Origin: Natronosalvus vescus
GTDB lineage: Archaea > Halobacteriota > Halobacteria > Halobacteriales > Natrialbaceae
Reading direction: 5' to 3'
DNA: 64,000 bases
NCBI RefSeq assembly: GCF_023973145.1
Contig: NZ_CP099546.1
Coordinates: forward strand, 2,294,001 to 2,358,000
The position numbers and the translations under genes were made by a program. Shown here in pieces: positions 1 to 64,000 of this stretch. Below the pieces are notes generated by a model. That model made no database searches, had not been told where the DNA came from, and was given only the letters and a program-made list of their open reading frames with translations. How positions within the stretch are numbered: the stretch's first letter is position 1; each line of letters begins with the position of its first letter.

Positions 1-190
1 GCGATTGGCTCGTCTGGCGCTGTCGCTCCCACTGTCGAGCCCAGTCTCGCTCGGATTGGTGGTGTGTTCGCGGTTGCATACGGAACCTAGGCGTCCCACG
101 GAGAAAACCTGCGTGACGGCTTTAATGACATGACACCGGCGGTGTATCCGGATTCGGAACGATCATTCACCTGGGGTCGAAAGCGACCCC

Positions 191-1459
191 ATGGTCGGGC
201 TCCTCCGTCGGCTGCTGGCTGCGTTCAGCGTCGACCGGCGCGTCCTCGCGCTCGCGTTCGCGCGGATGGCCGACGGCGTCGGCAACTCCTTTCTGATCAT
301 CGTGATCCCGCTCTACGTCGGCAGCGAGGTCGTCGGTGGCCGCACGTTCGGCCTCGAGGAGGCGGTCATCATCGGTACCATCCTCTCGCTATACGGATTT
401 CTCAACAGCAGCGCCCAACCGTTCACGGGCCGGTTCTCGGATCGAACGGGAAAACGACGAGCGTTCATCCTGGTCGGCCTCGTCGGCCTGACGATTACGA
501 ACCTGGCGTACGTGCTCGCGGACACCTACGCGGAACTGCTGGTGATCCGCGGCCTCCAGGGCGTCAGCGTGGCCTTCATCGTCCCCACGTCGATCGCACT
601 CGTCAACGAACTCGCGACGACACGCGACCGGGGCGGGAACATGGGTGTCTACAATACCTTCAGGCTGATCGGCTTCGGGGCCGGCCCGGTCGCCGCTGGT
701 GCCGTCGTCAGCCTCGGTCCGTACACGCTCTCGCTAACGACGCTCGAGGTCACGCTCAGTGGGTTCGACGCGGCGTTCTACGTGGCGGCGATCACGGCGG
801 CGATCAGCGCGCTGATGGTCACCCTCCTGGTGTCGGATCCGGAGGCGACGAAAGCAAACGCGGGCGACGACCTCTCGATCGCGATCCGTGATCCAACCGG
901 ACGCCACCTTCTCGACCCGGTGTTCACCCTCGGAATCGCGACGCTCTTTCTGGCGGCCTCCATCGCCCTGTTCGCCACGATTCAGCCACAGATCAACGCC
1001 CGCCTCGAGCAGGGGGCGACCTGGTTCGGCCTCCAGTTCGCCGGGTTCGTGATCGCCCAGGTACTGCTCCAGACGCCGATCGGACGGGCCTGCGACCGTT
1101 ACGGTCGACGCCCGTTCATCGTCGCTGGCATGATCTTTCTGGTGCCGACGACGCTCGTCCAGGGGTACGTCCTCACCTCCGAGGCGATGTTTCTCGCCCG
1201 CCTGTTACAGGGAGTCGCCGGGGCGATGGTGTTCGCCCCGTCGCTCGCGCTCGCTGGCGACCTCGCCGGTGAGGGTGAGTCCGGCACGAAACTCTCGATC
1301 CTGACGATGGCGTTCGGATTCGGGATCGCCCTCGGCCCGTTCGCCTCCGGTGCCCTGGTCGCCTACGGCTTTCGCGTCCCATTCATCTTCGGTGCCGTGA
1401 TCTCGGCCGTCGGGGCCGTGCTCGTGATCACGCAGGTTGAAGAGACGCTCGAGTTGTAG
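191..1459 (+). CDS. MFS family permease
   Basis: A 422-residue integral membrane transporter of the major facilitator superfamily. The translation is a run of about twelve hydrophobic segments. The loop after the second helix has the MFS signature motif A (GRFSDRTGKRR), and the second half repeats it as GRACDRYGRRP, as expected from the internal duplication of the family. Length is normal. It is probably a proton-driven exporter of small molecules or drugs, but the substrate cannot be read from sequence. The ATG at 191 is taken because hydrophobic coding begins right after it. The 190 bases before it show no gene. It stands alone on the plus strand ahead of the small membrane ORF and thrB. 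Confidence 0.9.
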   Translation: MVGLLRRLLAAFSVDRRVLALAFARMADGVGNSFLIIVIPLYVGSEVVGGRTFGLEEAVIIGTILSLYGFLNSSAQPFTGRFSDRTGKRRAFILVGLVGLTITNLAYVLADTYAELLVIRGLQGVSVAFIVPTSIALVNELATTRDRGGNMGVYNTFRLIGFGAGPVAAGAVVSLGPYTLSLTTLEVTLSGFDAAFYVAAITAAISALMVTLLVSDPEATKANAGDDLSIAIRDPTGRHLLDPVFTLGIATLFLAASIALFATIQPQINARLEQGATWFGLQFAGFVIAQVLLQTPIGRACDRYGRRPFIVAGMIFLVPTTLVQGYVLTSEAMFLARLLQGVAGAMVFAPSLALAGDLAGEGESGTKLSILTMAFGFGIALGPFASGALVAYGFRVPFIFGAVISAVGAVLVITQVEETLEL

Positions 1460-1546
1460 GTGCCGCCCGTTCCATCGACGCGGAAACTTAAAAGACGGAC
1501 GTATCCAGCCACGACGTTGTTATCGTGGCCTCCCAACGGACGACCG

Positions 1547-1666
1547 ATGGATCCGCTCCCCCCATCGTTCGAACTGCTCATCTACGTCGTCTTGACCGGA
1601 ATCGCAATTACTGGAATACTCTTACACGTTCACCTCTGGCGAATCGATCCGCGTCGACAGGCCTGA
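1547..1666 (+). CDS. small single-pass membrane protein (39 aa)
   Basis: A 39-residue ORF with one clear transmembrane helix (residues about 9-27) and a basic tail (RIDPRRQA), suggesting the C-terminus stays in the cytoplasm. The frame is also open upstream to 1460, but that part (proline- and arginine-rich) does not look like protein, and the ATG at 1547 directly precedes the hydrophobic stretch. A plausible A/T-rich promoter (ttaaaag) lies near 1487-1493. Function unknown. Such tiny membrane proteins are common in haloarchaea and often missed. It lies 95 bases before thrB on the same strand. Confidence 0.5.
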   Translation: MDPLPPSFELLIYVVLTGIAITGILLHVHLWRIDPRRQA

Positions 1667-1761
1667 TCGAGCCGCATTGTCCCCGCTGGCGTCAACGTAC
1701 ACGAACGCGACCCGGTCACCCCTTCGCTACCTTTTTGCCGACGCTGTGGGTACGACCTGTC

Positions 1762-2640
1762 ATGCAAACCGTGCGCGCGCCGGCGACGAGCGCGAACCTC
1801 GGCAGTGGCTTCGACGTCTTCGGACTCGCACTCGAGTCACCCGCCGACGTCGTCCGCGTCGAGCGCGCCGCGGAGACGACGATCACCGTCACGGGGGTCG
1901 GCAGCACCTACATTCCGGAGGATCCGAAGTCGAACACCGTCGGCGCGGTCGCCGACGCGCTCGACGCCCCGGCTCGCATCCACATCGATAAGGGCGTGCG
2001 TCCGTCCTCGGGACTGGGATCTTCGGCGGCCAGCGCTGCCGGTGCGGCAGTCGCGCTGAACGCGCTCTACGACCTGGAATACACGCGGGAGGAACTCGTC
2101 TCGGTGGCTGCAGAGGGCGAAGCGCTCGTTTCGGGGGTCGCTCACGCCGACAACGTCGCCCCGTCGCTGCTTGGGGGATTCACGATCGTCACCGACGAGG
2201 GAATCACCCAGGTCGACGCCTCGCTCTCGCTCGTCGCCTGTCTTCCCGAAATAGTCGTCTCGACGCGTGACGCTCGCGGTGTCGTCCCGTCGTCGGTATC
2301 GCTCGCGGACGTCACCGAAACCGTGGGGAACGCGGCCACGCTCGCGGTCGGCATGGCTCGCGACGACCCGGCGCTCGTCGGACAGGGGATGGACGATCCG
2401 ATCGTCACGCCCCGGCGGGCCGACCTGATCGACGGCTACGACGGCGTTCGGACGGCCGCCCTCGAGACTGGCGCGACGGGCGTCACGGTCAGCGGTGCCG
2501 GCCCGGCCGTCCTCGCCGTGTGCCGGGCGGACGACCGCCGAGCGGTCGCCGGCGCGATGATCGACGCCTTCGACGAGGCGGACGTCGAGAGCCGAGCGTA
2601 CCAGACGCGCATTGGTTCGGGAGCGATTCTGTACGAGTAG
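1762..2640 (+). CDS. thrB: homoserine kinase (GHMP family)
   Basis: Phosphorylates L-homoserine with ATP to O-phosphohomoserine, the step before threonine synthase. The 292-residue product begins MQTVRAPATSANLGSGFDVFG, the N-terminal signature of archaeal and bacterial ThrB. The GHMP ATP-binding loop PSSGLGSSAASA follows near residue 85, and the C-terminal glycine-rich GHMP motif TVSGAGPAVLAVC near residue 240. Length is typical. The frame extends upstream to 1525, but family similarity starts at the ATG at 1762, preceded by a TATA-like ctttttg about 30 bases upstream, which suggests a nearly leaderless mRNA. Confidence 0.95.
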   Translation: MQTVRAPATSANLGSGFDVFGLALESPADVVRVERAAETTITVTGVGSTYIPEDPKSNTVGAVADALDAPARIHIDKGVRPSSGLGSSAASAAGAAVALNALYDLEYTREELVSVAAEGEALVSGVAHADNVAPSLLGGFTIVTDEGITQVDASLSLVACLPEIVVSTRDARGVVPSSVSLADVTETVGNAATLAVGMARDDPALVGQGMDDPIVTPRRADLIDGYDGVRTAALETGATGVTVSGAGPAVLAVCRADDRRAVAGAMIDAFDEADVESRAYQTRIGSGAILYE

Positions 2641-2713
2641 GTGGGTGCCAGCAACAGAGAGCGAACACACAGGGGGCCGAACGGACGTGAGCACGAACAG
2701 GGGCGGAACGAAT

Positions 2714-3031
2714 ATGAGTACGAAACTCGACGCCGGACTCGCCCTGGGCGTCCTCGGCAGCTTCGTCCTGGTCGCGATCGCCGTCGACGCCCCGCTCTCG
2801 AGTCCGTTTCTCGTGCTGGGCGGGATCGGTACTGTCGTCTTCGAATTCGTCTCGTATTTCCGTCACGAGGCGATTCGCACCCGCTGGAAGCGGCCCGAGG
2901 TACAATTCGCGTCGGTGCTCGGTGCGATCGTCCTCGCCATCGTTGGCGGCTTCTTCGCCCCGTCGATCGTCCTCTCAGTCGGCATCGGTGCGCTGGTGAC
3001 GTACCTCGTCCTGCTCGGGGTGCTGTCGTAG
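2714..3031 (+). CDS. small membrane protein, three helices
   Basis: A 105-residue protein that is almost all hydrophobic: helices at about residues 6-25, 28-46 and a long C-terminal segment about 65-100 that may be two helices. A short basic stretch (RHEAIRTRWKRPE) lies between them. No catalytic motif is visible and I do not recognise the family. The ATG at 2714 is chosen because residues upstream in the same frame are hydrophilic and low in codon bias. It follows thrB by 73 bases on the same strand and could be cotranscribed. Confidence 0.6.
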   Translation: MSTKLDAGLALGVLGSFVLVAIAVDAPLSSPFLVLGGIGTVVFEFVSYFRHEAIRTRWKRPEVQFASVLGAIVLAIVGGFFAPSIVLSVGIGALVTYLVLLGVLS

Positions 3032-3184
3032 TCGCTCGAGTGACCGAATAGGCGACTCGAGTCCAGGTGATGCGTCTCGTCGCGTTCCGGAGTTTGCCCG
3101 TGACAACGGAGTCTGCCCGTGACAACGAAGTCCGCCCATGACAGTGACCAACGTATATCATGGCTCGCCGCATATGTCTCTCCT

Positions 3185-3847
3185 ATGAAGTTCGTCATCG
3201 TTGGCTACGGCCGCGTGGGCTCGCGAACCGCCCGGATCCTCTCGACGGAGGGCCACGACGTTACCATCGTCGACAACGATCCTGATCGACTCGAGCGGGC
3301 CACAGGCGACGGGCTCGAAGCTGGCGTCCTGGGGGGTGGTGACGACGAGGATGTCCTGCTCGAGGCCGGAATCGACACCGCCGACGCCATCGGCGCGTTG
3401 ACACCCGACCTAAACGTGAACTTCGCGGCGTGTATGGTCGGGAACCACCACGGCTGTCGAACCGTTCTCCGGATCGACGAGGACTACCGCGAGGACATCT
3501 ACGAGAAGTACGCCAGCGACGTCGACGAGATCATCTACCCCGAGCGTCTCGGCGCGGCGGGCGCGAAGACGGCGCTACTCGGCGGGGACTTCAACGTCGT
3601 CGCCGAGCTCGCACAGAACCTGCAGTTGACCGTCCTCGAGATTACGGAGGGTTCGCCGGCGGTCGGCAAACGGATGAGCGAACTCGACCTGCCCGACAGC
3701 GCACGCATTTACGCACACGGTCGTGCCTCGGAATCGCTGACGATCCCGCTTCCGGGAACGGAACTCGCCGACGGTGATGCCGTCGCCGTCATCTCCGAAA
3801 CGAGCGCGATCGACGGTGTGCGTACCGCGCTGCAGGCACACCACTGA
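3185..3847 (+). CDS. TrkA-type NAD-binding (RCK) protein
   Basis: A cytoplasmic regulator of potassium transport or channels. The 220-residue protein has an N-terminal Rossmann fold with the dinucleotide-binding motif VGYGRVGSRTARIL (from residue 5) and the acidic end of strand two (IVDNDPDRL). The rest of the RCK-N domain follows to about residue 135, and an RCK-C (TrkA-C) domain at about 140-220 includes LADGDAVAVI. This is the standard single-RCK length. It normally binds NAD(H) and gates a TrkH/Ktr-type membrane subunit, but no such subunit gene is adjacent. The ATG at 3185 immediately precedes the beta strand; the in-frame extension to 3119 is not family-like. Confidence 0.88.
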   Translation: MKFVIVGYGRVGSRTARILSTEGHDVTIVDNDPDRLERATGDGLEAGVLGGGDDEDVLLEAGIDTADAIGALTPDLNVNFAACMVGNHHGCRTVLRIDEDYREDIYEKYASDVDEIIYPERLGAAGAKTALLGGDFNVVAELAQNLQLTVLEITEGSPAVGKRMSELDLPDSARIYAHGRASESLTIPLPGTELADGDAVAVISETSAIDGVRTALQAHH

Positions 3848-4048
3848 CCGAACGATTCTCGAGGGATGGAGTCGGTACTCGAGGTCGACTCCGAGGGGGT
3901 ACGTGTGGGCGCGCACCGGGGAAGGATGGGAACTGATACCGTCAGATCGGGGTGCGCGCCTCGTCGTATTCATTCGCTCACATCATCATAAAACTCAGTC
4001 AGACGGCCGTGTGACGGAAGTCTGACGGCTCGAGTCTTCCGGCTCCGA

Positions 4049-5155
4049 TCAGGGTGCCTCCTCGACCCGAAAGACGAGCACGTTCTGATGGACCATCGAC
4101 GGCACGAACGAGAACGGGTAGCCGTAGACGTGAAGATCCTTGCCGGGATCGTACCAGATCAGGTTCGCGACGAGCGTCATCGGTGCTGCGCTTTCGATCG
4201 CTCGAGCGAGGTCGGCCGCGAGGAACTCGTAGGACTGCTCGCGGTACATATCGCCGATGAAGACGACGGCGTATCGACCGGGTTTGACCGTCCGCACAAA
4301 CCGCTGAAAAGCGTCGCCCATGGTCTCGAGCCAGTCGGCTTTCGAGCTTGAGCCCCCACCATCGTCTCCGCTCTGGCCCTCGCATTTACCTTCCCCGTCT
4401 CCACCGTCGGTTCCATCGAACGCACCCAGTTTGCTCTCGCGGGTCGCTCGCCGGTTCCGCGTCTGCTCGCGCTCGTCCATGTCCCAGTAGGGCACGTCGG
4501 TCAACAGCAGGTCGACCGAGTCGTCGGGGAGGTCTTCGATCAACTCCCGACAGTCGCCCTCGCGTACGTCCTGGCCCGCCAGCGGCGTCTCGTCGCGTGC
4601 GCTGCGCTCCGCATTCTCGCGCTCGAGGGCCGTCTCGTACACCTCGATCCATCGCGGGTTGCGTTCGAAGCCGATAGCCTCTCGCTGACCGGTTCCCTCG
4701 TGTTCACAGAGACTCGCGCCGAGGAGCGTCCCGCCGACGCCGGCGTACGGATCGAGGACGGTTTCGCCGGCCTTGCTGAACCGTCCGATGAGTTCAGCAC
4801 AGAGCCGCGGCGGCTTCTGTCCGCCGTGTTCGCTCCGAAGCTCGTGCTGGAGGTCGGGCGGATAATTCTCCGGGATCACCGACTTCGTCGCGAACTTCCA
4901 CTCCCGCCCGGTCAGGTCGTTGAGGCGATTGCGCTCGTCGTAGATCCCCCGTCCCTCGAGGTACGTCTGGTGATCGGAGAGTGCCTCGGTGTTGACGATG
5001 TCGCCGTCTTCGATGGGGAGTGACTCCTCGCGGGCCCGGTCAGCGTCGAACGTGCCTTCGTCGTCGGTGAACAGGCGGCTCTGGCGGTGATCGCTCCCCG
5101 CGCTGTCGCCTTCGGCGTCCGCCCCTCCGTCGTCGGCCATACCTCGAGTGCTCAC
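4049..5155 (-). CDS. orphan DNA (or RNA) N-methyltransferase
   Basis: A 368-residue S-adenosylmethionine-dependent methyltransferase of the N4/N6 amino class. The SAM-binding motif DPYAGVGGTLLGA is near residue 135 and the catalytic-type tetrad reads TDVPYW (about residue 210), in place of the usual NPPY/SPPY. An acidic, glycine-rich insert follows (about residues 245-265). The C-terminal part (MVHQNVLVFR) resembles the ends of N4/N6 methylases. No restriction endonuclease gene is adjacent, so this is an orphan enzyme; a tRNA or rRNA substrate cannot be excluded. The start may be 5155 or the second methionine at 5140. Confidence 0.75.
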   Translation of the reverse strand: MSTRGMADDGGADAEGDSAGSDHRQSRLFTDDEGTFDADRAREESLPIEDGDIVNTEALSDHQTYLEGRGIYDERNRLNDLTGREWKFATKSVIPENYPPDLQHELRSEHGGQKPPRLCAELIGRFSKAGETVLDPYAGVGGTLLGASLCEHEGTGQREAIGFERNPRWIEVYETALERENAERSARDETPLAGQDVREGDCRELIEDLPDDSVDLLLTDVPYWDMDEREQTRNRRATRESKLGAFDGTDGGDGEGKCEGQSGDDGGGSSSKADWLETMGDAFQRFVRTVKPGRYAVVFIGDMYREQSYEFLAADLARAIESAAPMTLVANLIWYDPGKDLHVYGYPFSFVPSMVHQNVLVFRVEEAP

Positions 5156-5279
5156 CGGTCGGTGATAAACGCTTTCGCTCTCGACCGTGTGTTTGAACTC
5201 CCTCTCCCGTTCGCAGTGGCCGTGGTGGTGACATCGGTGTTAGCGCGAGCCTTTGTACGCTCAGTCCCTTCATCCGTCC

Positions 5280-6281
5280 ATGAACATGCTCGTCGACGGC
5301 GAGTGGCGAACCGACGCGTTCGAGACGACGAACGAGGAAGGGTCGTTCGAACGCCAGACGACACCCTTCCGGGATCAGGTTCGCAACGAGCCTGATGCCC
5401 GCTTTCAGCCCGAGGCCGGTCGGTACCACCTCTACGTCTCGTATGCCTGCCCGTGGGCGCACCGAACGCTGGTCGTTCGTGCCCTCCGGGGGCTCGAGGA
5501 TGCCATCTCCGTGTCGGTCGTCGATCCCTACCGGGGCGAGGACGGCTGGCAGTTCACGCCCGAGAAGGAGGGGTGTACCGTCGATCACGTCCACGACGCA
5601 GACTACCTCCGGGAGCTGTACGTGCGCGCCGATCCGGACGCGACCTGTCGTGTGACGGTGCCCGTGCTCTGGGACACGAAGGAGGACACCATCGTCAACA
5701 ACGAGTCGGCCGAGATCATTCGCCTGTTGGACACCGCGTTCGACGACCTGGCGACGCGGGACGTCGACCTCTACCCCGAGGGCTACCGGGAGGAAGTCGA
5801 CCGGATCATCGAGTCGATCTACGAACCGATCAACAACGGCGTCTACCGGGCGGGCTTCGCGACGAATCAGGAGCCGTACGACGAGGCGGTGACCGAACTG
5901 TTCGACGCGCTCGCTCACTGGGACGACGTGCTGGCCGACCAGCGCTACCTCGCGGGTGATCGCCTGACAGAAGCGGACGTCTGTCTGTTCACGACGCTCG
6001 TTCGGTTCGACCAGGTGTACCATACTCACTTCATGTGCAACGTGCAGTTCATTCGGGAGTTCGACCACCTCTGGCCGTACCTTCGCGACCTCTACCAGAC
6101 GTCGGGGGTCGCCGAGACGGTCGAAATGGGACACATCAAAGAACACTACTACACGACCCACCCCGACGTGAACCCACACCGGATCGTCGCCCAGGGGCCG
6201 GATCTCGACTTCGAGGCGTCACACGACCGGGGCGAATTACCGGGGGAGCCGCCGATCTCGAGTGCGGCGGCGGACGACTAA
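5280..6281 (+). CDS. glutathione S-transferase Xi family / glutathionyl-hydroquinone reductase-like
   Basis: A 333-residue protein of the GS-HQR (YqjG/ECM4) family. The thioredoxin-like half has the family signature YACPWAHRT with the catalytic cysteine at residue 57, and an all-helical GST C-terminal domain follows (EADVCLFTTLVRFD). Bacterial members reduce glutathionyl-hydroquinones. Haloarchaea mostly make gamma-glutamylcysteine instead of glutathione, so the natural thiol here is probably different (inference). The ATG at 5280 (MNMLVDGEW) is used; a second ATG follows at 5286, and the extension to 5253 looks spurious. It is divergent from the methyltransferase. Confidence 0.9.
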   Translation: MNMLVDGEWRTDAFETTNEEGSFERQTTPFRDQVRNEPDARFQPEAGRYHLYVSYACPWAHRTLVVRALRGLEDAISVSVVDPYRGEDGWQFTPEKEGCTVDHVHDADYLRELYVRADPDATCRVTVPVLWDTKEDTIVNNESAEIIRLLDTAFDDLATRDVDLYPEGYREEVDRIIESIYEPINNGVYRAGFATNQEPYDEAVTELFDALAHWDDVLADQRYLAGDRLTEADVCLFTTLVRFDQVYHTHFMCNVQFIREFDHLWPYLRDLYQTSGVAETVEMGHIKEHYYTTHPDVNPHRIVAQGPDLDFEASHDRGELPGEPPISSAAADD

Positions 6282-6294
6282 CCGATCCGACTCC

Positions 6295-6723
6295 TTATCC
6301 GTCGTCCTCGAACTCGAGGGCGGCCGAGTTGATACAGTAGCGCTGGCCCGTCGGCTGGGGGCCGTCCTCGAAGACGTGGCCGAGGTGGCCCCCGCAGGTG
6401 GCACACAGGACTTCGGTTCGGTGCATGCCGTGGCTCGTGTCGGTGCGGGTCTCGATCACGTCGTCGTCGACGTCGTAGAAACTCGGCCAGCCACAGCCGG
6501 AGTGGTATTTCGTATCTGACTCGAAGAGGGTGGCCCCACAGCCGGCACAGGAGTAACTGCCGTCTTCCTCGTGATCGACGTATTCGCCCGAAAACGGCTG
6601 TTCGGTGCCGGCTTCGCGCAGGATCCGGTACTCCTCATCGCTCAGTCGCTCGCGCCACTCGTCGTCGGTCGTCGGGACGCGCTCGTGCTCGCTTTCGCTC
6701 TCGGTGTCGGTCTCGTTGCTCAT
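6295..6723 (-). CDS. msrB: peptide-methionine (R)-S-oxide reductase
   Basis: Reduces the R-sulfoxide of methionine residues and repairs oxidised proteins in the cytoplasm. The 142-residue product has two zinc-binding pairs (CAGC at 59-62 and CATC at 107-110), the family block GCGWPSF and the catalytic RYCINS with Cys130. The acidic N-terminal extension of about 20 residues is a haloarchaeal feature. It ends 13 bases after the GS-HQR-like gene, tail to tail, so both neighbours of this junction deal with thiol or oxidant chemistry. Confidence 0.95.
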
Positions 6724-6808
6724 CGAACGAATCTAGGGCGGTCGCTCTCAAGAGTCTGTCTCCGTTGGCGATCCACTCGAGCGGGGTATAATCGTACCGT
6801 CCTGTCGA

Positions 6809-6970
6809 TCACCGGCCGGTGATGACGTTCGTGCTCTCACAGGATGGACACTGGGTCATCCGTCCGAGGCCGGGTACCTCGAGGCGAATCCACTCGTCGT
6901 CCCCACCGGGGGCTTCGAAGCCACAGTTCAGACAACGAGACTGCTGCGGTGTCGGTGATTCGAGCGCCAT
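6809..6970 (-). CDS. small zinc-ribbon protein (53 aa)
   Basis: A 53-residue protein with two CxxC knuckles, RCLNCGF near residue 12 and QCPSCES near residue 40, separated by about 25 residues: a single zinc ribbon and nothing else. The start at 6970 (MALESP) is chosen because the family-like part begins there; in-frame ATGs also occur at 6997 and 7015. Function is unknown. Haloarchaeal genomes encode many such mini zinc proteins, some affecting biofilm or stress responses. Confidence 0.65.
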   Translation of the reverse strand: MALESPTPQQSRCLNCGFEAPGGDDEWIRLEVPGLGRMTQCPSCESTNVITGR

Positions 6971-7127
6971 AGCCGATTCTATGCTATTCACTACCATATG
7001 GATTTTCGTTAGCAATGATGACTCTCAATCGCCGTGATCGATCTCCGTCGTCGTCGAAACGTACCCGCTGTGAAGATCTTCCACACTCGGGCAACCATTA
7101 TCCGTCGTCGGCCAGCACCTCTCCTCC

Positions 7128-7748
7128 ATGCACACGTGTTATTTCGACCTCGATGGCACCCTCGTCGAATTCGACGTGCCGTACGCGACCCTCTACGACA
7201 CGGCGCTCGAGCGACTCGGCGTCGAGCCTGCTGGTGCGTCGACCTTCAGCGAGCGATTCTTCGAGGTGTTCGGGACGGTCGATGATCCTTACGCGGCCGC
7301 CATCGAGGCGACCGCGGTCGAGGTGGAGCCGGCGGCGTTTAGCGACTCTATCGTCGAGACCGAGATCGAACACACTGAACCGATCACCGGGGCAAAAGAG
7401 ATCCTCGAGGCGCTTTCCGAGGAGTACCGGCTCGGCGTGCTGACGAACGGCCTCGGTCACGTCCAGCGGGCGAAACTCGAGGCCGTTGGGCTCGACCCGT
7501 GGGTTGAGACGATCGTCGTCGCCGACGAGGTCGACGCCTGGAAACCCGAGCCGGCGATCTATCGCGTTGCCGAGGAGCGATTACCGGCCGACTCGCACAC
7601 GTTCGTCGCGGACGACCTCGAGCGGGACGTGGTGCCGGCGATCGAATGCGGGTGGCGAGGTGTGTACGTCGGTGCGACCGACGGCGATTCGACACAGGCT
7701 ACCGTACTTTCCATCGAGAAGCTCGAGGAGTGCCTCGAGATACTGTAA
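7128..7748 (+). CDS. HAD-superfamily hydrolase
   Basis: A 206-residue HAD phosphatase. Motif I is FDLDGTL (residues 6-12, nucleophile and acid/base aspartates), motif II is the LTNG block near residue 104, motif III is the lysine in WKPEPAIY, and motif IV is VADDLERDV. An alpha-helical C1 cap sits between motifs I and II, as in phosphoglycolate-phosphatase-like and haloacid-dehalogenase-like enzymes. The substrate is unknown. ATG 7128 directly precedes the first strand. Confidence 0.9.
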   Translation: MHTCYFDLDGTLVEFDVPYATLYDTALERLGVEPAGASTFSERFFEVFGTVDDPYAAAIEATAVEVEPAAFSDSIVETEIEHTEPITGAKEILEALSEEYRLGVLTNGLGHVQRAKLEAVGLDPWVETIVVADEVDAWKPEPAIYRVAEERLPADSHTFVADDLERDVVPAIECGWRGVYVGATDGDSTQATVLSIEKLEECLEIL

Positions 7749-7791
7749 CTGGAACCAGAACTCGAGCGCGTCCCGTCTCAGTGTCCACTTC

Positions 7792-8520
7792 TTACTCGAG
7801 CGCGTCCGATTCCACGATCGTGTTCCGCAACGTGCCGACGCCCTTGTAAGTGATCTCGACGGTGTCGCCCGGTTCGACCAGTCCCGGGTTCGCCGGACTG
7901 CCGAAGGCGATCACGTCGCCGGGCCGGAGCGTGAATCGCTCGGAGAGGAAGGAAACGATCTCGAACGGGTCGAACAGCATCAGTTCGGTGGTCGCCTCCT
8001 GGCGGTGCTCGCCCGCGACGTCGGTCCACATCTCGAGGCTCGTCGGATCGACGTCGGTCTCGATCCACGGGCCGAGCGGGCCGGAGCCGTCGAACGCCTT
8101 TCGCGCGGTTCGCCCCTGCTGGTCGAGCGCGTCGAGGTCGTTCATGACGGTGTACCCACGAACGACCGAGGGGACGTCCGCGGGCTCGAGGTCTCGACAG
8201 CGGCTGTCGATGACCGCCGCCAGTTCGCCCGCGTAGGTCAGCTCGTCACTGAAGGTGGGGTAGGGAATCGACTGCTCGTGACCAGCCAATGAAGCCGGCG
8301 GCTTGATGAAAAAGTCCGGCTCCTCGGGCCGTTCGTAGTCCATCTGCTCGAGCGTTTCGGCGTAGTTGCGCCCGACGCAGTACAGCGCGGTCGGTTCACA
8401 CGGCGGGAGCAGATCGCCGTCACGGCCGACGGCGTACGCGCCGTCGTCGGCGTGGACGACGCCGTCATCGTACCGGCCGGAAACGGGCCCCTCGGGTGTC
8501 GCGAGTCTCGCGAGTCGCAT
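7792..8520 (-). CDS. fumarylacetoacetate hydrolase family protein
   Basis: A 242-residue enzyme of the FAH superfamily, which cleaves or decarboxylates acyl-pyruvate-type compounds with a bound divalent metal. Visible family blocks are YCVGRNYAETLEQM (about residues 47-60), the metal-ligand segment YAGELAAVI, GYTVMNDLDALDQQ and the C-terminal LRPGDVIAFGSPANPG and EPGDTVEITYKGVGTL. Length is normal for prokaryotic acylpyruvase/isomerase-type members. It is convergent with the HAD gene, divergent from the FAD/Fe-S oxidoreductase, and its specific substrate is not evident. Confidence 0.9.
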   Translation of the reverse strand: MRLARLATPEGPVSGRYDDGVVHADDGAYAVGRDGDLLPPCEPTALYCVGRNYAETLEQMDYERPEEPDFFIKPPASLAGHEQSIPYPTFSDELTYAGELAAVIDSRCRDLEPADVPSVVRGYTVMNDLDALDQQGRTARKAFDGSGPLGPWIETDVDPTSLEMWTDVAGEHRQEATTELMLFDPFEIVSFLSERFTLRPGDVIAFGSPANPGLVEPGDTVEITYKGVGTLRNTIVESDALE

Positions 8521-8626
8521 GGCCGTACTCTCGACTCGAGTGGATTAGCCCTGTCGTTCGCCCCCGTTTCGTGTCAGACCCTCTCTATCACAGTCTATTT
8601 CCGTCCCGTCGCCGTACCCCCACTCC

Positions 8627-11600
8627 ATGGCAGTCGAGGACGAATCCGGCGACGGCGGTGGCCCTGACGACTCCCTCGAGGCGCTCGACGGACGCCAACG
8701 CACATTCGAGACTCCCACCGGGCCGCCCCTCGAGGAGTACGCCGCATTGGCCGAGGCGCTGGAGGAGGCCGTCAGCGGCGAGGTCGCCTTCGACGAATAT
8801 ACGCAACTGCTGTACGCCACCGACGGCAGCATCTACCAGGCGAGACCGGCGGGCGTGGTACATCCACGCGACGTTGCGGACGTGCAGGCGACGATGGAGA
8901 CCACGGCCGAGTTCGACGTTCCGGTGCTCCCGCGCGGTGCTGGCTCGTCGCTCGCCGGTCAGGCCGTCGGCCCCGGTTGCGTCGTGCTCGATTTCACGAC
9001 CCACATGGACGCCGTGCGCGAGGTCGATCCCGACGAGCGTCGCGCCGTCGTCCAGCCCGGCGTCGTCCAGGATCACCTCGATTCACACCTCGCGCCGCAC
9101 GGGCTCAAGTTCGCCCCCGATCCAGCCTCCTCGAACCGGGCGACGGTCGGCGGCGGCATCGGCAACAACTCGACGGGCGCTCACTCGGTTCGCTACGGCA
9201 TCACCGATGCCTACGTCGAGGCGTGCGAGGTCGTTCTGGCCGACGGCTCGCTCATCCGGGCGCGGGAGGTCGTCCTCGACAGTTCAGAGTGGGACGAGAT
9301 CGTCGGAAAAGACGATCGTGAAGCACACCTCTATCGAACCGTTCGCGGCCTCGTCGAGGAGTATCAGGAGGAGATCGAGGCACGCTACCCCGACCTCAAG
9401 CGGTCGGTGAGCGGCTACAACCTCCAGAAGGTGATCTACGAGACCGACGACGGCGAACGCGCGATCAACCTCTCGAAACTGCTCGTCGGCGCCGAGGGGA
9501 CTCTGGGGATCGTCGTCGAAGCCACCCTCTCGCTCGTGACCGTCCCCGAGGAGACCGCCCTCGCCGTCTACTGTTTCGACGACCTGATCGAAGCGCTCGC
9601 GGCCGTTCCGACCGCCCTCGAACACGACGTCAGCGGCGTCGAACTGATGGACGACGAGGTGTTCCGCCTCGCCCGTGACTCAGATGGCTACGCCGAATAC
9701 GCCGAAGCGATTCCCGAGGGAACCGCCGCGGCGCTCATGCTCGAGTTCGATTCTGAACTCGTCGACGACTTCGAGGCGGCCGTCGCCGAGACGACCGAAC
9801 GGCTCCTCGAAGACGGCGATGCGTTCACCGTGCTCGAGGCCTACGCCGACGACGAGCAGGCCGACCTCTGGAAGCTCAGGAAAGCAGCGATCCCGCTGTT
9901 GATGAGCATGGAGGGCGATCCGAAACCGTACCCGTTCATCGAGGACGCCTCCGTGCCACCGGCGGAACTCGCGGAGTACGTCCGCCGGTTCGAGGAGATT
10001 CTGCTCGAGCACGGCACCTCGGCGGCGTACTTCGCCCACGCCGGTGCCGGCACCCTCCACATCCGGCCGATTCTGAACCTCAAGGACGGGGACGGCATCG
10101 AGACGATGCACGCGATCACTGACGACGTAACCGACCTCGTCCTCGAGCACGGCGGCGCGTTCTCGGGCGAACACGGCGACGGGATGGCTCGAACGGAGTT
10201 CTCACCCAAGATGTACGGCGACGAACTGTGGGGCGCGTTCAAGGAACTCAAGACGGCGTTCGATCCCGAGTGGCGTCTCCACCCCGGCAACGTCGTCTAC
10301 CGCGACGGGCCGGACGACCCGGGCCCGGACACGGAGCGCGGCGTCGGTGCGGACATGCGCGAGAACCTCCGGTACGGCGCGGCCTATCAATCACTCGAGC
10401 CCCGAACGTCACTCTCGTTCGCCGACGAGGGCGGCTTTTCGCACCTGGTCGAACTCTGTAACGGCTGTGGCACCTGCCGACAGACCGATTCGGACGTGAT
10501 GTGTCCGACCTACCGGGCGTCGAAGGAGGAGATCCAGACGACGCGCGGACGAGCCAACCTGCTCCGGGCGGCGATTTCGGGCGAACTGCCCCCGGAGGAG
10601 CTGTACACCGAACAGTTCCAGTCGGCGGTACTCGACCTCTGTATCGGCTGTAAGGGCTGCTCGAGCGACTGCCCGACCGGGGTCGACCTGGCGAAGCTCA
10701 AAGCGGAGGTCAAACACCAGTACCACGAGCGCGAGGGAACGAGCCGTCGAACCAGACTATTCGCCGACGTCGACCGCTTTGCGGCACTCGGGAGCACGTT
10801 CGCCCCGGTTTCGAACTGGCTGCCGTCGATCCCGGGCGCCCGAACCGCGATGGAACGCACGCTCGGCATCGCCCGCGAGCGCGACCTGCCGACCTTCACC
10901 CGAGAGACGCTCCACGACTGGGTCGACGCCCGGGGTGGCCCCGCCGTCCCCGAAGCCGACGCGGACGCGGCCGTGGTTCTCTTTCCGGACACGTTCACGA
11001 CCTACTGCGACCCGGCTCCCGGGAAGGCCGCGATCCGGCTCCTCGAGGCAGCGGACGTCCACGTTCGCGTGCCGACCGATTTCGAGGCGAGCGGGCGCGC
11101 GGCGTACTCGATGGGGTTGCTCGACGATGCGGCCGCAGCGGCGGCTCACAACGTCCGTGCGCTCGCCCCGTACGTCGATCGGGGCTGGTCGGTCGTCTTC
11201 GTCGAGCCCTCGGACGCGGTGATGTTCCAGGACGAGTACCTGGATCTGCTGGGCGGTGATGGGAGTGGGAGCCACGCCCGCGAGGAGACGAGCGTCGAGC
11301 CCGGATCCCTCGAGGCGGTCTCGAACGCCTCGTTCGGTGTCTGCGAGTACGTCGACCGAACCCGGCTCGACGAGCGCCTGTCGTTCGACGCCCCCGACCG
11401 ATCGCTCACCTACCACGGTCACTGCAACCAGAAGGCGCAGGGCACCGACCACCACGCCGTCGGCGTCCTCCGGCGCGCCGGCTACGCCGTCCACCCGCTG
11501 GACTCGAGTTGCTGCGGGATGGCCGGCTCCTTCGGCTACGAGGCCGAACACTTCGACCTCTCGCGGGCGATCGGCGCGATCCTCTTCGACCAGGTCGACG

Positions 11601-11722
11601 ACAGCGACGGTGACCTGGTGACCGCCCCCGGAACCTCCTGTCGGAGTCAACTCGGCGACCGGGACGGGGCGAGAAAGCCGCCGCATCCGGTCGAACTGCT
11701 CGAGGCGGCGCTGGTGGAGTAG
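8627..11722 (+). CDS. fused FAD-linked oxidase / Fe-S oxidoreductase (GlcD-GlcF or D-lactate dehydrogenase type)
   Basis: A 1031-residue fusion of a flavin 2-hydroxyacid dehydrogenase with its iron-sulfur partner. The FAD_binding_4 (PCMH) domain carries LPRGAGSSLAGQAV near residue 105 and the TVGGGIGNNSTGAHS block, followed by the FAD-oxidase C-terminal domain (HAGAGTLHIRP; GEHGDGMARTEF). Two 4Fe-4S clusters follow (CNGCGTCRQTD and CIGCKGCSSDCP), then a CCG domain ending in SSCCGMAGSFGYE. It probably oxidises glycolate or D-lactate and feeds electrons to quinone at the membrane. In many bacteria these halves are separate genes. The substrate is inferred from family only. Confidence 0.92.
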   Translation: MAVEDESGDGGGPDDSLEALDGRQRTFETPTGPPLEEYAALAEALEEAVSGEVAFDEYTQLLYATDGSIYQARPAGVVHPRDVADVQATMETTAEFDVPVLPRGAGSSLAGQAVGPGCVVLDFTTHMDAVREVDPDERRAVVQPGVVQDHLDSHLAPHGLKFAPDPASSNRATVGGGIGNNSTGAHSVRYGITDAYVEACEVVLADGSLIRAREVVLDSSEWDEIVGKDDREAHLYRTVRGLVEEYQEEIEARYPDLKRSVSGYNLQKVIYETDDGERAINLSKLLVGAEGTLGIVVEATLSLVTVPEETALAVYCFDDLIEALAAVPTALEHDVSGVELMDDEVFRLARDSDGYAEYAEAIPEGTAAALMLEFDSELVDDFEAAVAETTERLLEDGDAFTVLEAYADDEQADLWKLRKAAIPLLMSMEGDPKPYPFIEDASVPPAELAEYVRRFEEILLEHGTSAAYFAHAGAGTLHIRPILNLKDGDGIETMHAITDDVTDLVLEHGGAFSGEHGDGMARTEFSPKMYGDELWGAFKELKTAFDPEWRLHPGNVVYRDGPDDPGPDTERGVGADMRENLRYGAAYQSLEPRTSLSFADEGGFSHLVELCNGCGTCRQTDSDVMCPTYRASKEEIQTTRGRANLLRAAISGELPPEELYTEQFQSAVLDLCIGCKGCSSDCPTGVDLAKLKAEVKHQYHEREGTSRRTRLFADVDRFAALGSTFAPVSNWLPSIPGARTAMERTLGIARERDLPTFTRETLHDWVDARGGPAVPEADADAAVVLFPDTFTTYCDPAPGKAAIRLLEAADVHVRVPTDFEASGRAAYSMGLLDDAAAAAAHNVRALAPYVDRGWSVVFVEPSDAVMFQDEYLDLLGGDGSGSHAREETSVEPGSLEAVSNASFGVCEYVDRTRLDERLSFDAPDRSLTYHGHCNQKAQGTDHHAVGVLRRAGYAVHPLDSSCCGMAGSFGYEAEHFDLSRAIGAILFDQVDDSDGDLVTAPGTSCRSQLGDRDGARKPPHPVELLEAALVE

Positions 11723-11757
11723 TTGCGTCGTCGAAAGTGCTTCGTCTCCGCCGATTG

Positions 11758-13929
11758 CTACCCGTGACCCGGATAATCCCGCTCGAATCGATCCTCGAGT
11801 TCGCCGTACTCGAACCGGACGATCACGGGTCGGCCGTGGGGACAGGCGTAGGGGTTCTCGCAGTCGTCGAGCGCTGACAGCAGGTCGACGACCGACCCCT
11901 CCGTCAGCGACGTGTTGCCGGTGATCGAGGGATAACACGCTAGATCGCCCAGGAACTCGTCGGCCAGCGCGTCGACGGTCTCGGCTCCAGCATCGACGTC
12001 GCCCTCGAGGAACGACGCGAGGACGTCCCGGAGCTGTGCCGGCTCGAGGGTCTTCTCGAGGACGGCGGGGACGGTGGTAACGGCCACCCTTCGGTCGTCG
12101 ACCCGGTCGGCGTAGAAGCCGAGGTGTTCAAGCGCCTCCCGATAGCTCTCGAACGCTTCGGCCTCGACGGCGGTCAACTCGAGTTCGACGGGCGCGGCCA
12201 GCGCCTGGGCCGTCGGATCGTCGGCGAAGGCGTTCTGGAGACGCTCGTAGTTGACCCGTTCGTCGGCGGCGTGCTGGTCGATAAGGACGAGGCCGTCGGG
12301 GGATTCACAGACGATATAGGTTTCTTTGAGCTGGCCGAGTACCCGTAGCGGCGGGAGCGAGTCGTACCTCCCCGCCCGTTCGCTCGTCGTGGTGTCGCCC
12401 TCGAGCGTCCGCTGTTCGGTCGGTGCGGTGATCGATGGCTGGTGATCTGTAGTGGCGTCCGCGGCGTCGAACCCGGAGGCCGAGTGGTTGCGGGTCGGCT
12501 TGCACGACCGTTGGGGGGAGGAAGACTGGTCGGATGGCCCTCGGTCTCGAGTCTCGTACGAGTCGTCGGGATCCGTCCTCGAGGTGTCGGTCTCGAGACC
12601 CGTTCGTGCGACCTCGCCACCCCCGTTCGCGGAGGTGGTGCTCTCGTCGTCTACGTTCGAGGCCTGGTGGCTCGTGGCCGATTCCCCTTCGGTCTCGGTG
12701 TGGGAAGTCGTTCGAGTCCCGTGCGTATCTATGGATCCGTCTCGAGTCCGCTGGCTCTCACCACCTTCGTCTCGATCCCGTTCCGGTGCCGACTTCCGCG
12801 CTCGAGGGTCATCGTCCCGCCCGCGATCCGGCTCGACCGTCGCCTCCTCCGGTGCCGACCGTCCGCGGGGGGCTCGAGACCGGAGCAACCCGTGCTCGAG
12901 CAGCGCGTTCTGGACGGCCGACTCGACCGCCCGGCGAACGGCGTCGTCGTCGTCGAACCGCACCTCCCGTTTTCGGGGGTGGACGTTCACGTCGACGGTG
13001 TCGGCGGGCACCTCGAGAAAGAGGACGACGAACGGGTAGCGTTCGCCGCCGAGTTGGCCGTCGTACGCGCCCATGATCCCCTCGCGGATCGCCTCGGAAG
13101 TGACCGCCCGCCCGTTGACGTAGGTGGCGAGGTACTCCCGACTCGAGCGGTTGGTCTCGGGGTGGGAGACGGTGCCGGAGACGGTCTCGAGCGGCCCGGC
13201 GGGGAGGTCTTCGGCGGTGGCCTCGACGTCGATCATCGCTTCGGCGACCTCGCGGCCGTACACGGCGAGGATCGCCGCCTGTAGGTCTCCCTGGCCGGTC
13301 GTCGCGAACACCTCTCGGCCGTCGTGTGTTAGCGAGACCGCCACGTCCGGATTGGCAAGCGCGTACCGGGTGACGATCCGGTTGACGTGGGCGAATTCGG
13401 TCGCTTTCGTCTTGAGGAATTTCCGGCGGGCGGGCGTGTTGTAAAACAGCTCCTCGACCGCAACGCTGGTTCCCTCCGGACAGCCCGTCGGGGCGACGGA
13501 GACGACCTCGCCGCCCTCGTAGACGAGTTCGGTGCCGGTCGCCGACTCGTCGCCTCGAGGCCGCGTCCGGATCGTCAGCTTCGACACCGAGCCGATGGTG
13601 TGTAACGCCTCGCCCCGAAAGCCAAGCGTCGAGACGCCGGCCTCGAGGTCGTCGAGATCGGTGATCTTGCTCGTCGTGTGCTGGCGGACGGCGCGTCGAA
13701 CGTCGGCCTCGGTCATCCCGCGGCCGTCGTCGCGAACCCGGATCGTGTCCGTCCCGCCGGCATCGATGGCGACGTCGATCCGGGAGGCGTCTGCGTCCAG
13801 GCTGTTCTCGAGGAGTTCCTTGACTGCGCTGGCCGGTCGCTCGACGACCTCCCCGGCGGCGATGCGGGCGACGGTGTCCTCGTCGAGTTGCCGGATCGAC
13901 GACCGGTCGTCGGGTGGGGTATCGGCCAT
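11758..13929 (-). CDS. mutL: DNA mismatch repair protein MutL
   Basis: Couples mismatch recognition by MutS to strand incision. The 723-residue protein has an N-terminal GHKL ATPase (ENSLDADASRIDV, DDGRGM, GFRGEALHTIGSVS), a long hydrophilic acidic/serine linker (about residues 350-520), and a C-terminal dimerisation domain. The C-terminal domain contains the metal-dependent nicking motif DQHAADERVNYE and a terminal ACPHGRP block. The DQHA(x)2E(x)4E signature indicates an endonuclease-type MutL, consistent with no need for MutH. It follows the aldolase-family gene with a 3-base gap, so it is likely cotranscribed with it and probably with mutS. Confidence 0.97.
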   Translation of the reverse strand: MADTPPDDRSSIRQLDEDTVARIAAGEVVERPASAVKELLENSLDADASRIDVAIDAGGTDTIRVRDDGRGMTEADVRRAVRQHTTSKITDLDDLEAGVSTLGFRGEALHTIGSVSKLTIRTRPRGDESATGTELVYEGGEVVSVAPTGCPEGTSVAVEELFYNTPARRKFLKTKATEFAHVNRIVTRYALANPDVAVSLTHDGREVFATTGQGDLQAAILAVYGREVAEAMIDVEATAEDLPAGPLETVSGTVSHPETNRSSREYLATYVNGRAVTSEAIREGIMGAYDGQLGGERYPFVVLFLEVPADTVDVNVHPRKREVRFDDDDAVRRAVESAVQNALLEHGLLRSRAPRGRSAPEEATVEPDRGRDDDPRARKSAPERDRDEGGESQRTRDGSIDTHGTRTTSHTETEGESATSHQASNVDDESTTSANGGGEVARTGLETDTSRTDPDDSYETRDRGPSDQSSSPQRSCKPTRNHSASGFDAADATTDHQPSITAPTEQRTLEGDTTTSERAGRYDSLPPLRVLGQLKETYIVCESPDGLVLIDQHAADERVNYERLQNAFADDPTAQALAAPVELELTAVEAEAFESYREALEHLGFYADRVDDRRVAVTTVPAVLEKTLEPAQLRDVLASFLEGDVDAGAETVDALADEFLGDLACYPSITGNTSLTEGSVVDLLSALDDCENPYACPHGRPVIVRFEYGELEDRFERDYPGHG

Positions 13930-13932
13930 GGC

Positions 13933-14820
13933 TCAGGCCTCGAGGAGCGCGTCGGTGCGTTCGGCGATCGCTGCCTCACCGGTCTCGGGAACCGTGACGA
14001 GCGGCGGGCGCACCGCGTCGGTCGGAATCATCCCGCGGTGGGCGAGACCGGTTTTGGTTCCCGGGGCGAACCCGTGCGTTCGAACCGCGTCGAACAGCGC
14101 CGAGATGGCCCCCTGGAGCTCGTTTCCGCGCTCGGTGGCGGCGGTCTCGAACGCTTCGGCGTACACGCTGGGTGCCACGTTCGAGAGCGCGTTGATTCCA
14201 CCGTCGGCCCCCATCCGGAGCGAGGGGACGAGCAGCGTGTCGAATCCCTGGAGACAGTAAAACGAGTCGGGCGTTCGCCGCATCGCGTCCAGGAAGTACT
14301 CGAAGTCGCCGCTCGAGTCCTTGAACCCGACGACTGCCTCGTGGTCGGCGACCCGTTCGAGCGTCTCGAGGGCGATCGGTTGACCCGTACACGACGGGAT
14401 GTTGTAGAGGACGAGCGGGAGCGGCGACTCGTCGGCCACCCGTTCGAAGAACTGCTGGTTACCGGCTGGATCGGTCGCGGTGTGGAAGTACGGCGGGACG
14501 ACCGCCGCCGCGTCAGCCCCGAGGGCTGCGGCGGTCTCCACGAAGGCGAGCGTCTCGGCGACGTTCGTCGCTGCGGCCCCGGCGAGTACCGGCACCTCGC
14601 CGTCGACGCGATCGACCGTCAGTTCCACGACGCGGCGTCGCTCCTCGGGCGCGAGGCTCGCGAACTCGCCGGTCGTGCCGCAGGGAAAGAGCCCGTCGAT
14701 GCCGCCCTCGAGGAGCGCGTCGACGAGACTCTCGAGCGCACCCTCGTCGATCGTCCCCGCATCGTCGAACGGCGTCGCGATCGGGCACGTGATTCCCTCG
14801 AGCGTCTGTCTGAAGGTCAT
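13933..14820 (-). CDS. dihydrodipicolinate synthase / N-acetylneuraminate lyase superfamily aldolase
   Basis: A class I aldolase of 295 residues with the family TIM barrel. The CGTTGE motif is at about 47-52, the active-site tyrosine at 139 (LYNIPS) and the Schiff-base lysine at 167 (GFKDSSGD). The position that is a substrate-binding arginine in true DHDPS (NVPSRTG) is cysteine here (NIPSCTG), which argues against a lysine-biosynthetic role and for a 2-keto-3-deoxy-sugar or other pyruvate aldolase. The start at 14820 (MTFRQ) fits the family better than the 14847 ATG. It sits between mutS and mutL in the same direction. Confidence 0.85.
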   Translation of the reverse strand: MTFRQTLEGITCPIATPFDDAGTIDEGALESLVDALLEGGIDGLFPCGTTGEFASLAPEERRRVVELTVDRVDGEVPVLAGAAATNVAETLAFVETAAALGADAAAVVPPYFHTATDPAGNQQFFERVADESPLPLVLYNIPSCTGQPIALETLERVADHEAVVGFKDSSGDFEYFLDAMRRTPDSFYCLQGFDTLLVPSLRMGADGGINALSNVAPSVYAEAFETAATERGNELQGAISALFDAVRTHGFAPGTKTGLAHRGMIPTDAVRPPLVTVPETGEAAIAERTDALLEA

Positions 14821-14938
14821 GTACTGTTTGTTTCTCAGCGAGTCCAAAAGGGTATCGACGGGCTCCTCGACTCGCCTCGTCCGATCACCGCTTCGGTTCT
14901 CGATGAACCACTCGAGGATAGATCACCGCGCGAGCGCC

Positions 14939-17575
14939 CTATTTCGACCCGTCCTCGAGCGACCGTTGCCACTCCTGGACTTTCGCCATCAGCTCCACCG
15001 GCGGGGTGTTGTTGACGTCGACCGACTCGAGTTCCTCGAGAATGGCTTCGGTCTCGGGGTCGAAGCCTGCCCTCTCGCCGCCGTCGGCGTTCGCCGGGCC
15101 ACGGAACCCGCCGCTCGAGACGTCGAACACCGTCTGGACTGGTTCGTTCGAGCCGCCGCCTTTGGCCTCGATGGCCTTCTCCTCGCGAAGCCGATGGAGG
15201 ACGTCCCGCGCCCGGTCGACGACGGGGCCGGGGACGCCCGCGAGATCCGCCACGTGGATTCCGTAGCTACGGTCGGTCGGCCCCTCCCGGACGGTTCGCA
15301 GGAAGGTGACGTCGCCGTCGCGTTCGTCCGCGGCGACGTGGACGTTTGCGACCCGCGGGAGGTGCTCGGCGAGGCCAGTGAGTTCGTGGTAGTGAGTGGC
15401 AAAGAGTGTCTTCGCACGAATCTCGTTGTGGAGGTACTCGGTCGCCGCCCAGGCGATCGAGATGCCGTCGTAGGTCGCGGTGCCGCGCCCAACCTCGTCG
15501 AGGATCACGAGGGAGTCGTCGGTCGCCGCGTGGAGGATGTTCGAGAGTTCGTTCATCTCGACCATGAACGTCGAGCGACCCTGGGCCAACTCGTCGAGCG
15601 CGCCCACACGGGTAAAAATCCCGTCGACGAGGCCGATCTTCGCCTCTCGAGCCGGGACGAAACTCCCGACCTGCGCGAGCAGGACGATGCAGGCCACCTG
15701 GCGCATATAGGTCGACTTCCCGGACATGTTGGGGCCGGTCACGACCAGAAAGCCCCGATCCGCGTCCAGATGGACGTCGTTTGGGACGAACTCGGTCGTC
15801 TGTTCGACGACTGGGTGACGACCCTGCCCAATCGTGAGTTCGTCGCATTGCTGGAGGTCGGGTCGTACCCAGCCGTTCTCGGCCGCGTGGGTTGCCAAAC
15901 TCGAGAGTGCGTCGACCGTCGCGAGCGTCCGCCCAACGTCCTGGAGGAGGGTCGCCCTGTTGGCGACGGCCGATCGAAGCCGCTCGAAAATGTCGTACTC
16001 GAGGTCGCCCCGTCGTTCCTCGAGCCGAAGGATCTCGCGCTCTTTTTCCTCGAGTTCGTCGGTCGTGAACCGCTTCGAGTTTTTCAGCTGCTTGATCTCC
16101 TCGTAGTGGTCGGGGACGCCGTCGGCAGCCGAGCGTCCGACCTGGATGTAGTAGCCGTCGGTCTTGTTTCGATCGACGGTGACGTGACTCAGGCCGTGCT
16201 GGCGCTTTTCTCGGTCGGCGAGCGTCTCGAGCCAGTCGATGACCGACTCGTGGCGGTCGATGAGGTCGTCGAGGTCGTCGTCGTAGCCGTAGCGGATCAA
16301 CTCGCCCTGGGTGACCGTCGACGGCGGCTCCTCGGCCAGCGCCTCGGCGAGCGTCTCCCGGAGGTCGGCGGCCGCTTCTCTGTCGATCCGGTCGACGATC
16401 GACGGGAGCGGTGAGGCCGCCAGTTCGGGAGCGGAGTCGACGATTTCCGCCACCTGTGGGACGAGCGCCAGCGTGTCCCTCACGGCCAGCAGGTCGCGGG
16501 CGTCGGCGCTCCCGTGAGTCGCCCGGGAGGCCAGCCGCTCGAGGTCGTACACACCGCCGAGCACCTCGCGCAGTTCGTCCCTGGCGAGGGCGGCCCCCGC
16601 GAGGGCATCCACGCTCGTCTGGCGTTCCTCGAGCGTCGCCATCGAGCGCCGGGGGCGTTGTAGCCACTCCTTGAGGAGTCGCCCGCCGGCGCTCGTCTGG
16701 GTGTGATCGATCGTTGCGAAGAGCGAGCCGTCCCGGTCGCCGTGCATCGTCTCGGTCAACTCGAGGTTACGCTGGGTCGTCACGTCGAGGGTGACGTGGT
16801 CGTCCCCGCGGTGGGTCTGGAGACGGGTCATCGACGCGAGCACGCCCGTCCCGGTGTCCTCGACGTAGGCGAGGACTGCTCCCGCGGCCGCGAGCGTCGG
16901 TTCCGGGAGATCGAGCCGGCCGACGGTTTCGCCGCCGAACTGCTCGCGAACGCGGTGGGTCGCCCGTTTCGGGGCGAACGCCTCGGTCTCGTGGAGCGAG
17001 AGGTGGGCGTCGAGACGTTCCCGCAACTGGGCGAGCATCGCGTCGTCCGTCCGGACGTCGGGGCCGGGGAGCACTTCGACGGGGTCGAACCGGTACAGTT
17101 CCGTCATGGCGTCGTCGACCGTGTCGGCGCTCGCGACGAGGAACTGGCCCGTGGTCACGTCGGCGAACGCGAGGCCGTAAGCGGCGGTTTGGCTCGTGGT
17201 GTCAGCGACGATGGCTGCCAGATATTGTGCATCGGCGTCGCTCGTCTCGAGCACGGTACCGGGGGTCACCACCCGGACGATTTCGCGGGCGTGGCCGTCG
17301 TCGGTCTCGTACTGGTCGGCGACGGCGACGCGATAGCCGCGCTCGACGAGGCCCTTGAGGTAGGGCGTGAGATCCTTCAACGGCACGCCGGCCATCGGAT
17401 AGGACTGCCCTTGCGAGGACTTCGAGGTTACTTTGAGATCGAGTTCGTCGCCGACGAGTTCGGCGTCATCACCGAAGAACTCGTAAAAATCGCCGCACTG
17501 CATCGCGAGCACGTCGGCGTCGGTACTCGCCTTCAACGAGAGAAACTCCCCAACGATGCCCGTCGCCTCAGTCAT
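14939..17575 (-). CDS. mutS: DNA mismatch repair protein MutS (MutS1 type)
   Basis: Recognises mismatches and small loops. The 878-residue protein begins MTEATGIVGEFLSL, and the mismatch-wedge motif CGDFYEFF lies near residue 32, so it is a genuine MutS1 repair protein. Connector, lever and clamp domains follow. The C-terminal ATPase has Walker A TGPNMSGKSTYM, Walker B ILDEVGRGTATYDG and the FATHYHEL block. The in-frame extension to 17731 is not family-like, so ATG 17575 is used. It is first of a minus-strand set mutS-aldolase-mutL, with 118 bases before the aldolase start. Confidence 0.97.
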   Translation of the reverse strand: MTEATGIVGEFLSLKASTDADVLAMQCGDFYEFFGDDAELVGDELDLKVTSKSSQGQSYPMAGVPLKDLTPYLKGLVERGYRVAVADQYETDDGHAREIVRVVTPGTVLETSDADAQYLAAIVADTTSQTAAYGLAFADVTTGQFLVASADTVDDAMTELYRFDPVEVLPGPDVRTDDAMLAQLRERLDAHLSLHETEAFAPKRATHRVREQFGGETVGRLDLPEPTLAAAGAVLAYVEDTGTGVLASMTRLQTHRGDDHVTLDVTTQRNLELTETMHGDRDGSLFATIDHTQTSAGGRLLKEWLQRPRRSMATLEERQTSVDALAGAALARDELREVLGGVYDLERLASRATHGSADARDLLAVRDTLALVPQVAEIVDSAPELAASPLPSIVDRIDREAAADLRETLAEALAEEPPSTVTQGELIRYGYDDDLDDLIDRHESVIDWLETLADREKRQHGLSHVTVDRNKTDGYYIQVGRSAADGVPDHYEEIKQLKNSKRFTTDELEEKEREILRLEERRGDLEYDIFERLRSAVANRATLLQDVGRTLATVDALSSLATHAAENGWVRPDLQQCDELTIGQGRHPVVEQTTEFVPNDVHLDADRGFLVVTGPNMSGKSTYMRQVACIVLLAQVGSFVPAREAKIGLVDGIFTRVGALDELAQGRSTFMVEMNELSNILHAATDDSLVILDEVGRGTATYDGISIAWAATEYLHNEIRAKTLFATHYHELTGLAEHLPRVANVHVAADERDGDVTFLRTVREGPTDRSYGIHVADLAGVPGPVVDRARDVLHRLREEKAIEAKGGGSNEPVQTVFDVSSGGFRGPANADGGERAGFDPETEAILEELESVDVNNTPPVELMAKVQEWQRSLEDGSK

Positions 17576-18101
17576 ATGCGCTCGAGTGTGTTCCGACGAG
17601 TAAAGTCCTGCGGGTTGGGGTTCACCGCGACCCCTCGTCCCGGGATCAGGGCGTGAACGTCCACACCGCTCGGTTCGGCCACAATGCTCAATACGGCTCT
17701 CTCCAATGATTCCGGTGGCGACGGCGGCCAACGCAGTCGGACGACCCGACCGTACAACAGCCGGGTGGGTGGTGGCAGCTGGAAGTCGACAGTCATCGGT
17801 TGTGCGCCGATACGGACGTCAGTCAGGGCTGGCGTCCAGCTGTCGATCGGCGACTGGACGCCCGTGGTGTTTTCACTGCTTGGCGTCACATCCGTTCCAC
17901 GTCTTCTACACCGGGAGTCCCCTTCATCACCAGCACTCGAGTAACCGAATCAAACGCGGGGGTAATCGAGTATTACGACGACGGGAGAACGGGGTATCGA
18001 CGGTTTTCGTTCCTGACTATCAACCGTCTCGCCTGGGAAACGCTGGCATGACTCGGACAACAGAAGGGTTATGGTGGTAGTCACGTATTACTATTTGATT
18101 C
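17576..18101. other. gene-free stretch
   Basis: About 526 bases between divergent mutS and the TraB-like gene. It contains overlapping ORFs of up to 124 codons on both strands, but none has a recognisable domain or convincing codon use, and I do not call any. The last 45 bases before 18102 are A/T-rich (attactatttga) and fit a promoter for the TraB-like gene. Confidence 0.5.
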
Positions 18102-18854
18102 ATGACCAGCGAGCCGTCGTTCGTCGACCGCGTCGACGATCCACGGATTTCCCCGCAGTTCTGCCGGCACCTCCCCGGTGAGACCGACGTAGTCCTCCTC
18201 GGCGTCGTTCACGACCACCCGGCGAGCATCGCTCGCGTCGAACTCGTCCTCAAGCACCTCGAGCCGGACGCCCTCGCGTTGGAACTCCCTGCAGCAGCGC
18301 TCCCCCTGTACCGAACGTACGCCCGCGACATCGAGGGCGACGGGCCGCCACGATTCGGCGGCGAGATGGCTGCCGCCATTTCCGCCGCCCCCGAATCCGA
18401 CCTCGTCGGGATCGACGCACCCAACTGGTCGTTCGTTCGCCGACTGGCCACCCGTCTGCTCGCCGACCGCGTTCCAGCGTCGACCGCCAGGCGCGTCCTC
18501 TCGAGCCTCGGCGGGGCGACGCGAACCGCCCTCACCTGCCGGGTCGCCGCAACGGTGTCGAACGCGACGTCGATGACCGTCGCCTGCGACGACCCGATCG
18601 AGTACACCTGTTCACACGCCGATTCGCCCGCTACACAGGCCGCTCACGAACGACGCCACGTTTCGGGGGTGAGTGCCCTCCTTCGACACGCTGGCACCGA
18701 CGAACCGACGGCGACAGCCTACCGCGACGAAACGCGCGAGGCCTGCATGGTCGATCACCTCGAGTCGCTGCGCGAGGATGCGACGGGGTCGGTGGTGGCA
18801 GTTGTCGGCATCGACCACCTCAAACCGCTCGAGGCGGCGCTTTCGGGCGAGTAA
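18102..18854 (+). CDS. TraB/PrgY-like (GumN/TraB superfamily) protein
   Basis: A 250-residue protein resembling the TraB/PrgY/GumN (Tiki-related) superfamily, thought to be metal-dependent proteases. It opens with VLLGVVHDHP (residues about 29-38), matching the family GxxH motif. The internal ALELPAAALPLY matches the second motif (VELD..R), and the C-terminal VVAVVGIDHL matches the G..H motif. Unlike canonical archaeal TraB there is no membrane domain; the protein looks soluble. Function in haloarchaea is unknown. It is convergent with the small zinc-ribbon membrane protein gene. Confidence 0.75.
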   Translation: MTSEPSFVDRVDDPRISPQFCRHLPGETDVVLLGVVHDHPASIARVELVLKHLEPDALALELPAAALPLYRTYARDIEGDGPPRFGGEMAAAISAAPESDLVGIDAPNWSFVRRLATRLLADRVPASTARRVLSSLGGATRTALTCRVAATVSNATSMTVACDDPIEYTCSHADSPATQAAHERRHVSGVSALLRHAGTDEPTATAYRDETREACMVDHLESLREDATGSVVAVVGIDHLKPLEAALSGE

Positions 18855-18885
18855 CGTCTTTGAAGATCGGTTTCGGAGCGGAGGG

Positions 18886-19200
18886 TTATTGTCGGAGCGG
18901 AGAAACACACACTCGACAGTACGTGTACACCTGATCGTGCTCGTTCGGCGCACCACAGTGTGGGCACGTCGTCGATTCACCCGAAATATCGAGGTCGTCG
19001 ACGTCGACCGATTCGCCGCCGTCGCCCCGGTGGGTGCGGTAGGTATCGGCCCGCGGCGCTGACTGGAACCCGGTGTGTTCGCCGTCGGTAACCGATGGGA
19101 GCGTCGTCTCGCCGTTCTGGCGGACGTACGCGTAATAGAGGACCAGATGGAGTACGGCGAACAGCACGATGTACCCGATGAGCCAGCCCCAGAGGGACAT
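18886..19200 (-). CDS. membrane-anchored zinc-ribbon protein
   Basis: A 104-residue protein with one N-terminal transmembrane helix (MSLWGWLIGYIVLFAVLHLV), a hydrophilic middle of about 45 residues and a C-terminal zinc ribbon made of CPHCGAPNE and YCRVC. The ATG at 19200 gives the helix right at the N-terminus; the longer frame to 19248 adds nothing family-like. The zinc ribbon would sit in the cytoplasm. The role is unknown. Confidence 0.7.
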   Translation of the reverse strand: MSLWGWLIGYIVLFAVLHLVLYYAYVRQNGETTLPSVTDGEHTGFQSAPRADTYRTHRGDGGESVDVDDLDISGESTTCPHCGAPNEHDQVYTYCRVCVSPLRQ

Positions 19201-19294
19201 GGTGTGTGGTATGCTCTCAATACACTTGGCTGTTGCCCGAACGATCAACGGCGTTGATACTCGTTGCCGGAAGAACGATTCGGTATGTTACTCC

Positions 19295-20212
19295 TTACCG
19301 GGTCTCTCTGGTCGCTCCAGGCGGCCGTCGTTCCCGCTGGAACTCGTCGAACACCTCGAACTCGTCGCTCAGTTCGTACTCGAGCTCGCGTTCGTCCTGG
19401 CGGTTCTCGCCGGCGTCCTCGAGCGGGACGGCGACGTCTTCCCAGCCGGGTTTGATCTTGATACTCTTGGCGGGCATCCCGACGGCGATGTGGTGGGCGG
19501 GAACGTCGTTCTGGACGATGGCGCGCGCGCCGACGATGGCGTTCTCGCCGACTTCCACTCCGGCCCGAACCATCGAGTCGTAGGTGAGGCGAACGTCGTC
19601 TTCGATGATCGTGTGGTAGTTTCGCACCTCGGTCTGGTCGACGACATCGTGATCGTGGCTGTAGATGTGTGCCCCGTCGGAGATCGAGACGCGGTTGCCG
19701 ATGGTTAGCTTCCCGCGATCGTCCAGGTGGACATCGTCGTGGATGACGGTGTTGTCCCCGACGGTGATGTTGTGGCCGTAAGTGAACGAAATGCCCTTGA
19801 AGAAGCGGCAGTTCTCCCCACAGTCCTCGAAGAGGTGGGATGCGAGCATCCGCCTGAATCGGAGCGCGAACTCGACGTTGTCGGCGATCGGCAGGCTGTC
19901 GAACTGTCGCCAGAGCCACTGGAGGTGTTTCGAGCGTTTGAACCGCTCTTCGTCCTTCTCGGCGTAGTACTCGCTCTCGAGCGTCGTATTACAGGGGTCG
20001 TAGCTCTGAAGACGGACGCGTTCGGCCGGCGAGACGTCCGCCCCTGCCTGCCAGCGCTCGTAGGCCTCCCGATCCCCCGAGAGGTCGATGAGCACGTCCT
20101 CGACGACGGCACAGGTGTCCTCATCGCTCGAGAGCCGCTGGTCGACTGTCGTCACGAATTCCCGCATCCCCGCCTCAGCCTCCGCCGGCAACGAGACGTG
20201 CCGCTTGGTCAT
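19295..20212 (-). CDS. left-handed beta-helix (hexapeptide repeat) acyltransferase
   Basis: About 305 residues. The C-terminal half is a hexapeptide-repeat acyltransferase of the maltose/galactoside O-acetyltransferase type: repeated (I/V)GxxxxI turns such as ITVGDNTVIHDDVHLDD and LTIGNRVSISDGAHIYS, and the histidine-containing HDHDVVDQ loop. The N-terminal half is helical and acidic and would be a separate domain. It probably transfers acetyl from acetyl-CoA to a sugar or polyol; the acceptor is unknown. In-frame ATGs at 20239 and 20281 are possible starts; MTKRH at 20212 is preferred. Confidence 0.85.
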   Translation of the reverse strand: MTKRHVSLPAEAEAGMREFVTTVDQRLSSDEDTCAVVEDVLIDLSGDREAYERWQAGADVSPAERVRLQSYDPCNTTLESEYYAEKDEERFKRSKHLQWLWRQFDSLPIADNVEFALRFRRMLASHLFEDCGENCRFFKGISFTYGHNITVGDNTVIHDDVHLDDRGKLTIGNRVSISDGAHIYSHDHDVVDQTEVRNYHTIIEDDVRLTYDSMVRAGVEVGENAIVGARAIVQNDVPAHHIAVGMPAKSIKIKPGWEDVAVPLEDAGENRQDERELEYELSDEFEVFDEFQRERRPPGATRETR

Positions 20213-20429
20213 GACCGGCCGTACTATATCGAAGGTCATAGACGTTCGGTTGTGTGACCGTTTTGCCCATCCCGGTAACAATCATGTCAGTACCCGCACT
20301 TGGCTACCCGGTGAATAAAAAGTAACTCACGGTGACGCAGTCGTTCATTGTTCGAGTAAAAACACACTCGTGGGAGGGGTCGACCGTCAGCGGTGGAACG
20401 CACGGTTCGGTCGGTAGTGAACCGCCGCG

Positions 20430-21086
20430 TTAGCGCCGTACACTCGCGGCGAGCTGGCCCGAGGGCAGCTGAAAGTTGGTATCGATTCCCGCCCGCTCCA
20501 GGTCGTCACCTGCGTACTGGAGTCCGTCTTCCTGTTCACGAACCAGTCCAGCCTCCCGGAGTACCGGCAGGTGCTGGTGGTGGAGGGTGATCGCGACGGT
20601 TCGCTCGTCCGCGTCCGGCTTGTGGGCTGCGACACGCGTGGCGAGGGTTTCCGGGGAGAGCGCCTCCGTAGCCTCTCTGAGGACGGTCAGCACCGTTCGA
20701 CGCCGCCCGTTCGAGAGCGCTTCGAAGACCGCGTCCCAATCCAGTTCAGCGGACTCGAGCGTTCGCTCGAGAAACGACGGATCGAGCGCGACTTGGTCGG
20801 GAATCGACACCGTGCCTGCAGACCGATCCCAGTTGAGCAGCCCTGCCTCCTCGAGCATGGGCAACTCACGGTGGACGAGGTGTATCTGGGACGAGCGGTG
20901 GTCGGTATCGGTCACGTGTTCGTCGTCAACGAGGTGACGCGCCAGTGCGTCGACGGTCAGCGAGGGGCGTCCGACACCCTCGTGCTCATTCACGAGGACG
21001 AATAGGCGACGCCGTCGTCCGCTGGCGAAGGCCTCGAACGCTTTCTCTGTCGACCGAGTTTGAACCGTCGCGTCCAGCTTACTCAT
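20430..21086 (-). CDS. tandem winged-helix regulator (DUF7344-like repeats)
   Basis: A 218-residue protein made of two similar winged-helix units. Unit 1 (about residues 14-100) has FEAFASGRRRRLFVLV and LPMLEEAGLLNWD; unit 2 (about 115-190) has FEALSNGRRRTVLTVL and LPVLREAGLVREQED. This duplicated arrangement is a haloarchaeal transcription-regulator type (I recall it as DUF7344, unverified). It lacks a sensor domain, so it may act by homodimerisation or partners. Its targets are unknown; it is divergent from the aldo/keto reductase gene with about 245 bases between them. Confidence 0.75.
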   Translation of the reverse strand: MSKLDATVQTRSTEKAFEAFASGRRRRLFVLVNEHEGVGRPSLTVDALARHLVDDEHVTDTDHRSSQIHLVHRELPMLEEAGLLNWDRSAGTVSIPDQVALDPSFLERTLESAELDWDAVFEALSNGRRRTVLTVLREATEALSPETLATRVAAHKPDADERTVAITLHHQHLPVLREAGLVREQEDGLQYAGDDLERAGIDTNFQLPSGQLAASVRR

Positions 21087-21331
21087 ATCCCATCAGTTCC
21101 ACTAACGAGGGTTAAGCATCGTTCCAAAACAAATTGGTGCCGTGGTGGTGCGAACGAATGTATGTTCTACACGACTGTTCACGTCCACAGTACGTCCATC
21201 TGAATCACCCACTCTCGAGCCCTGTCCCGCTCGCTGTGGCAAGCCACCAGTCTGACCCCACCGTGCGGGGGCTCCCACGATCGGGGAACGTTCCGCACGC
21301 CCTAAGTTCCCTCACTTCCAAACCCGGGTAT

Positions 21332-22399
21332 ATGCAGTACCAGACGCTCGGAACGTCCGACGTGAAAGTGAGTGAAGTCGGCTTCGGTGCCTGGGTCGTC
21401 GGCACCGACTGGTGGGGCGACCGCTCCGAGGACGACGCCATCGAGATGGTCGAGCACGCCATCTCACAGGGGATCACCTACTTCGACACCGGCGACGTCT
21501 ACGGCCACGGCCGCAGCGAGGAACTGCTCGGCCAGGCACTCGCGGACGTCCGCGACGAGGTCACCATCGCGACCAAGATCGGCTACGACTTCTACAACAA
21601 CCCGCAGGCGGGCCACGGTGAGTTGCCCAAGGAGATGGATACCGACTACCTCCGGGACGCGTTCGAAAAGAGCCTCGAGCGACTCGACGTCGAGTACGTG
21701 GACGTCCTCCAGCTCCACAACGCCAACGTCGACGAGATCGATAGCGACGTCCTCGAGTTGCTCGACGAACTCGAGGAGGAAGGGCTGATTCACGCTCGTG
21801 GGCTCGCACTCGGCCCCTCGATCGGCTGGCTGGCCGAGGGCGACCTCGCCATCGAGGAGGAGTTCGACTCCCTGCAACTGGTCTGGAACGTCCTCGAGCA
21901 GGACGTCGGCAACCACTTCCTCGACACCATCGAGCGCACGGGTTCCTCGACCAGCCTCATCCCCCGTGTCCCTCACTCCTCGGGCATTCTGAACGAACAG
22001 GTCACACCCGAGACGGAACTCGACGCGGGCGACCACCGTGGCTTCCGCCCCGACGCCTGGTACGAGACGGGCTGGGAGAAACTCGAGACGCTTCGATTCC
22101 TCGAGCGCGCTGCTCACGCCGATGGCGAACGAACCATGGCCCAGGCCTCGATCGCCTGGCTGCTCAGCCACGACGCGGTGGCGAGCGTCACCCCAACCTT
22201 CCGCACCGCCGCCGACATCGACGAGTGGGCGGCCGCAAGCGACGTGCCAAAGCTGAGCGACGAGGAGATGGCTCGCGTGGCCGAGTTATACGAGACGAAC
22301 TTCGACATCGACCGCAACGACGGCATGGACGCCCTGCGCTCGTCCGTCGATGGCGACGACCTGCGGGAGGCGGGTCTCGGCGCGATGGCCGCCGACTGA
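21332..22399 (+). CDS. aldo/keto reductase
   Basis: A 355-residue NAD(P)H-dependent oxidoreductase with a TIM-barrel fold. The catalytic tetrad is visible: Asp and Tyr in FDTGDVYGHGRSEELLG, Lys in IATKIGYDF and His in DVLQLHNA. The C-terminal cofactor block (AWLLSHDAVASVTPTFRTAADIDE) is also present. The frame is open upstream to 21134, but similarity starts at the ATG at 21332 (MQYQTLG), the usual AKR N-terminus. Substrate unknown. It is divergent from the DUF7344-like regulator. Confidence 0.92.
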   Translation: MQYQTLGTSDVKVSEVGFGAWVVGTDWWGDRSEDDAIEMVEHAISQGITYFDTGDVYGHGRSEELLGQALADVRDEVTIATKIGYDFYNNPQAGHGELPKEMDTDYLRDAFEKSLERLDVEYVDVLQLHNANVDEIDSDVLELLDELEEEGLIHARGLALGPSIGWLAEGDLAIEEEFDSLQLVWNVLEQDVGNHFLDTIERTGSSTSLIPRVPHSSGILNEQVTPETELDAGDHRGFRPDAWYETGWEKLETLRFLERAAHADGERTMAQASIAWLLSHDAVASVTPTFRTAADIDEWAAASDVPKLSDEEMARVAELYETNFDIDRNDGMDALRSSVDGDDLREAGLGAMAAD

Positions 22400-22548
22400 T
22401 TCGGTCTGTTGGAGTTTTCCCGGTACTTGTCGACCGACACGGGTAACCACCGGGACACCGTACACCAGTCCGTATCAAAACTGCAGTTTGATTTTTGATC
22501 CTGTGAGCGGCCTCGAGTCGAGACTATTCGTCGCGATCCACGAACCGC

Positions 22549-22589
22549 CAGGTCATTGTCGTGATAATTTTTGTCGCGACAATGACCTG
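22549..22589. repeat. strong inverted repeat between convergent genes
   Basis: The arms 22549-22561 and 22577-22589 are perfect 13-base inverted complements (caggtcattgtcg / cgacaatgacctg). The pairing extends inward by four more pairs, two of them wobble, leaving a 7-base A/T-rich loop (aattttt). It lies in the 299-base gap between the ends of the aldo/keto reductase (+) and FAU-1 (-) genes, where a bidirectional RNA hairpin could act as a terminator or stability element. It could also be a remnant of a small mobile element. Confidence 0.75.
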
Positions 22590-22698
22590 CTCAAGCGATA
22601 GGCTCCCTCGAGCGATAGGTTCGACTCCCAACCTCCAACCCGTTGAACGCCGCCAACTCTTGACCCGCCGCGAAATCTCGGCCCGGGGACAGGGTGAC

Positions 22699-24174
22699 CT
22701 ACTTCGATAACGCTCGCTCGACTGCGTTCGCGACCGATCGAGCCTTCTCCGCCAGTGCGTCCGAAACCAGCCCATCCGACACTGCCGCCTCGAGTTCGTC
22801 CAGATCGACGATTTCCACCTCGCCGTCGGATCGCCGGATCACGTCGACGTACAGATCGACGTAACGGGCACAGTCTGGGAACAGTTCGACGGGCGTACAG
22901 ACGTTGACGTATGTGCCCTTCACCGTGCCGTCGGCGGCCCTGTACGTCGTCGGGTACCACCACCGACCCTCCCGGAGTTTCGTGACGGCGACGTCGCCCG
23001 ACTCCTTGGGCGTGCCGAGTGCGTCGTACGTGCCACCGCCGCGCATCGACCGCTCGAGGGTGATCGTCCCCTCGGCATCCCAGTCGGTCACGTCGCCGGT
23101 GCCGAGCGTGATGAGCCGACCGTCGGGCTTGCCGTGACCCAGCGAGAGTCGGTCGCCCGATGTGGGGCCGAACTGCCTCGAGACCGCACCGAAGGGGAAG
23201 TCGTCGGTTCCGTCCGCCTCTGCACAGACGGCTTCGGCGAAGTCGACGGCCACGCTCGCCGACGCGCTGCCGGCTTTGATCCGGTGGTGGCCGGCCATCG
23301 TCGTCTCGACCGCCCGACGAGCGTCGTCCAGCGCCAACCGCGACCCCCGGCCGAACCAGAGCCAGGCCGTCGCCTGCGGCGTCGCGAGTGCGCCGAGGGA
23401 ATCCGCTCCCGGCTCGTCGGGTGCGTCCTCGAGCGCCGCCTCGAGCGCTCGAGCCCGGTCGACGACGGTTGCGACCGCTGCGCCCATCGCCTCGAGGTCG
23501 GCGTCCCCAGCGGTTCGGTGCCAGCGAAGGCCCCAGCCGTCGGGAACGTCGGTCGACAGCAGGCCGGTCATGCCGACGAGTTCCTCCGCTGGGGCGCCGC
23601 TAAAGTCGGCACCAACCCCGTTCCATCGTCGAGAGAGCGAACAGAGGCCGCCCTGGACGGCCACGCCCGGGAGCACGCGCGGATCGTCGTCTGTCCACGG
23701 CGGGGTCGGTTCGTCGACCTGGACGCGGTAGCGGTTGCCGGCGTCGACGTAGCCGTCCACGTCGTCGTACGGCAGGTAACCAGTGCGGCCGTCGCCGAGG
23801 TCGACCGTGGCTCCCCGTCCGCCGGCGGCATCGTCCACCTCGGCGTCGAAGACGCCACTTCGAGACACGTCGTCGGGCCAGCGGAAGGTGTCGACGCCGA
23901 GCGACTCGAGTCGGGAAGTGACGGCGTCGACGCCATTGGGGTCGCCGGACACCTCGAGTCCCTGCCGGTCTCGGGTGGTTTCGATGCGAACGTCGGCGGG
24001 AGCAATTTCGAACGCGGTATCGAAGCGGTCGCGAATCGGCTCGGAGGCCTGTACCACGTCGAACCCCGCTGTCTCGAGCAGTCTGGTGACGGCGGTCGTG
24101 TAAATGCCGCGGACGCGGACGCTGGTGCTGGCGGCGCTGTCGTCGCGTTCGTCGTCACGCCCCTCCCCGCTCAT
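22699..24174 (-). CDS. FAU-1-type ribonuclease / RNA-binding protein with DUF402 domain
   Basis: A 491-residue RNase E/G-related protein. The N-terminal part is an S1-like/AU-1 region (VRVRGIYTTAVTRLLETAGF; DLGDGRTGYLPYDDVDGY), and the C-terminal part is a DUF402 domain (WWYPTTYRAADGTVKGTYVN; CARYVDLYVDVIRR). The archaeal relative FAU-1 of Pyrococcus is an RNA-binding nuclease linked to 5S rRNA processing. The start is the ATG at 24174, which overlaps the stop of the upstream gene (ATGA). The longer frame to 24294 runs through that upstream gene and is rejected. Confidence 0.85.
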   Translation of the reverse strand: MSGEGRDDERDDSAASTSVRVRGIYTTAVTRLLETAGFDVVQASEPIRDRFDTAFEIAPADVRIETTRDRQGLEVSGDPNGVDAVTSRLESLGVDTFRWPDDVSRSGVFDAEVDDAAGGRGATVDLGDGRTGYLPYDDVDGYVDAGNRYRVQVDEPTPPWTDDDPRVLPGVAVQGGLCSLSRRWNGVGADFSGAPAEELVGMTGLLSTDVPDGWGLRWHRTAGDADLEAMGAAVATVVDRARALEAALEDAPDEPGADSLGALATPQATAWLWFGRGSRLALDDARRAVETTMAGHHRIKAGSASASVAVDFAEAVCAEADGTDDFPFGAVSRQFGPTSGDRLSLGHGKPDGRLITLGTGDVTDWDAEGTITLERSMRGGGTYDALGTPKESGDVAVTKLREGRWWYPTTYRAADGTVKGTYVNVCTPVELFPDCARYVDLYVDVIRRSDGEVEIVDLDELEAAVSDGLVSDALAEKARSVANAVERALSK

Positions 24175-24554
24175 CGCAACGTCTCCCGATCGGGGGCGAA
24201 CCGAACCCGGCCGTGAATCGGCCGACCGACCGTCAACTCGACGTACTCCTCCTCGGCGTCCAGAATCCGACCGTCTTCGACGGGGACGCCCCATGTGTCG
24301 AACCGGAGCCAGCCGCGCATCTCGTCTGCGTGAGTCGTGACGTCCAGGTACTCGACGGTGTGTTCCGGATAGTCGGCGCTCGAGTGCGCCAGATCCATGT
24401 CCGAGTAGACGGTGTCGTGACGCTCGAACACGGTCTCGAGGGCCTCGGCGTCTGCGCTGACGGCATCGACGACGAGTTCCGACGCTCGACGGAGGTCGTC
24501 GGTGTCGAGCCCGACTTCGCGCAGGGCGCGCTGGGTTCGTTGATCGAAGTGCAT
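24171..24554 (-). CDS. conserved haloarchaeal protein of unknown function
   Basis: A 127-residue acidic soluble protein with no motif I recognise. It overlaps the FAU-1 gene by four bases (ATGA), so the two are surely cotranscribed and translation is coupled. Codon use is typical of the genome. The tight coupling suggests a role with the RNase, but that is inference only. Confidence 0.75.
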   Translation of the reverse strand: MHFDQRTQRALREVGLDTDDLRRASELVVDAVSADAEALETVFERHDTVYSDMDLAHSSADYPEHTVEYLDVTTHADEMRGWLRFDTWGVPVEDGRILDAEEEYVELTVGRPIHGRVRFAPDRETLR

Positions 24555-24691
24555 GTCGGGCGGTTGGTCGTCCTGGCCTTAGTCGGTTGTGGGTTTGCTC
24601 GCAGACGGTTCGATGCCGGTGGCGCGAACGACCCTTCGGCGTCGTTCAGGATCGACAGGCTGGGCGCGACGTGGGACGTACGGTCGACCGA

Positions 24692-24922
24692 TCAATCGTC
24701 AGCCGGCGTACCAGTCAGCGAAGAAGAGGTGGTGGCGGCGGTCAGTTGGGGATCCGCTTCAGGCGAGCGCTCCGGTTCGGTTGTCGATTCGGCTTCGTCC
24801 GCTTCGGTAGCAGCCTCGCGCTCGAGGGTGGCCGCGATTGCTGGTGGTGGATTTCGGACGACGTGTGTGTCGTGGGGGGAGGGCGGTGAAGTGTAAAGTA
24901 CCCCGCGGGTCGGTCGGCTCAT
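24692..24922 (-). CDS. possible small acidic protein (76 aa)
   Basis: A weakly supported ORF. The predicted peptide is rich in Pro, Thr, Ala and Glu (AATLEREAATEADEAESTTE) and has codon use closer to real genes than the other frames here. An A/T-rich stretch at 24955-25015 could serve as promoter for it and for the divergent PrsW gene. No domain is recognised, and an in-frame ATG at 24949 is an alternative start. It could equally be non-coding. Confidence 0.3.
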   Translation of the reverse strand: MSRPTRGVLYTSPPSPHDTHVVRNPPPAIAATLEREAATEADEAESTTEPERSPEADPQLTAATTSSSLTGTPADD

Positions 24923-25042
24923 GCAGTCGTATGGAGACGCATCACCCATAAACACCCACCTTAAATGACTATTGACATTTAATACCATATAAGGTGTCTC
25001 CCCGCCGAACGTATTTGATAGGTGGCCGATGTATTCCCGCGC

Positions 25043-26053
25043 ATGGCCGGCAAGCGCGATCCGATCGAACGAGCGGCCGACGGCTCGGCTGACCTCTATG
25101 ACATCTCGACGTGGGAACCCCGTTCGCGCATCGATCGATTCGCCGCCTGGCTCTACGCGCTTATCAGCTACGGATTGCACGCGATCGTGCTCTCGGTTGC
25201 GGTGTTGATCACGATCTCCCTGCTCGCTTCGCCGGCCGTCCTCGTCCTCGACGAACCGATGGTGGGGGTGTTCTTTGGACTCTCGGTCGTGCCGGCGGCC
25301 CTGCTTGCCGCCTACATCTGGTACGCCGACATCACGACCAGCGAACCGCTCTCCCTGCTCGTCGGGACGTTCGTCCTCGCCGTTCTCTTTGCGACGTTCG
25401 CCGCCGTCATCAACACCGTCGGCGGGGCGTTCTTGCAACCGGTGCCGATCGTCGGGATGATCCTCTTCTTTTTCCTCGTCGTCGGCCCGGTCGAGGAAGC
25501 CGTCAAACTGCTGGCCGTCCGAATCTTCGCCTATCGCAGTGATACGTTCGACGCCGTCATCGACGGCGCTGTCTATGGGGCCATCGCTGGTCTCGGGTTC
25601 GCAGCCATCGAAAACGCGCTGTACATTTCCCAGACGATCGACACGGTAAGCCCGGAGACCAGCCTCTTCGCCACAGCGACCGGTATCACGACGACTCGCG
25701 CGCTAGCCGGCCCTGGCCACGTTATCTACTCGGCAATCGCGGGCTACTACCTCGGGCTGGCGAAGTTCAACCCACAGCACGCTGGCCCCCTGGTGGTCAA
25801 GGGACTGCTCATCGCGTCGGTGCTCCACGCGACCTACAACGTTACCGTTCAGGTTATCCCCCCGCTCATGAGCGCCACCTGGGCGATCGGTTCCAGAATG
25901 GCGGTGGTTCTCTTTGTCATCGCCTACGACGGTATCATCGCCGTCTACCTGTACCGAAAGCTCAGTCGGTATCGACGAACCTACCAGGCTGTCCGCGAAC
26001 CGTCCGAGGAGTATCCGTCCGAACGAACCGAGTTCGAGCCCGGACAGCGCTGA
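25043..26053 (+). CDS. PrsW-family intramembrane metalloprotease
   Basis: A 336-residue polytopic membrane protein. It has the PrsW/CAAX-protease hallmarks: EEAVK at 151-155 (the EExxK motif), FAAIENALY with Glu190, and histidines in GHVIYSAIAGYY and LHATYN on later helices. In Bacillus, PrsW cleaves an anti-sigma factor; the haloarchaeal substrate is unknown. The start is ATG 25043 (MAGKRDP); a GTG at 25022 is possible. The promoter-like A/T-rich region lies just upstream. Confidence 0.9.
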   Translation: MAGKRDPIERAADGSADLYDISTWEPRSRIDRFAAWLYALISYGLHAIVLSVAVLITISLLASPAVLVLDEPMVGVFFGLSVVPAALLAAYIWYADITTSEPLSLLVGTFVLAVLFATFAAVINTVGGAFLQPVPIVGMILFFFLVVGPVEEAVKLLAVRIFAYRSDTFDAVIDGAVYGAIAGLGFAAIENALYISQTIDTVSPETSLFATATGITTTRALAGPGHVIYSAIAGYYLGLAKFNPQHAGPLVVKGLLIASVLHATYNVTVQVIPPLMSATWAIGSRMAVVLFVIAYDGIIAVYLYRKLSRYRRTYQAVREPSEEYPSERTEFEPGQR

Positions 26054-26085
26054 TTCTTTTCACGGTGCCTCGAGCACGTCGGCCG

Positions 26086-26715
26086 TTACCGCGCCGCCTC
26101 GAGTCCGTCTCCCGTCTCGAGATGGCCCTCGAGCAGTCGTTCGACGTACTTCGCGAGGACGTCGACTTCGAGGTGAACCGGGTCGCCGACCGATTTCTCC
26201 GAGAGCGTGGTCAACTCGTAGGTTGTTGGAATGATGGCGACGGTCACGCGCCCGCTCTCGGTCAACTCTGCGACGGTGAGACTGATCCCGTCGAGGGTAA
26301 TCGAGCCCTTTTCGACGACGTATCGATCATACCGCTCTGGCAGGTCGAACTCGAAAAACCAGTCGTCACCGACCGATTCGATTTCGGTCACGGTCGCCAC
26401 GGCGTCGACGTGTCCCTGGACGACGTGGCCGTCGAAGCGTCCGTCCGCCGGCATTGCGCGCTCGAGGTTGACGGTGTCGTCCTCCTCGAGCGTGTCGAGG
26501 TAGGTTCGCTCGACGGTCTCGCTCGCGAGGAACACCTCGAACCACGCCCCGGGTTCGAATCGCTCGACGGTCAGACAGGCCCCGCTGACGCTGATCGACT
26601 GGCCGTGGGCCAGGTCGCTCGCCACCGAGTCGGCCCCGATTCGGAGTCTGAGCCCCTCGGCTGTCGCTTCCCGTCCGACGAGGTCGCCCGTCTCTTCGAC
26701 GATACCGGTAAACAT
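26086..26715 (-). CDS. ribE: riboflavin synthase alpha subunit
   Basis: Makes riboflavin from two molecules of 6,7-dimethyl-8-ribityllumazine. The 209-residue protein starts with the invariant MFTGIVEETG and contains two lumazine-binding repeats: residues about 1-90 (ISVSGACLTVE) and about 95-190 (QGHVDAVATV; ITLDGISLTVAEL). The C-terminal tail resembles the family trimerisation helix (PVHLEVDVLAKYVERLLEG). This is the bacterial-type enzyme, which haloarchaea use. The ATG at 26715 is family-consistent; the frame to 26766 is not. The other riboflavin genes are not in the window. Confidence 0.95.
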   Translation of the reverse strand: MFTGIVEETGDLVGREATAEGLRLRIGADSVASDLAHGQSISVSGACLTVERFEPGAWFEVFLASETVERTYLDTLEEDDTVNLERAMPADGRFDGHVVQGHVDAVATVTEIESVGDDWFFEFDLPERYDRYVVEKGSITLDGISLTVAELTESGRVTVAIIPTTYELTTLSEKSVGDPVHLEVDVLAKYVERLLEGHLETGDGLEAAR

Positions 26716-26826
26716 ACGCTGGTGTCGCCGTGGGGAGAATAAAGCGGTTCCGATACAGTGATACATATCGTATCTGTGATGGCGCGCTCCGGCGCGTTTT
26801 TCACCCCACCGGCCGAATCCAGGGCA

Positions 26827-27072
26827 ATGGCAGGGCTCTTCGATACGATCAAACTGGTCGGTGTCCTCATCTTTGCGATCCCAGCCGCGCTGGCGGGTCT
26901 CGAGATGGTCGCTACCGGTTCGCGGCCGTACATCGGCAGTGCGCTCATCGTCTGCGCCGTGGTGCTCGTGCTCGTCCAGCGACGGCTCACGACCCCCGGC
27001 GACGTGCCTGGACTCCTCGCAAAGAAAGTGACCGGTTCGGCCGCTCGGACGCCCGAACGCGAGGAGGAGTGA
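26827..27072 (+). CDS. small membrane protein (81 aa, two helices)
   Basis: An 81-residue protein with two hydrophobic helices (residues about 7-25 and 35-55) and a charged C-terminal tail. I recognise it only as a conserved haloarchaeal type. The ATG at 26827 (MAGLFDTIK) starts the well-formed part; the frame to 26758 adds an unlikely leader. It stands between divergent ribE and convergent dnaG. Confidence 0.6.
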   Translation: MAGLFDTIKLVGVLIFAIPAALAGLEMVATGSRPYIGSALIVCAVVLVLVQRRLTTPGDVPGLLAKKVTGSAARTPEREEE

Positions 27073-27102
27073 CGGGAACCGGAACCCAATTCGTGGTGCC
27101 GG

Positions 27103-28473
27103 CTACGGAACCGATTCCGCGATCTCGTCGATCGAGTGGACGCGAACCCCGGTCGGTCGCTTCGTAAACTGACCGAGCGCTCGAGCGATGATTCGGTCGG
27201 CACCGGTATCGGCCGCCACGTCCAGGAGTTGCTGGCTCGCGATGCCGTCGAGGATAACCGTCGAGAGCGCGTCGTCCGCGTTCGCCTCGAGCAACTCGAT
27301 AACGTCACCCGCTTCGCCGTCGGCGAGGGGTTCGTTCTCGGCGTCGAGCAACCGCACTCGGTCGGTGTCGGCTCTGATGATCTCGTTTGCTTGGTCGTAG
27401 AGCGTCGCCGGAACCGTCGGTGACGATTCTGCAGTCGTCCGTTCGGCTTCCGGTGGTGTGCTCGCGGATTCTGGGGGGTGATGATCGGACGTAGCGGCGT
27501 TGTTCTCGGTAGCGGTCGCTCCGCTCGTGGCGGCCGTCTCGGCGGATTCCGCTGCATCGAGCGCCGATTTGACTGCCGACTGAGAAGGCTGGCTGCCAGT
27601 TTCGGTCACCGGTGGCGCTGGCGTTGCACTGCCGTCCGTGGCGGCGATCGCATCTCGAGGTTCGTTCGTCCCCGAAACGGTCTCGTACGGCACCTTGTTT
27701 CGCAAGGCGGTGAACAGTTCGTGATGGTCGAGATCCTCGACGGAGCTGCCGGCGGGGGCGAAGGTGACGTAATCGATATCGCCGACCTGGGCGAGTTCCT
27801 CGAAGATCAGGTCGCCGCCGCGGTCGCCGTCGAGAAACACGGTGACCGTTCGATGGTGGGTGAGTTCGGCGACCGCGTCTGGGACGTTCGTCCCTTCGAC
27901 GGCGATGGCGTTTTTCACGCCGTATTTGAGCAACGTGAGGACGTCAGAGCGCCCTTCGACGACGATGATCGCGTCGCTGTCGGTGACGCGCGGCCCGGCG
28001 GGCAGTCCTTCGTACTCGGTGATGTCTTCGACCCGAACGTACTCGCGCACTTCGGCGAGGATTTCGTCTGAGGACATCACGGTGTCGTCGAAGCCCGTCC
28101 GCAGGAGTTCTTTCGCCCGATCGACGACGTCTTTGCGCTTGGCTGCACGGACGTCTTCGATCTCTTCGACCTCGAGGCTGGCCCGACACGGCCCGACGCG
28201 GGTGATGGTCTCGAGTGAGGCTGCGAGGGTCGCCGTTTCGACTTTGTCGAGGCTGGTGGCGATGGTCAACTGGCCGTGTGAGGTGCCTCTGGTGCTGGTG
28301 ATGTCGACGTCGATGCGGCCGACCTTCTGTGACTGACGGAGGTCGCGGAGGTCGAGTTCGTCGCCGAGGAGGCCCTCGGTCTGGCCGAAGATGGCACCGA
28401 CGACGTCGCTCCGCTCGACCACGCCGTCGGCCGTCACGTTCGCCCTGATGAGATATTTTGACGTGTCTTCCAT
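27103..28473 (-). CDS. dnaG: archaeal DnaG primase-like TOPRIM protein
   Basis: A 456-residue archaeal DnaG. The N-terminal domain begins MEDTSKYLIRANVTADGVVE, and the TOPRIM domain (about 165-250) has VVEGRSDVLTLLKYGVKNAI and FLDGDRGGD, which hold the metal-binding acidic residues. A low-complexity Ala/Thr/Glu linker (about 290-370) precedes a conserved C-terminal domain. In archaea DnaG is known both as a poly(A)-binding subunit of the RNA exosome and as a primase candidate. The start is ATG 28473; upstream residues are not conserved. Confidence 0.93.
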   Translation of the reverse strand: MEDTSKYLIRANVTADGVVERSDVVGAIFGQTEGLLGDELDLRDLRQSQKVGRIDVDITSTRGTSHGQLTIATSLDKVETATLAASLETITRVGPCRASLEVEEIEDVRAAKRKDVVDRAKELLRTGFDDTVMSSDEILAEVREYVRVEDITEYEGLPAGPRVTDSDAIIVVEGRSDVLTLLKYGVKNAIAVEGTNVPDAVAELTHHRTVTVFLDGDRGGDLIFEELAQVGDIDYVTFAPAGSSVEDLDHHELFTALRNKVPYETVSGTNEPRDAIAATDGSATPAPPVTETGSQPSQSAVKSALDAAESAETAATSGATATENNAATSDHHPPESASTPPEAERTTAESSPTVPATLYDQANEIIRADTDRVRLLDAENEPLADGEAGDVIELLEANADDALSTVILDGIASQQLLDVAADTGADRIIARALGQFTKRPTGVRVHSIDEIAESVP

Positions 28474-28740
28474 TGGAGATCCGTCCCGTCTGGGGGACTG
28501 CTGGCGCGGACACCGCGCCCGCAAACGCTTTACGTACTAGCTAGTCGTTCGCCGGCAAATACCTGTTGACCGGGAGGTCTGCCGTTCGGGTCGGTACACA
28601 CGGCTGACCCTGGCGAGGTGCTCGGGTGAGATGACATCGGTGTTCGGGTGGGCCGGCACCGATGCTCGACCGGGTTCGACACTCAACAGGGCGGATAGAA
28701 ATCGAGCAGCCGATTGCGATCGTGAACGCCTGACGCGAGC

Positions 28741-29136
28741 CTACTCGAGGCTGATGTCCGAGGATTTCTCGGCCGGTTCGAAGACGACCTCGAGGACGCC
28801 GTTGTTGTAGGTCGCCGAGGCGGTGTGTTCGTTGACCCGACGGGGCAGGGAGACGCGCTCGTCGTACTCGCGGTGGTCGCTCCGGGCGGAGATGGTGAGG
28901 GTCTTGCCGTCGCACTCGAGTTCGATATTCTGTTTTTCGACGCCTGGAAGGTCAGCGATGACGCGGACTTCGTCGTCTGCGTCGTGGACGTCGACGTGGG
29001 TGTCGGTTCCGAAGCCGCTATCGACGGCTCCCCCCGATTCGAAGTCTACGTCGGCCCCACTCATCATCTCGTTCATCATCCGTTCGATCTCTCGAAAGAG
29101 GTCATCAAAGGGTTCGTCGCGGTCGTCACGGCGCAT
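28741..29136 (-). CDS. Hsp20 / alpha-crystallin small heat-shock protein
   Basis: A 131-residue ATP-independent holdase. The N-terminal arm is acidic and Met-rich (EIERMMNEMMSG). The alpha-crystallin domain is at about residues 45-125, with VIADLPGVEKQNIELECDG and the family VNGV/YNNGVLEVVF strands. Length is typical. A downstream TATA-like stretch (cctttttg in the transcribed direction, near 29163) fits a promoter close to the ATG at 29136. A 52-base longer frame upstream is unlikely. Confidence 0.92.
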   Translation of the reverse strand: MRRDDRDEPFDDLFREIERMMNEMMSGADVDFESGGAVDSGFGTDTHVDVHDADDEVRVIADLPGVEKQNIELECDGKTLTISARSDHREYDERVSLPRRVNEHTASATYNNGVLEVVFEPAEKSSDISLE

Positions 29137-29307
29137 ACCAGTCGGTAAGGATGGGAGGTGCAAAAAGGTGTTCCTCACGGTCATCGATCGAGAAGCGTTC
29201 GGACGTCTCTCCGGAGAGTTCCAACCGATTCTCCGGGACTGCTCTCCGGCGGGTTTACAACGTTTCTACGGGGAACCGGCCGATCTGCAACTGATTTGAG
29301 TGGAGAG

Positions 29308-30375
29308 TCAGTCGGCCGTCTGGGTATCGAGTGAGGGCAGTTTCCGGTCGTCGAGGCGGCCAAAGCCGATGCCGAGGGTCTCGTTCGTGAGCGAGCGACT
29401 CTCTGGGCCGGAAAGGTGGCCCGAAATCGCCCGAAGGGCGTCGACGTTCTCGGGGACGACGTCGGATTCCTGGTGGATGGCCTGCATACAGTAGAGGTCG
29501 TTGCCCTGTATCGTGACCGACTCCTCCCAGATGCAGTTCTCCCAGATGTCGCCGCGTGGGCGGCCAGCGTCGAGGGCCATATCTTTGAGCGTGCCTGCAC
29601 CGTCGATGCGGGCGTACTCGGGCACCATGACGGTTCGATCCTGGGCGGCGAGCAGGTCGCGCACGTCTGCTTCGTCGGCGGGCGGGTTCTCGAGGGTGAC
29701 GTTGATGGTGTGAACGTGCATCATCGTCGTGGGAACCTTGAGGCCGATGGTGTCGATGTCGAGATCCGGGAAGATCGTCTGGACGTCGGGGCCGTGGTGG
29801 GAGGGCACCGAGACGGGATCGGGCACCGCGTCGTTGATCGGGCCGCGGTCGGTCTGGTTGGGATCGCCGCCGCGTCGAACCAGCGTGGCTCGAACCTTCT
29901 CGATCCCGTAGGCTTCCTCAAGTGGGGCGACGAGCCGGGAGAGGCCAGTGGTGTTGCAGGAGACGACGCGGACGTAGTCGGCGTCTTCGGCTTCGTCGTA
30001 GTTCACGCGGGCGTTGAAGCTGACTTCAGCGACGGTGGCGTCCTCACCGCCCTGGAAGATCGCGGGGGTGTCGTGGCGTTCGTACAGCGGGCGGTTCTGG
30101 GCACCAATACCGGAGGGCGTTGCGTCGACGACGACGTCGCTTTCGGCGACCAGTTCGTCGACCGTGCCGGCGACGTCGATGCCGATTTCGCGGAACGCAT
30201 CGATTCGCCCTTCGTCGACGGCGAAGAGGCGGTAGCCAGCCTCAACGGCGTTGACTGCCACGTAGTCTGGGCTCACCTTGGCGACGCCACAGACCTCCAT
30301 GTCGGGCTGTGCCCGGACGGCGTCTGCGACGCGTTTCCCGATGGTTCCGTATCCGTTGATTCCGACCCGAAGCAT
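29308..30375 (-). CDS. gapII: glyceraldehyde-3-phosphate dehydrogenase, archaeal type II (gluconeogenic)
   Basis: Interconverts 1,3-bisphosphoglycerate and glyceraldehyde-3-phosphate. The 355-residue protein has the NAD(P)-binding [17 protein letters not shown] and the archaeal active-site SCNTTGL with Cys140. It belongs to the archaeal class, distinct from the bacterial-type GAPDH next door. In Haloferax volcanii the type II enzyme works in gluconeogenesis and the type I enzyme in glycolysis. Its promoter box (tataat, 30402-30407) lies about 27 bases before the ATG, giving a near-leaderless mRNA. A TrmB-like site lies upstream of the box. Confidence 0.93.
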
Positions 30376-30432
30376 ACGAGTGCTCCTCCACTGACGACGG
30401 GTATAATAGTTTCGGATAGGTTGATAGATGTT

Positions 30433-30448
30433 AACTCGTAATTGAGTA
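30433..30448 (+). promoter_or_regulatory. TrmB-like binding site upstream of gapII
   Basis: Reads AACT-N7-GAGTA against the published haloarchaeal TrmB motif TACT-N7/8-GAGTA, one mismatch. It contains the symmetric core ACTC-N6-GAGT. It lies about 26-46 bases upstream of the gapII TATA box (30402-30407), the arrangement expected for activation of a gluconeogenic gene. Assignment is inference from the motif and position. Confidence 0.55.
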
Positions 30449-30636
30449 ACTTGGGGAAAAATCGACAGACGTAGCTGTGTTATAAATTCTCATTGTGACT
30501 GTGTGTCTATGTTTATTAGCTGGTAGTTAAACCGTACCCGATCGTCGAACACTTCCTTTTGCACCCGCCAAACACGACAGTCACCACCGTGTTTTCGACA
30601 CGAAGGGGGCAACTACTTTAACGGTGGAAAACATAC

Positions 30637-30652
30637 TACTCAGATATGAGTG
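30637..30652 (+). promoter_or_regulatory. TrmB-like binding site over the gapI start
   Basis: Reads TACT-N7-GAGTG, one mismatch from TACT-N7/8-GAGTA, and shares the symmetric ACTC-N6-GAGT core with the gapII site. It overlaps the predicted transcription and translation starts of gapI (TATA-like ctttaa near 30616-30622, ATG 30646). A regulator bound here would block transcription, fitting repression of a glycolytic gene when glucose is absent. Confidence 0.55.
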
Positions 30653-31719
30653 AACATTCATTTACAGAAGACCCTACGGACGACGAGGTCGTTCGCGTCG
30701 GCCTCAACGGCTTCGGCCGCATCGGCCGAAATGTCCTGCGCGCCTCGCTCGAATACGAGGGGCTCGAAATCGTCGCGATCAACGACGTGATGGACAACGA
30801 CGACATGGAGTACCTGCTCCGGTACGACACCGTTCACGGCCGCCTCGAAGGTATCGAGCGCGACGGTGATACCCTGTTCGTCGACGGCAAAGAAATCCAC
30901 CTTCTCTCCGAGCGAGACCCCTCTCAGCTCCCGTGGGACGACCTCGACGTCGACGTCGCGTTCGAAGCGACCGGCCTGTTTCGCACCTACGACGACGCCG
31001 CCCAGCACCTCCAGGCTGGTGCCGAGAAGGTACTCATCTCCGCACCGCCGAAAGGCGACAAGGACGTACCGATGTTCGTCTACGGCGTCAACCACGACGA
31101 GTACGCTGGTGAAGATGTCCTCTCGAACGCTTCCTGCACGACCAACAGTGTCGCCCCCGTCGTGAAGGTGCTCGACGAGACGTTCGGCATCGAATCCGGC
31201 CTGCTCACGACCGTCCACGCCTACACCGGCACCCAGGCCCTGATCGACGGCCCCCAGACCAAACGCCGCCGTGGCCGTGCCGCCGCCGAGAACATCATCC
31301 CGACCTCGACGGGTGCCGCCATTGCCACCACCGAAGTCCTCCCCCAACTCGAAGGGAAACTCGACGGCATGGCGATGCGCGTCCCCGTCCCCAACGGCTC
31401 GATCACCGACCTCACCGTCGACCTCGAGGCCGACGTCACCAAGGACGACATCGAAGCGGCCATTCGCGACGCCGCTGACGGCGAGCTTGCCGGCGTCCTC
31501 GGCTACACCGACGAGGAGATCGTCTCTCGGGACATCGTTGGCCTCCCGTTCTCGTCGTACGTCGACCTCGAGTCCACGATGGTGCTCGAGGGCGGCCTCG
31601 TGAAGGTGCTCACCTGGTACGACAACGAGTACGGCTTCTCGAACCGGATGCTCGATCTGGCACTCTACGTCGTTTCCGAGACCGAACACGAAACTGAGAT
31701 CGAAGAAGCCGCCGCGTAA
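30646..31719 (+). CDS. gapI: glyceraldehyde-3-phosphate dehydrogenase, bacterial type I (glycolytic)
   Basis: Oxidises glyceraldehyde-3-phosphate to 1,3-bisphosphoglycerate with NAD(P). The 357-residue protein has VGLNGFGRIGRNVLRAS, the catalytic block NASCTTNSVAPV with Cys164, HAYTGTQALIDGP and the C-terminal WYDNEYGFSNRM, all classic bacterial-type. It is transcribed away from gapII and towards pgk, its next step in the pathway. The leader is about two bases. Its third-position GC bias looks strong, as for a highly expressed gene. Confidence 0.97.
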   Translation: MSEHSFTEDPTDDEVVRVGLNGFGRIGRNVLRASLEYEGLEIVAINDVMDNDDMEYLLRYDTVHGRLEGIERDGDTLFVDGKEIHLLSERDPSQLPWDDLDVDVAFEATGLFRTYDDAAQHLQAGAEKVLISAPPKGDKDVPMFVYGVNHDEYAGEDVLSNASCTTNSVAPVVKVLDETFGIESGLLTTVHAYTGTQALIDGPQTKRRRGRAAAENIIPTSTGAAIATTEVLPQLEGKLDGMAMRVPVPNGSITDLTVDLEADVTKDDIEAAIRDAADGELAGVLGYTDEEIVSRDIVGLPFSSYVDLESTMVLEGGLVKVLTWYDNEYGFSNRMLDLALYVVSETEHETEIEEAAA

Positions 31720-31974
31720 GGGGACTCGAGGTCTCGACATCTCTATCGGACGATAGCGACACCGGTCACCGACTTGCGTCGTGGTTGGTATCTTTCTCTC
31801 TATTAGTTCTGATCCCAGTTCGTCCCATTTGTCGTATTGCTACTCCTTCTATAGTCTAACACTTCCCAATCTGTAGTGATGATCCTCACCGCAGTCATCG
31901 CAACCGTTCCCCAGAAATCGCAATAGCCGGCGCTATCCGTCCGTTTTAAGCGCCCGGATCGCACCGGTACACGC

Positions 31975-33186
31975 ATGTTCAAGACTATCGACGACCTCGA
32001 GCCCGGCCAGCGACTCCTCGTCCGAGTCGACCTCAACGCTCCCGTCGAGGACGGCGTCGCCCAGGACAACCGTCGCTTCGCCAGCCACGCCGACTCTATC
32101 CGCCGGCTCCTCGAGGACGACCACGCCGTCGCCCTCATGGCCCACCAGGGCCGCCCCGGACGTGACACGTTCATCTCGCTCGAGAGCCACGCCGCGGTGC
32201 TGGCCGACCATCTCGGCCAGGACGTCGACGTCGACTTCGTCGCCGACACCTACGGCGAGGAGGCCCTCGCCGCCATCGACGCCCTCGAGTCGGGTGACGT
32301 CCTGTTGCTCGAGAACGTCCGCATGTGCGAGGACGAACTCCCCGAGAAGGATCCCGAGGCGCACGCCGAAAGTGAGTTCGTCCGAACACTCGCGCCACGG
32401 TTCAATGCCTACGTCAACGACGCCTACTCGGCGGCCCACCGCGCCCACGCCTCGCTCGTGGGCTTCCCGCTCCTCTTGGACGCCTACGCGGGGCCGGTGA
32501 TGGACGCCGAGTACACCGCCAACTCCGCAATTCAGGGGCGGACGTTCGACGGCCCGGTTACGATGGTTCTCGGCGGCACGAAAGCCGAGGATCTCATCCC
32601 CGTCATCGAGGAGGTCGAGGACACCGTCGACCGGTTCTGTCTCGGTGGCATCGTCGGCGAACTCTTCTGTCGGGCGGCCGGCCACGACGTCGGCTACGAC
32701 GTCGACGACACCGAGTTCTTCGACCACCAGTGGGACGACCACGCCGAAACGATCGAACGCATCCTCGAGACCTACGGTGACCGCCTCACCCTCGCCACCG
32801 ACCTCGCCTACGAGGACGCAGATGGCGAGCGCGCCGAAGTCGCCCTCGAGGGACTCGAGAAGGACACCTCCTATCTCGACGTCGGCAGCGAGACGGCGGA
32901 CACCTACGCCGATCTCGTCCGCGAATCCGATGCGGTCTTCGTCAAGGGTGCACTCGGCGTCTTCGAGGACGAACGGTTCGCCCACGGCACCGTCGAAGTC
33001 CTCAGCGCTATCGCCGAGACCGACTGCTTCTCCGTCGTCGGCGGCGGGGACACCTCCCGCGCCATCGGGATGTACGGTCTCGACGAGAACGATTTCTCCC
33101 ACGTCTCCATCGCCGGCGGCGCGTACGTCCGTGCGCTCACCGGCGACTCACTGATCGGCGTCGAGGTGCTCGAGGACGCGGTCTGA
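31975..33186 (+). CDS. pgk: 3-phosphoglycerate kinase
   Basis: Transfers phosphate between 1,3-bisphosphoglycerate and ADP. The 403-residue protein has the N-terminal LLVRVDLNAPVEDG, the AHQGRPG block of the substrate site, the NDAYSAAHRAHAS block, the hinge region VLGGTKAEDLIPV and the nucleotide-binding VVGGGDTSRAI near the C-terminus. Length is normal. It lies 255 bases after gapI on the same strand with its own TATA-like gttttaag about 30 bases before the ATG, so it has at least its own promoter. Confidence 0.97.
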   Translation: MFKTIDDLEPGQRLLVRVDLNAPVEDGVAQDNRRFASHADSIRRLLEDDHAVALMAHQGRPGRDTFISLESHAAVLADHLGQDVDVDFVADTYGEEALAAIDALESGDVLLLENVRMCEDELPEKDPEAHAESEFVRTLAPRFNAYVNDAYSAAHRAHASLVGFPLLLDAYAGPVMDAEYTANSAIQGRTFDGPVTMVLGGTKAEDLIPVIEEVEDTVDRFCLGGIVGELFCRAAGHDVGYDVDDTEFFDHQWDDHAETIERILETYGDRLTLATDLAYEDADGERAEVALEGLEKDTSYLDVGSETADTYADLVRESDAVFVKGALGVFEDERFAHGTVEVLSAIAETDCFSVVGGGDTSRAIGMYGLDENDFSHVSIAGGAYVRALTGDSLIGVEVLEDAV

Positions 33187-33220
33187 TTTTCTCTCACTGA
33201 GGTTCACTCTTGTCGACCGG

Positions 33221-34344
33221 TCAGTCGCTGATCGTCCCCTCGAGTGAGCCCAGTACCGACCCGTCGAACCGACACTTTGGGATCGCGAGTTTCGGTGTGA
33301 CCTCGTCACCTGTTCTCCCGGCCGAATCCCACTATCGAATCCCCCTCCGCTGTCGACCGCCGCTCCACTATCGGCCACTCCTCCACTGGCGACAACCGAC
33401 CCTGCCTCGAGGTCGACGACGAGATCGGCGTACTGCTCGAGATAGCGCCGATTCGCTGGCCGCTCTCCCTCGGTCACACAGACGAATACGGCCAGGGCAT
33501 CGATGTCACCTGTTCGCGTCGCCACAGTTGACAGAAAGTCGAGATACGGCTCCCGATCGGCTCCCTCGAGACTGTTGGCCGTCTCGATCAGTAGCGTCGC
33601 CCTGTCGGGCAGTTTGTCGATCAGGACGAGCGCCTCGTCGATGCGTGCAGCCGCGTTTTCTCCCTCCAGCATACGAACCGTCGGCGCGCCGGTCTCGGTT
33701 GCCGTTCGCTCGAGTCCTCTCGTCACGTTCGCGACCGGGCGGTCGGTGCTGAGATACAGCGTTCCGCGGGGTGCGGTGAGCCGAGCGACGTGGTGGTCGA
33801 GCGACCCCGCTGCCGGCCCGCGCAAGGCCACCACCGACCCCGGCGGCACGCCACCATCGAGTACCCGATCGAGCGGCTCGAGGTCGGCGCGTGACGTGAG
33901 GCGATGGGAGACGATCACGTCAGACTGTGAGACACCGACGGCCGGGACGGCGCTCGGTCGCTGGCTAGCCGAGACGAGACTGACGCCCGGTGCCCGGCCG
34001 CGCGTGAGGATCGTTTCCAGCGCGGACTGTGCGACCCCGTCGAAGAACGTGTGGGCTTCGTCGAGCAAGAGCCAGGGGAGTCGGTCGATGGTTTCCTCTA
34101 TGCGTGCCCGGTACAGCGTCTCACCGACCCCACGAACGACGGCGTTCATCGCGGCGTCGTCCAACCCGGAGACGTCGAGGACGGACACCTCGCTTCCAGC
34201 GAGGTCGGCTGCGGTGAGTCCGTCGTGATCGAATACCCCCCAGGAACTGGCGAGCTCGAGGTGGGGGACGAGGTGTTCGTCATCGGGGAAGCGACAGTGG
34301 TGGCTGGTATGGGCGAGCGGACACCGACTCGACGATCTAACGAG
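33221..34344 (-). pseudogene. HerA-like ATPase fragment joined to a RecA/RAD55-like domain, 5'-truncated and frameshifted
   Basis: The minus-strand frame is open from 34344 to 33148. It begins without a good start or a P-loop. Its first part matches only the C-terminal half of a HerA-type ATPase (PWLLLDEAHTFF Walker B; RGRAPGVSLVSASQRPSA). That runs straight into a RecA/KaiC-like domain (DGGVPPGSVVALRGPAAG, no P-loop lysine). Near 33315 the coding sense moves one frame: KLAIPKCRFDGSVLG then a stop at 33221 is the natural-looking end, while the open frame runs on into pgk. It is a decayed gene, a deletion fusion or a sequence error. The GTG at 34188 could still express a fragment. Confidence 0.65.
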
Positions 34345-34365
34345 CTACCTGAGGTGGTCACGTGA
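34226..34365 (+). pseudogene. 3' remnant of a TrkA-C domain gene
   Basis: In this plus-strand frame the end reads GELEVGDEVFVIGEATVV, the typical last strand of an RCK-C domain, and its TGA overlaps the GTG start of the next gene (GTGA), as in a coupled operon. Further upstream, the frame carries only the reverse of the HerA-like gene, so the 5' part of this gene is missing. The exact junction lies between about 34222 and 34250. Confidence 0.5.
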
Positions 34366-35528
34366 GTGCCAGTGGGGTGGTGACGGTACCAGCGGTCGTG
34401 TCGCCGTGGACGCAGACGGCACTTGTCTCCATCCTCGGGCTGTCTCTCCTGGCCGGCGTGATGGCAACCAGGTGTACGTTCGTCCATCGCTGGGCGACGA
34501 CCTGGGCGATTCCGGTCGGCGCTGCCATCCTGCTTGGCATCACGTTGCCATCGATCGTCCTGACGATGGATGTGTTGCTCCGGGGACAGTTCATCGATCC
34601 AGCCCCGGCTGTCGGCGAGGCCAGTGCGCTCTACATCGTGGGGGTGGTGACTGGTGGTGTCGTCGTCTCGTTCGGTGGCCGGTACGCGGGTGACCACCTC
34701 GGCTGTAGCACGTTCGACATCTCCCGGATCGATACTGGTGGGGAGGTCACGACACTGATTCAATCGGCGGGCGTTGCCATTGCACTCACCCTTCCAACCG
34801 AACTCGCGGACGTCGATGGCTATCCGCCGGTCGCTGTGGAACGAAAACGTACGATCGCCGGTCGAACACCCCTGTTTCCGCGTCACCTCTCACGATCCGA
34901 CCTCGAGAAGCGCCTGCGTACGCGCCTCGAGGAGGACTTCGACCTCGGGCGCGTCACCGTGGCGGTCGACGATGACGGCTCGATAGACGCATTTGCCGTC
35001 GGTGGCCGCCGAGCGGGGCTGAGTCCGACGACTCCACCGTCGATGGAGGCCGTCGCCGTCGTCACAGATTGTACACCGGCGGTGAGTACCGGCGATCCGA
35101 TCGAACTCTGGGCCGGTGCCGACGACGGCGTGCGCCTCGTCTCGACTGGGATCGTCCATGCGGCTGATACCGACGTCGTCACTGTCGTCCTCGAGTCCGG
35201 TGTGGCTTCGATGATCGACGACGACACGGCCACGTACCGGCTGACGACGGCTGCAGATACTTCGACTGATGTACACGAACTGATCGGACTCACGCGTGTG
35301 GCGGCCGATCGGGTGGTGAAGCGAACGGTCGAGCCTGGAGCGGCAATCGATGGAGAGTTCGTCACCTGGGTGTCCGACACGGTACTCCTCATCGAACGAG
35401 ATGGCGAGTGTCTCCCGTTCCCCGATGGACGAGAGACGATCACGGCCGGTGATACCGTCCACACCTTCGTCCCTGCCGCGGAACGGCGAGGAGCGTCCTC
35501 GGTAATCGGATCGGGGCGTGATCCATGA
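34362..35528 (+). CDS. membrane protein with RCK-C-like domains (potassium transport regulator type)
   Basis: A 388-residue protein starting at GTG 34362. About three transmembrane helices occupy residues 15-110. A cytoplasmic part follows with a TrkA-C-like unit near 190-275 and another near 300-380, the latter ending in AGDTVHTFVP. It overlaps the TrkA-C remnant upstream by GTGA, so it was probably the second gene of a pair. Likely role: regulator or accessory subunit of K+ transport, by analogy. No ion-pore sequence is visible. Confidence 0.7.
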   Translation: MSASGVVTVPAVVSPWTQTALVSILGLSLLAGVMATRCTFVHRWATTWAIPVGAAILLGITLPSIVLTMDVLLRGQFIDPAPAVGEASALYIVGVVTGGVVVSFGGRYAGDHLGCSTFDISRIDTGGEVTTLIQSAGVAIALTLPTELADVDGYPPVAVERKRTIAGRTPLFPRHLSRSDLEKRLRTRLEEDFDLGRVTVAVDDDGSIDAFAVGGRRAGLSPTTPPSMEAVAVVTDCTPAVSTGDPIELWAGADDGVRLVSTGIVHAADTDVVTVVLESGVASMIDDDTATYRLTTAADTSTDVHELIGLTRVAADRVVKRTVEPGAAIDGEFVTWVSDTVLLIERDGECLPFPDGRETITAGDTVHTFVPAAERRGASSVIGSGRDP

Positions 35529-35617
35529 GCCTCGCTGGCTCCTTTTGGGGTTCGAACGGACGGTCGACTCGTCCAGGCGTGTCCGATTTTATATCCGAAC
35601 GGGCGGGAGTGACGCCC

Positions 35618-36049
35618 ATGGTCGAGGTCGATTCGAGGAAGACGGGCAGGGCGGGTGTGGCGTTCGTGCGAGTGGTCGTCACGAACACGCAGACGACGCC
35701 ACAGCACGTTCGCCTCCGCAGTACCCTCTCCGGCCCGATCTGGGTGCCACGGCGGGGTGACCTACCCGCGCCCGAGTGGGCTGGTGACGTCTGGGAAGCA
35801 ACCCTCGAGCCGGGACGCTGTCGTGGGTTCGGATTCGAAACCCCACTCGAACCGGTTCCGCGATTGCTCGAGATGGGGGCGGAAACGGAGGGAGTTGCTG
35901 GCAATCGTTCGGATGTCACGGAGCCTGCCGACCTCGAGTCGCCGGTCGAGTGTTGCTCCGTCGAGCCAGCGCCGCCAGCGTCCACTCGAGATCGACCTCG
36001 AGCCACCAAGCGTCCTCGCGACGCTCGAGGGGTGGTCCCCGGCGAGTGA
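35618..36049 (+). CDS. haloarchaeal protein of unknown function, probably frameshifted near its 3' end
   Basis: The open frame gives 143 residues from MVEVDSRK. The first 85 look like a beta-rich domain (RVVVTNTQTTPQHVRLRS; EPGRCRGFGFETP) of a haloarchaeal family I recall as DUF7857-like, unverified. After about 35960 good codon use moves to the other frame, which reads LEIDLEPPSVLATLEG and stops at 36083 with ATGA overlap onto the MinD-like gene. The natural protein therefore probably ends at 36083. Confidence 0.55.
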   Translation: MVEVDSRKTGRAGVAFVRVVVTNTQTTPQHVRLRSTLSGPIWVPRRGDLPAPEWAGDVWEATLEPGRCRGFGFETPLEPVPRLLEMGAETEGVAGNRSDVTEPADLESPVECCSVEPAPPASTRDRPRATKRPRDARGVVPGE

Positions 36050-36079
36050 CGTCGTCGCCCGTGATCTCCCTCGGGAGCG

Positions 36080-36800
36080 ATGATCGTCGCCGTTAGCGGG
36101 GGGGGGGGGAAGGTGGCGTCGGAAAGTCGACGCTCTCGCTCAACCTCGGCTACGAAATCGACGCCGTCGTCGTCGACGCCGATCTGTTGGCGGCCGATTT
36201 ACCCGTGAGGACGACAGGTGGGCCGACCCTTCACGAGGTGCTCACCGGCCGCGTCGATCCCCTGGACGCCGTCGAAACGGTGGGTGCCGTTCGTATACTG
36301 TCGTGCGGGCAAACGCTCGAGGGGGCACGAGCATCGACACTCACCGACGTACCGCGGGTTGTTGAGCGCCTCAGGCGGCGGTATGGCCGTGTCGTCATCG
36401 ACTGCCCGGCGGGGCTGGCCCGCGACGTCGGCGTATGCTTGCATAGCGCCGATCTGGCCGTCCTCGTTACGATGCATGACCGGGTTGCACTGTCGGATGC
36501 CGCTCGAACGCAGTCGCTCGCGGCTGACGTGGGGACACCAGTTGCATCAGTCGTCCTCAACCAGTGTCGTGATCCCGTTTCTGACTCGCTGTGTGACCGG
36601 GTGGAAGCAACCATGGGCGCACCGGTCGTGACGATCGACTGTCGAGCCGAACTGGCCTCGGCGCAGGCGGCAGGTCGCCCGCTTCGGGAACAGGTTCCGT
36701 CGTCTCCGGTACTCGACGCCCTCGAGTCGCTCACCAGGCTACTCGAACGCTGTGAGCGACGGCTCGCTGATGGGGTCGGTGGCAGATCTCCAGTGACTGT
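36080..36800 (+). pseudogene. MinD/ParA-type ATPase with frameshift in the P-loop
   Basis: Starts MIVAVSGG at ATG 36080, as MinD/ParA ATPases do, then meets 12 consecutive G (36098-36109). Reading past the tract in a shifted frame gives GGVGKSTLSLNLG, the deviant Walker A, then VVVDADLLAADLP (Walker A') and RYGRVVIDCPAGL (Walker B). As written the start and body are in different frames. The shifted frame stays open to 37173, but similarity fades near 36790, where another frame has a stop. It could express from TTG 36187 without a P-loop. Confidence 0.7.
36098..36109 (+). repeat. 12-G homopolymer in the MinD-like P-loop codons
   Basis: A run of 12 G follows MIVAVS and takes the place of the first glycines and signature lysine codon. 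The P-loop (GGVGKST) resumes in another frame after it. It is either a sequencing/assembly homopolymer error or a slippage-prone tract. Confidence 0.85.
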
Positions 36801-36840
36801 CGCGGTTACAGTTGCACTCGCCGTCCTGGCTCGCCCACAA

Positions 36841-37782
36841 TCACTCACCCGACCGCCTCTCCGGAAGCTGGTTCGGATCGATCGTTCGGCCGGTGAACGG
36901 CAGCCGTGCTTGCAGCCACTCGACGAGTGGCCAGTCGTTCAACTGCTCGGCAATCACCGGTACGGCGAGAATCGTCCCCGTTGCGACCGCGTACCCTGCG
37001 ATCTCGAGGAGCCAGTGTGGATCACCAGGAACCGGAGAGCCCAGTATCGAGTTGGCTGTTCTGAGCCCGATGATGAGTGGAATACACAGATATGCCAGCA
37101 GGAGAATCGACGCACCGCGTGGGTTCGACGGCTGGTCGGCGACGGTGTACCACGCGACGGTCGCACCGAGTGAGGCACCGATCGTCATCGTGGTGAACTC
37201 GTGCGAGCCGAGGAGGAGCGCAAGGATGGCAATGACGCCGGCCACGGCAAAGATGAAACCTGGTTCGGCCCGTTCCGATCGCACGACGAGTGCCACGAAC
37301 GCCAGCCCGATCGCCACGCCGACGAGGACGTCGCCGACGTAATGAACGCCGATGATGACCCGCGAAACCGCGACCAGCAGGATGACTGTTCCGGCGGCGA
37401 CGTAACGCTGGAGACGTGTTCCACTGTCGGCGACGACGGCGAGGGAGCCGTAGAACGCCGCGGCACCGAGGGCGTGTGCGCTCGGGAAGCTGTAGCCGCC
37501 GTAGCCGCCGGCGAGCTCCGGGCGGGGTCTGACGAAAATTCCTTTCATCCCGGCACTGATCGCCAGCGCACCGATCCCGATCGCGATGACGAGCGCACGC
37601 TGGCGACGCCGCGACTCAGCACCAAACCAGTAGAGCAGGGTTGCAAAGATAATCAACGCTGCCCCATCGCCCAGGTGGGTTACGAGCTCGAACACGCCGA
37701 TGAGCCACTCCGGGAGCGTCTCCCGAACGGCTTCGTTCGTCGACTCGTCGAACAGCAACTGGTCGATCGTCGAACGAACCAT
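36841..37782 (-). CDS. PAP2-type membrane phosphatase
   Basis: A 313-residue membrane phosphatase. The three PAP2 motifs are visible: KGIFVRPRP (residues 80-88), SFPSAHA (99-105) and SRVIIGVHYVGDV (about 138-150). About eight hydrophobic segments span the sequence. It would hydrolyse lipid phosphates such as phosphatidylglycerophosphate or polyprenyl diphosphate at the membrane face. The start is ATG 37782; the frame to 37953 reads through the divergent aminopeptidase upstream region. It ends close to the decayed MinD-like gene, tail to tail. Confidence 0.9.
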   Translation of the reverse strand: MVRSTIDQLLFDESTNEAVRETLPEWLIGVFELVTHLGDGAALIIFATLLYWFGAESRRRQRALVIAIGIGALAISAGMKGIFVRPRPELAGGYGGYSFPSAHALGAAAFYGSLAVVADSGTRLQRYVAAGTVILLVAVSRVIIGVHYVGDVLVGVAIGLAFVALVVRSERAEPGFIFAVAGVIAILALLLGSHEFTTMTIGASLGATVAWYTVADQPSNPRGASILLLAYLCIPLIIGLRTANSILGSPVPGDPHWLLEIAGYAVATGTILAVPVIAEQLNDWPLVEWLQARLPFTGRTIDPNQLPERRSGE

Positions 37783-37919
37783 CACGTCCGGAAAGTGTGA
37801 CGCGCTGGGTAAAGTCGTACCGCTCGTTGACACACGTATGCCGGTTCTCCAGTGGGACGTTTCGCTCGAGGCACCCGCTTTCGGAAAGAGCTTTCCGAGT
37901 CCTGCACACACTGTGGAGT

Positions 37920-38870
37920 ATGTCGACACTCCGGTCAGCGGCCGAGACGGCAATTGAGCAGTGTTTAGCGCTCGAGTCCGAGGAATCCTGTGTGATCGTC
38001 ACCGACGACAAGCGCGAACCGATCGGGACGATGCTGTACGACGTCGCCAGCGACGTCACCGACGATGTGGTGATCGTCCGCTACCCGCCGGGTGAGACCC
38101 ACGGCGGCGAACCGCCTGAACCGGTCGCGGCGGCGATGGCCGCGGGTGACGTCGTTCTCGCGCCGACAACCAAGAGCCTGAGTCACACCCGGGCGAGAAC
38201 GGAGGCGAACGAAGCTGGTGCCCGCGTCGTCACGCTCCCCGGGATCACCGAGGACGTGTTCACGACGGGACTCGACGCCGACTACGACACGATAGCCGCC
38301 CACTGTCGAGACGTTCGAGAGCAGGTCGACGGTGCGGCGGAGGTTCGAGTCACCACCGACGCTGGCACGGACATCACGTTCGGCATCGGCGAGCGGCAGT
38401 TCCTCTCTGACACCGGCATCGTCCACGAGGCCGGCCGGATGTCGAACCTTCCGGCCGGTGAGGTGTTCGTCAGCCCCGAGACCGCCGATGGGACGTTCGT
38501 CGTCGACGGGACGATGATGCCCTACGGCTTGCTCGAGGACGGACAGACGCTCGAGTTCGACGTCGAGGACGGCCTCGTCACTCGTATTTCGGACGACGAA
38601 ATTCGCGAGACGGTCGACACGGCTGCGGAGGAAGTGGGCGACGCAGCGTACAACCTCGCCGAACTCGGTATCGGGACGAACGTCGCCGTCACGGAGCTCG
38701 TCGGGAGCGTGCTGCTCGACGAGAAAGCCGGCGGCACGGTGCACATCGCCATCGGTGACGACGCCGGCATCGGTGGGGACGTCGAAGCGCCGATCCACCT
38801 CGACGGGATTATCCGCGAACCGACGGTGTACGCGGACGGCGTCGAAGTCGAACTGCCGAGACAGGGCTGA
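37920..38870 (+). CDS. M29-family aminopeptidase
   Basis: A 316-residue aminopeptidase of the thermophilic-metalloprotease (AmpS/M29) family. It has the family blocks GRMSNLPAGEVFVSP, VDGTMMPYG, LGIGTNVAV and AIGDDAGIGG, followed by the histidine-containing IHLDGIIREPTVYADG near the C-terminus. It is somewhat short relative to bacterial M29 enzymes, as archaeal forms can be. The ATG at 37920 (MSTLRSAAET) is preferred; upstream residues in frame are hydrophilic junk. Confidence 0.85.
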   Translation: MSTLRSAAETAIEQCLALESEESCVIVTDDKREPIGTMLYDVASDVTDDVVIVRYPPGETHGGEPPEPVAAAMAAGDVVLAPTTKSLSHTRARTEANEAGARVVTLPGITEDVFTTGLDADYDTIAAHCRDVREQVDGAAEVRVTTDAGTDITFGIGERQFLSDTGIVHEAGRMSNLPAGEVFVSPETADGTFVVDGTMMPYGLLEDGQTLEFDVEDGLVTRISDDEIRETVDTAAEEVGDAAYNLAELGIGTNVAVTELVGSVLLDEKAGGTVHIAIGDDAGIGGDVEAPIHLDGIIREPTVYADGVEVELPRQG

Positions 38871-38986
38871 CGCACGCTGATTCGTTACGCGTGACCTCGA
38901 GCACGAGATCCGCTCCTCGAGCGTCCGAACAGGAACCCGCCGTCGCTTCAATCGCCTTTTACGCCCGGAGCCTCTACGTGGACGTC

Positions 38987-39640
38987 ATGAGCGACACTCA
39001 GGATCGAATCCCTGCACCCTGCCCCTCGTGTTCGCCGGAACTCGAGACGGTACACGAGGTACTCTCCCCGGGTGGGGGGAGCCTTACCGTCCGATGCGGC
39101 GACTGCGGCCACGTCCACAAAGTACAGCCCGAACCCGAACGCGAGGTGACCCTCGACGTCGTCGTCTCCCAGGACGGCGAGTCGTTCACCGCGAACGTCA
39201 CCACGGTCGAGGACGAAACGGTCGAACTCGGCGACGAGTTCTTACTCGAGACCGAGGAGGTACTCGCGACGGTTCGGGTCACGAGTATCGAACTGGACGG
39301 GATGAAACGCGTCGAGCGGGCACCGACGACGGACATCGAGACGGTCTGGACGCGAGAGGTCGACAACGTCTCGGTCAACGTCACGATCCACCCCAAAGAC
39401 GGGCGGAAAGACGATAGCCGAAGCATTACCGTGCACGTCCCCGGAGACTACGAATTCACGGTTGGGAAGTCCGACTCCTTCGGGGACGACGAATTCGAAA
39501 TCGACGCGTTCGTCGTCCGCGGCGATGCGGCGGGCTACGACCGTGATCGGTACGAGATGCCTGGCGACAGTGTCCCCGCGAAGGACGCCAAACGGATCTA
39601 CGCCTACGACGAGACGAGCAGCGCCTGGTCTGCGTGGTAA
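38987..39640 (+). CDS. HVO_0476-type zinc finger protein
   Basis: A 217-residue protein with an N-terminal zinc ribbon (PCPSCSPE near 12 and RCGDCGHVH near 37) and a beta-rich C-terminal part (residues 50-215) with repeated acidic strands. This matches the haloarchaeal family named after HVO_0476. The role is unknown. It sits two bases before the first protein-carboxyl methyltransferase, so they are cotranscribed. In Haloferax the same neighbourhood is near gapII and pgk, which fits this window. Confidence 0.85.
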   Translation: MSDTQDRIPAPCPSCSPELETVHEVLSPGGGSLTVRCGDCGHVHKVQPEPEREVTLDVVVSQDGESFTANVTTVEDETVELGDEFLLETEEVLATVRVTSIELDGMKRVERAPTTDIETVWTREVDNVSVNVTIHPKDGRKDDSRSITVHVPGDYEFTVGKSDSFGDDEFEIDAFVVRGDAAGYDRDRYEMPGDSVPAKDAKRIYAYDETSSAWSAW

Positions 39641-39641
39641 G

Positions 39642-40292
39642 ATGAACGATGGGGGTGTCGAAGACGACCGACGTAACGACCGCGAACGGATGGTCGACAT
39701 CGTCGCCAGCCACACCGACATCGAGGACGACCGCGTACTGGACGCGCTTGCGGTCGTTCCGCGCCACGCATTCGTTCCTCCCGGCCGTCGGGCCAACGCC
39801 TATGACGACCGCCCGCTGCCGATCGGCGACGGGCAGACGATTAGCGCCCCGCACATGGTCGCCATCATGGTCGACCGTCTCGCACTCGAGCCTGCCGATC
39901 GAGTTCTCGAAATCGGTACCGGCTGTGGCTACCACGCGGCGGTTACCGCCGAATACCTCGACTCCGGGACGGTGTACAGCGTCGAGTACAGCGACGACCT
40001 CGCCGACCAGGCTCGCTCGACCCTCGAGCACCTCGGCTACGATAACGTCGAGGTTCGAACGGACGACGGCCGGGAGGGCTGGCCCGAACACGCACCGTAC
40101 GACGCGGCCTACCTGACCTGTGCCGCCCCGTCGTTTCCCGACGCCGTCGTCGAGCAGGTTCGACCCGGCGGCCGACTCCTCGCCCCGCTCGGTACTGGCA
40201 GCCAGACGCTCGTGTTCGCGCGAAAACGCGAGGACGACACGCTCGAGAAACGTGATGGCGAGGCCGTTCGGTTCGTCCCGATGCGTGGGTAG
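39642..40292 (+). CDS. pcm: protein-L-isoaspartate O-methyltransferase
   Basis: Methylates L-isoaspartyl residues in damaged proteins. The 216-residue protein has the PCMT blocks PRHAFVPP, RPLPIGDGQTISAPHMVA, SAM motif LEIGTGCGYHAAVTA and VRPGGRLLAPLG. ATG 39642 follows the previous stop by one base. Length and motifs are standard. It is the better-conserved of two PCMT-type proteins within 1.9 kb. Confidence 0.93.
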   Translation: MNDGGVEDDRRNDRERMVDIVASHTDIEDDRVLDALAVVPRHAFVPPGRRANAYDDRPLPIGDGQTISAPHMVAIMVDRLALEPADRVLEIGTGCGYHAAVTAEYLDSGTVYSVEYSDDLADQARSTLEHLGYDNVEVRTDDGREGWPEHAPYDAAYLTCAAPSFPDAVVEQVRPGGRLLAPLGTGSQTLVFARKREDDTLEKRDGEAVRFVPMRG

Positions 40293-40429
40293 CCGGGTCG
40301 AGTGGTTCTCGAGCGGTGGATATCGAGTGGGTCTCGAGTGGTGCGCATCGAGGGGTACGTAACCCGCACACGCACGGCCGAATAGGTGGGTTTTCGATCC
40401 TGGAACTCTCGCGCTTATACACCCTCGTC

Positions 40430-41389
40430 ATGTCTACTCCCACTCCATCCCTCGAGGTACTGCTCCTGTTGCGTGCCGCCCGCGAAACGGGTGCCCTCGA
40501 GGCGCTGATGACCAGCGCGGAAACGCCCGAAGCACTCGCCGCCGAGACGGATCTGACGCCCCGAGCAGCGACGACACTCGTCTCCGTTCTCGAAACCGAG
40601 GGGTTTCTCGAGCGGGTCGACGATACGTACGAGCCGACGAACCGCTCGCTCGGCTTCCTGGCAAAAACGGACGTGCGATCGATCGGATCGCTGCCGGCGA
40701 CGCTCGATCGACTCGATCGCAGTCTGGAACTCGCGTCGACCATGCGGGGTGACGATCCCGATGCGATGACGGACATCGAACGGCGCAACCGCCTCGGCGC
40801 ACTGGCGGCCGTCGACGAATCGACCGTCCGGGCGATTGTCACCGAACTGGTTCACGTCGCGCCGGACGCACGGCGGGTGCTCGAGATCGGCGGCACACCG
40901 GGTCGACACGCAGCCGAGTTTGCCGCCCGTGGGTTCGACGTGACGGTGTACGACCGGCCCGAACACCTCGTGGCTTCCCGTGGTGTTCTCGCCCCTGCGG
41001 ACGTCGAGACCCTCGAGGGGACGATCCCCGATGGACTGGCTGATACCCTCGCAGGTGTCGATCGATTCGACCTCGTCACCGCGGTCGAGCAGAGCCATCG
41101 CTTCGGGCCGGACGCGAACGAACGACTCATCGAAGCGGGCATCGGCGTGCTACGGCCCGGTGGTTCGCTGGCGCTGGTGACACCACTCGAGGGAGATGCC
41201 GCGAGTCGGGCGACCGTCGACGCGCTCACAACGACTGTCGAGGGACGCTGTCACGCGTCTGAAACGTACCGAGGGTGGCTCGAGACGGCGGGGCTCGAAG
41301 CCGTCTCAATTCGTTCGGTTCCGGGTGCGGCGGTGCACGTCGTCACCGGTCGAAAACCGGATGCCACCTTCCCTGCTGGCGGTCAGTAG
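40430..41389 (+). CDS. SAM-dependent methyltransferase with N-terminal winged helix
   Basis: A 319-residue protein of the O-methyltransferase/CrtF-like type. The N-terminal domain (residues 1-75) is a dimerising winged helix (AALVSVLETEGFLERVDDTYE-like region), and the C-terminal domain has a Rossmann SAM-binding motif RVLEIGGTPGRHAAEF near residue 147 and RPGGSLALVTPL. Substrate unknown. It is placed between two PCMT-type genes, all on plus, with small gaps. Confidence 0.8.
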   Translation: MSTPTPSLEVLLLLRAARETGALEALMTSAETPEALAAETDLTPRAATTLVSVLETEGFLERVDDTYEPTNRSLGFLAKTDVRSIGSLPATLDRLDRSLELASTMRGDDPDAMTDIERRNRLGALAAVDESTVRAIVTELVHVAPDARRVLEIGGTPGRHAAEFAARGFDVTVYDRPEHLVASRGVLAPADVETLEGTIPDGLADTLAGVDRFDLVTAVEQSHRFGPDANERLIEAGIGVLRPGGSLALVTPLEGDAASRATVDALTTTVEGRCHASETYRGWLETAGLEAVSIRSVPGAAVHVVTGRKPDATFPAGGQ

Positions 41390-41442
41390 GTCGCTACTCG
41401 CGCAAGCGAGTCCTTGATTACCGTCGCGCTGATAGCCTGCCT

Positions 41443-42174
41443 ATGGAGCTGTCGGTACTGCGGGAGGACATGGTCGACGGCCTCATCCACGAGTCGAAGG
41501 GCGTCCTCGAGGACGAGGCGGTCGCCGCCGCGATGAGTGACGTCCCACGCCACGCGTTCGTCGACGACGACCGGGCAGCGTACGCCGACCGCGAGCACGA
41601 GGTGCTCGGCACTCGCGTGCTCGCACCCAGCACGGTCTGCCAGCTTCTCGAGTCGCTCAACCCTCGACACGGCGATTCCGTCCTCGTCGTCGGCGTCGGC
41701 GTCGGCTACACGGCCGCCGTCCTGGCTGAACTCGTTGGAGAGACGAACGTCCACGCCGTCGACATCGCGCGGCCAGTCGTCTACGAAGCCCGAAACAACC
41801 TCGAGCAGGCCGGCTACGGGGGTGTCCTCGTCGACTGTCGAGATGGGGCCCGTGGTCTCCCCGCGTACGCGCCGTTCGATCGGATCCTCGTGGAAGCAGC
41901 GACGGTTGCACCACCCCGGCCCCTGCTCGAGCAACTCGGAGACGGTGGCCGGCTCGTCTATCCACACGGAAGCCAGCCCCAGCATCTCGAGGCCGTCGAT
42001 GCCGATGGAACGACCGAGCAGTTCGGAGTTGTCTCGTTCGAGCCGTTGCTCGTCGACGGCGAGCAGACCGGTGCGGTCGAACGAAATCGGATGGCTCGAG
42101 AGGACGTCGAACACGCGACTCGACGGGCGGCCTCACGAACTGGGTGGGAGCGTGAGTGGATCGAGTGGGACTAA
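41443..42174 (+). CDS. second PCMT-like methyltransferase
   Basis: A 243-residue PCMT-family protein with PRHAFVDDD, the SAM motif VLVVGVGVGYTAAVLAE, DCRDGARGLPAYAPFDRILVEAA and LGDGGRLVYPHG. The PCMT block TISAPHM is changed to VLAPSTVCQLL, so the isoaspartate pocket is probably altered. It may methylate something other than isoaspartate. The C-terminal 40 residues extend beyond normal PCMT. Confidence 0.82.
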   Translation: MELSVLREDMVDGLIHESKGVLEDEAVAAAMSDVPRHAFVDDDRAAYADREHEVLGTRVLAPSTVCQLLESLNPRHGDSVLVVGVGVGYTAAVLAELVGETNVHAVDIARPVVYEARNNLEQAGYGGVLVDCRDGARGLPAYAPFDRILVEAATVAPPRPLLEQLGDGGRLVYPHGSQPQHLEAVDADGTTEQFGVVSFEPLLVDGEQTGAVERNRMAREDVEHATRRAASRTGWEREWIEWD

Positions 42175-42267
42175 GAGCGATTCCTGGATCCTGGGGCTAT
42201 CGAGCGCTCCCGCTTCCGCTCGAGTGCCTCGACAGTTCCACGAATCACTATAACCCGAGGCCGAATG

Positions 42268-42720
42268 TTAGTTCTCGATGACGACGATCTCGGTGTTGTC
42301 CTGTTCGTTCACGTAGTCGGTGTTCGTCGGTGGGACGACGTCGATCGCTAACGAGCCGGTTCGCTGGCCCTGTCTGAGTTCCGGGTCGAGCGAGAGCGTT
42401 ACCGTCCCATCGACGCTCGTCTCGCCTTTCACGGCGGTGTCGAGCCACGCATCGTCGCTCATGACGATGACGGTCGCGTCCTCGACCGTGTTCCCATCCT
42501 CGCCGACAACCGTCAACTGGACGTCAGTCGTCGTGCCCGCATCGATCGTCACGGGATCGACCTCGACGTCGACTTCGGTTTCCGCGAGCGTGCCGATTCC
42601 GCCGAGCATGCTCATCATGATGGCTAAACTGGCGACGCCGACGACGAGGACGATGATCAGGCGGATCGGCAGCCCCTCGATCGCTCGCTCGTCGCTGGCA
42701 AATCGGGTGAATGTTCGCAT
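42268..42720 (-). CDS. pilin-like secreted or membrane-anchored beta-domain protein
   Basis: A 150-residue protein: a short charged N-terminus (MRTFTRFASDERAIEGLP), then a hydrophobic helix (about residues 19-42) and a soluble beta-sandwich-like part rich in Asp, Thr and Val (VDVEVDPVTIDAGTTTDVQL). This layout resembles archaeal type IV pilin-like or archaellin-like proteins processed before the helix, or a simple membrane anchor with an extracellular Ig-like domain. The start is 42720; the frame to 42771 is possible. Confidence 0.7.
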   Translation of the reverse strand: MRTFTRFASDERAIEGLPIRLIIVLVVGVASLAIMMSMLGGIGTLAETEVDVEVDPVTIDAGTTTDVQLTVVGEDGNTVEDATVIVMSDDAWLDTAVKGETSVDGTVTLSLDPELRQGQRTGSLAIDVVPPTNTDYVNEQDNTEIVVIEN

Positions 42721-42813
42721 AGCCCGTTTGGCCGCCCTCTGGTATATAAACTCCCGACTCGATGGTGACATCGCTCAGCGAACTGATCCGCGTTAAAAGT
42801 GGGGTGGGGGTTT

Positions 42814-42830
42814 GGGGGGGGGGGGGGGGG
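42814..42830 (+). repeat. 17-G homopolymer in intergenic DNA
   Basis: Seventeen consecutive G, preceded by ggggtgggggttt, between the pilin-like gene and the receiver-GAF-HTH gene. It has no coding function. As with the tract at 36098, assembly error or slippage should be considered. Confidence 0.85.
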
Positions 42831-42928
42831 TGGCGACAGTCTGTCTCAGATCGCCAAGTAATCGTATGGATGGGAGGTGGTTAAAAATACTGTCTAATCG
42901 TTTCGTACCTCTTAATTGGGATCACTAA

Positions 42929-45049
42929 TTAATTAGAGTCGTCGTCGAACACCATCGAAACCAGCTTTCGCTGGGCCGCTCGCAAGTGGTAGTGGTACGT
43001 CGGCGGCGTGATGTCGAGGGCGGCCGCGAGGTCCTCACCGGTACTTTCGCGTGGCCACTTGAAGAAACCGCTATAGTGGGCCGCCTGAATAGCCGCTCGC
43101 TGTTTGTCGGTCAATCGATCCTCCAGGCGGGACTCGAGTTCCGGCACCGAGGTCGTCGATGTCGTTTCTCGTCTGGCGGTCAACTCCGTCTCCGGGTAGC
43201 GCTCCTGGATCGATTCGATAAGCGAACGCGTATCGATCTGGCCCGGTACCGAGAGGACGATGGCGGTCGAGCCGTTGGTCGTCGTCGCGGCGGTGACGCG
43301 GGCGTCGTACTCCCGAAGGGCCTCGATAAAGGGAGTCGGCGCCGTCGTACACTCGAACAGGCTCGCGTCTTCGCCCGCAGAGACGACCGAAATCGACTCG
43401 ATCGCCGCCCACTCGGTGGCCAGCTCGAGCACGCCGTCGACCGGCGGATCGTCGATCGAGACGAACAACACGGTTTCGTCGGCTCTGTCGATGATGCCTT
43501 CGAGGGACACGGTGCGTCCGATAGCCTCGCTGATGCGATTGAACAACAATCGCTGACTCGCACACTCGAGTTGGATCTCGAGTCGGCTATCGGTCAACAT
43601 CGCCTGGGTTCGCTCGACCGACCGAATCGCGTGGCCGATCGTCTCCCCCAGTTCCCCCAGCACTTCTCGCTCGCTCTCGCTGATCGCGTTCGCCTGCGGG
43701 GCGTGAACCACGCAGGCTCCGTATTCACGTTCGGCATCCACCAGCGGGACGGCGATCACCGTCTGGTAGCCGTAGGTGAGCGCGCCTTTTCGCCGATCGT
43801 TCCACTCCGGATCGTCGAGAACGTTCTCGACGACCTGAACGGATCTGGTCTCGAGGGCGCGGTCGATGAGCGTCGACTCGGGGGCAAGGGTTCCCTCATC
43901 GCGAAGCCGGTCGATGTAGGTCACGTCGATCCCCTCCCAGACGATCGGTGATGGAGGCGTCTCCTCGCTCGAGGCGACCCAGGCACACAGATATCGATCC
44001 GTATCTGCGAGTCGCTCACAGACCGTTTGCTCGATGTCTTGGCGTGTCGACGCCTGGGCGATACCCCGGTTGATCGCCCGGACGATCTCGTTCGTGTGAT
44101 TCAGTCTCGTTAGCTCCTCGTTTTGCTCGGTGAGCGTCCGGTCGTGCTCGCGGAGCAACTGTTCGCGCTCGGCCCGGTCGAGGGCAGCCTCCGTGTTCGC
44201 CCCCAGAATGTAGAGCAACTCCCGCATCGTCTCGTCGAACCCGTCAGTGTGTTCACTGGCCGCGGCGACGACGCCGTGGGTGCCGAGCGGGACGATGAGT
44301 TCGCTCCGGCTGAGCGGTTCGAACGACGCGCCGCTGGCTTCTGCGTCGACGGTCGGATAGTACGCCGGTTCCCCCTCTGAAAACACCTCCCAGATCAGGC
44401 CGTCCCCTCGGCCGATCGAGGGTTCGGGTGTCAGCCGCTGGCGCGTTTCGGCCGTCGACGCGACGTGGGACAACGACCCTGCCGTCGGTTCGAACTGATA
44501 GGCGGAGACGATCGGTACCTCGAGGATCGTCCCGGCCGTATCGACCGTTGCCTGATAGATTTCGGCTTTCGTCCCCGCGCGCATGAGGTCGCGCGTCGTT
44601 TCGTGAAGCGTCGTCAGCGTTCGTTCGTACCGCCGTTCGCTCTCCCGGAGCTCGGTCTCCGTTCGGTACTGTGAGACGGCGTTCGTGATCTGATTGGCCA
44701 ACAGCGTAAAGCGGTCGCTTCCTGGCTTCTTCTGGAGGTACTGGGTGACTCCGGCCGCGATCGCCTCGCTCGCTATCTCTTCCGATCCTTTCCCGGTGAA
44801 CAAAATAAAGGGGAGATCCGGATCGCGTTCGCGAACCGCCTCGAGAAACTCGAGTCCGTTCATGCCGGGCATGTCGTAGTCGCTCACGATGCAATCGATC
44901 GGCTCGGCGTCGAGGGTTTCGAGTGCCTCGGTGGCTCCGCCGACTGCCGTTACTTCGAATCGGCTCTGCTCGCGCTCGAGCATCGTCGCGGTCAGGTCGG
45001 CGAACCCGGACTCGTTGTCGACGGCGAGGACGGTGATTGGTTCGGTCAC
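42929..45049 (-). CDS. receiver-GAF-HTH_10 regulator (bacterio-opsin activator type)
   Basis: A 706-residue DNA-binding regulator. Residues 1-120 form a response-regulator receiver (SDYDMPGMNG, phosphorylatable Asp57; FTGKGSEE). Two GAF-like regions follow (about 155-290 and 330-470), then a BAT-type domain (about 490-610), and finally an HTH_10 winged-helix/HTH (LTDKQRAAIQAAHYSGFFKWPRES then ITPPTYHYHLRAAQRKL). It would be phosphorylated by a histidine kinase and act on unknown promoters. Start is GTG 45049, just after a downstream upstream-gene-free stretch. Confidence 0.9.
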   Translation of the reverse strand: MTEPITVLAVDNESGFADLTATMLEREQSRFEVTAVGGATEALETLDAEPIDCIVSDYDMPGMNGLEFLEAVRERDPDLPFILFTGKGSEEIASEAIAAGVTQYLQKKPGSDRFTLLANQITNAVSQYRTETELRESERRYERTLTTLHETTRDLMRAGTKAEIYQATVDTAGTILEVPIVSAYQFEPTAGSLSHVASTAETRQRLTPEPSIGRGDGLIWEVFSEGEPAYYPTVDAEASGASFEPLSRSELIVPLGTHGVVAAASEHTDGFDETMRELLYILGANTEAALDRAEREQLLREHDRTLTEQNEELTRLNHTNEIVRAINRGIAQASTRQDIEQTVCERLADTDRYLCAWVASSEETPPSPIVWEGIDVTYIDRLRDEGTLAPESTLIDRALETRSVQVVENVLDDPEWNDRRKGALTYGYQTVIAVPLVDAEREYGACVVHAPQANAISESEREVLGELGETIGHAIRSVERTQAMLTDSRLEIQLECASQRLLFNRISEAIGRTVSLEGIIDRADETVLFVSIDDPPVDGVLELATEWAAIESISVVSAGEDASLFECTTAPTPFIEALREYDARVTAATTTNGSTAIVLSVPGQIDTRSLIESIQERYPETELTARRETTSTTSVPELESRLEDRLTDKQRAAIQAAHYSGFFKWPRESTGEDLAAALDITPPTYHYHLRAAQRKLVSMVFDDDSN

Positions 45050-45252
45050 CGAGGATCACCGCTGATTCGCCGTCGCAGTCGCACTCGTACTCGACGTCGC
45101 ACGGCGAGGGACGGACGTACTCTCCGACGGTGACAGTCTCGACGCACCACGACTCTCATCAATGAGAGGAAAACGGGCACCCTACAAAACTATTAGGTAG
45201 TTTGACCGTGGCGGTGTGCTGTCACTCGATTCTGCTCGAAGTGCCGGTGCGT

Positions 45253-45324
45253 GTAGAGTAGTGCGTATCAGGGATTGTAGAGTAGTGCGTATCAGGGAGT
45301 GATGTATGGTGCGTATCAGTGAGT
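45253..45324 (+). repeat. three 24-bp tandem repeats
   Basis: Units at 45253-45276, 45277-45300 and 45301-45324. Units 1 and 2 differ at one base (gtagagtagtgcgtatcagg then ga-t/g-t), while unit 3 is degenerate but keeps the core gtgcgtatcag. They lie in the intergenic DNA between the receiver-GAF-HTH gene and the small membrane protein gene, close to the latter's 3' end. Confidence 0.8.
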
Positions 45325-45347
45325 GAGCCGTGGGTGAAGTGAACGCC

Positions 45348-45785
45348 TCAGATCCGCTGCCTGCTCGTGAACTCGCGCCAGTGTCGTAGCCCCCAGATGC
45401 CGAGGCCGGTACAGATGAGCGCCGCTGCCAGAAAGTAGACGATCAGGTGTGAGGAGACGAGTTCGCTCGGATTCCGTACGCCATAGGAAACGCCTTCGGT
45501 CGCGAACGCGACCAGTATACCAGCCCCGAGGGCGATACCGGAAGAGGCGATGAGAACGGTGAGTCCATCGACGTTCCCTTCGTCCAGCCGCCAGAGTGCG
45601 ACGATGAACGCGATCGCGGTCGCCAGCACGTAGTACGGGACGCGACCGTTCGAACCCGCCGTATCGCCCGAGAGCAATGCCACGAGTCCGACGAACCCGG
45701 CAGTGAGAACGAGCGTGAACCCCATGACGACGAGAAGGATGCGTTCTGGAAGCCGATTGCGTAGCGATTCGACGTTCATAGTCAT
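45348..45785 (-). CDS. four-helix membrane protein
   Basis: A 145-residue integral membrane protein with four hydrophobic helices (about residues 15-38, 48-64, 73-92 and 112-132) and a basic C-terminus. No motif is recognised. The start may be 45785 (MTMNVES) or 45779. It is divergent from the HerA-type gene with about 105 bases between them. Confidence 0.7.
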   Translation of the reverse strand: MTMNVESLRNRLPERILLVVMGFTLVLTAGFVGLVALLSGDTAGSNGRVPYYVLATAIAFIVALWRLDEGNVDGLTVLIASSGIALGAGILVAFATEGVSYGVRNPSELVSSHLIVYFLAAALICTGLGIWGLRHWREFTSRQRI

Positions 45786-45890
45786 ACCGTGTGTGGTGAG
45801 CCAATGGGTAAAAAACCTCTAGGCGAGCGTGACAGTCACCGAACGGGCACGAAACATTTAACTGATGAGTACGTACCCGGTCAGTATCCG

Positions 45891-47228
45891 ATGGCCAAAT
45901 CGATGGAACGGTTCACGGTTTCGAACGACGGCTTCGCCCTTCCCGTGACAGACGTCCTGACGGGGCGAGGGTTCGTGACCGGAAAGTCCGGCAGCGGCAA
46001 GTCGAACTCCGCCAGCGTGGTGGCAGAAGAGCTGCTTGACCGGGAGCTGGGGCTGTTGATCATCGACACGGACGGGGAGTACTACGGCCTGAAAGACGCG
46101 TACGACCTGATTCACTTCGGCGGTGACGATAGCTGTGACGTACAGATCGGCGTCGAAGACGCACCACAGGTGGCCGAAGTCGCCCTCGAAGACAACGTCC
46201 CGGTTATCCTCGACGTCTCGGCGTACATGGACGAGGACGAGTCGCGCGAAATCCTGTACGAAGCGATCAAAACGCTGTTCGTCGAGGAAAAGAAACACCA
46301 GAAACCGTTCTTGCTCCTCGTCGAGGAAGCCCACGAATTTATCCCGGAACGCGGTGCGAGCGACGACCTGTCCGAGATGCTCATTCGGGTGGCAAAGCGC
46401 GGGCGAAAACGCGGTCTCGGCATTCTCGGCATGTCACAGCGTCCGGCCGCCGTCTCGAAAGACTTCATCACGCAGTGTGACTGGATCGTCTGGCATCGAC
46501 TCACCTGGGACAACGACACCGCCGTCGTCGATCGTATTCTGGGCGAGGAGGCCGCCGAGACGGTGCAAACGCTCAACGACGGGGAAGCGATCGTTCTCAG
46601 CGACTGGGACGAATCGGTTCAACGCGTCCAGTTCCGGCGCAAACGGACGGCGGACGCGGGATCGACACCGACGCTCGAGCGGGCCCGCGGCTCGAGCGCG
46701 GAACGGAGCGAACTGATTCGTCGACTCGGTGGGGAGGTCGACTCCGAGGGGCGTCCTGACGACGAGACTGTTCCCTCGGAGGAGCCTCCCGACACGGAGG
46801 ACTCGAGCGATAGCGAGACCGAACTGCCGACACAACACACGTACGACGATGGTGACGCGACGCCGGTTGCACACGAGCAACCGGCTCGACGCGACCCACA
46901 CCGCGTCGCCTCCCACCCGCCCAGGAGAGAGACCACCACTCGCGACCGCCGTCTCGGCCGGAACGATCCGGAGGAGTACGATCCGGTGTGGGAAGTCGGG
47001 GACATGGTGATCCACCTGTACGAGGGGATCCGGCGACGCCATCGACGCTTCGTCCACCGTGTGGAAACGGTGTTGGTATCCCGGTTTGGGCCAACGACCT
47101 ACGTCGAACCGGCCCAACGTGGCGTCTCTCCGTCCCGATCGGCCCGCGTCTGTTCGGTGGTTGCCAGCGTTCTCGTCGTCTCGTTCTATCTCGCAGTGGT
47201 ACTCCTGTTGATCGCGCTGGTTTCGTAA
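45891..47228 (+). CDS. HerA-type ATPase with C-terminal membrane anchor
   Basis: A 445-residue P-loop ATPase of the HerA/FtsK superfamily. Walker A GKSGSGKSNSASVVAEELL lies near residue 34, Walker B LLLVEEAHEFIPERG near 145, and the arginine/sensor region RVAKRGRKRGLGILGMSQRPA follows. A long acidic, disordered tail (about 265-390) precedes a C-terminal transmembrane helix (residues about 420-444). The ATG at 45891 is favoured by the TATA-like catttaac at 45856. No NurA nuclease gene is adjacent. The C-terminal anchor differs from classical soluble HerA. Confidence 0.85.
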   Translation: MAKSMERFTVSNDGFALPVTDVLTGRGFVTGKSGSGKSNSASVVAEELLDRELGLLIIDTDGEYYGLKDAYDLIHFGGDDSCDVQIGVEDAPQVAEVALEDNVPVILDVSAYMDEDESREILYEAIKTLFVEEKKHQKPFLLLVEEAHEFIPERGASDDLSEMLIRVAKRGRKRGLGILGMSQRPAAVSKDFITQCDWIVWHRLTWDNDTAVVDRILGEEAAETVQTLNDGEAIVLSDWDESVQRVQFRRKRTADAGSTPTLERARGSSAERSELIRRLGGEVDSEGRPDDETVPSEEPPDTEDSSDSETELPTQHTYDDGDATPVAHEQPARRDPHRVASHPPRRETTTRDRRLGRNDPEEYDPVWEVGDMVIHLYEGIRRRHRRFVHRVETVLVSRFGPTTYVEPAQRGVSPSRSARVCSVVASVLVVSFYLAVVLLLIALVS

Positions 47229-47277
47229 GAAGGAGTTCGCCGTTTTTCGGCCCAGCGATGGCGTGGTGAGTGTCGGC

Positions 47278-47883
47278 TTATTCGGATTTGTCCTCGAACG
47301 TCCGATGAGAACGGGCGGCGTAGACCGGGCCGGCGACGGTCGACGAGAGCACGATTGCGATGATGAACCCCCCACACAGCGCAGCGAGTGAGTACGTGGC
47401 GAGTTGGCCCTCGACGTATAGCTGGAGACACCAGCCCACGAACAGGACGAGCGCTCCGCCGAGGATATACGTGAACGGGTTGGGATTCCACGCGGAGTCG
47501 CTATAGGTGCGCCAGCGCGCGTCGCTACCCAGACGGGCGGTCGACCACGCCGAGAGGAAGAGGAGCGTACCGAGGAGCACGTAGGCGACGACGCCAGCGA
47601 TCCCGCCCGCTCCCGTATCGAACACGCCAGGGCCCAGGAGTATCGCTATGGCGACGTACGCAACAGCGAGCACGAACGGTGCCAGTAACACCCGGTCGTC
47701 GACCGGTGATGCGACCGCGCGCCCGCTGACCGATGTGTCACCGTCTTCGGCTCGAGCACGCAACTCGCCGATCTCGATGCCGATTCGGCGCTCCGTGATG
47801 TCCGTGAACCGAAGACAGCTTTCCCCGTCTTCGGAAGACGTGCGTCGAACCCCCGACGGGCTGTCGTTTTCGGTTCTTGTCAC
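47278..47883 (-). CDS. multi-helix membrane protein of unknown function
   Basis: A 201-residue protein: a hydrophilic N-terminal 60 residues then five hydrophobic helices (about 70-90, 98-114, 138-160, 165-190). It begins at GTG 47883, which overlaps the TGA of the 45-codon gene ahead of it (GTGA), so translation is coupled. No motif is recognised. Confidence 0.7.
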   Translation of the reverse strand: MTRTENDSPSGVRRTSSEDGESCLRFTDITERRIGIEIGELRARAEDGDTSVSGRAVASPVDDRVLLAPFVLAVAYVAIAILLGPGVFDTGAGGIAGVVAYVLLGTLLFLSAWSTARLGSDARWRTYSDSAWNPNPFTYILGGALVLFVGWCLQLYVEGQLATYSLAALCGGFIIAIVLSSTVAGPVYAARSHRTFEDKSE

Positions 47884-48017
47884 GGCAGATCACCCGCGTT
47901 CGTGCCGTCGGTAGTGGCCCACGTTTCTCGATTGGATCGATACGGCTGTATGGTGGTCTCTTCCCCCGCTCCCCAGGGATGTACGTCGTCGGTTTCTGGT
48001 GGCTTCGGTGATGACAT
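47880..48017 (-). CDS. short hydrophilic protein (45 aa), coupled to the membrane protein
   Basis: Forty-five residues, acidic with Pro and Thr, containing one Trp-rich segment (DDVHPWGAGEETTIQ). It is supported mainly by the GTGA overlap with the next gene and by codon use. The frame extends upstream to 48122, but MSSPKPPE at 48017 is the better start. Function unknown. Confidence 0.45.
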   Translation of the reverse strand: MSSPKPPETDDVHPWGAGEETTIQPYRSNRETWATTDGTNAGDLP

Positions 48018-48563
48018 GGTTCTCTCTGTGTTGTCACCGGCGTCCGTCCGCGTGTCGATAACCGCCGGACGAAGTTGCCACTCCACGCAACAAGGCTTAT
48101 TACGGTGGAGAGAGAAAACCAAGGTGTTCCACTCCCTTCGGTTTTCTCGGTGGTGATTTTCTTCTAGCCTCGGCCAAATGGATACACACTCGCTTTAATC
48201 TTATTACATTATTATAACATGTGTGCGAGCATGCAATTGGTTCTCTGTGAATCTTTCTCTCGGAGTCATAGGCGTCTGGTGGTTTTTCTGGAACTCCTTG
48301 TCTTCGGGAATCCAACTACTCTGTAAATGATATATTGGCTAGCACGACGGTTCCACGCCGAGTCCAACGGAACGAACTCGGATCGTAAGGAGAACCCCCT
48401 CTCGCGTTCCTGCTCGAGGCGGGGATTGAGTCGCGATCGTAAGTGATGATTCGGATTACGGGCGATGATTCGCGATCCGGGCGAGCTGCTCCCTGACGTC
48501 CGTTCCAGTGGATGGGTCGACAACCAGCGCTCTCTCGGCTCGTGAACGTTGAGATCGGAAAAG
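48018..48563. other. gene-poor A/T-rich stretch
   Basis: About 545 bases with markedly lower GC than the rest. It includes runs such as ttattacattattataacatg near 48200-48220. Short ORFs exist in several frames but none is convincing. It holds the promoter of the 45-codon gene and may carry older junk from mobile DNA. I see no terminal repeats or transposase remnant. Confidence 0.5.
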
Positions 48564-48636
48564 CGCCCGAGGCGGGATTTGAACCCGCGTCACGACCGTG
48601 ACAGGGTCGTATGATGGGCCACTACACCACCCGGGC
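48564..48636 (-). tRNA. tRNA-Asp (anticodon GTC)
   Basis: On the minus strand, the 73-base sequence folds as a full cloverleaf: acceptor stem GCCCGGG with CTCGGGC (one G-U pair), anticodon loop CTGTCAC with GTC for Asp, a T-arm GCGGGTTCAAATCCCGC, and discriminator G. The CCA end is not encoded. It lies upstream of the RNA polymerase operon on the opposite strand. Confidence 0.95.
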
Positions 48637-48991
48637 TTGCTGCAACTCATCGTTTCCCGGTCGGAGTATTAAGGCTTTCCAATCACTGCCGCTGTGGTAG
48701 GCCGAACCGCAACACGATTGACCGATGTGGGCGGGCGTCTCGAGCCACCGCGCGTCCGACACACCGACTCCGTCGCCACATAGTTTGGTGAGGTGTCACG
48801 TCTCCACAAAGGTTTTGGCGGGTCGTGCGATAGCTACCCATATCTGCGTGGCCGAGTCGATTCGAATCGGCCAGTCCGGCTAGGCGTGCCTGCGGAGGGC
48901 AAGTTAGAAACCGTTAAATGCCCTCCGCCGATACGTCCCTGTAGTATCTCGTGACAGCCGCTTCTCTCCCGGTAGGCCGGACCAACAACAC
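48637..48991. other. rpo operon upstream region
   Basis: 355 bases between tRNA-Asp and rpoH with no convincing gene. The hairpin at 48892-48928 and a TATA-like gttaaat at 48913-48919 lie inside. If the latter is the promoter, the transcript would have a leader of about 45 bases before ATG 48992, unlike the leaderless genes elsewhere in the window. Confidence 0.5.
48892..48928. repeat. perfect 10-bp inverted repeat in the rpo leader region
   Basis: Arms 48892-48901 (gcggagggca) and 48919-48928 (tgccctccgc) are exact complements, spaced by 17 bases that include the TATA-like gttaaat. It could be an operator or, if transcribed, an RNA hairpin. Confidence 0.75.
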
Positions 48992-49219
48992 ATGGTAGAC
49001 GTAAGCCAACACGAACTCGTGCCAGAGCACACCATCCTCGACGAAGACGTTCTCGAGGACGTGCTCGACGAGTACGACATCGACCGCACAGACTTACCAA
49101 AGATCAAACGCACGGACAAGGCGCTGCCCGACGAGGCCGAGGTCGGCGACGTCATCAAAATCGTGCGAAACTCTCGAACGACGGATCAGGCCGTCGTATA
49201 CCGACTCGTGGTGGAATAA
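48992..49219 (+). CDS. rpoH: DNA-directed RNA polymerase subunit H (Rpo5)
   Basis: A 75-residue archaeal RNA polymerase subunit, homologous to the C-terminal domain of eukaryotic Rpb5. It has [31 protein letters not shown] and the final [21 protein letters not shown]. It is first in the rpo operon and its stop touches the start of rpoB''. Confidence 0.96.
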
Positions 49220-50788
49220 ATGGAACTGGATCGAACACTCAGACGGGACATTTCGCGGGAGTATTTTTCGAAAGAACGCCTTGCAGAACACCATTACCGC
49301 TCGTTCAATGCGTTTTTGACGCGCGGGATGCAGGAGGTCGTCGACGAGAAGGCGACGATCGACACGGACATCGGCGACAAAGAGGGCGAAGAGCCGGTGC
49401 ACGTCGAACTCGGTGACGTCCGCGTCGTCACGCCGCGTGTGCGCGAGGCCGACGGCTCCGAGGAGTTGCTCTACCCCCAGGAGGCACGTCTGCGCAACAT
49501 CACCTACTCCGCGCCGGTGTTCATGGAGATGAGCATCGTCAAGGGCGAGGAGGGAGACCAGCGTGTCGTCGACTCCACCGAGACGAAGATCGGTCGGATG
49601 CCGATCATGGTCGGCTCCGAGAAGTGTAACATCGCGGGCTTCTCCGATCAGGAACTGATCGAGATCGGCGAAGACCCGGCCGACCCCGGCGGCTACTTCA
49701 TCGTCAACGGCTCCGAGCGCGTGTTGATGACCAGCGAAGACCTCGCGCCCAACAAGATCCTCGCCGAATACGACACGAAGTACGGCGACGAAATTCAGGT
49801 CGCCAAGACGTTCTCCCAGCGACGGGGCTACCGTGCACTCGTCCTGTGTGAACGGACGCGAAACGGGTTGCTCGAGGTATCGTTCCCGTCAGTCTCGGGC
49901 TCGATCAACTTCGTCACGCTCGTGCGCGCGCTCGGGCTCGAGTCCGACGAGGAGATCGTCCACAAGGTCTCGAACGACCCCGAGGTCGTCAAATACATGC
50001 TCGAGAACCTGGAGGAAGCAGAAGTCCAGACGAAAGAGCAGGCGATCGAGGCGCTCGGGAAGCGCGTCGCGAGCGGCCAGGGGAAAAACTACCAGCTCAA
50101 GCGGGCGAACTACGTAATCGACCGGTACCTCCTCCCGCACCTCCACGAGGACGGCGTCGACGAGGAGGACGTTCGGATCAACAAGGCCCACTACCTCTGC
50201 CGGATGGCAGAAGCGTGTTTCGAACTCGCGCTCAACCGCCGCGAATCCGACGACAAAGACCACTACGCGAACAAGCGCCTGAAGGTCAGCGGCGACCTGA
50301 TGCGTGATCTGTTCCGGACGGCGTTGAACAAGCTGGCCCGGGACGTGAAGTACCAGCTCGAGCGGGCGAACATGCGAAACCGGAACCTGTCGGTGAATAC
50401 GGTCGTCAGATCCGACGTGTTGACCGAGCGTCTCGAGCACCCCATCGCCACCGGGAACTGGGTCGGCGGTCGTTCGGGCGTCTCACAGCTGGTCGATCGA
50501 ACTGACTTCATGGGCGTCCTTTCACACCTGCGTCGCCTGCGCTCGCCGCTGTCGCGCAGCCAGCCCCACTTCGAGGCGCGTGACCTGCACGCGACCCAGT
50601 GGGGTCGCATCTGTCCCTCCGAGACCCCGGAGGGGCCGAACTGTGGACTGGTGAAGAACTTCGCCCAGGCGATGGAACTCTCCCAGCACATCGAGGACGA
50701 ACAGGATCTCAAACGAGAGCTGGCGTCGATGGGTGTCGAAGGCATTCCGGGTATCGAGGGCGTCGAACGAACAACTGCGGACGACTAA
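49220..50788 (+). CDS. rpoB2: DNA-directed RNA polymerase subunit B'' (N-terminal half of Rpo2)
   Basis: A 522-residue piece of the second-largest subunit, the N-terminal half, as expected for the split Rpo2 of euryarchaea. It contains GYFIVNGSERVLMTSEDLAPN and LHATQWGRICPSETPEGPNCG near the C-terminus, which form the lobe and fork regions. It begins directly after rpoH and is followed by rpoB' after three bases, so the split is natural, not a frameshift. Confidence 0.97.
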   Translation: MELDRTLRRDISREYFSKERLAEHHYRSFNAFLTRGMQEVVDEKATIDTDIGDKEGEEPVHVELGDVRVVTPRVREADGSEELLYPQEARLRNITYSAPVFMEMSIVKGEEGDQRVVDSTETKIGRMPIMVGSEKCNIAGFSDQELIEIGEDPADPGGYFIVNGSERVLMTSEDLAPNKILAEYDTKYGDEIQVAKTFSQRRGYRALVLCERTRNGLLEVSFPSVSGSINFVTLVRALGLESDEEIVHKVSNDPEVVKYMLENLEEAEVQTKEQAIEALGKRVASGQGKNYQLKRANYVIDRYLLPHLHEDGVDEEDVRINKAHYLCRMAEACFELALNRRESDDKDHYANKRLKVSGDLMRDLFRTALNKLARDVKYQLERANMRNRNLSVNTVVRSDVLTERLEHPIATGNWVGGRSGVSQLVDRTDFMGVLSHLRRLRSPLSRSQPHFEARDLHATQWGRICPSETPEGPNCGLVKNFAQAMELSQHIEDEQDLKRELASMGVEGIPGIEGVERTTADD

Positions 50789-50791
50789 CAC

Positions 50792-52621
50792 ATGAGTAGC
50801 CAACAACGAGAAGCCAAGGTGTACGTCAACGGGTCGCTGGTGGGTACCCACCCGAACCCGAACGAGCTAGCCGAACAGATTCGCGAAGCGCGACGCATCG
50901 GAGACGTCTCCGAGATGGTGAACGTCTCAGTGAAAGAGCGCACCCGCGAAGTGATCGTCAACGCGGACGCGGGACGCGCCCGCCGACCACTGCTGGTCGT
51001 CGAGGACGGCGAACCGCGCATTTCGGACACCGAGATCGAGGCGCTCCGAGACGGCGACCTCGAGTTCGAGGATCTGGTCGACCACGGCTACGTCGAGTTC
51101 ATCGACGCCGAGGAGGAAGAGGACATCTACGTCGCCGTCGACGAGGATGACCTCACCGACGATCACACGCACCTCGAGATCGACCCCTCACTTATTTTCG
51201 GGATCGGTGCCGGGATGATTCCCTACCCGGAGCACAACGCCAGCCCCCGTATTACGATGGGGGCGGGGATGGTCAAGCAGTCGCTCGGGCTTCCATCGGC
51301 GAATTACCGAATCCGACCGGATACACGCCAGCACCTGCTGCACTACCCGCAGCTGTCGATGGTCAAGACCCAGACGACCGAGCAGATCGGGTTCGACGAG
51401 CGTCCCGCGGCGCAGAACTTCGTCGTCGCCGTCATGAGCTACGAGGGGTTCAACATCGAGGACGCGCTGGTCATGAACAAAGCCAGCGTCGAGCGTGCGC
51501 TCGCTCGCTCGCACTTCTTCCGCACCTACGAGGGTGAGGAGCGACGCTACCCCGGCGGTCAGGAGGATCGATTCGAGATTCCGAGCCAGGATGTCCGTGG
51601 CGCTCGTGGCGAGGAGGCCTACACCCACCTCGACGACGACGGCCTGGTCAACCCCGAAACGAACGTCGACGAGAACTCCGTGTTGCTGGGCAAGACGTCC
51701 CCACCACGGTTCCTCGAAGAACCCGACGACATGGGCGGTCTCTCGCCCCAGAAACGCCGGGAGACGAGCGTCACGATGCGTTCGGGCGAATCCGGCGTGG
51801 TCGACACGGTCACCCTGATGGAAGGTGAGGACGGCTCGAAGCTCTCGAAGGTGTCCGTCCGTGATGAGCGGATTCCGGAACTCGGAGACAAGTTCGCCAG
51901 CCGCCACGGCCAGAAAGGGGTCGTCGGCCACCTGGCACCGCAGGAGGACATGCCCTTCACCGAGGAGGGGGTCGTCCCCGACCTGGTCGTCAACCCGCAC
52001 GCCCTGCCGTCGCGGATGACCGTCGGCCACATCCTCGAGATGATCGGCGGCAAACTCGGTGCGCTGGAGGGACGTCGCGTCGACGGAACGCCGTTCCTCG
52101 GCGAGGACGAGGACGAACTGCGCGGCGGACTCGAGGAGAACGGGTTCAACTCCGCGGGCAAGGAGGTCATGTACTCCGGCGTCACCGGCGAGAAGATCGA
52201 GGCCGAAATCTTCGTGGGCGTCATTTTCTACCAGAAACTGTACCACATGGTCTCGAACAAGCTGCACGCCCGCTCGCGCGGGCCGGTGCAGGTGCTGACG
52301 CGCCAGCCGACCGAGGGTCGTGCCCGCGAAGGTGGGCTGCGTATCGGTGAGATGGAACGTGACGTGTTCATCGGCCACGGGGCGGCCATGACGCTGAAAG
52401 AACGCCTGCTCGATGAGTCCGACCGCGAGTTCATCCACATCTGTGGACAGTGTGGAATGAGTGCCGTCGAGAACGTCGAGCAACGACGCGTGTACTGTCC
52501 GAACTGCGACGAGGAGACGGACATCCACGAGATCGAGATGAGTTACGCGTTCAAGCTCCTGCTCGACGAGATGAAAGCACTGGGAATCGCCCCACGACTC
52601 GAACTGGAGGACGCCGTCTAA
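50792..52621 (+). CDS. rpoB1: DNA-directed RNA polymerase subunit B' (C-terminal half of Rpo2)
   Basis: A 609-residue C-terminal half of the second-largest subunit. It has [35 protein letters not shown] (active-site hybrid-binding block) and, near the end, a zinc ribbon made of CGQCGMSA and YCPNCDEE. No intein is present. It is followed by rpoA' with no gap. Confidence 0.97.
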
Positions 52622-55588
52622 ATGATACGAAACAGCACACCGAAAGACATCGGATCGATCAACTTCGGGCTCATGGAGCCCGAGGAGTACCGGGAGATGA
52701 GCGCGACGAAGATCATCACCGCAGACACCTACGACGACGACGGCTTCCCCATCGACATGGGGCTCATGGATCCCCGTCTCGGCGTCATCGACCCCGGGCT
52801 CGAGTGTAAGACCTGCGGCAAACACTCGGGGTCGTGTAACGGCCACTTCGGCCATATCGAACTGGCGGCGCCGGTGATCCACGTCGGATTTACGAAACTC
52901 ATCCGCCGACTCCTTCGTGGGACGTGTCGGGAGTGTTCACGACTCCTCCTGACCGAGGACGAAAAAGCGGAGTTCCGCGGACAGATCGAGGAGTACCGCA
53001 AACTGGGCCACGACCTCAACGACGTAACGAAGGCGGCGATTCGCCAGGCACGAAAGAAGGATCGCTGTATGCACTGCGGTGAGGTTCAGTACGACATCGA
53101 ACACGAGAAGCCGACGACCTACTACGAGGTACAGCAGGTTCTCACCAGCGAGTACTCCCAGCGCATCGCCGGTGCGATGCAGGGCAACGAGGAGGAAGGC
53201 ATCGATCGAACGACGCCGGACGAGCTGGCCGATAAAACCGACATTGATCTCACCCGAATCAACGAGATCCTTTCGGGATCGTTCCGCCCGCGCGAGGGTC
53301 AGCGAAAGGCCATCGAGAAGGCCCTCGACATCGACCTGACCGAGGAGGATACGAACAAGCTGATGCCCTCGGACATCCGGGACTGGTTCGAGGCCATCCC
53401 CGACGAGGACATCCGCGTGCTCGGGATCGACGCCGAGCGCTCTCGACCGGAGTGGATGATCCTCACCGTCCTCCCCGTTCCACCGGTTACCGCTCGCCCG
53501 TCGATCACCCTCGACAACGGCCAGCGCAGCGAGGACGACCTCACCCACAAGCTCGTGGACATCATCCGGATCAACCAGCGGTTCATGGAGAACCGCGAGG
53601 CCGGTGCGCCACAGCTGATTATCGAAGACCTCTGGGAGCTGTTGCAGTATCACGTCACGACGTTCATGGACAACGAGATTTCGGGGACGCCGCCGGCTCG
53701 TCACCGTTCCGGACGCCCGCTCAAGACGCTCTCCCAGCGTCTGAAGGGCAAGGAGGGCCGGTTCCGTGGCTCCCTGTCGGGGAAGCGTGTGAACTTCTCG
53801 GCTCGTACCGTCATCTCGCCCGACCCGACGCTCTCGCTGAACGAAGTCGGTGTGCCGGATCGCGTCGCGACGGAGATGACCCAGACGATGCTCGTCACCG
53901 AGCGCAACGTCGAGGAGGCTCGACGCTACGTCGCCAACGGCCCGAACGGTCACCCCGGTGCGAACTACGTGCGCCGACCGGACGGTCGCCGACTCAAAGT
54001 AACCGAGAAGAACTGTATGGCGCTCGCTGGCATGTCCGAGGAGGGCGGACTCGAGAGCGCCCAGACGGTCGGACCTGGATGGGAGGTCAACCGGCACCTG
54101 ATCGACGGCGACATCGTTATCTTCAACCGCCAGCCGTCGCTCCACCGGATGTCGATCATGGCCCACGAGGTCGTGGTTATGCCGTACAAGACGTTCCGAC
54201 TGAACACCGTCGTCTGTCCGCCGTACAACGCCGACTTTGACGGCGACGAGATGAACATGCACGCCCTCCAGAACGAGGAGGCCCGCGCCGAGGCGCGCGT
54301 ACTCATGCGCGTGCAAGAACAGATCCTGAGCCCGCGCTTCGGTGAGAACATCATCGGCGCGATCCAGGATCACATCTCCGGGACGTACCTGCTGACGAAG
54401 GACAACCCGCGATTCAACGAGACGCAGGCACTCGACTTGCTCCGGGCGACCCGGATCGACGAACTGCCCGAACCCAGCGGGATTGACGACCAGGACGAAC
54501 CGTTCTGGACGGGCCGAGACGTCTTCTCCGAACTGCTGCCTGACGACATGCACCTCGAGTTCACGGGCACCGTCGGCGACGACGTCGTCATCGAGGACGG
54601 CCAACTCGTCTCCGGGACGATCGCGGAGGACGAAGTCGGCGAGTTCGGTGGCGAAATCGTCGACGCGATCACCAAGCAGTACGGCAACACTCGTTCGCGG
54701 GTGTTCATCAACGAGCTGTCGACGCTTGCGATGCGGGCGATCATGCACTTCGGGTTCTCGATCGGGATCGACGACGAGACGATCCCCGCGGAGGCCGAAG
54801 CCCGCATCGACGAGACGATCGAGGACGCATACGATCGCGTCGCGGAATTGATCGAGGCCTACGAGCGCGGCGAACTCGAGAGCCTGCCCGGTCGGACGAT
54901 CGACGAAACCCTCGAGATGAAGATCATGCAGACGCTCTCGCGTGCGCGTGACAACGCGGGGAACATCGCCGAAGAGCACTTCGAGGGCGACAACCCGGCG
55001 GTCGTCATGGCCGAGTCCGGGGCGCGTGGCTCGATGCTCAACCTGACCCAGATGGCCGGCTGTGTCGGCCAGCAGGCGGTTCGAGGCGAGCGCATCAATC
55101 GCGGGTACGAGAACCGGACGCTCAGCCACTACAAACAGAACGACCTGTCGGCGGAGGCTCACGGTTTCGTCGAGAGTTCCTACACGGTCGGTCTCGGCCC
55201 ACGGGAGTTCTTCTTCCACGCGATGGGTGGCCGCGAAGGGCTGGTCGACACGGCAGTCCGGACGTCGAAGTCCGGCTACCTGCAGCGCCGTTTGATCAAC
55301 GCCCTGTCGGAACTCGAGACCCAGTACGACGGTACCGTTCGGGACACCTCCGACACCATCGTCCAGTTCGAGTTCGGCGAGGACGGCACCTCGCCCGTGC
55401 TCGTCTCCTCCGGCGAGGATCACGACGTCGATGTCGAAGGAATCGCCCAGAAGGTACTCGACGAGGAGTTCGACTCCGCGTCCGAGCGAGAGGCGTTCCT
55501 CGCCGGCAAGCAGACCGAGACGAACCTTTCGGAGCACGCCGACAGTCGTCGTGTCGCCCCGCCCGAGGAGGTGACCTCCGATGACTGA
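52622..55588 (+). CDS. rpoA1: DNA-directed RNA polymerase subunit A' (N-terminal part of Rpo1)
   Basis: A 988-residue largest-subunit part carrying the catalytic magnesium site [12 protein letters not shown]. Two clamp zinc sites are visible: [17 protein letters not shown] near residue 60, and CMHCG near residue 145. The trigger/bridge region starts later ([23 protein letters not shown]). The gene overlaps rpoA'' by eight bases. No intein is seen. Confidence 0.97.
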
Positions 55589-56786
55589 TACGAAGACCGT
55601 CTTCACCCAGGACTACGACGTCTCCGACGACGTCATCGCCGTCGTCGAGGACAGCGAACTCCCACGGCGACTCAGAGACCGCGTCTACGGGGCGCTCGAG
55701 GAACGTGGCGACGTCACCGCCGAGCAGGCCCAGGACGTCATCACCGCCGTCGAAAACGACTACGTCGAGACGCGGGTCGATCCGCTCGACCCCGTGGGCA
55801 CCGTCAGCGCCCAGTCGATTGGGGAGCCAGGGACGCAGCTGACGATGAACACGTTCCACTACGCGGGTGTCGCAGAGATCGACGTCACGCAGGGGCTGCC
55901 TCGGCTGATCGAGCTGGTCGACGCCCGGAAGACGCCCGACACGCCGATGATGACCGTCCACCTCGAGGACGAGTACGCGACCGAGCGCGAGAAGGCTCAC
56001 GAGGTCGTCTGGAAGATCGAGGCCTCGAAAATACTCGCGCTTGGTGACGTGTCGACGAACGTCGCCGACATGCGCGTCCAGATCTCGCTGAATCAGGACA
56101 CGCTCGAGGAACGGATGATCACGGCCGAGGAGGTCGCCGAAATCATCCAGGACAGCCTGGGCGTCGAGACGGTACAGCAGGGGACGACCGTCGAGTTCGG
56201 CCCCGAAGAGCCCTCTTACCGCGACCTCCTCCAGCTCGTCGAGGAGCTTCGCGACATCACGTTCAAGGGAATCGAGGATATTTCGCGGGTCGTTATCCGC
56301 CGAGAAGAGATGGACGACGACACCGAGGAGTTCGTCCTCTACACCGAGGGATCGGCCTTCGGTGACGTGCTCTCGATCGAGGGCGTGGACGCCTCCCGGA
56401 CGACGTGTAACAACATCCACGAGATCCACCGCAACCTCGGCGTCGAGGCCGCTCGCGAGGCGATCATCGAGGAGACGAACAACACGCTGGCCGAGCAGGG
56501 TCTCGACGACGTGAACGTCCGTCACCTGATGCTGGTCGCCGACATGATGACCAACGAAGGGACGATCGAATCGATCGGCCGCCACGGCATCTCCGGGTCG
56601 AAAGACTCCGTGCTCGCACGAGCGGCGTTCGAGGTGACGGTCAACCACCTGCTGAACGCGGCGATCCACGGCGAGATCGACGAACTCCACGGCGTCACCG
56701 AGAACGTCATCGTCGGCAAGCCGATCAAACTCGGCACCGGTGACGTCGACCTTCGGATGGGATCGTCGCCGAACAAGGCGGACTGA
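55581..56786 (+). CDS. rpoA2: DNA-directed RNA polymerase subunit A'' (C-terminal part of Rpo1)
   Basis: A 401-residue C-terminal part of the largest subunit, with [20 protein letters not shown] and [19 protein letters not shown] (trigger-loop side), and the jaw region. It overlaps rpoA' by eight bases in another frame, the normal archaeal arrangement. Confidence 0.97.
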
Positions 56787-56893
56787 GACGAACCGTTGTA
56801 ACGGTTCTCGAGGTGATTGCCACTGTGTGTTGACAATCACCGCCAAACGACGACACCGGTTCTTATGAACGCGGCCGTTCTTTTCTCTCGTCA

Positions 56894-57313
56894 ATGACGA
56901 TCACACTCGAGGACGACGCCCGGCAGTTCATCGCCCGATTCGAGGACGTCTCGGGCGTTTCGGGACGCGACTGTCTGGTTTCCGACGATCGGCTGGTGAT
57001 CGTCGTTCCCGCCGGCACGCTGGGGGAGGCGATCGGTGCGCGCGGACAGTACGTCAAGCGGTTCGAACGCCAGACCGGGCGCTCGGTTCGGCTGATCGAG
57101 GGTGCGACCGACCCCGCGTCGTTCGTGGCGAACGCGCTCGCGCCGGCGGCCGTCCGAAACGTCACGATCAGCGAGAACGACGACACGGTCGCCTACGTCG
57201 AGGTGCTCGAGGGCGACCGTGGGGTCGCGATCGGGACGGGTGGCCAGCGGATCGAGGACGGTCGCCGTCTGGCAGAGCGCCATTTCGGAATCGACGACGT
57301 GCAGTTAGTGTGA
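56894..57313 (+). CDS. nusA: NusA-like KH-domain protein
   Basis: A 139-residue archaeal NusA made only of two KH RNA-binding domains. GxxG-like loops are visible in VVPAGTLGEAIGARGQYVKRFERQTG and VAIGTGGQRIEDGRRLAERHF. It lacks the bacterial N-terminal and S1 domains, as all archaeal NusA proteins do. It lies 107 bases after rpoA'', possibly with its own promoter. Confidence 0.93.
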   Translation: MTITLEDDARQFIARFEDVSGVSGRDCLVSDDRLVIVVPAGTLGEAIGARGQYVKRFERQTGRSVRLIEGATDPASFVANALAPAAVRNVTISENDDTVAYVEVLEGDRGVAIGTGGQRIEDGRRLAERHFGIDDVQLV

Positions 57314-57509
57314 GCGGGTTCCCACCGTCGAAACCACCGCTTCGGATCGGGTCGACGGGGACGATGGCTGCTCCAGACACGCCTCGAGCGACCTCCGTTC
57401 CCGACGAAACGCGCTCAGATCTCTCGAGAGCTATCGATAAAGCGTTCTCGTGGCGTTTCGACCGATCCAAAAGGGGATGCTTAAGTGTCTCCGTCGGATA
57501 TCGATTCGC

Positions 57510-57938
57510 ATGGCAAACGGCAAATACGCCGCGCGGAAGCTCCAGAAAGACCGCCAGAAACAGCGGTGGTCTGACTCGGACTACGCGCGCCGAGCACGCG
57601 GCCTGCGCGAGAAGTCCGACCCCCTCGAGGGGGCACCACAGGCCCGCGGTATCGTTCTCGAAAAAGTCGGCATCGAAGCGAAACAGCCCAACTCGGCCAT
57701 CCGAAAGTGCGTCCGTGTCCAGCTGATCAAGAACGGCAAACAGGTCACGGCGTTCTGTCCCGGCGACGGGGCGATCTCGTTCATCGACGAACACGACGAG
57801 GTCACCATCGCCGGTATCGGTGGGGCGAAGGGTCGTGCGATGGGTGACCTCTCCGGTGTCAACTACAAGGTCGACAAAGTCAACGGCGTCGCCCTGCTCG
57901 AACTGGTTCGTGGCAACGCGGAGAAACCGGTGCGATAA
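57510..57938 (+). CDS. rpsL: small ribosomal subunit protein S12
   Basis: A 142-residue decoding-centre ribosomal protein. It starts [20 protein letters not shown] and has [22 protein letters not shown] (the archaeal/eukaryotic uS12 signature) and [17 protein letters not shown]. In-frame extension upstream is not conserved. It precedes rpsG by one base. Confidence 0.97.
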
Positions 57939-57939
57939 C

Positions 57940-58548
57940 ATGAGCGAACAGGAACAACCCGAACCCGAGGCTCCGGCCGGCGGCGGCGACCTCTCGGCCA
58001 AGCTCTTTGGCACCTGGGACGTCTCCGAAATCGTCTACAACGACCCCTCGACCGAGCGCTACCTCTCGGTAACGCCCATCGCCCACACGGCGGGTCGTCA
58101 CGCGAGCAAGCAGTTCAAGAAGTCCGAGATTTCGGTCGTCGAACGCCTCACCAACCGGCTGATGCAGACCGAGGAGAACACGGGCAAGAAACAACAGACG
58201 CTGAAAATCGTCCGTGACGCCTTCGAGATCATCCACGACCGCACCGAGGAGAACCCCGTCCAGGTACTCGTCAGCGCCGTCGAGAACGCGGCTCCCCGCG
58301 AGGAGACCGTCCGCCTGAAATACGGTGGGATCTCGGTTCCCAAAGCCGTCGACGTCGCTCCCCAGCGACGCGTCGACCAGGCTCTGAAGTTCATCGCCGA
58401 GGGGGCATACAACGCCTCGTTCAAGACGCCGACGTCGGCCGCCGAGGCCCTCGCGAGTCAGCTCATCGGTGCCGCTAACTACGACGTCCAGACGTACGCC
58501 GTGAGCCAGAAAGAAGAGAAAGAGCGCGTCGCGGCTGCTGCCAGATAA
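57940..58548 (+). CDS. rpsG: small ribosomal subunit protein S7
   Basis: A 202-residue 16S rRNA-binding protein of the 30S head. It has an acidic N-terminal extension, VERLTNRLMQTEENTGKKQQ and NPVQVLVSAVENAAPREETV, and the C-terminal FKTPTSAAEALASQLIGAAN. ATG 57940 overlaps nothing but follows S12 by one base. The gene usually followed by fusA; here the next 5 kb are accessory instead. Confidence 0.97.
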   Translation: MSEQEQPEPEAPAGGGDLSAKLFGTWDVSEIVYNDPSTERYLSVTPIAHTAGRHASKQFKKSEISVVERLTNRLMQTEENTGKKQQTLKIVRDAFEIIHDRTEENPVQVLVSAVENAAPREETVRLKYGGISVPKAVDVAPQRRVDQALKFIAEGAYNASFKTPTSAAEALASQLIGAANYDVQTYAVSQKEEKERVAAAAR

Positions 58549-58659
58549 GCGCGTTTGCGGGCGGTTTTTGCGGTCGGTTCGACCGTTACCTCGAGCGACG
58601 TCGCTCGACTGGCGAGTCTTTTCTTCAAATTTATGTGATCTCGGCGGAGGTACACGTAC

Positions 58660-59223
58660 GTGCTGCCATCCGACCCGCCACGTGTGTTCGTCGTCCACTC
58701 GAACGTGGCGGCGGCCGTCATCGACTTCGAGTCGCTTCCGTTTTCGACTCGATACGCTGACTTCGAGCGCTCGATCCTCGAGCAGTTCGACCCCGAGGAC
58801 GACGTCCTCGTCCTCGAGTGGGCCCTCACTGCTCCGGACGCGCGTGGCGTCCTCGATGCCGCAACCCAGCAGGTACCAGCGACCCGGACGCTCGCGTTGA
58901 CGCCATCGGTTCCGGCGGACGATCCGATCGACCGTGGGGCCGACGAATATCTGGTGACGCCCGTGACCGCCGACCAGTTTCAGTCGACGGTCGAGCAACT
59001 GGTTATCCAGCACGCCTACGAGGTGACGCTCGACGAGTATTTTCGACTCGCCACCGAACGGGCGGTGCTAAAGAACGAACTCGATAGTGGCGTTGATGTC
59101 GGCGATCGATACGAGGCGGTCACGGCGCAGCTGTGTGCGTGCCGACAGCGTGCGGAGACGCTTCGGCGTGGGCTTTCGGAGACGGGATTCGACCGGACGT
59201 TGCGGAAATTATTGGACGACTGA
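58660..59223 (+). CDS. HalX-domain protein with degenerate receiver
   Basis: A 187-residue protein starting at GTG 58660. The N-terminal 110 residues have the pattern of a response-regulator receiver, but the phosphoacceptor position is Glu53 (VLVLEW) and the conserved acidic pair is missing. The C-terminal part is a HalX domain (EVTLDEYFRLATERAVLKNEL; FDRTLRKLLDD). A TATA-like aaatttatg lies near 58627, giving a very short leader. It is likely a phosphorylation-independent regulator or partner of a kinase. Confidence 0.8.
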   Translation: MLPSDPPRVFVVHSNVAAAVIDFESLPFSTRYADFERSILEQFDPEDDVLVLEWALTAPDARGVLDAATQQVPATRTLALTPSVPADDPIDRGADEYLVTPVTADQFQSTVEQLVIQHAYEVTLDEYFRLATERAVLKNELDSGVDVGDRYEAVTAQLCACRQRAETLRRGLSETGFDRTLRKLLDD

Positions 59224-59381
59224 GGTTTCACTCCGTTATCGAGACGAAATCGTCTCGCCGTTTGGTTTTTCTATATTTCTATCACATTTAAATATTCATA
59301 TTCGTGAATGGTACTATGGATTCTGGGTGAGATATATTAAAATAAATTTATTACGGGTCGGTACCATGGCTCATACGTACT

Positions 59382-59510
59382 ATGACGGAACTCAGCGACT
59401 ACCTGAAGAACCACCCACGAATGATTGGCGTGCTGTTTACGGCGATGCTGTTGTTGTCTCAGGCGGGAACTGTCGTTGCCGGGAACGGCACGACCTACGG
59501 CGGCCCGTAA
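59382..59510 (+). CDS. 42-residue membrane peptide (DUF7503-like)
   Basis: A 42-residue peptide too short for ordinary gene finders. It starts MTELSDYLKNHPRMIGVLF, continues with one hydrophobic helix (residues about 14-33) and ends with a short NGTTYGGP tail. This layout matches a haloarchaeal mini-protein family I recall as DUF7503 (unverified). A TATA-like aaataaattta at 59340-59350 lies in a strongly A/T-rich region about 30 bases upstream. It ends six bases before the CHAT gene end, tail to tail. Confidence 0.7.
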   Translation: MTELSDYLKNHPRMIGVLFTAMLLLSQAGTVVAGNGTTYGGP

Positions 59511-59516
59511 CTCGAC

Positions 59517-61589
59517 TCAGTGATTCGTCAGTGCAGTCTCGTGTGACCAGAGTAACGTATCGTTCAGCACAATCGGGATCTCCTCGAGGCTCAAAAACGC
59601 GTCGAGCTGTGTCGCCGTCACCGTGAACGGGCCAACGTTCCCGGGGGTCAAAAAGTAGGAGTTAGTCGAATCGAGATAGGGCATATAGAGCGCACCTTTT
59701 CCCATTCCCGTCGGCACGTACAATTCGAGTTCGACCTCGAACCCCTCGTCAGCTGGCTCGATCGTTGCGAACGTTGGCGTTCCGGTCTCTGCCTGCGCGA
59801 TCGTCGTCAACCCGTCGCCGACGAGCCGGTACTGTTGGCCGACGAAACTCTCTTTGCGAGCGATTTCGAGGGCTGCGTACAGTGGATAGCCGCGATTTAA
59901 CAGCCTGGCGAGCTGGCTCCCAACGCTAATTGCGCCACTGTTGATCACGTCACCGAGGGTGACGACGCCACCGATGCTGCCTGCTTCGATCAGATACAGT
60001 CCCTGGTTGTGTGACTGGCAGGCGTTGAGCAAAAACGCCTTGGCACCGACGTGCTCAAGCGACGAGGCGGACAGTTTTCCGTCTGTACACTGAAATCCTC
60101 CCTCGTCGATGTGGCCGATGTAGTGGAAGAAGTCGCTGTCGTCGGCGAGCACGGATTCGAGTTCTGCCTTCGTCAGTTCGTAGTTCACCGAAACGGAAAA
60201 CGGTAGCTCCTCTCGGTCGCCGTAGATGCCGTTGACGGTCTCGAGTTCCTCGCGCATCTCCGGATCGTTACAGACGACCGCAATCTCGATGGGATCCGTT
60301 CGTGGTGTTCGGCCGTTGCTGTGATAAAAGGCTGACACCGGTGTCGTACTCACGATCTCAGCCGATCGATCGCTTCGCCACGATTGGGTAATCGTCGGCA
60401 TCGTCGGCGGCTCGACGTGCTCGGCGTCGGTCGTCGATCCCCGGTCGGAGTCGGCGCTGCGCACGAACGAACCGCGCGTGAACGCTTTGATGGCGGTGAC
60501 TTCCTCCTGGTCGGTGGCCGTCTCAGCTGTTTCCGTCTCCTGAATCCGAACGATCGCCAGATCGTCGGTGACGAACGGGAGAAACGAGATGGCGTCGGCC
60601 GTTGGCGGCAGGTGGGTCTCGAGTCGCCACTCCGGGAGGTGTGGTTCGATCGTTTCGAACGGGACGCCCAGGTACGTTTCGACCTGCTCGTGAATCGGTC
60701 GGTCGTACGTCGCTGCAAGATCGAACTCGAGATCCGGTTCGACGGCGTGTCGTTCCTGGAGCGGGACGGGCGTCGTCCCCTCGGTGCGAGCGACGCAGTC
60801 GAGGAAAAACAGGTGTTTCAGGGTTTGCTCGACGGTCGCCTCGAATCCATCGGCGCCGCTCAACGAGTGCGTGAAGCCACCCTCGGTGACGATCTGCGGG
60901 TTCGGCCCGGGACGTACCGCTGCGCCGAGATAGTACGCGAGCGGCGTTATCACGTAGATGTCTTCCAATCGCCGTGGTACCTCGATCGTGACGCCGGTGT
61001 CGGGTCGTTCGAGCGAGTCGGGTATGTGAAGTTCGTCGCCCCGTTCGAGCGCAGGTGGGTGCCCGCGTAGCGTCGGATACGATCGCTCGGGCGTCGTCGT
61101 CTTGAGTGCCGACCCGAACATGGTGACCGCTTCCATCACGTCGTCGGGGTCGCTGGTCGTTGTGATCGTCGTGGCTGGTCGGGTGTGATAGGATCGAACA
61201 CCGATGAGAACGGGTGTGTCCTCCTCGAGACTGATGTAGGTTCGCTCGGTATCGAAGTACAGATGGATCGAACTCTCTACTCGGATGTAGATTTTGAACG
61301 GTGCCGAGATGTCGAGTGTGTACTGTCCGTCCTCGAGGGCGGTCTGCTCGATGTTCCCGATGTCGTCGAGCATGGCTCCGTTCTCGTCACGGACGTGAGG
61401 GAGATCGTTCGTGGGGAGGGTAATCGCGTCGGTCGTAATCTGAACGGCCGCGTCGACTGGAAACTGGATACGTTCCGGTGCTACCGGTTCCGGCGATACC
61501 GAGCGGTGTGTCGTCAGCTGATAGCGATGTCGCTCGATACGATCGATTATCTCGAGACCATCCGTAATCGGTTCGAACGTTGGCTTCAT
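59517..61589 (-). CDS. CHAT-domain (caspase-like) protease
   Basis: A 690-residue protein. The C-terminal CHAT protease domain (about 430-600) has the catalytic dyad His493 (FFHYIGHIDEGGF) and Cys524 (AFLLNACQSHNQG), with the core GSIGGVVTLGDVINSGA. The first 400 residues are a beta-rich region of unknown fold (VDAAVQITTDAITLP), followed by an acidic linker. The C-terminal 90 residues are also conserved-looking. There are no TPR repeats and no transmembrane helix, unlike Csx29-type CHATs. Downstream gene 61633 is in the same operon. Its target is unknown. Confidence 0.88.
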   Translation of the reverse strand: MKPTFEPITDGLEIIDRIERHRYQLTTHRSVSPEPVAPERIQFPVDAAVQITTDAITLPTNDLPHVRDENGAMLDDIGNIEQTALEDGQYTLDISAPFKIYIRVESSIHLYFDTERTYISLEEDTPVLIGVRSYHTRPATTITTTSDPDDVMEAVTMFGSALKTTTPERSYPTLRGHPPALERGDELHIPDSLERPDTGVTIEVPRRLEDIYVITPLAYYLGAAVRPGPNPQIVTEGGFTHSLSGADGFEATVEQTLKHLFFLDCVARTEGTTPVPLQERHAVEPDLEFDLAATYDRPIHEQVETYLGVPFETIEPHLPEWRLETHLPPTADAISFLPFVTDDLAIVRIQETETAETATDQEEVTAIKAFTRGSFVRSADSDRGSTTDAEHVEPPTMPTITQSWRSDRSAEIVSTTPVSAFYHSNGRTPRTDPIEIAVVCNDPEMREELETVNGIYGDREELPFSVSVNYELTKAELESVLADDSDFFHYIGHIDEGGFQCTDGKLSASSLEHVGAKAFLLNACQSHNQGLYLIEAGSIGGVVTLGDVINSGAISVGSQLARLLNRGYPLYAALEIARKESFVGQQYRLVGDGLTTIAQAETGTPTFATIEPADEGFEVELELYVPTGMGKGALYMPYLDSTNSYFLTPGNVGPFTVTATQLDAFLSLEEIPIVLNDTLLWSHETALTNH

Positions 61590-61632
61590 ATCGCGTAGGG
61601 GGCTGTCGTTGCGTGTAGCCGGTCAGCCTCGG

Positions 61633-62349
61633 TCACAGGTGTTCCGTGGGGATCCAACCAGAGGTGTGGTCGTCGTCGAGAATCCACTGTTCCTGCCACG
61701 CTTCGTCGTGCTCTCGTAGGACGACCGTGATGTCGAAAAGCGGTTCGAGTACGGAGACGATCAGGGCATCGTGGGCCGCCGGGACGTGGTAATGAATCAT
61801 CCCGTTGGCTGCTTTCACCCGCCCGTTGAGCAAGTGAACGAACTGGAAGACGGCCTCCCGGCCGTACCGCTCGAGTAACGGCAACAGCGAGTCGACGCCG
61901 ATACGAAGGGTTCCGGGCTCAAGGGCCTCGTCGTCGAACGCGTCGATAGCGTTCGAGATGGCGATCCCGATGTCGCCGAGGGTGTCGGGATGAGTGGCTT
62001 CGTCGGTGTCGGAGGGAGATGGCGGCGACGTCGGACTCGTGAACACGGAGGGAGCAACGGTCGTACCGCGGGTGACACCGTCGCCGTCGTATTGAATGAT
62101 GGTCGTCTCATCGACCGAGTTCGCCTGGTGGATGTGTTCGTCGATACCCTCGCCGGTCGTCGTCACCAGAATTCGGCGACGCTGTTGTTCGGCATCGTCT
62201 CCGAGGAGTCGACTGGTGACGTGCTGACGCTGTCGCTCGCCCACCGAACCGACGACGAGGACGCTCGAGCCGTCCCGCTTCAGTCGCTCGAGTGCAGTAG
62301 TAAACGACGTACCGGTGGGATCGAGATTGTTCATAGTACCGGAAGGCAT
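61633..62349 (-). CDS. RecA/KaiC-like protein with degenerate P-loop (DUF7504-like)
   Basis: A 238-residue protein that looks like a RecA-fold ATPase relative. The first strand reads SVLVVGSVGERQRQHVTSRLL, where a P-loop lysine should be but is not. A Walker-B-like strand (LRIGVDSLLPLLERYG) follows near residue 150. I recall it as DUF7504-type, unverified. It lies 43 bases ahead of the CHAT gene on the same strand and is probably the first gene of that operon. An alternative start is 62334 (MNNLD). Confidence 0.7.
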   Translation of the reverse strand: MPSGTMNNLDPTGTSFTTALERLKRDGSSVLVVGSVGERQRQHVTSRLLGDDAEQQRRRILVTTTGEGIDEHIHQANSVDETTIIQYDGDGVTRGTTVAPSVFTSPTSPPSPSDTDEATHPDTLGDIGIAISNAIDAFDDEALEPGTLRIGVDSLLPLLERYGREAVFQFVHLLNGRVKAANGMIHYHVPAAHDALIVSVLEPLFDITVVLREHDEAWQEQWILDDDHTSGWIPTEHL

Positions 62350-62757
62350 CAGTTGTACGTCTCAGCCATAGGGGGTATTACCCATTAAGCGTTCTGGGTG
62401 GTGATATCCCGTCGAACGACGGTATTGGTCTGGTGTCCATCGCAGCGTCATCTCTGAACCTGCTGGTCGTCGGCGCACGATTGCCTCAGCAGCTTCGATG
62501 TCGGTACGTCCTGCCGATTCCCGTCTCATACTGCCGATTAATGGCAACCGTTCCAAAGGCCATCTCTGTTGTATTGTTTCGTCGTGACATGCTCGGGCAG
62601 TCGTGCTGATTACATAGCGTGAATCCGGTGGGCAACGAATCCCGGTTCCGATGTTCGTGACCCCATCGCTATTCTCCGCCCCCGAACACCGAGACGCAGT
62701 CACTCGTGAATCACGACCAGCACGGGTTTTATCGTCAACCATGCATACCACGTAGCT
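62350..62757. other. intergenic region of CHAT operon and PAS sensor gene
   Basis: About 408 bases between divergent genes. The sequence gggggtattacccattaagcg near 62370-62388 contains a possible promoter element for the minus-strand operon (ttaatgg). No other gene is seen; minus-strand ORFs here are not convincing. Confidence 0.5.
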
Positions 62758-64000
62758 ATGAGTAAGCGAACGGACGCGACAGGATCTCCTTTCTGGGCGG
62801 ATGACGTCGACGACTCTCTGGCGATCCATCGTTTCCAGACGCTCGTTAATATCGTCGACGATGGAATCTATCAACTCGATGCTGCCGGTCGATTCGTCGC
62901 AGTTAACGATGTCATCGTCGAGCTGAGCGGCTACACCCGGGACGAACTCCTCGGCGAACACGTCTCTATTGTGCTCCATGACGACGATATCGAACGAATC
63001 ACGCGTGAAATCGCCAGATGCATACGGAGCGACGAGCGGTTGACCGAAACGTTCGAAATCACACCCCGAACTGCCTCCGGTGAGGCCCCGGATTGTGAGC
63101 TACGGGTGAGCCTGCTCGTCGACGATGACACGTATCAGGGATCCGTCGGAATCGTCCGTGACGTGACCGACAGAAAACGAAGGAAGGAAACGCTCGACGA
63201 ACGCGAACAGCAACTCGAGCGCGAACGCGACCTAATCGATCGAATTCTGGAGACGAGCCCCATCGGGATCCAGGTGCTCGACGCTGACGGGAATATAACT
63301 CGCATGAACGAGCATCTCAAGGATATCCTCGAAATTCCCGACGGGAAAGCGGACACGTACGACCCGTCACAGCGGACGGTTTACGACGAGAACGGGAGCG
63401 AAGTCACGACGGACGAACACCCCTTTGCGCGAACGCTCGAGACGGGGGAGCCGGTGTACGACGAAGTCTTTCAGATCGAACTTCCGAGCGGCGATTCACG
63501 GTGGCTCTCGGTCAGTGCAGCACCGCTTTTCGATGAGGCCGGCGGGATCGATCGTGTCATCGCGGCCGGCGAGGACATTACCGATCTCAAAGAGCGAGAA
63601 CGGGAACTCGAGACCGAATTAGACGAGGTATTCGGACGAGTTTCTGACGCATTTTACGCAGTCGACGATGAGTTCCGGTTCACACACGTCAACGATCAAG
63701 CAGCAGATCTCCTGCAACATCCCAAAGAAGCGTTACTCGGTGAGACGCTCTGGGACGTGTTTCCGACTGCCGCAGAAATCGACGAGGTGTGGGGCGCGTT
63801 TCACACGGCCCGGGACACACAGGAGCCGACCAGCTACGAACTCTACTACGACACGCTCGACTTCTGGGTCGAAGCAAATCTCTACCCGTCCGAAACCGGG
63901 ATTTCGGTCTACTTCCGCGACGTGACCGAGCGGAAGGAGCGCGAACGCGCCCTGGAGGAGTCCGAACGACGCTACCGCACGCTCGCGGAGTATTTTCCGA
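62758..64000 (+). CDS. multi-PAS sensor protein, 3' truncated by the window
   Basis: A partial CDS starting at ATG 62758 with at least three PAS domains: about residues 25-140 (FQTLVNIVDDGIYQLDAAGRF; YTRDELLGEHVSIV), 160-280 (ILETSPIGIQVLDADGNITRMN) and 285-395 (RVSDAFYAVDDEFRFTHVNDQ), linked by coiled-coil-like RER/ELE repeats. It probably continues to a histidine kinase or BAT-type HTH beyond the end. Open to 64000. Confidence 0.85.
   Translation, partial: MSKRTDATGSPFWADDVDDSLAIHRFQTLVNIVDDGIYQLDAAGRFVAVNDVIVELSGYTRDELLGEHVSIVLHDDDIERITREIARCIRSDERLTETFEITPRTASGEAPDCELRVSLLVDDDTYQGSVGIVRDVTDRKRRKETLDEREQQLERERDLIDRILETSPIGIQVLDADGNITRMNEHLKDILEIPDGKADTYDPSQRTVYDENGSEVTTDEHPFARTLETGEPVYDEVFQIELPSGDSRWLSVSAAPLFDEAGGIDRVIAAGEDITDLKERERELETELDEVFGRVSDAFYAVDDEFRFTHVNDQAADLLQHPKEALLGETLWDVFPTAAEIDEVWGAFHTARDTQEPTSYELYYDTLDFWVEANLYPSETGISVYFRDVTERKERERALEESERRYRTLAEYFP

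Follow-up and report, generated by a model that had tools for sequence, protein, structure and literature searches.

CHAT proteases act in known defense systems (PMC10028731, PMC9729208). Their role can usually be understood only from the partner they have; the partner described here is defined by its sequence across an archaeal class, as far as a nonapeptide accessible to synthesis and testing. A different line of work found that extracts of Haloferax volcanii contain high caspase-4-like activity, which was blocked by zVAD-FMK, and its authors pointed out that the apoptotic machinery has no clear homologues in archaeal genomes (PMC3615174). In the present study we analyzed a locus in a 64,000-nucleotide stretch of the genome of Natronosalvus vescus (here called the window), in which a first-pass annotation had grouped a CHAT protease, a single-helix peptide, and a RecA-like protein. 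The peptide and the CHAT protease form a real unit, and their pairing, with convergent partners throughout the class Halobacteria, is far beyond chance.

Results

Organization of the locus in the window

The coordinates, the facing arrangement of the peptide and protease genes, and the 6-base gap given in the first-pass annotation were all confirmed by the open reading frame (ORF) check. Its placement of the genes after a ribosomal block was also correct: the block, named from sequence (NusA-like protein, S12, and S7), ended at 58548, and a HalX-domain protein (58660-59223) lay between it and the peptide gene.

The peptide gene (59382..59510, plus strand) encodes 42 amino acids, MTELSDYLKNHPRMIGVLFTAMLLLSQAGTVVAGNGTTYGGP, and the product matched the Pfam family DUF7503 (PF24335) with an E value of 1.8e-23 and 82.2 bits, against a cutoff of 27, with no other Pfam match. 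Residues 1 to 33 (59382..59480, plus strand) make up a conserved leader that resembles a signal peptide, contains one hydrophobic helix, and ends in a V-V-A sequence that would be a signal peptidase site by the -3/-1 rule only. The C-terminal residues 34 to 42 (59481..59507, plus strand) form the nonapeptide GNGTTYGGP, hereafter the core, which comparison of homologues identified as the element persisting across partner architectures. Exactly 6 bases (59511..59516) separate the facing stop codons, after which comes, on the minus strand, the ORF of the CHAT cysteine protease (59517..61589, 690 amino acids), assigned from the ORF and its homologues. Alignment of homologues placed the codons of the catalytic residues His493 and Cys524 at 60111..60113 and 60018..60020, respectively, both on the minus strand. 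The third gene (61633..62349, minus strand) encodes a RecA-like protein of 238 amino acids. Divergent from it, an ORF starting at about 62758 and running past the window end at 64000 was judged by eye to be a probable PAS-type sensor. The genome contains another complete set of the three genes at a separate site (L085).

The CHAT protein

The 690-amino-acid window protein gave no match in Pfam (E ≤ 1), NCBIfam, or PADLOC. For their part, 16 of the 64 aligned relatives matched PF12770 at E ≤ 0.05 (best E value, 5.1e-5), and the profile of the family rendered a sole PDB match at E ≤ 1, a weak one (E = 0.19) extending over the His and Cys motifs of 8tl0, which we take to be SAVED-CHAT (PDB entry title, "CHAT domain-containing protein"). 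The family was assigned to CHAT because of these two results, the PF12770 matches among the relatives and the match to 8tl0 at the His and Cys motifs. The His493/Cys524 dyad, already recognized as intact in the window protein, was invariant in 102/102 aligned close homologues. AlphaFold2 models from five sequences, of either the whole protein or the domain alone, were poor (mean pLDDT, 42) and fairly confident only in residues 1 to 133, a beta-sandwich with generic structure matches (Z up to 7.4). No signal peptide was seen in the CHAT protein.

CHAT genes were divided into type A (close) and type B (diverged) by an uncurated threshold of 690 bits on our own profile. Judging from the alignments, the CHAT active site in the pairs is nearly always intact. 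At one locus (L159, genome G383), two tandem CHAT genes (4026-6092 and 6204-8258) both lacked the His/Cys dyad, and one of them still faced a DUF7503 peptide; this is possibly a pseudoprotease pair. Genome G030 contained tandem CHAT paralogues, two at L173 and three at L174, with no recognized peptide, and the dyad was absent from the one aligned CHAT member of each locus.

Distribution and pairing of the two genes

A CHAT homologue was present in 125/125 genomes of the family Natrialbaceae, and DUF7503 was found in 121/125. In the class Halobacteria the peptide family was near-universal (335 of 391 genomes), and outside the class it was found in 0/53 sampled genomes of the phylum. Every sampled DUF7503 locus had a convergent CHAT gene. 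Starting from the protease, the peptide was present at 30/30 of the best loci retrieved solely by their similarity to CHAT, and a convergent partner was observed at 25/25 further type A homologues fetched regardless of the peptide, many of them from genomes picked for having no DUF7503. Among 74 tabulated CHAT genes of type A, 70 had a convergent partner, the four partnerless genes being second tandem copies that adjoin a paired CHAT. Of the class-level genomes with no DUF7503 match, 26/53 also had no CHAT. Among type B genes, 23/35 had no recognized convergent partner. Within the sampled genomes, the pairing, together with the arrays described below, constitutes a solid sequence fact.

In the relatives, the tail-to-tail spacing was close, with stop codons that often overlapped. 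Two diverged loci, L180 and L184, presented the peptide head to head with CHAT, so that a convergent order, though usual, is not indispensable. Some genomes showed expansions of CHAT genes. At L101 to L104, which come from several genomes of the family, the second of the tandem type A CHAT genes had no peptide of its own and was convergent to an apparent ribosomal protein S7 gene.

Peptide anatomy and selection

The leader was strongly conserved, following the pattern [YF]Lxx[HN]P[RK]MxGxLFTxxLLLSQAGxxxA, with a basic residue after [HN]P in 85/85 distinct peptide genes. In the last two positions of these 85 genes, Gly was found in 85 and Pro in 79. The entropy by codon position (first/second/third, class-wide) was 0.18/0.14/1.81 for the terminal Gly-Pro, compared to 1.68/1.68/1.78 for the variable residues, a pattern that therefore reflects selection at the protein level.

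The residues between leader and stop were studied in 108 distinct Gly-Pro-ended peptides. The tail was 8 or 9 residues long in 106 of them, and 97 different tails were counted, in which charged residues made up 1.1% of the positions before Gly-Pro. Directly before the tail stood [VA]xA, with Ala at -1 in 104 and Val or Ala at -3 in 104, which by sequence is the signal peptidase I rule. Tails were conserved inside a genus, as exemplified by [ST]Q[VI]GP in the peptides of genus g16. Being varied across the class yet conserved in the genus, the tail is therefore clade specific rather than unconstrained. Positive selection on the core was considered but not supported: close pairs yielded pN/pS values of 0.66 for the tail and 0.41 for the leader, and the tail is conserved within a genus.

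Seven type A partners ended without Gly-Pro. DUF7503 variants that stop without it (for instance, ...ANGGAIS) were observed at L162, L163, L164, L150, L169, L170, and L172, and such variants occupied several places on the CHAT tree.

Tandem arrays of the core in one genus

Six species of genus g60, each represented by one genome, had a type A CHAT gene but no match to DUF7503. The CHAT partner in that convergent position kept a DUF7503-like start, had lost the helix, and carried an array instead. The arrays contained 13, 10, 7, 7, 5, and 4 copies of a unit consisting mostly of [YFM][TN]AD followed by GNxxGISGP, and the last unit ended exactly at the stop codon. Within each genome the cores were identical (GNSGGISGP, GNGGGISGP, GNGSGISGP, or GNSSGISGP). 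By codon position (first/second/third), the differences among the core copies numbered 0/0/36 for the array of 13 copies; the corresponding figures for the array of 10 were 0/0/24. The copies have drifted at silent sites and still encode the same nonapeptide, which indicates that the nonapeptide matters. Its repetition in tandem suggests that the peptide itself is used by the protease system.

The arrays formed one clade (SH-aLRT, 97), whose sister was a single-helix peptide form ending in GNSGAISGP, and the CHAT catalytic motifs were intact in the array genomes. In the rest of the class, no comparable arrays were found. The core was preceded by Ala in the helix forms, but nearly every array unit had Asp at this position, which is suggestive of a shift from a site like that of signal peptidase to one like that of caspases; YVAD, a caspase-1 substrate, is the sequence with which the TAD site of the arrays was compared. 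Inspection by eye revealed no CHAT change near the active site that matched the replacement of Ala by Asp. A strongly conserved stretch, approximately CAGATATTCTCGAAAAATTATAATT, was observed upstream of the array ORF (L137 and L175 to L179) and also in the single-peptide relatives L048 and L052, which suggests that these loci share a promoter or regulator site.

Other partner forms and plasmid copies

In two other species, a helix peptide not belonging to DUF7503 occupied the same place and also ended in Gly-Pro. A diverged CHAT clade of eight loci (SH-aLRT, 95) faced short ORFs that were mostly helix free and ended in [VI]S[ST]Y[GS]GP, PYTGP, or GYTGP, several of these ends being preceded by KR or LD. 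For comparison, Gly-Pro ends occurred in 1.17% of all ORFs of at least 35 amino acids. These soluble ORFs are predictions that came only from a scan for Gly-Pro ends, a broad scan for helix peptides beside the diverged CHAT genes having missed them; AT-rich sequence, a putative archaeal promoter, was found upstream of some. The clade often had a serine hydroxymethyltransferase gene on one side and the gene of a TbsP-type regulator on the other, followed by a YcaO gene (L135, L143, L144, L157, L171, and similar loci), which suggests a conserved neighborhood. Across all these forms, the element that persists is a C-terminal 8- or 9-mer, usually ended by Gly-Pro, in front of which stands a sequence where cleavage is plausible (AxA, TAD, or KR).

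CHAT relatives were also found on haloarchaeal megaplasmids, and 8 of 9 plasmid CHAT genes examined had a convergent partner, most of these partners being unannotated.

The RecA-like protein

The RecA-like protein was assigned to DUF7504 (PF24336) by Pfam (E = 3.2e-52; 178 bits against a cutoff of 27). It lacked the P-loop lysine, as had been noticed at the outset, the corresponding sequence being VLVVGSVGERQ, and the Walker A motif GxxGxGK[ST] was found neither in the window protein nor in 18 CHAT-linked relatives. A comparison of the protein with PDB rendered no relevant match. Only some type A loci had DUF7504 immediately upstream of the CHAT gene (26 cases at position -1). Of the three-gene association proposed initially, the co-occurrence of peptide and CHAT was conserved class-wide, and the RecA-like gene did not follow them beyond part of the loci. 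Because it stands next to only part of them, DUF7504 is an optional and less constant neighbor, at most accessory, and is probably an accessory regulator.

Discussion

The pairing was observed class-wide, with a conserved dyad, conservation of the core at the protein level, arrays of the core, and pairs that persist although the helix is gone. The core is likely tied functionally to CHAT. Since the C-terminal peptide is common to the helix, tandem, and soluble partners and CHAT is their constant neighbor, we propose a dedicated protease-peptide pair in which the core would serve the neighboring CHAT protein as its cognate ligand or substrate, a proposal to which we give about an even chance. 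Also in its favor are the Gly-Pro ends of the helix peptides of another type and of the soluble ORFs, against 1.17% of all ORFs of at least 35 amino acids. The small gene would encode a precursor whose working part would be the C-terminal 8 or 9 residues, usually ended by Gly-Pro. In most species, a signal-peptide-like single-helix precursor, cut at [VA]xA, would present or release the core, and in one genus a helix-free polyprotein would supply 4 to 13 identical cores separated by [YFM][TN]AD, with CHAT itself making the cut between TAD and the following Gly. The freed or exposed core would then bind CHAT and might set or receive its activity, or be processed by it.

Several observations weaken the ligand or substrate reading, namely the seven type A partners without Gly-Pro, the dyad-less pair at L159, and the 23/35 type B genes without a recognized partner. 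Furthermore, if the leader worked as an ordinary signal peptide, the core would end up outside the cell and a cytosolic CHAT would reach it only after import, which counts against this reading; in the array form, the core would stay inside. The leader is also the basis for reading the peptide as a secreted signal, with the leader as signal peptide, the 8- or 9-mer released outside the cell as a clade-specific signal, and CHAT either an intracellular responder after reimport or an unrelated pathway neighbor. The [VA]xA motif before the tail, a tail length of 8 or 9 in 106/108 peptides, the 97 different tails conserved within the genus, and identical tandem copies that resemble known peptide precursors are all in agreement with it. 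However, the arrays and soluble ORFs have no signal peptide, the leader is unusually conserved for one, and neither an exporter gene nor a receptor gene was identified next to the pair; we consider a secreted signal unlikely.

The first-pass annotation had suggested a cleavable membrane effector or sensor. On this reading, CHAT would cut the cytosolic N-terminal segment after HP[RK] and free a membrane-active helix. The basic residue found after [HN]P in 85/85 genes fits such a cut, cleavage after Arg or Lys is known for some clan CD proteases, and the positive-inside rule would place the N terminus in the cytosol, the expected location of CHAT. That residue, however, also serves ordinary membrane insertion, the conserved C-terminal end is left unexplained, and both the helix and HP[RK] are absent from the arrays and soluble partners, in which the CHAT dyads are intact and the short C-terminal peptide stays. 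Because the membrane helix is thus dispensable, the effector idea loses weight and seems quite improbable to us. The first-pass annotation also touched on defense and presented that idea as inference. An antivirus defense or abortive infection module is very unlikely: CHAT proteases do act in defense (PMC10028731, PMC9729208), and there are megaplasmid paralogues and expansions in some genomes, but the distribution is near-universal in the class, the PADLOC scan of the three window proteins gave no match, and no relatives were found in phage and viral collections or contigs. The idea of defense therefore received no positive support. Finally, the close tail-to-tail spacing with often overlapping stop codons could reflect antisense regulation of convergent genes, the peptide being a small hydrophobic toxin. 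Protein-level selection on the peptide, the head-to-head pairs at L180 and L184, and the existence of helix-free forms make this extremely improbable, and an explanation by antisense alone is disfavored by the head-to-head cases and the protein-level selection.

DUF7503 and DUF7504 are both Pfam families of unknown function. Our literature search retrieved no paper naming either of them, and nothing was found for CHAT together with Haloferax volcanii; the link to CHAT and the repeated C-terminal core appear to be undescribed in the literature searched. With the ligand or substrate proposal, these function-unknown families gain a concrete hypothesis. H. volcanii, which served as a control genome, carries DUF7503 and, by the pairing, probably has this CHAT, which makes the protease a candidate gene for the old puzzle of caspase-4-like activity without a known caspase homologue. 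A broader form of the proposal is a haloarchaea-wide system of peptide signaling or self-recognition, in which a clade-specific 8- or 9-mer, usually ended by Gly-Pro and encoded either once behind the signal-peptide-like leader or in a polyprotein of 4 to 13 copies, would directly gate CHAT, itself maybe a source of the caspase-like activity of H. volcanii; we hold this as a doubtful, tentative possibility. If the peptide is a signal, this would be a peptide-gated protease system in archaea, and we know of no archaeal example of this kind.

Comparison with known systems

The likeness of the window family to SAVED-CHAT (8tl0) is limited to the protease part; Pfam detected no SAVED domain in the family, and the partner genes differ. 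CHAT/gasdermin cell death systems have as partner a gasdermin with a cleavable C-terminal inhibitor; the partner here is a 42-amino-acid DUF7503 peptide with no other Pfam match and no PADLOC match. Tandem peptide precursors of the yeast alpha-factor type share with the arrays several identical short peptides and short linkers with a candidate protease site. Unlike them, the haloarchaeal arrays are archaeal, have no secretion signal, and lie beside CHAT rather than a known exporter or receptor. As for secreted pheromone precursors, the -3/-1 rule and the tails of 8 to 9 amino acids hold by sequence, whereas the array and soluble forms have no leader. Like Craspase, the Csx29 (TPR-CHAT)/Csx30 system of type III-E CRISPR in which Cas7-11/gRAMP adjoins TPR-CHAT, the pair couples a CHAT cysteine protease, through genetic linkage, with a partner protein of its own. 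It differs in that Pfam found no TPR in the window CHAT or its relatives and PADLOC did not match the three genes, the only ones scanned, and in the nature of the partner, which here is a peptide of about 38 to 47 amino acids or an array of nonapeptides.
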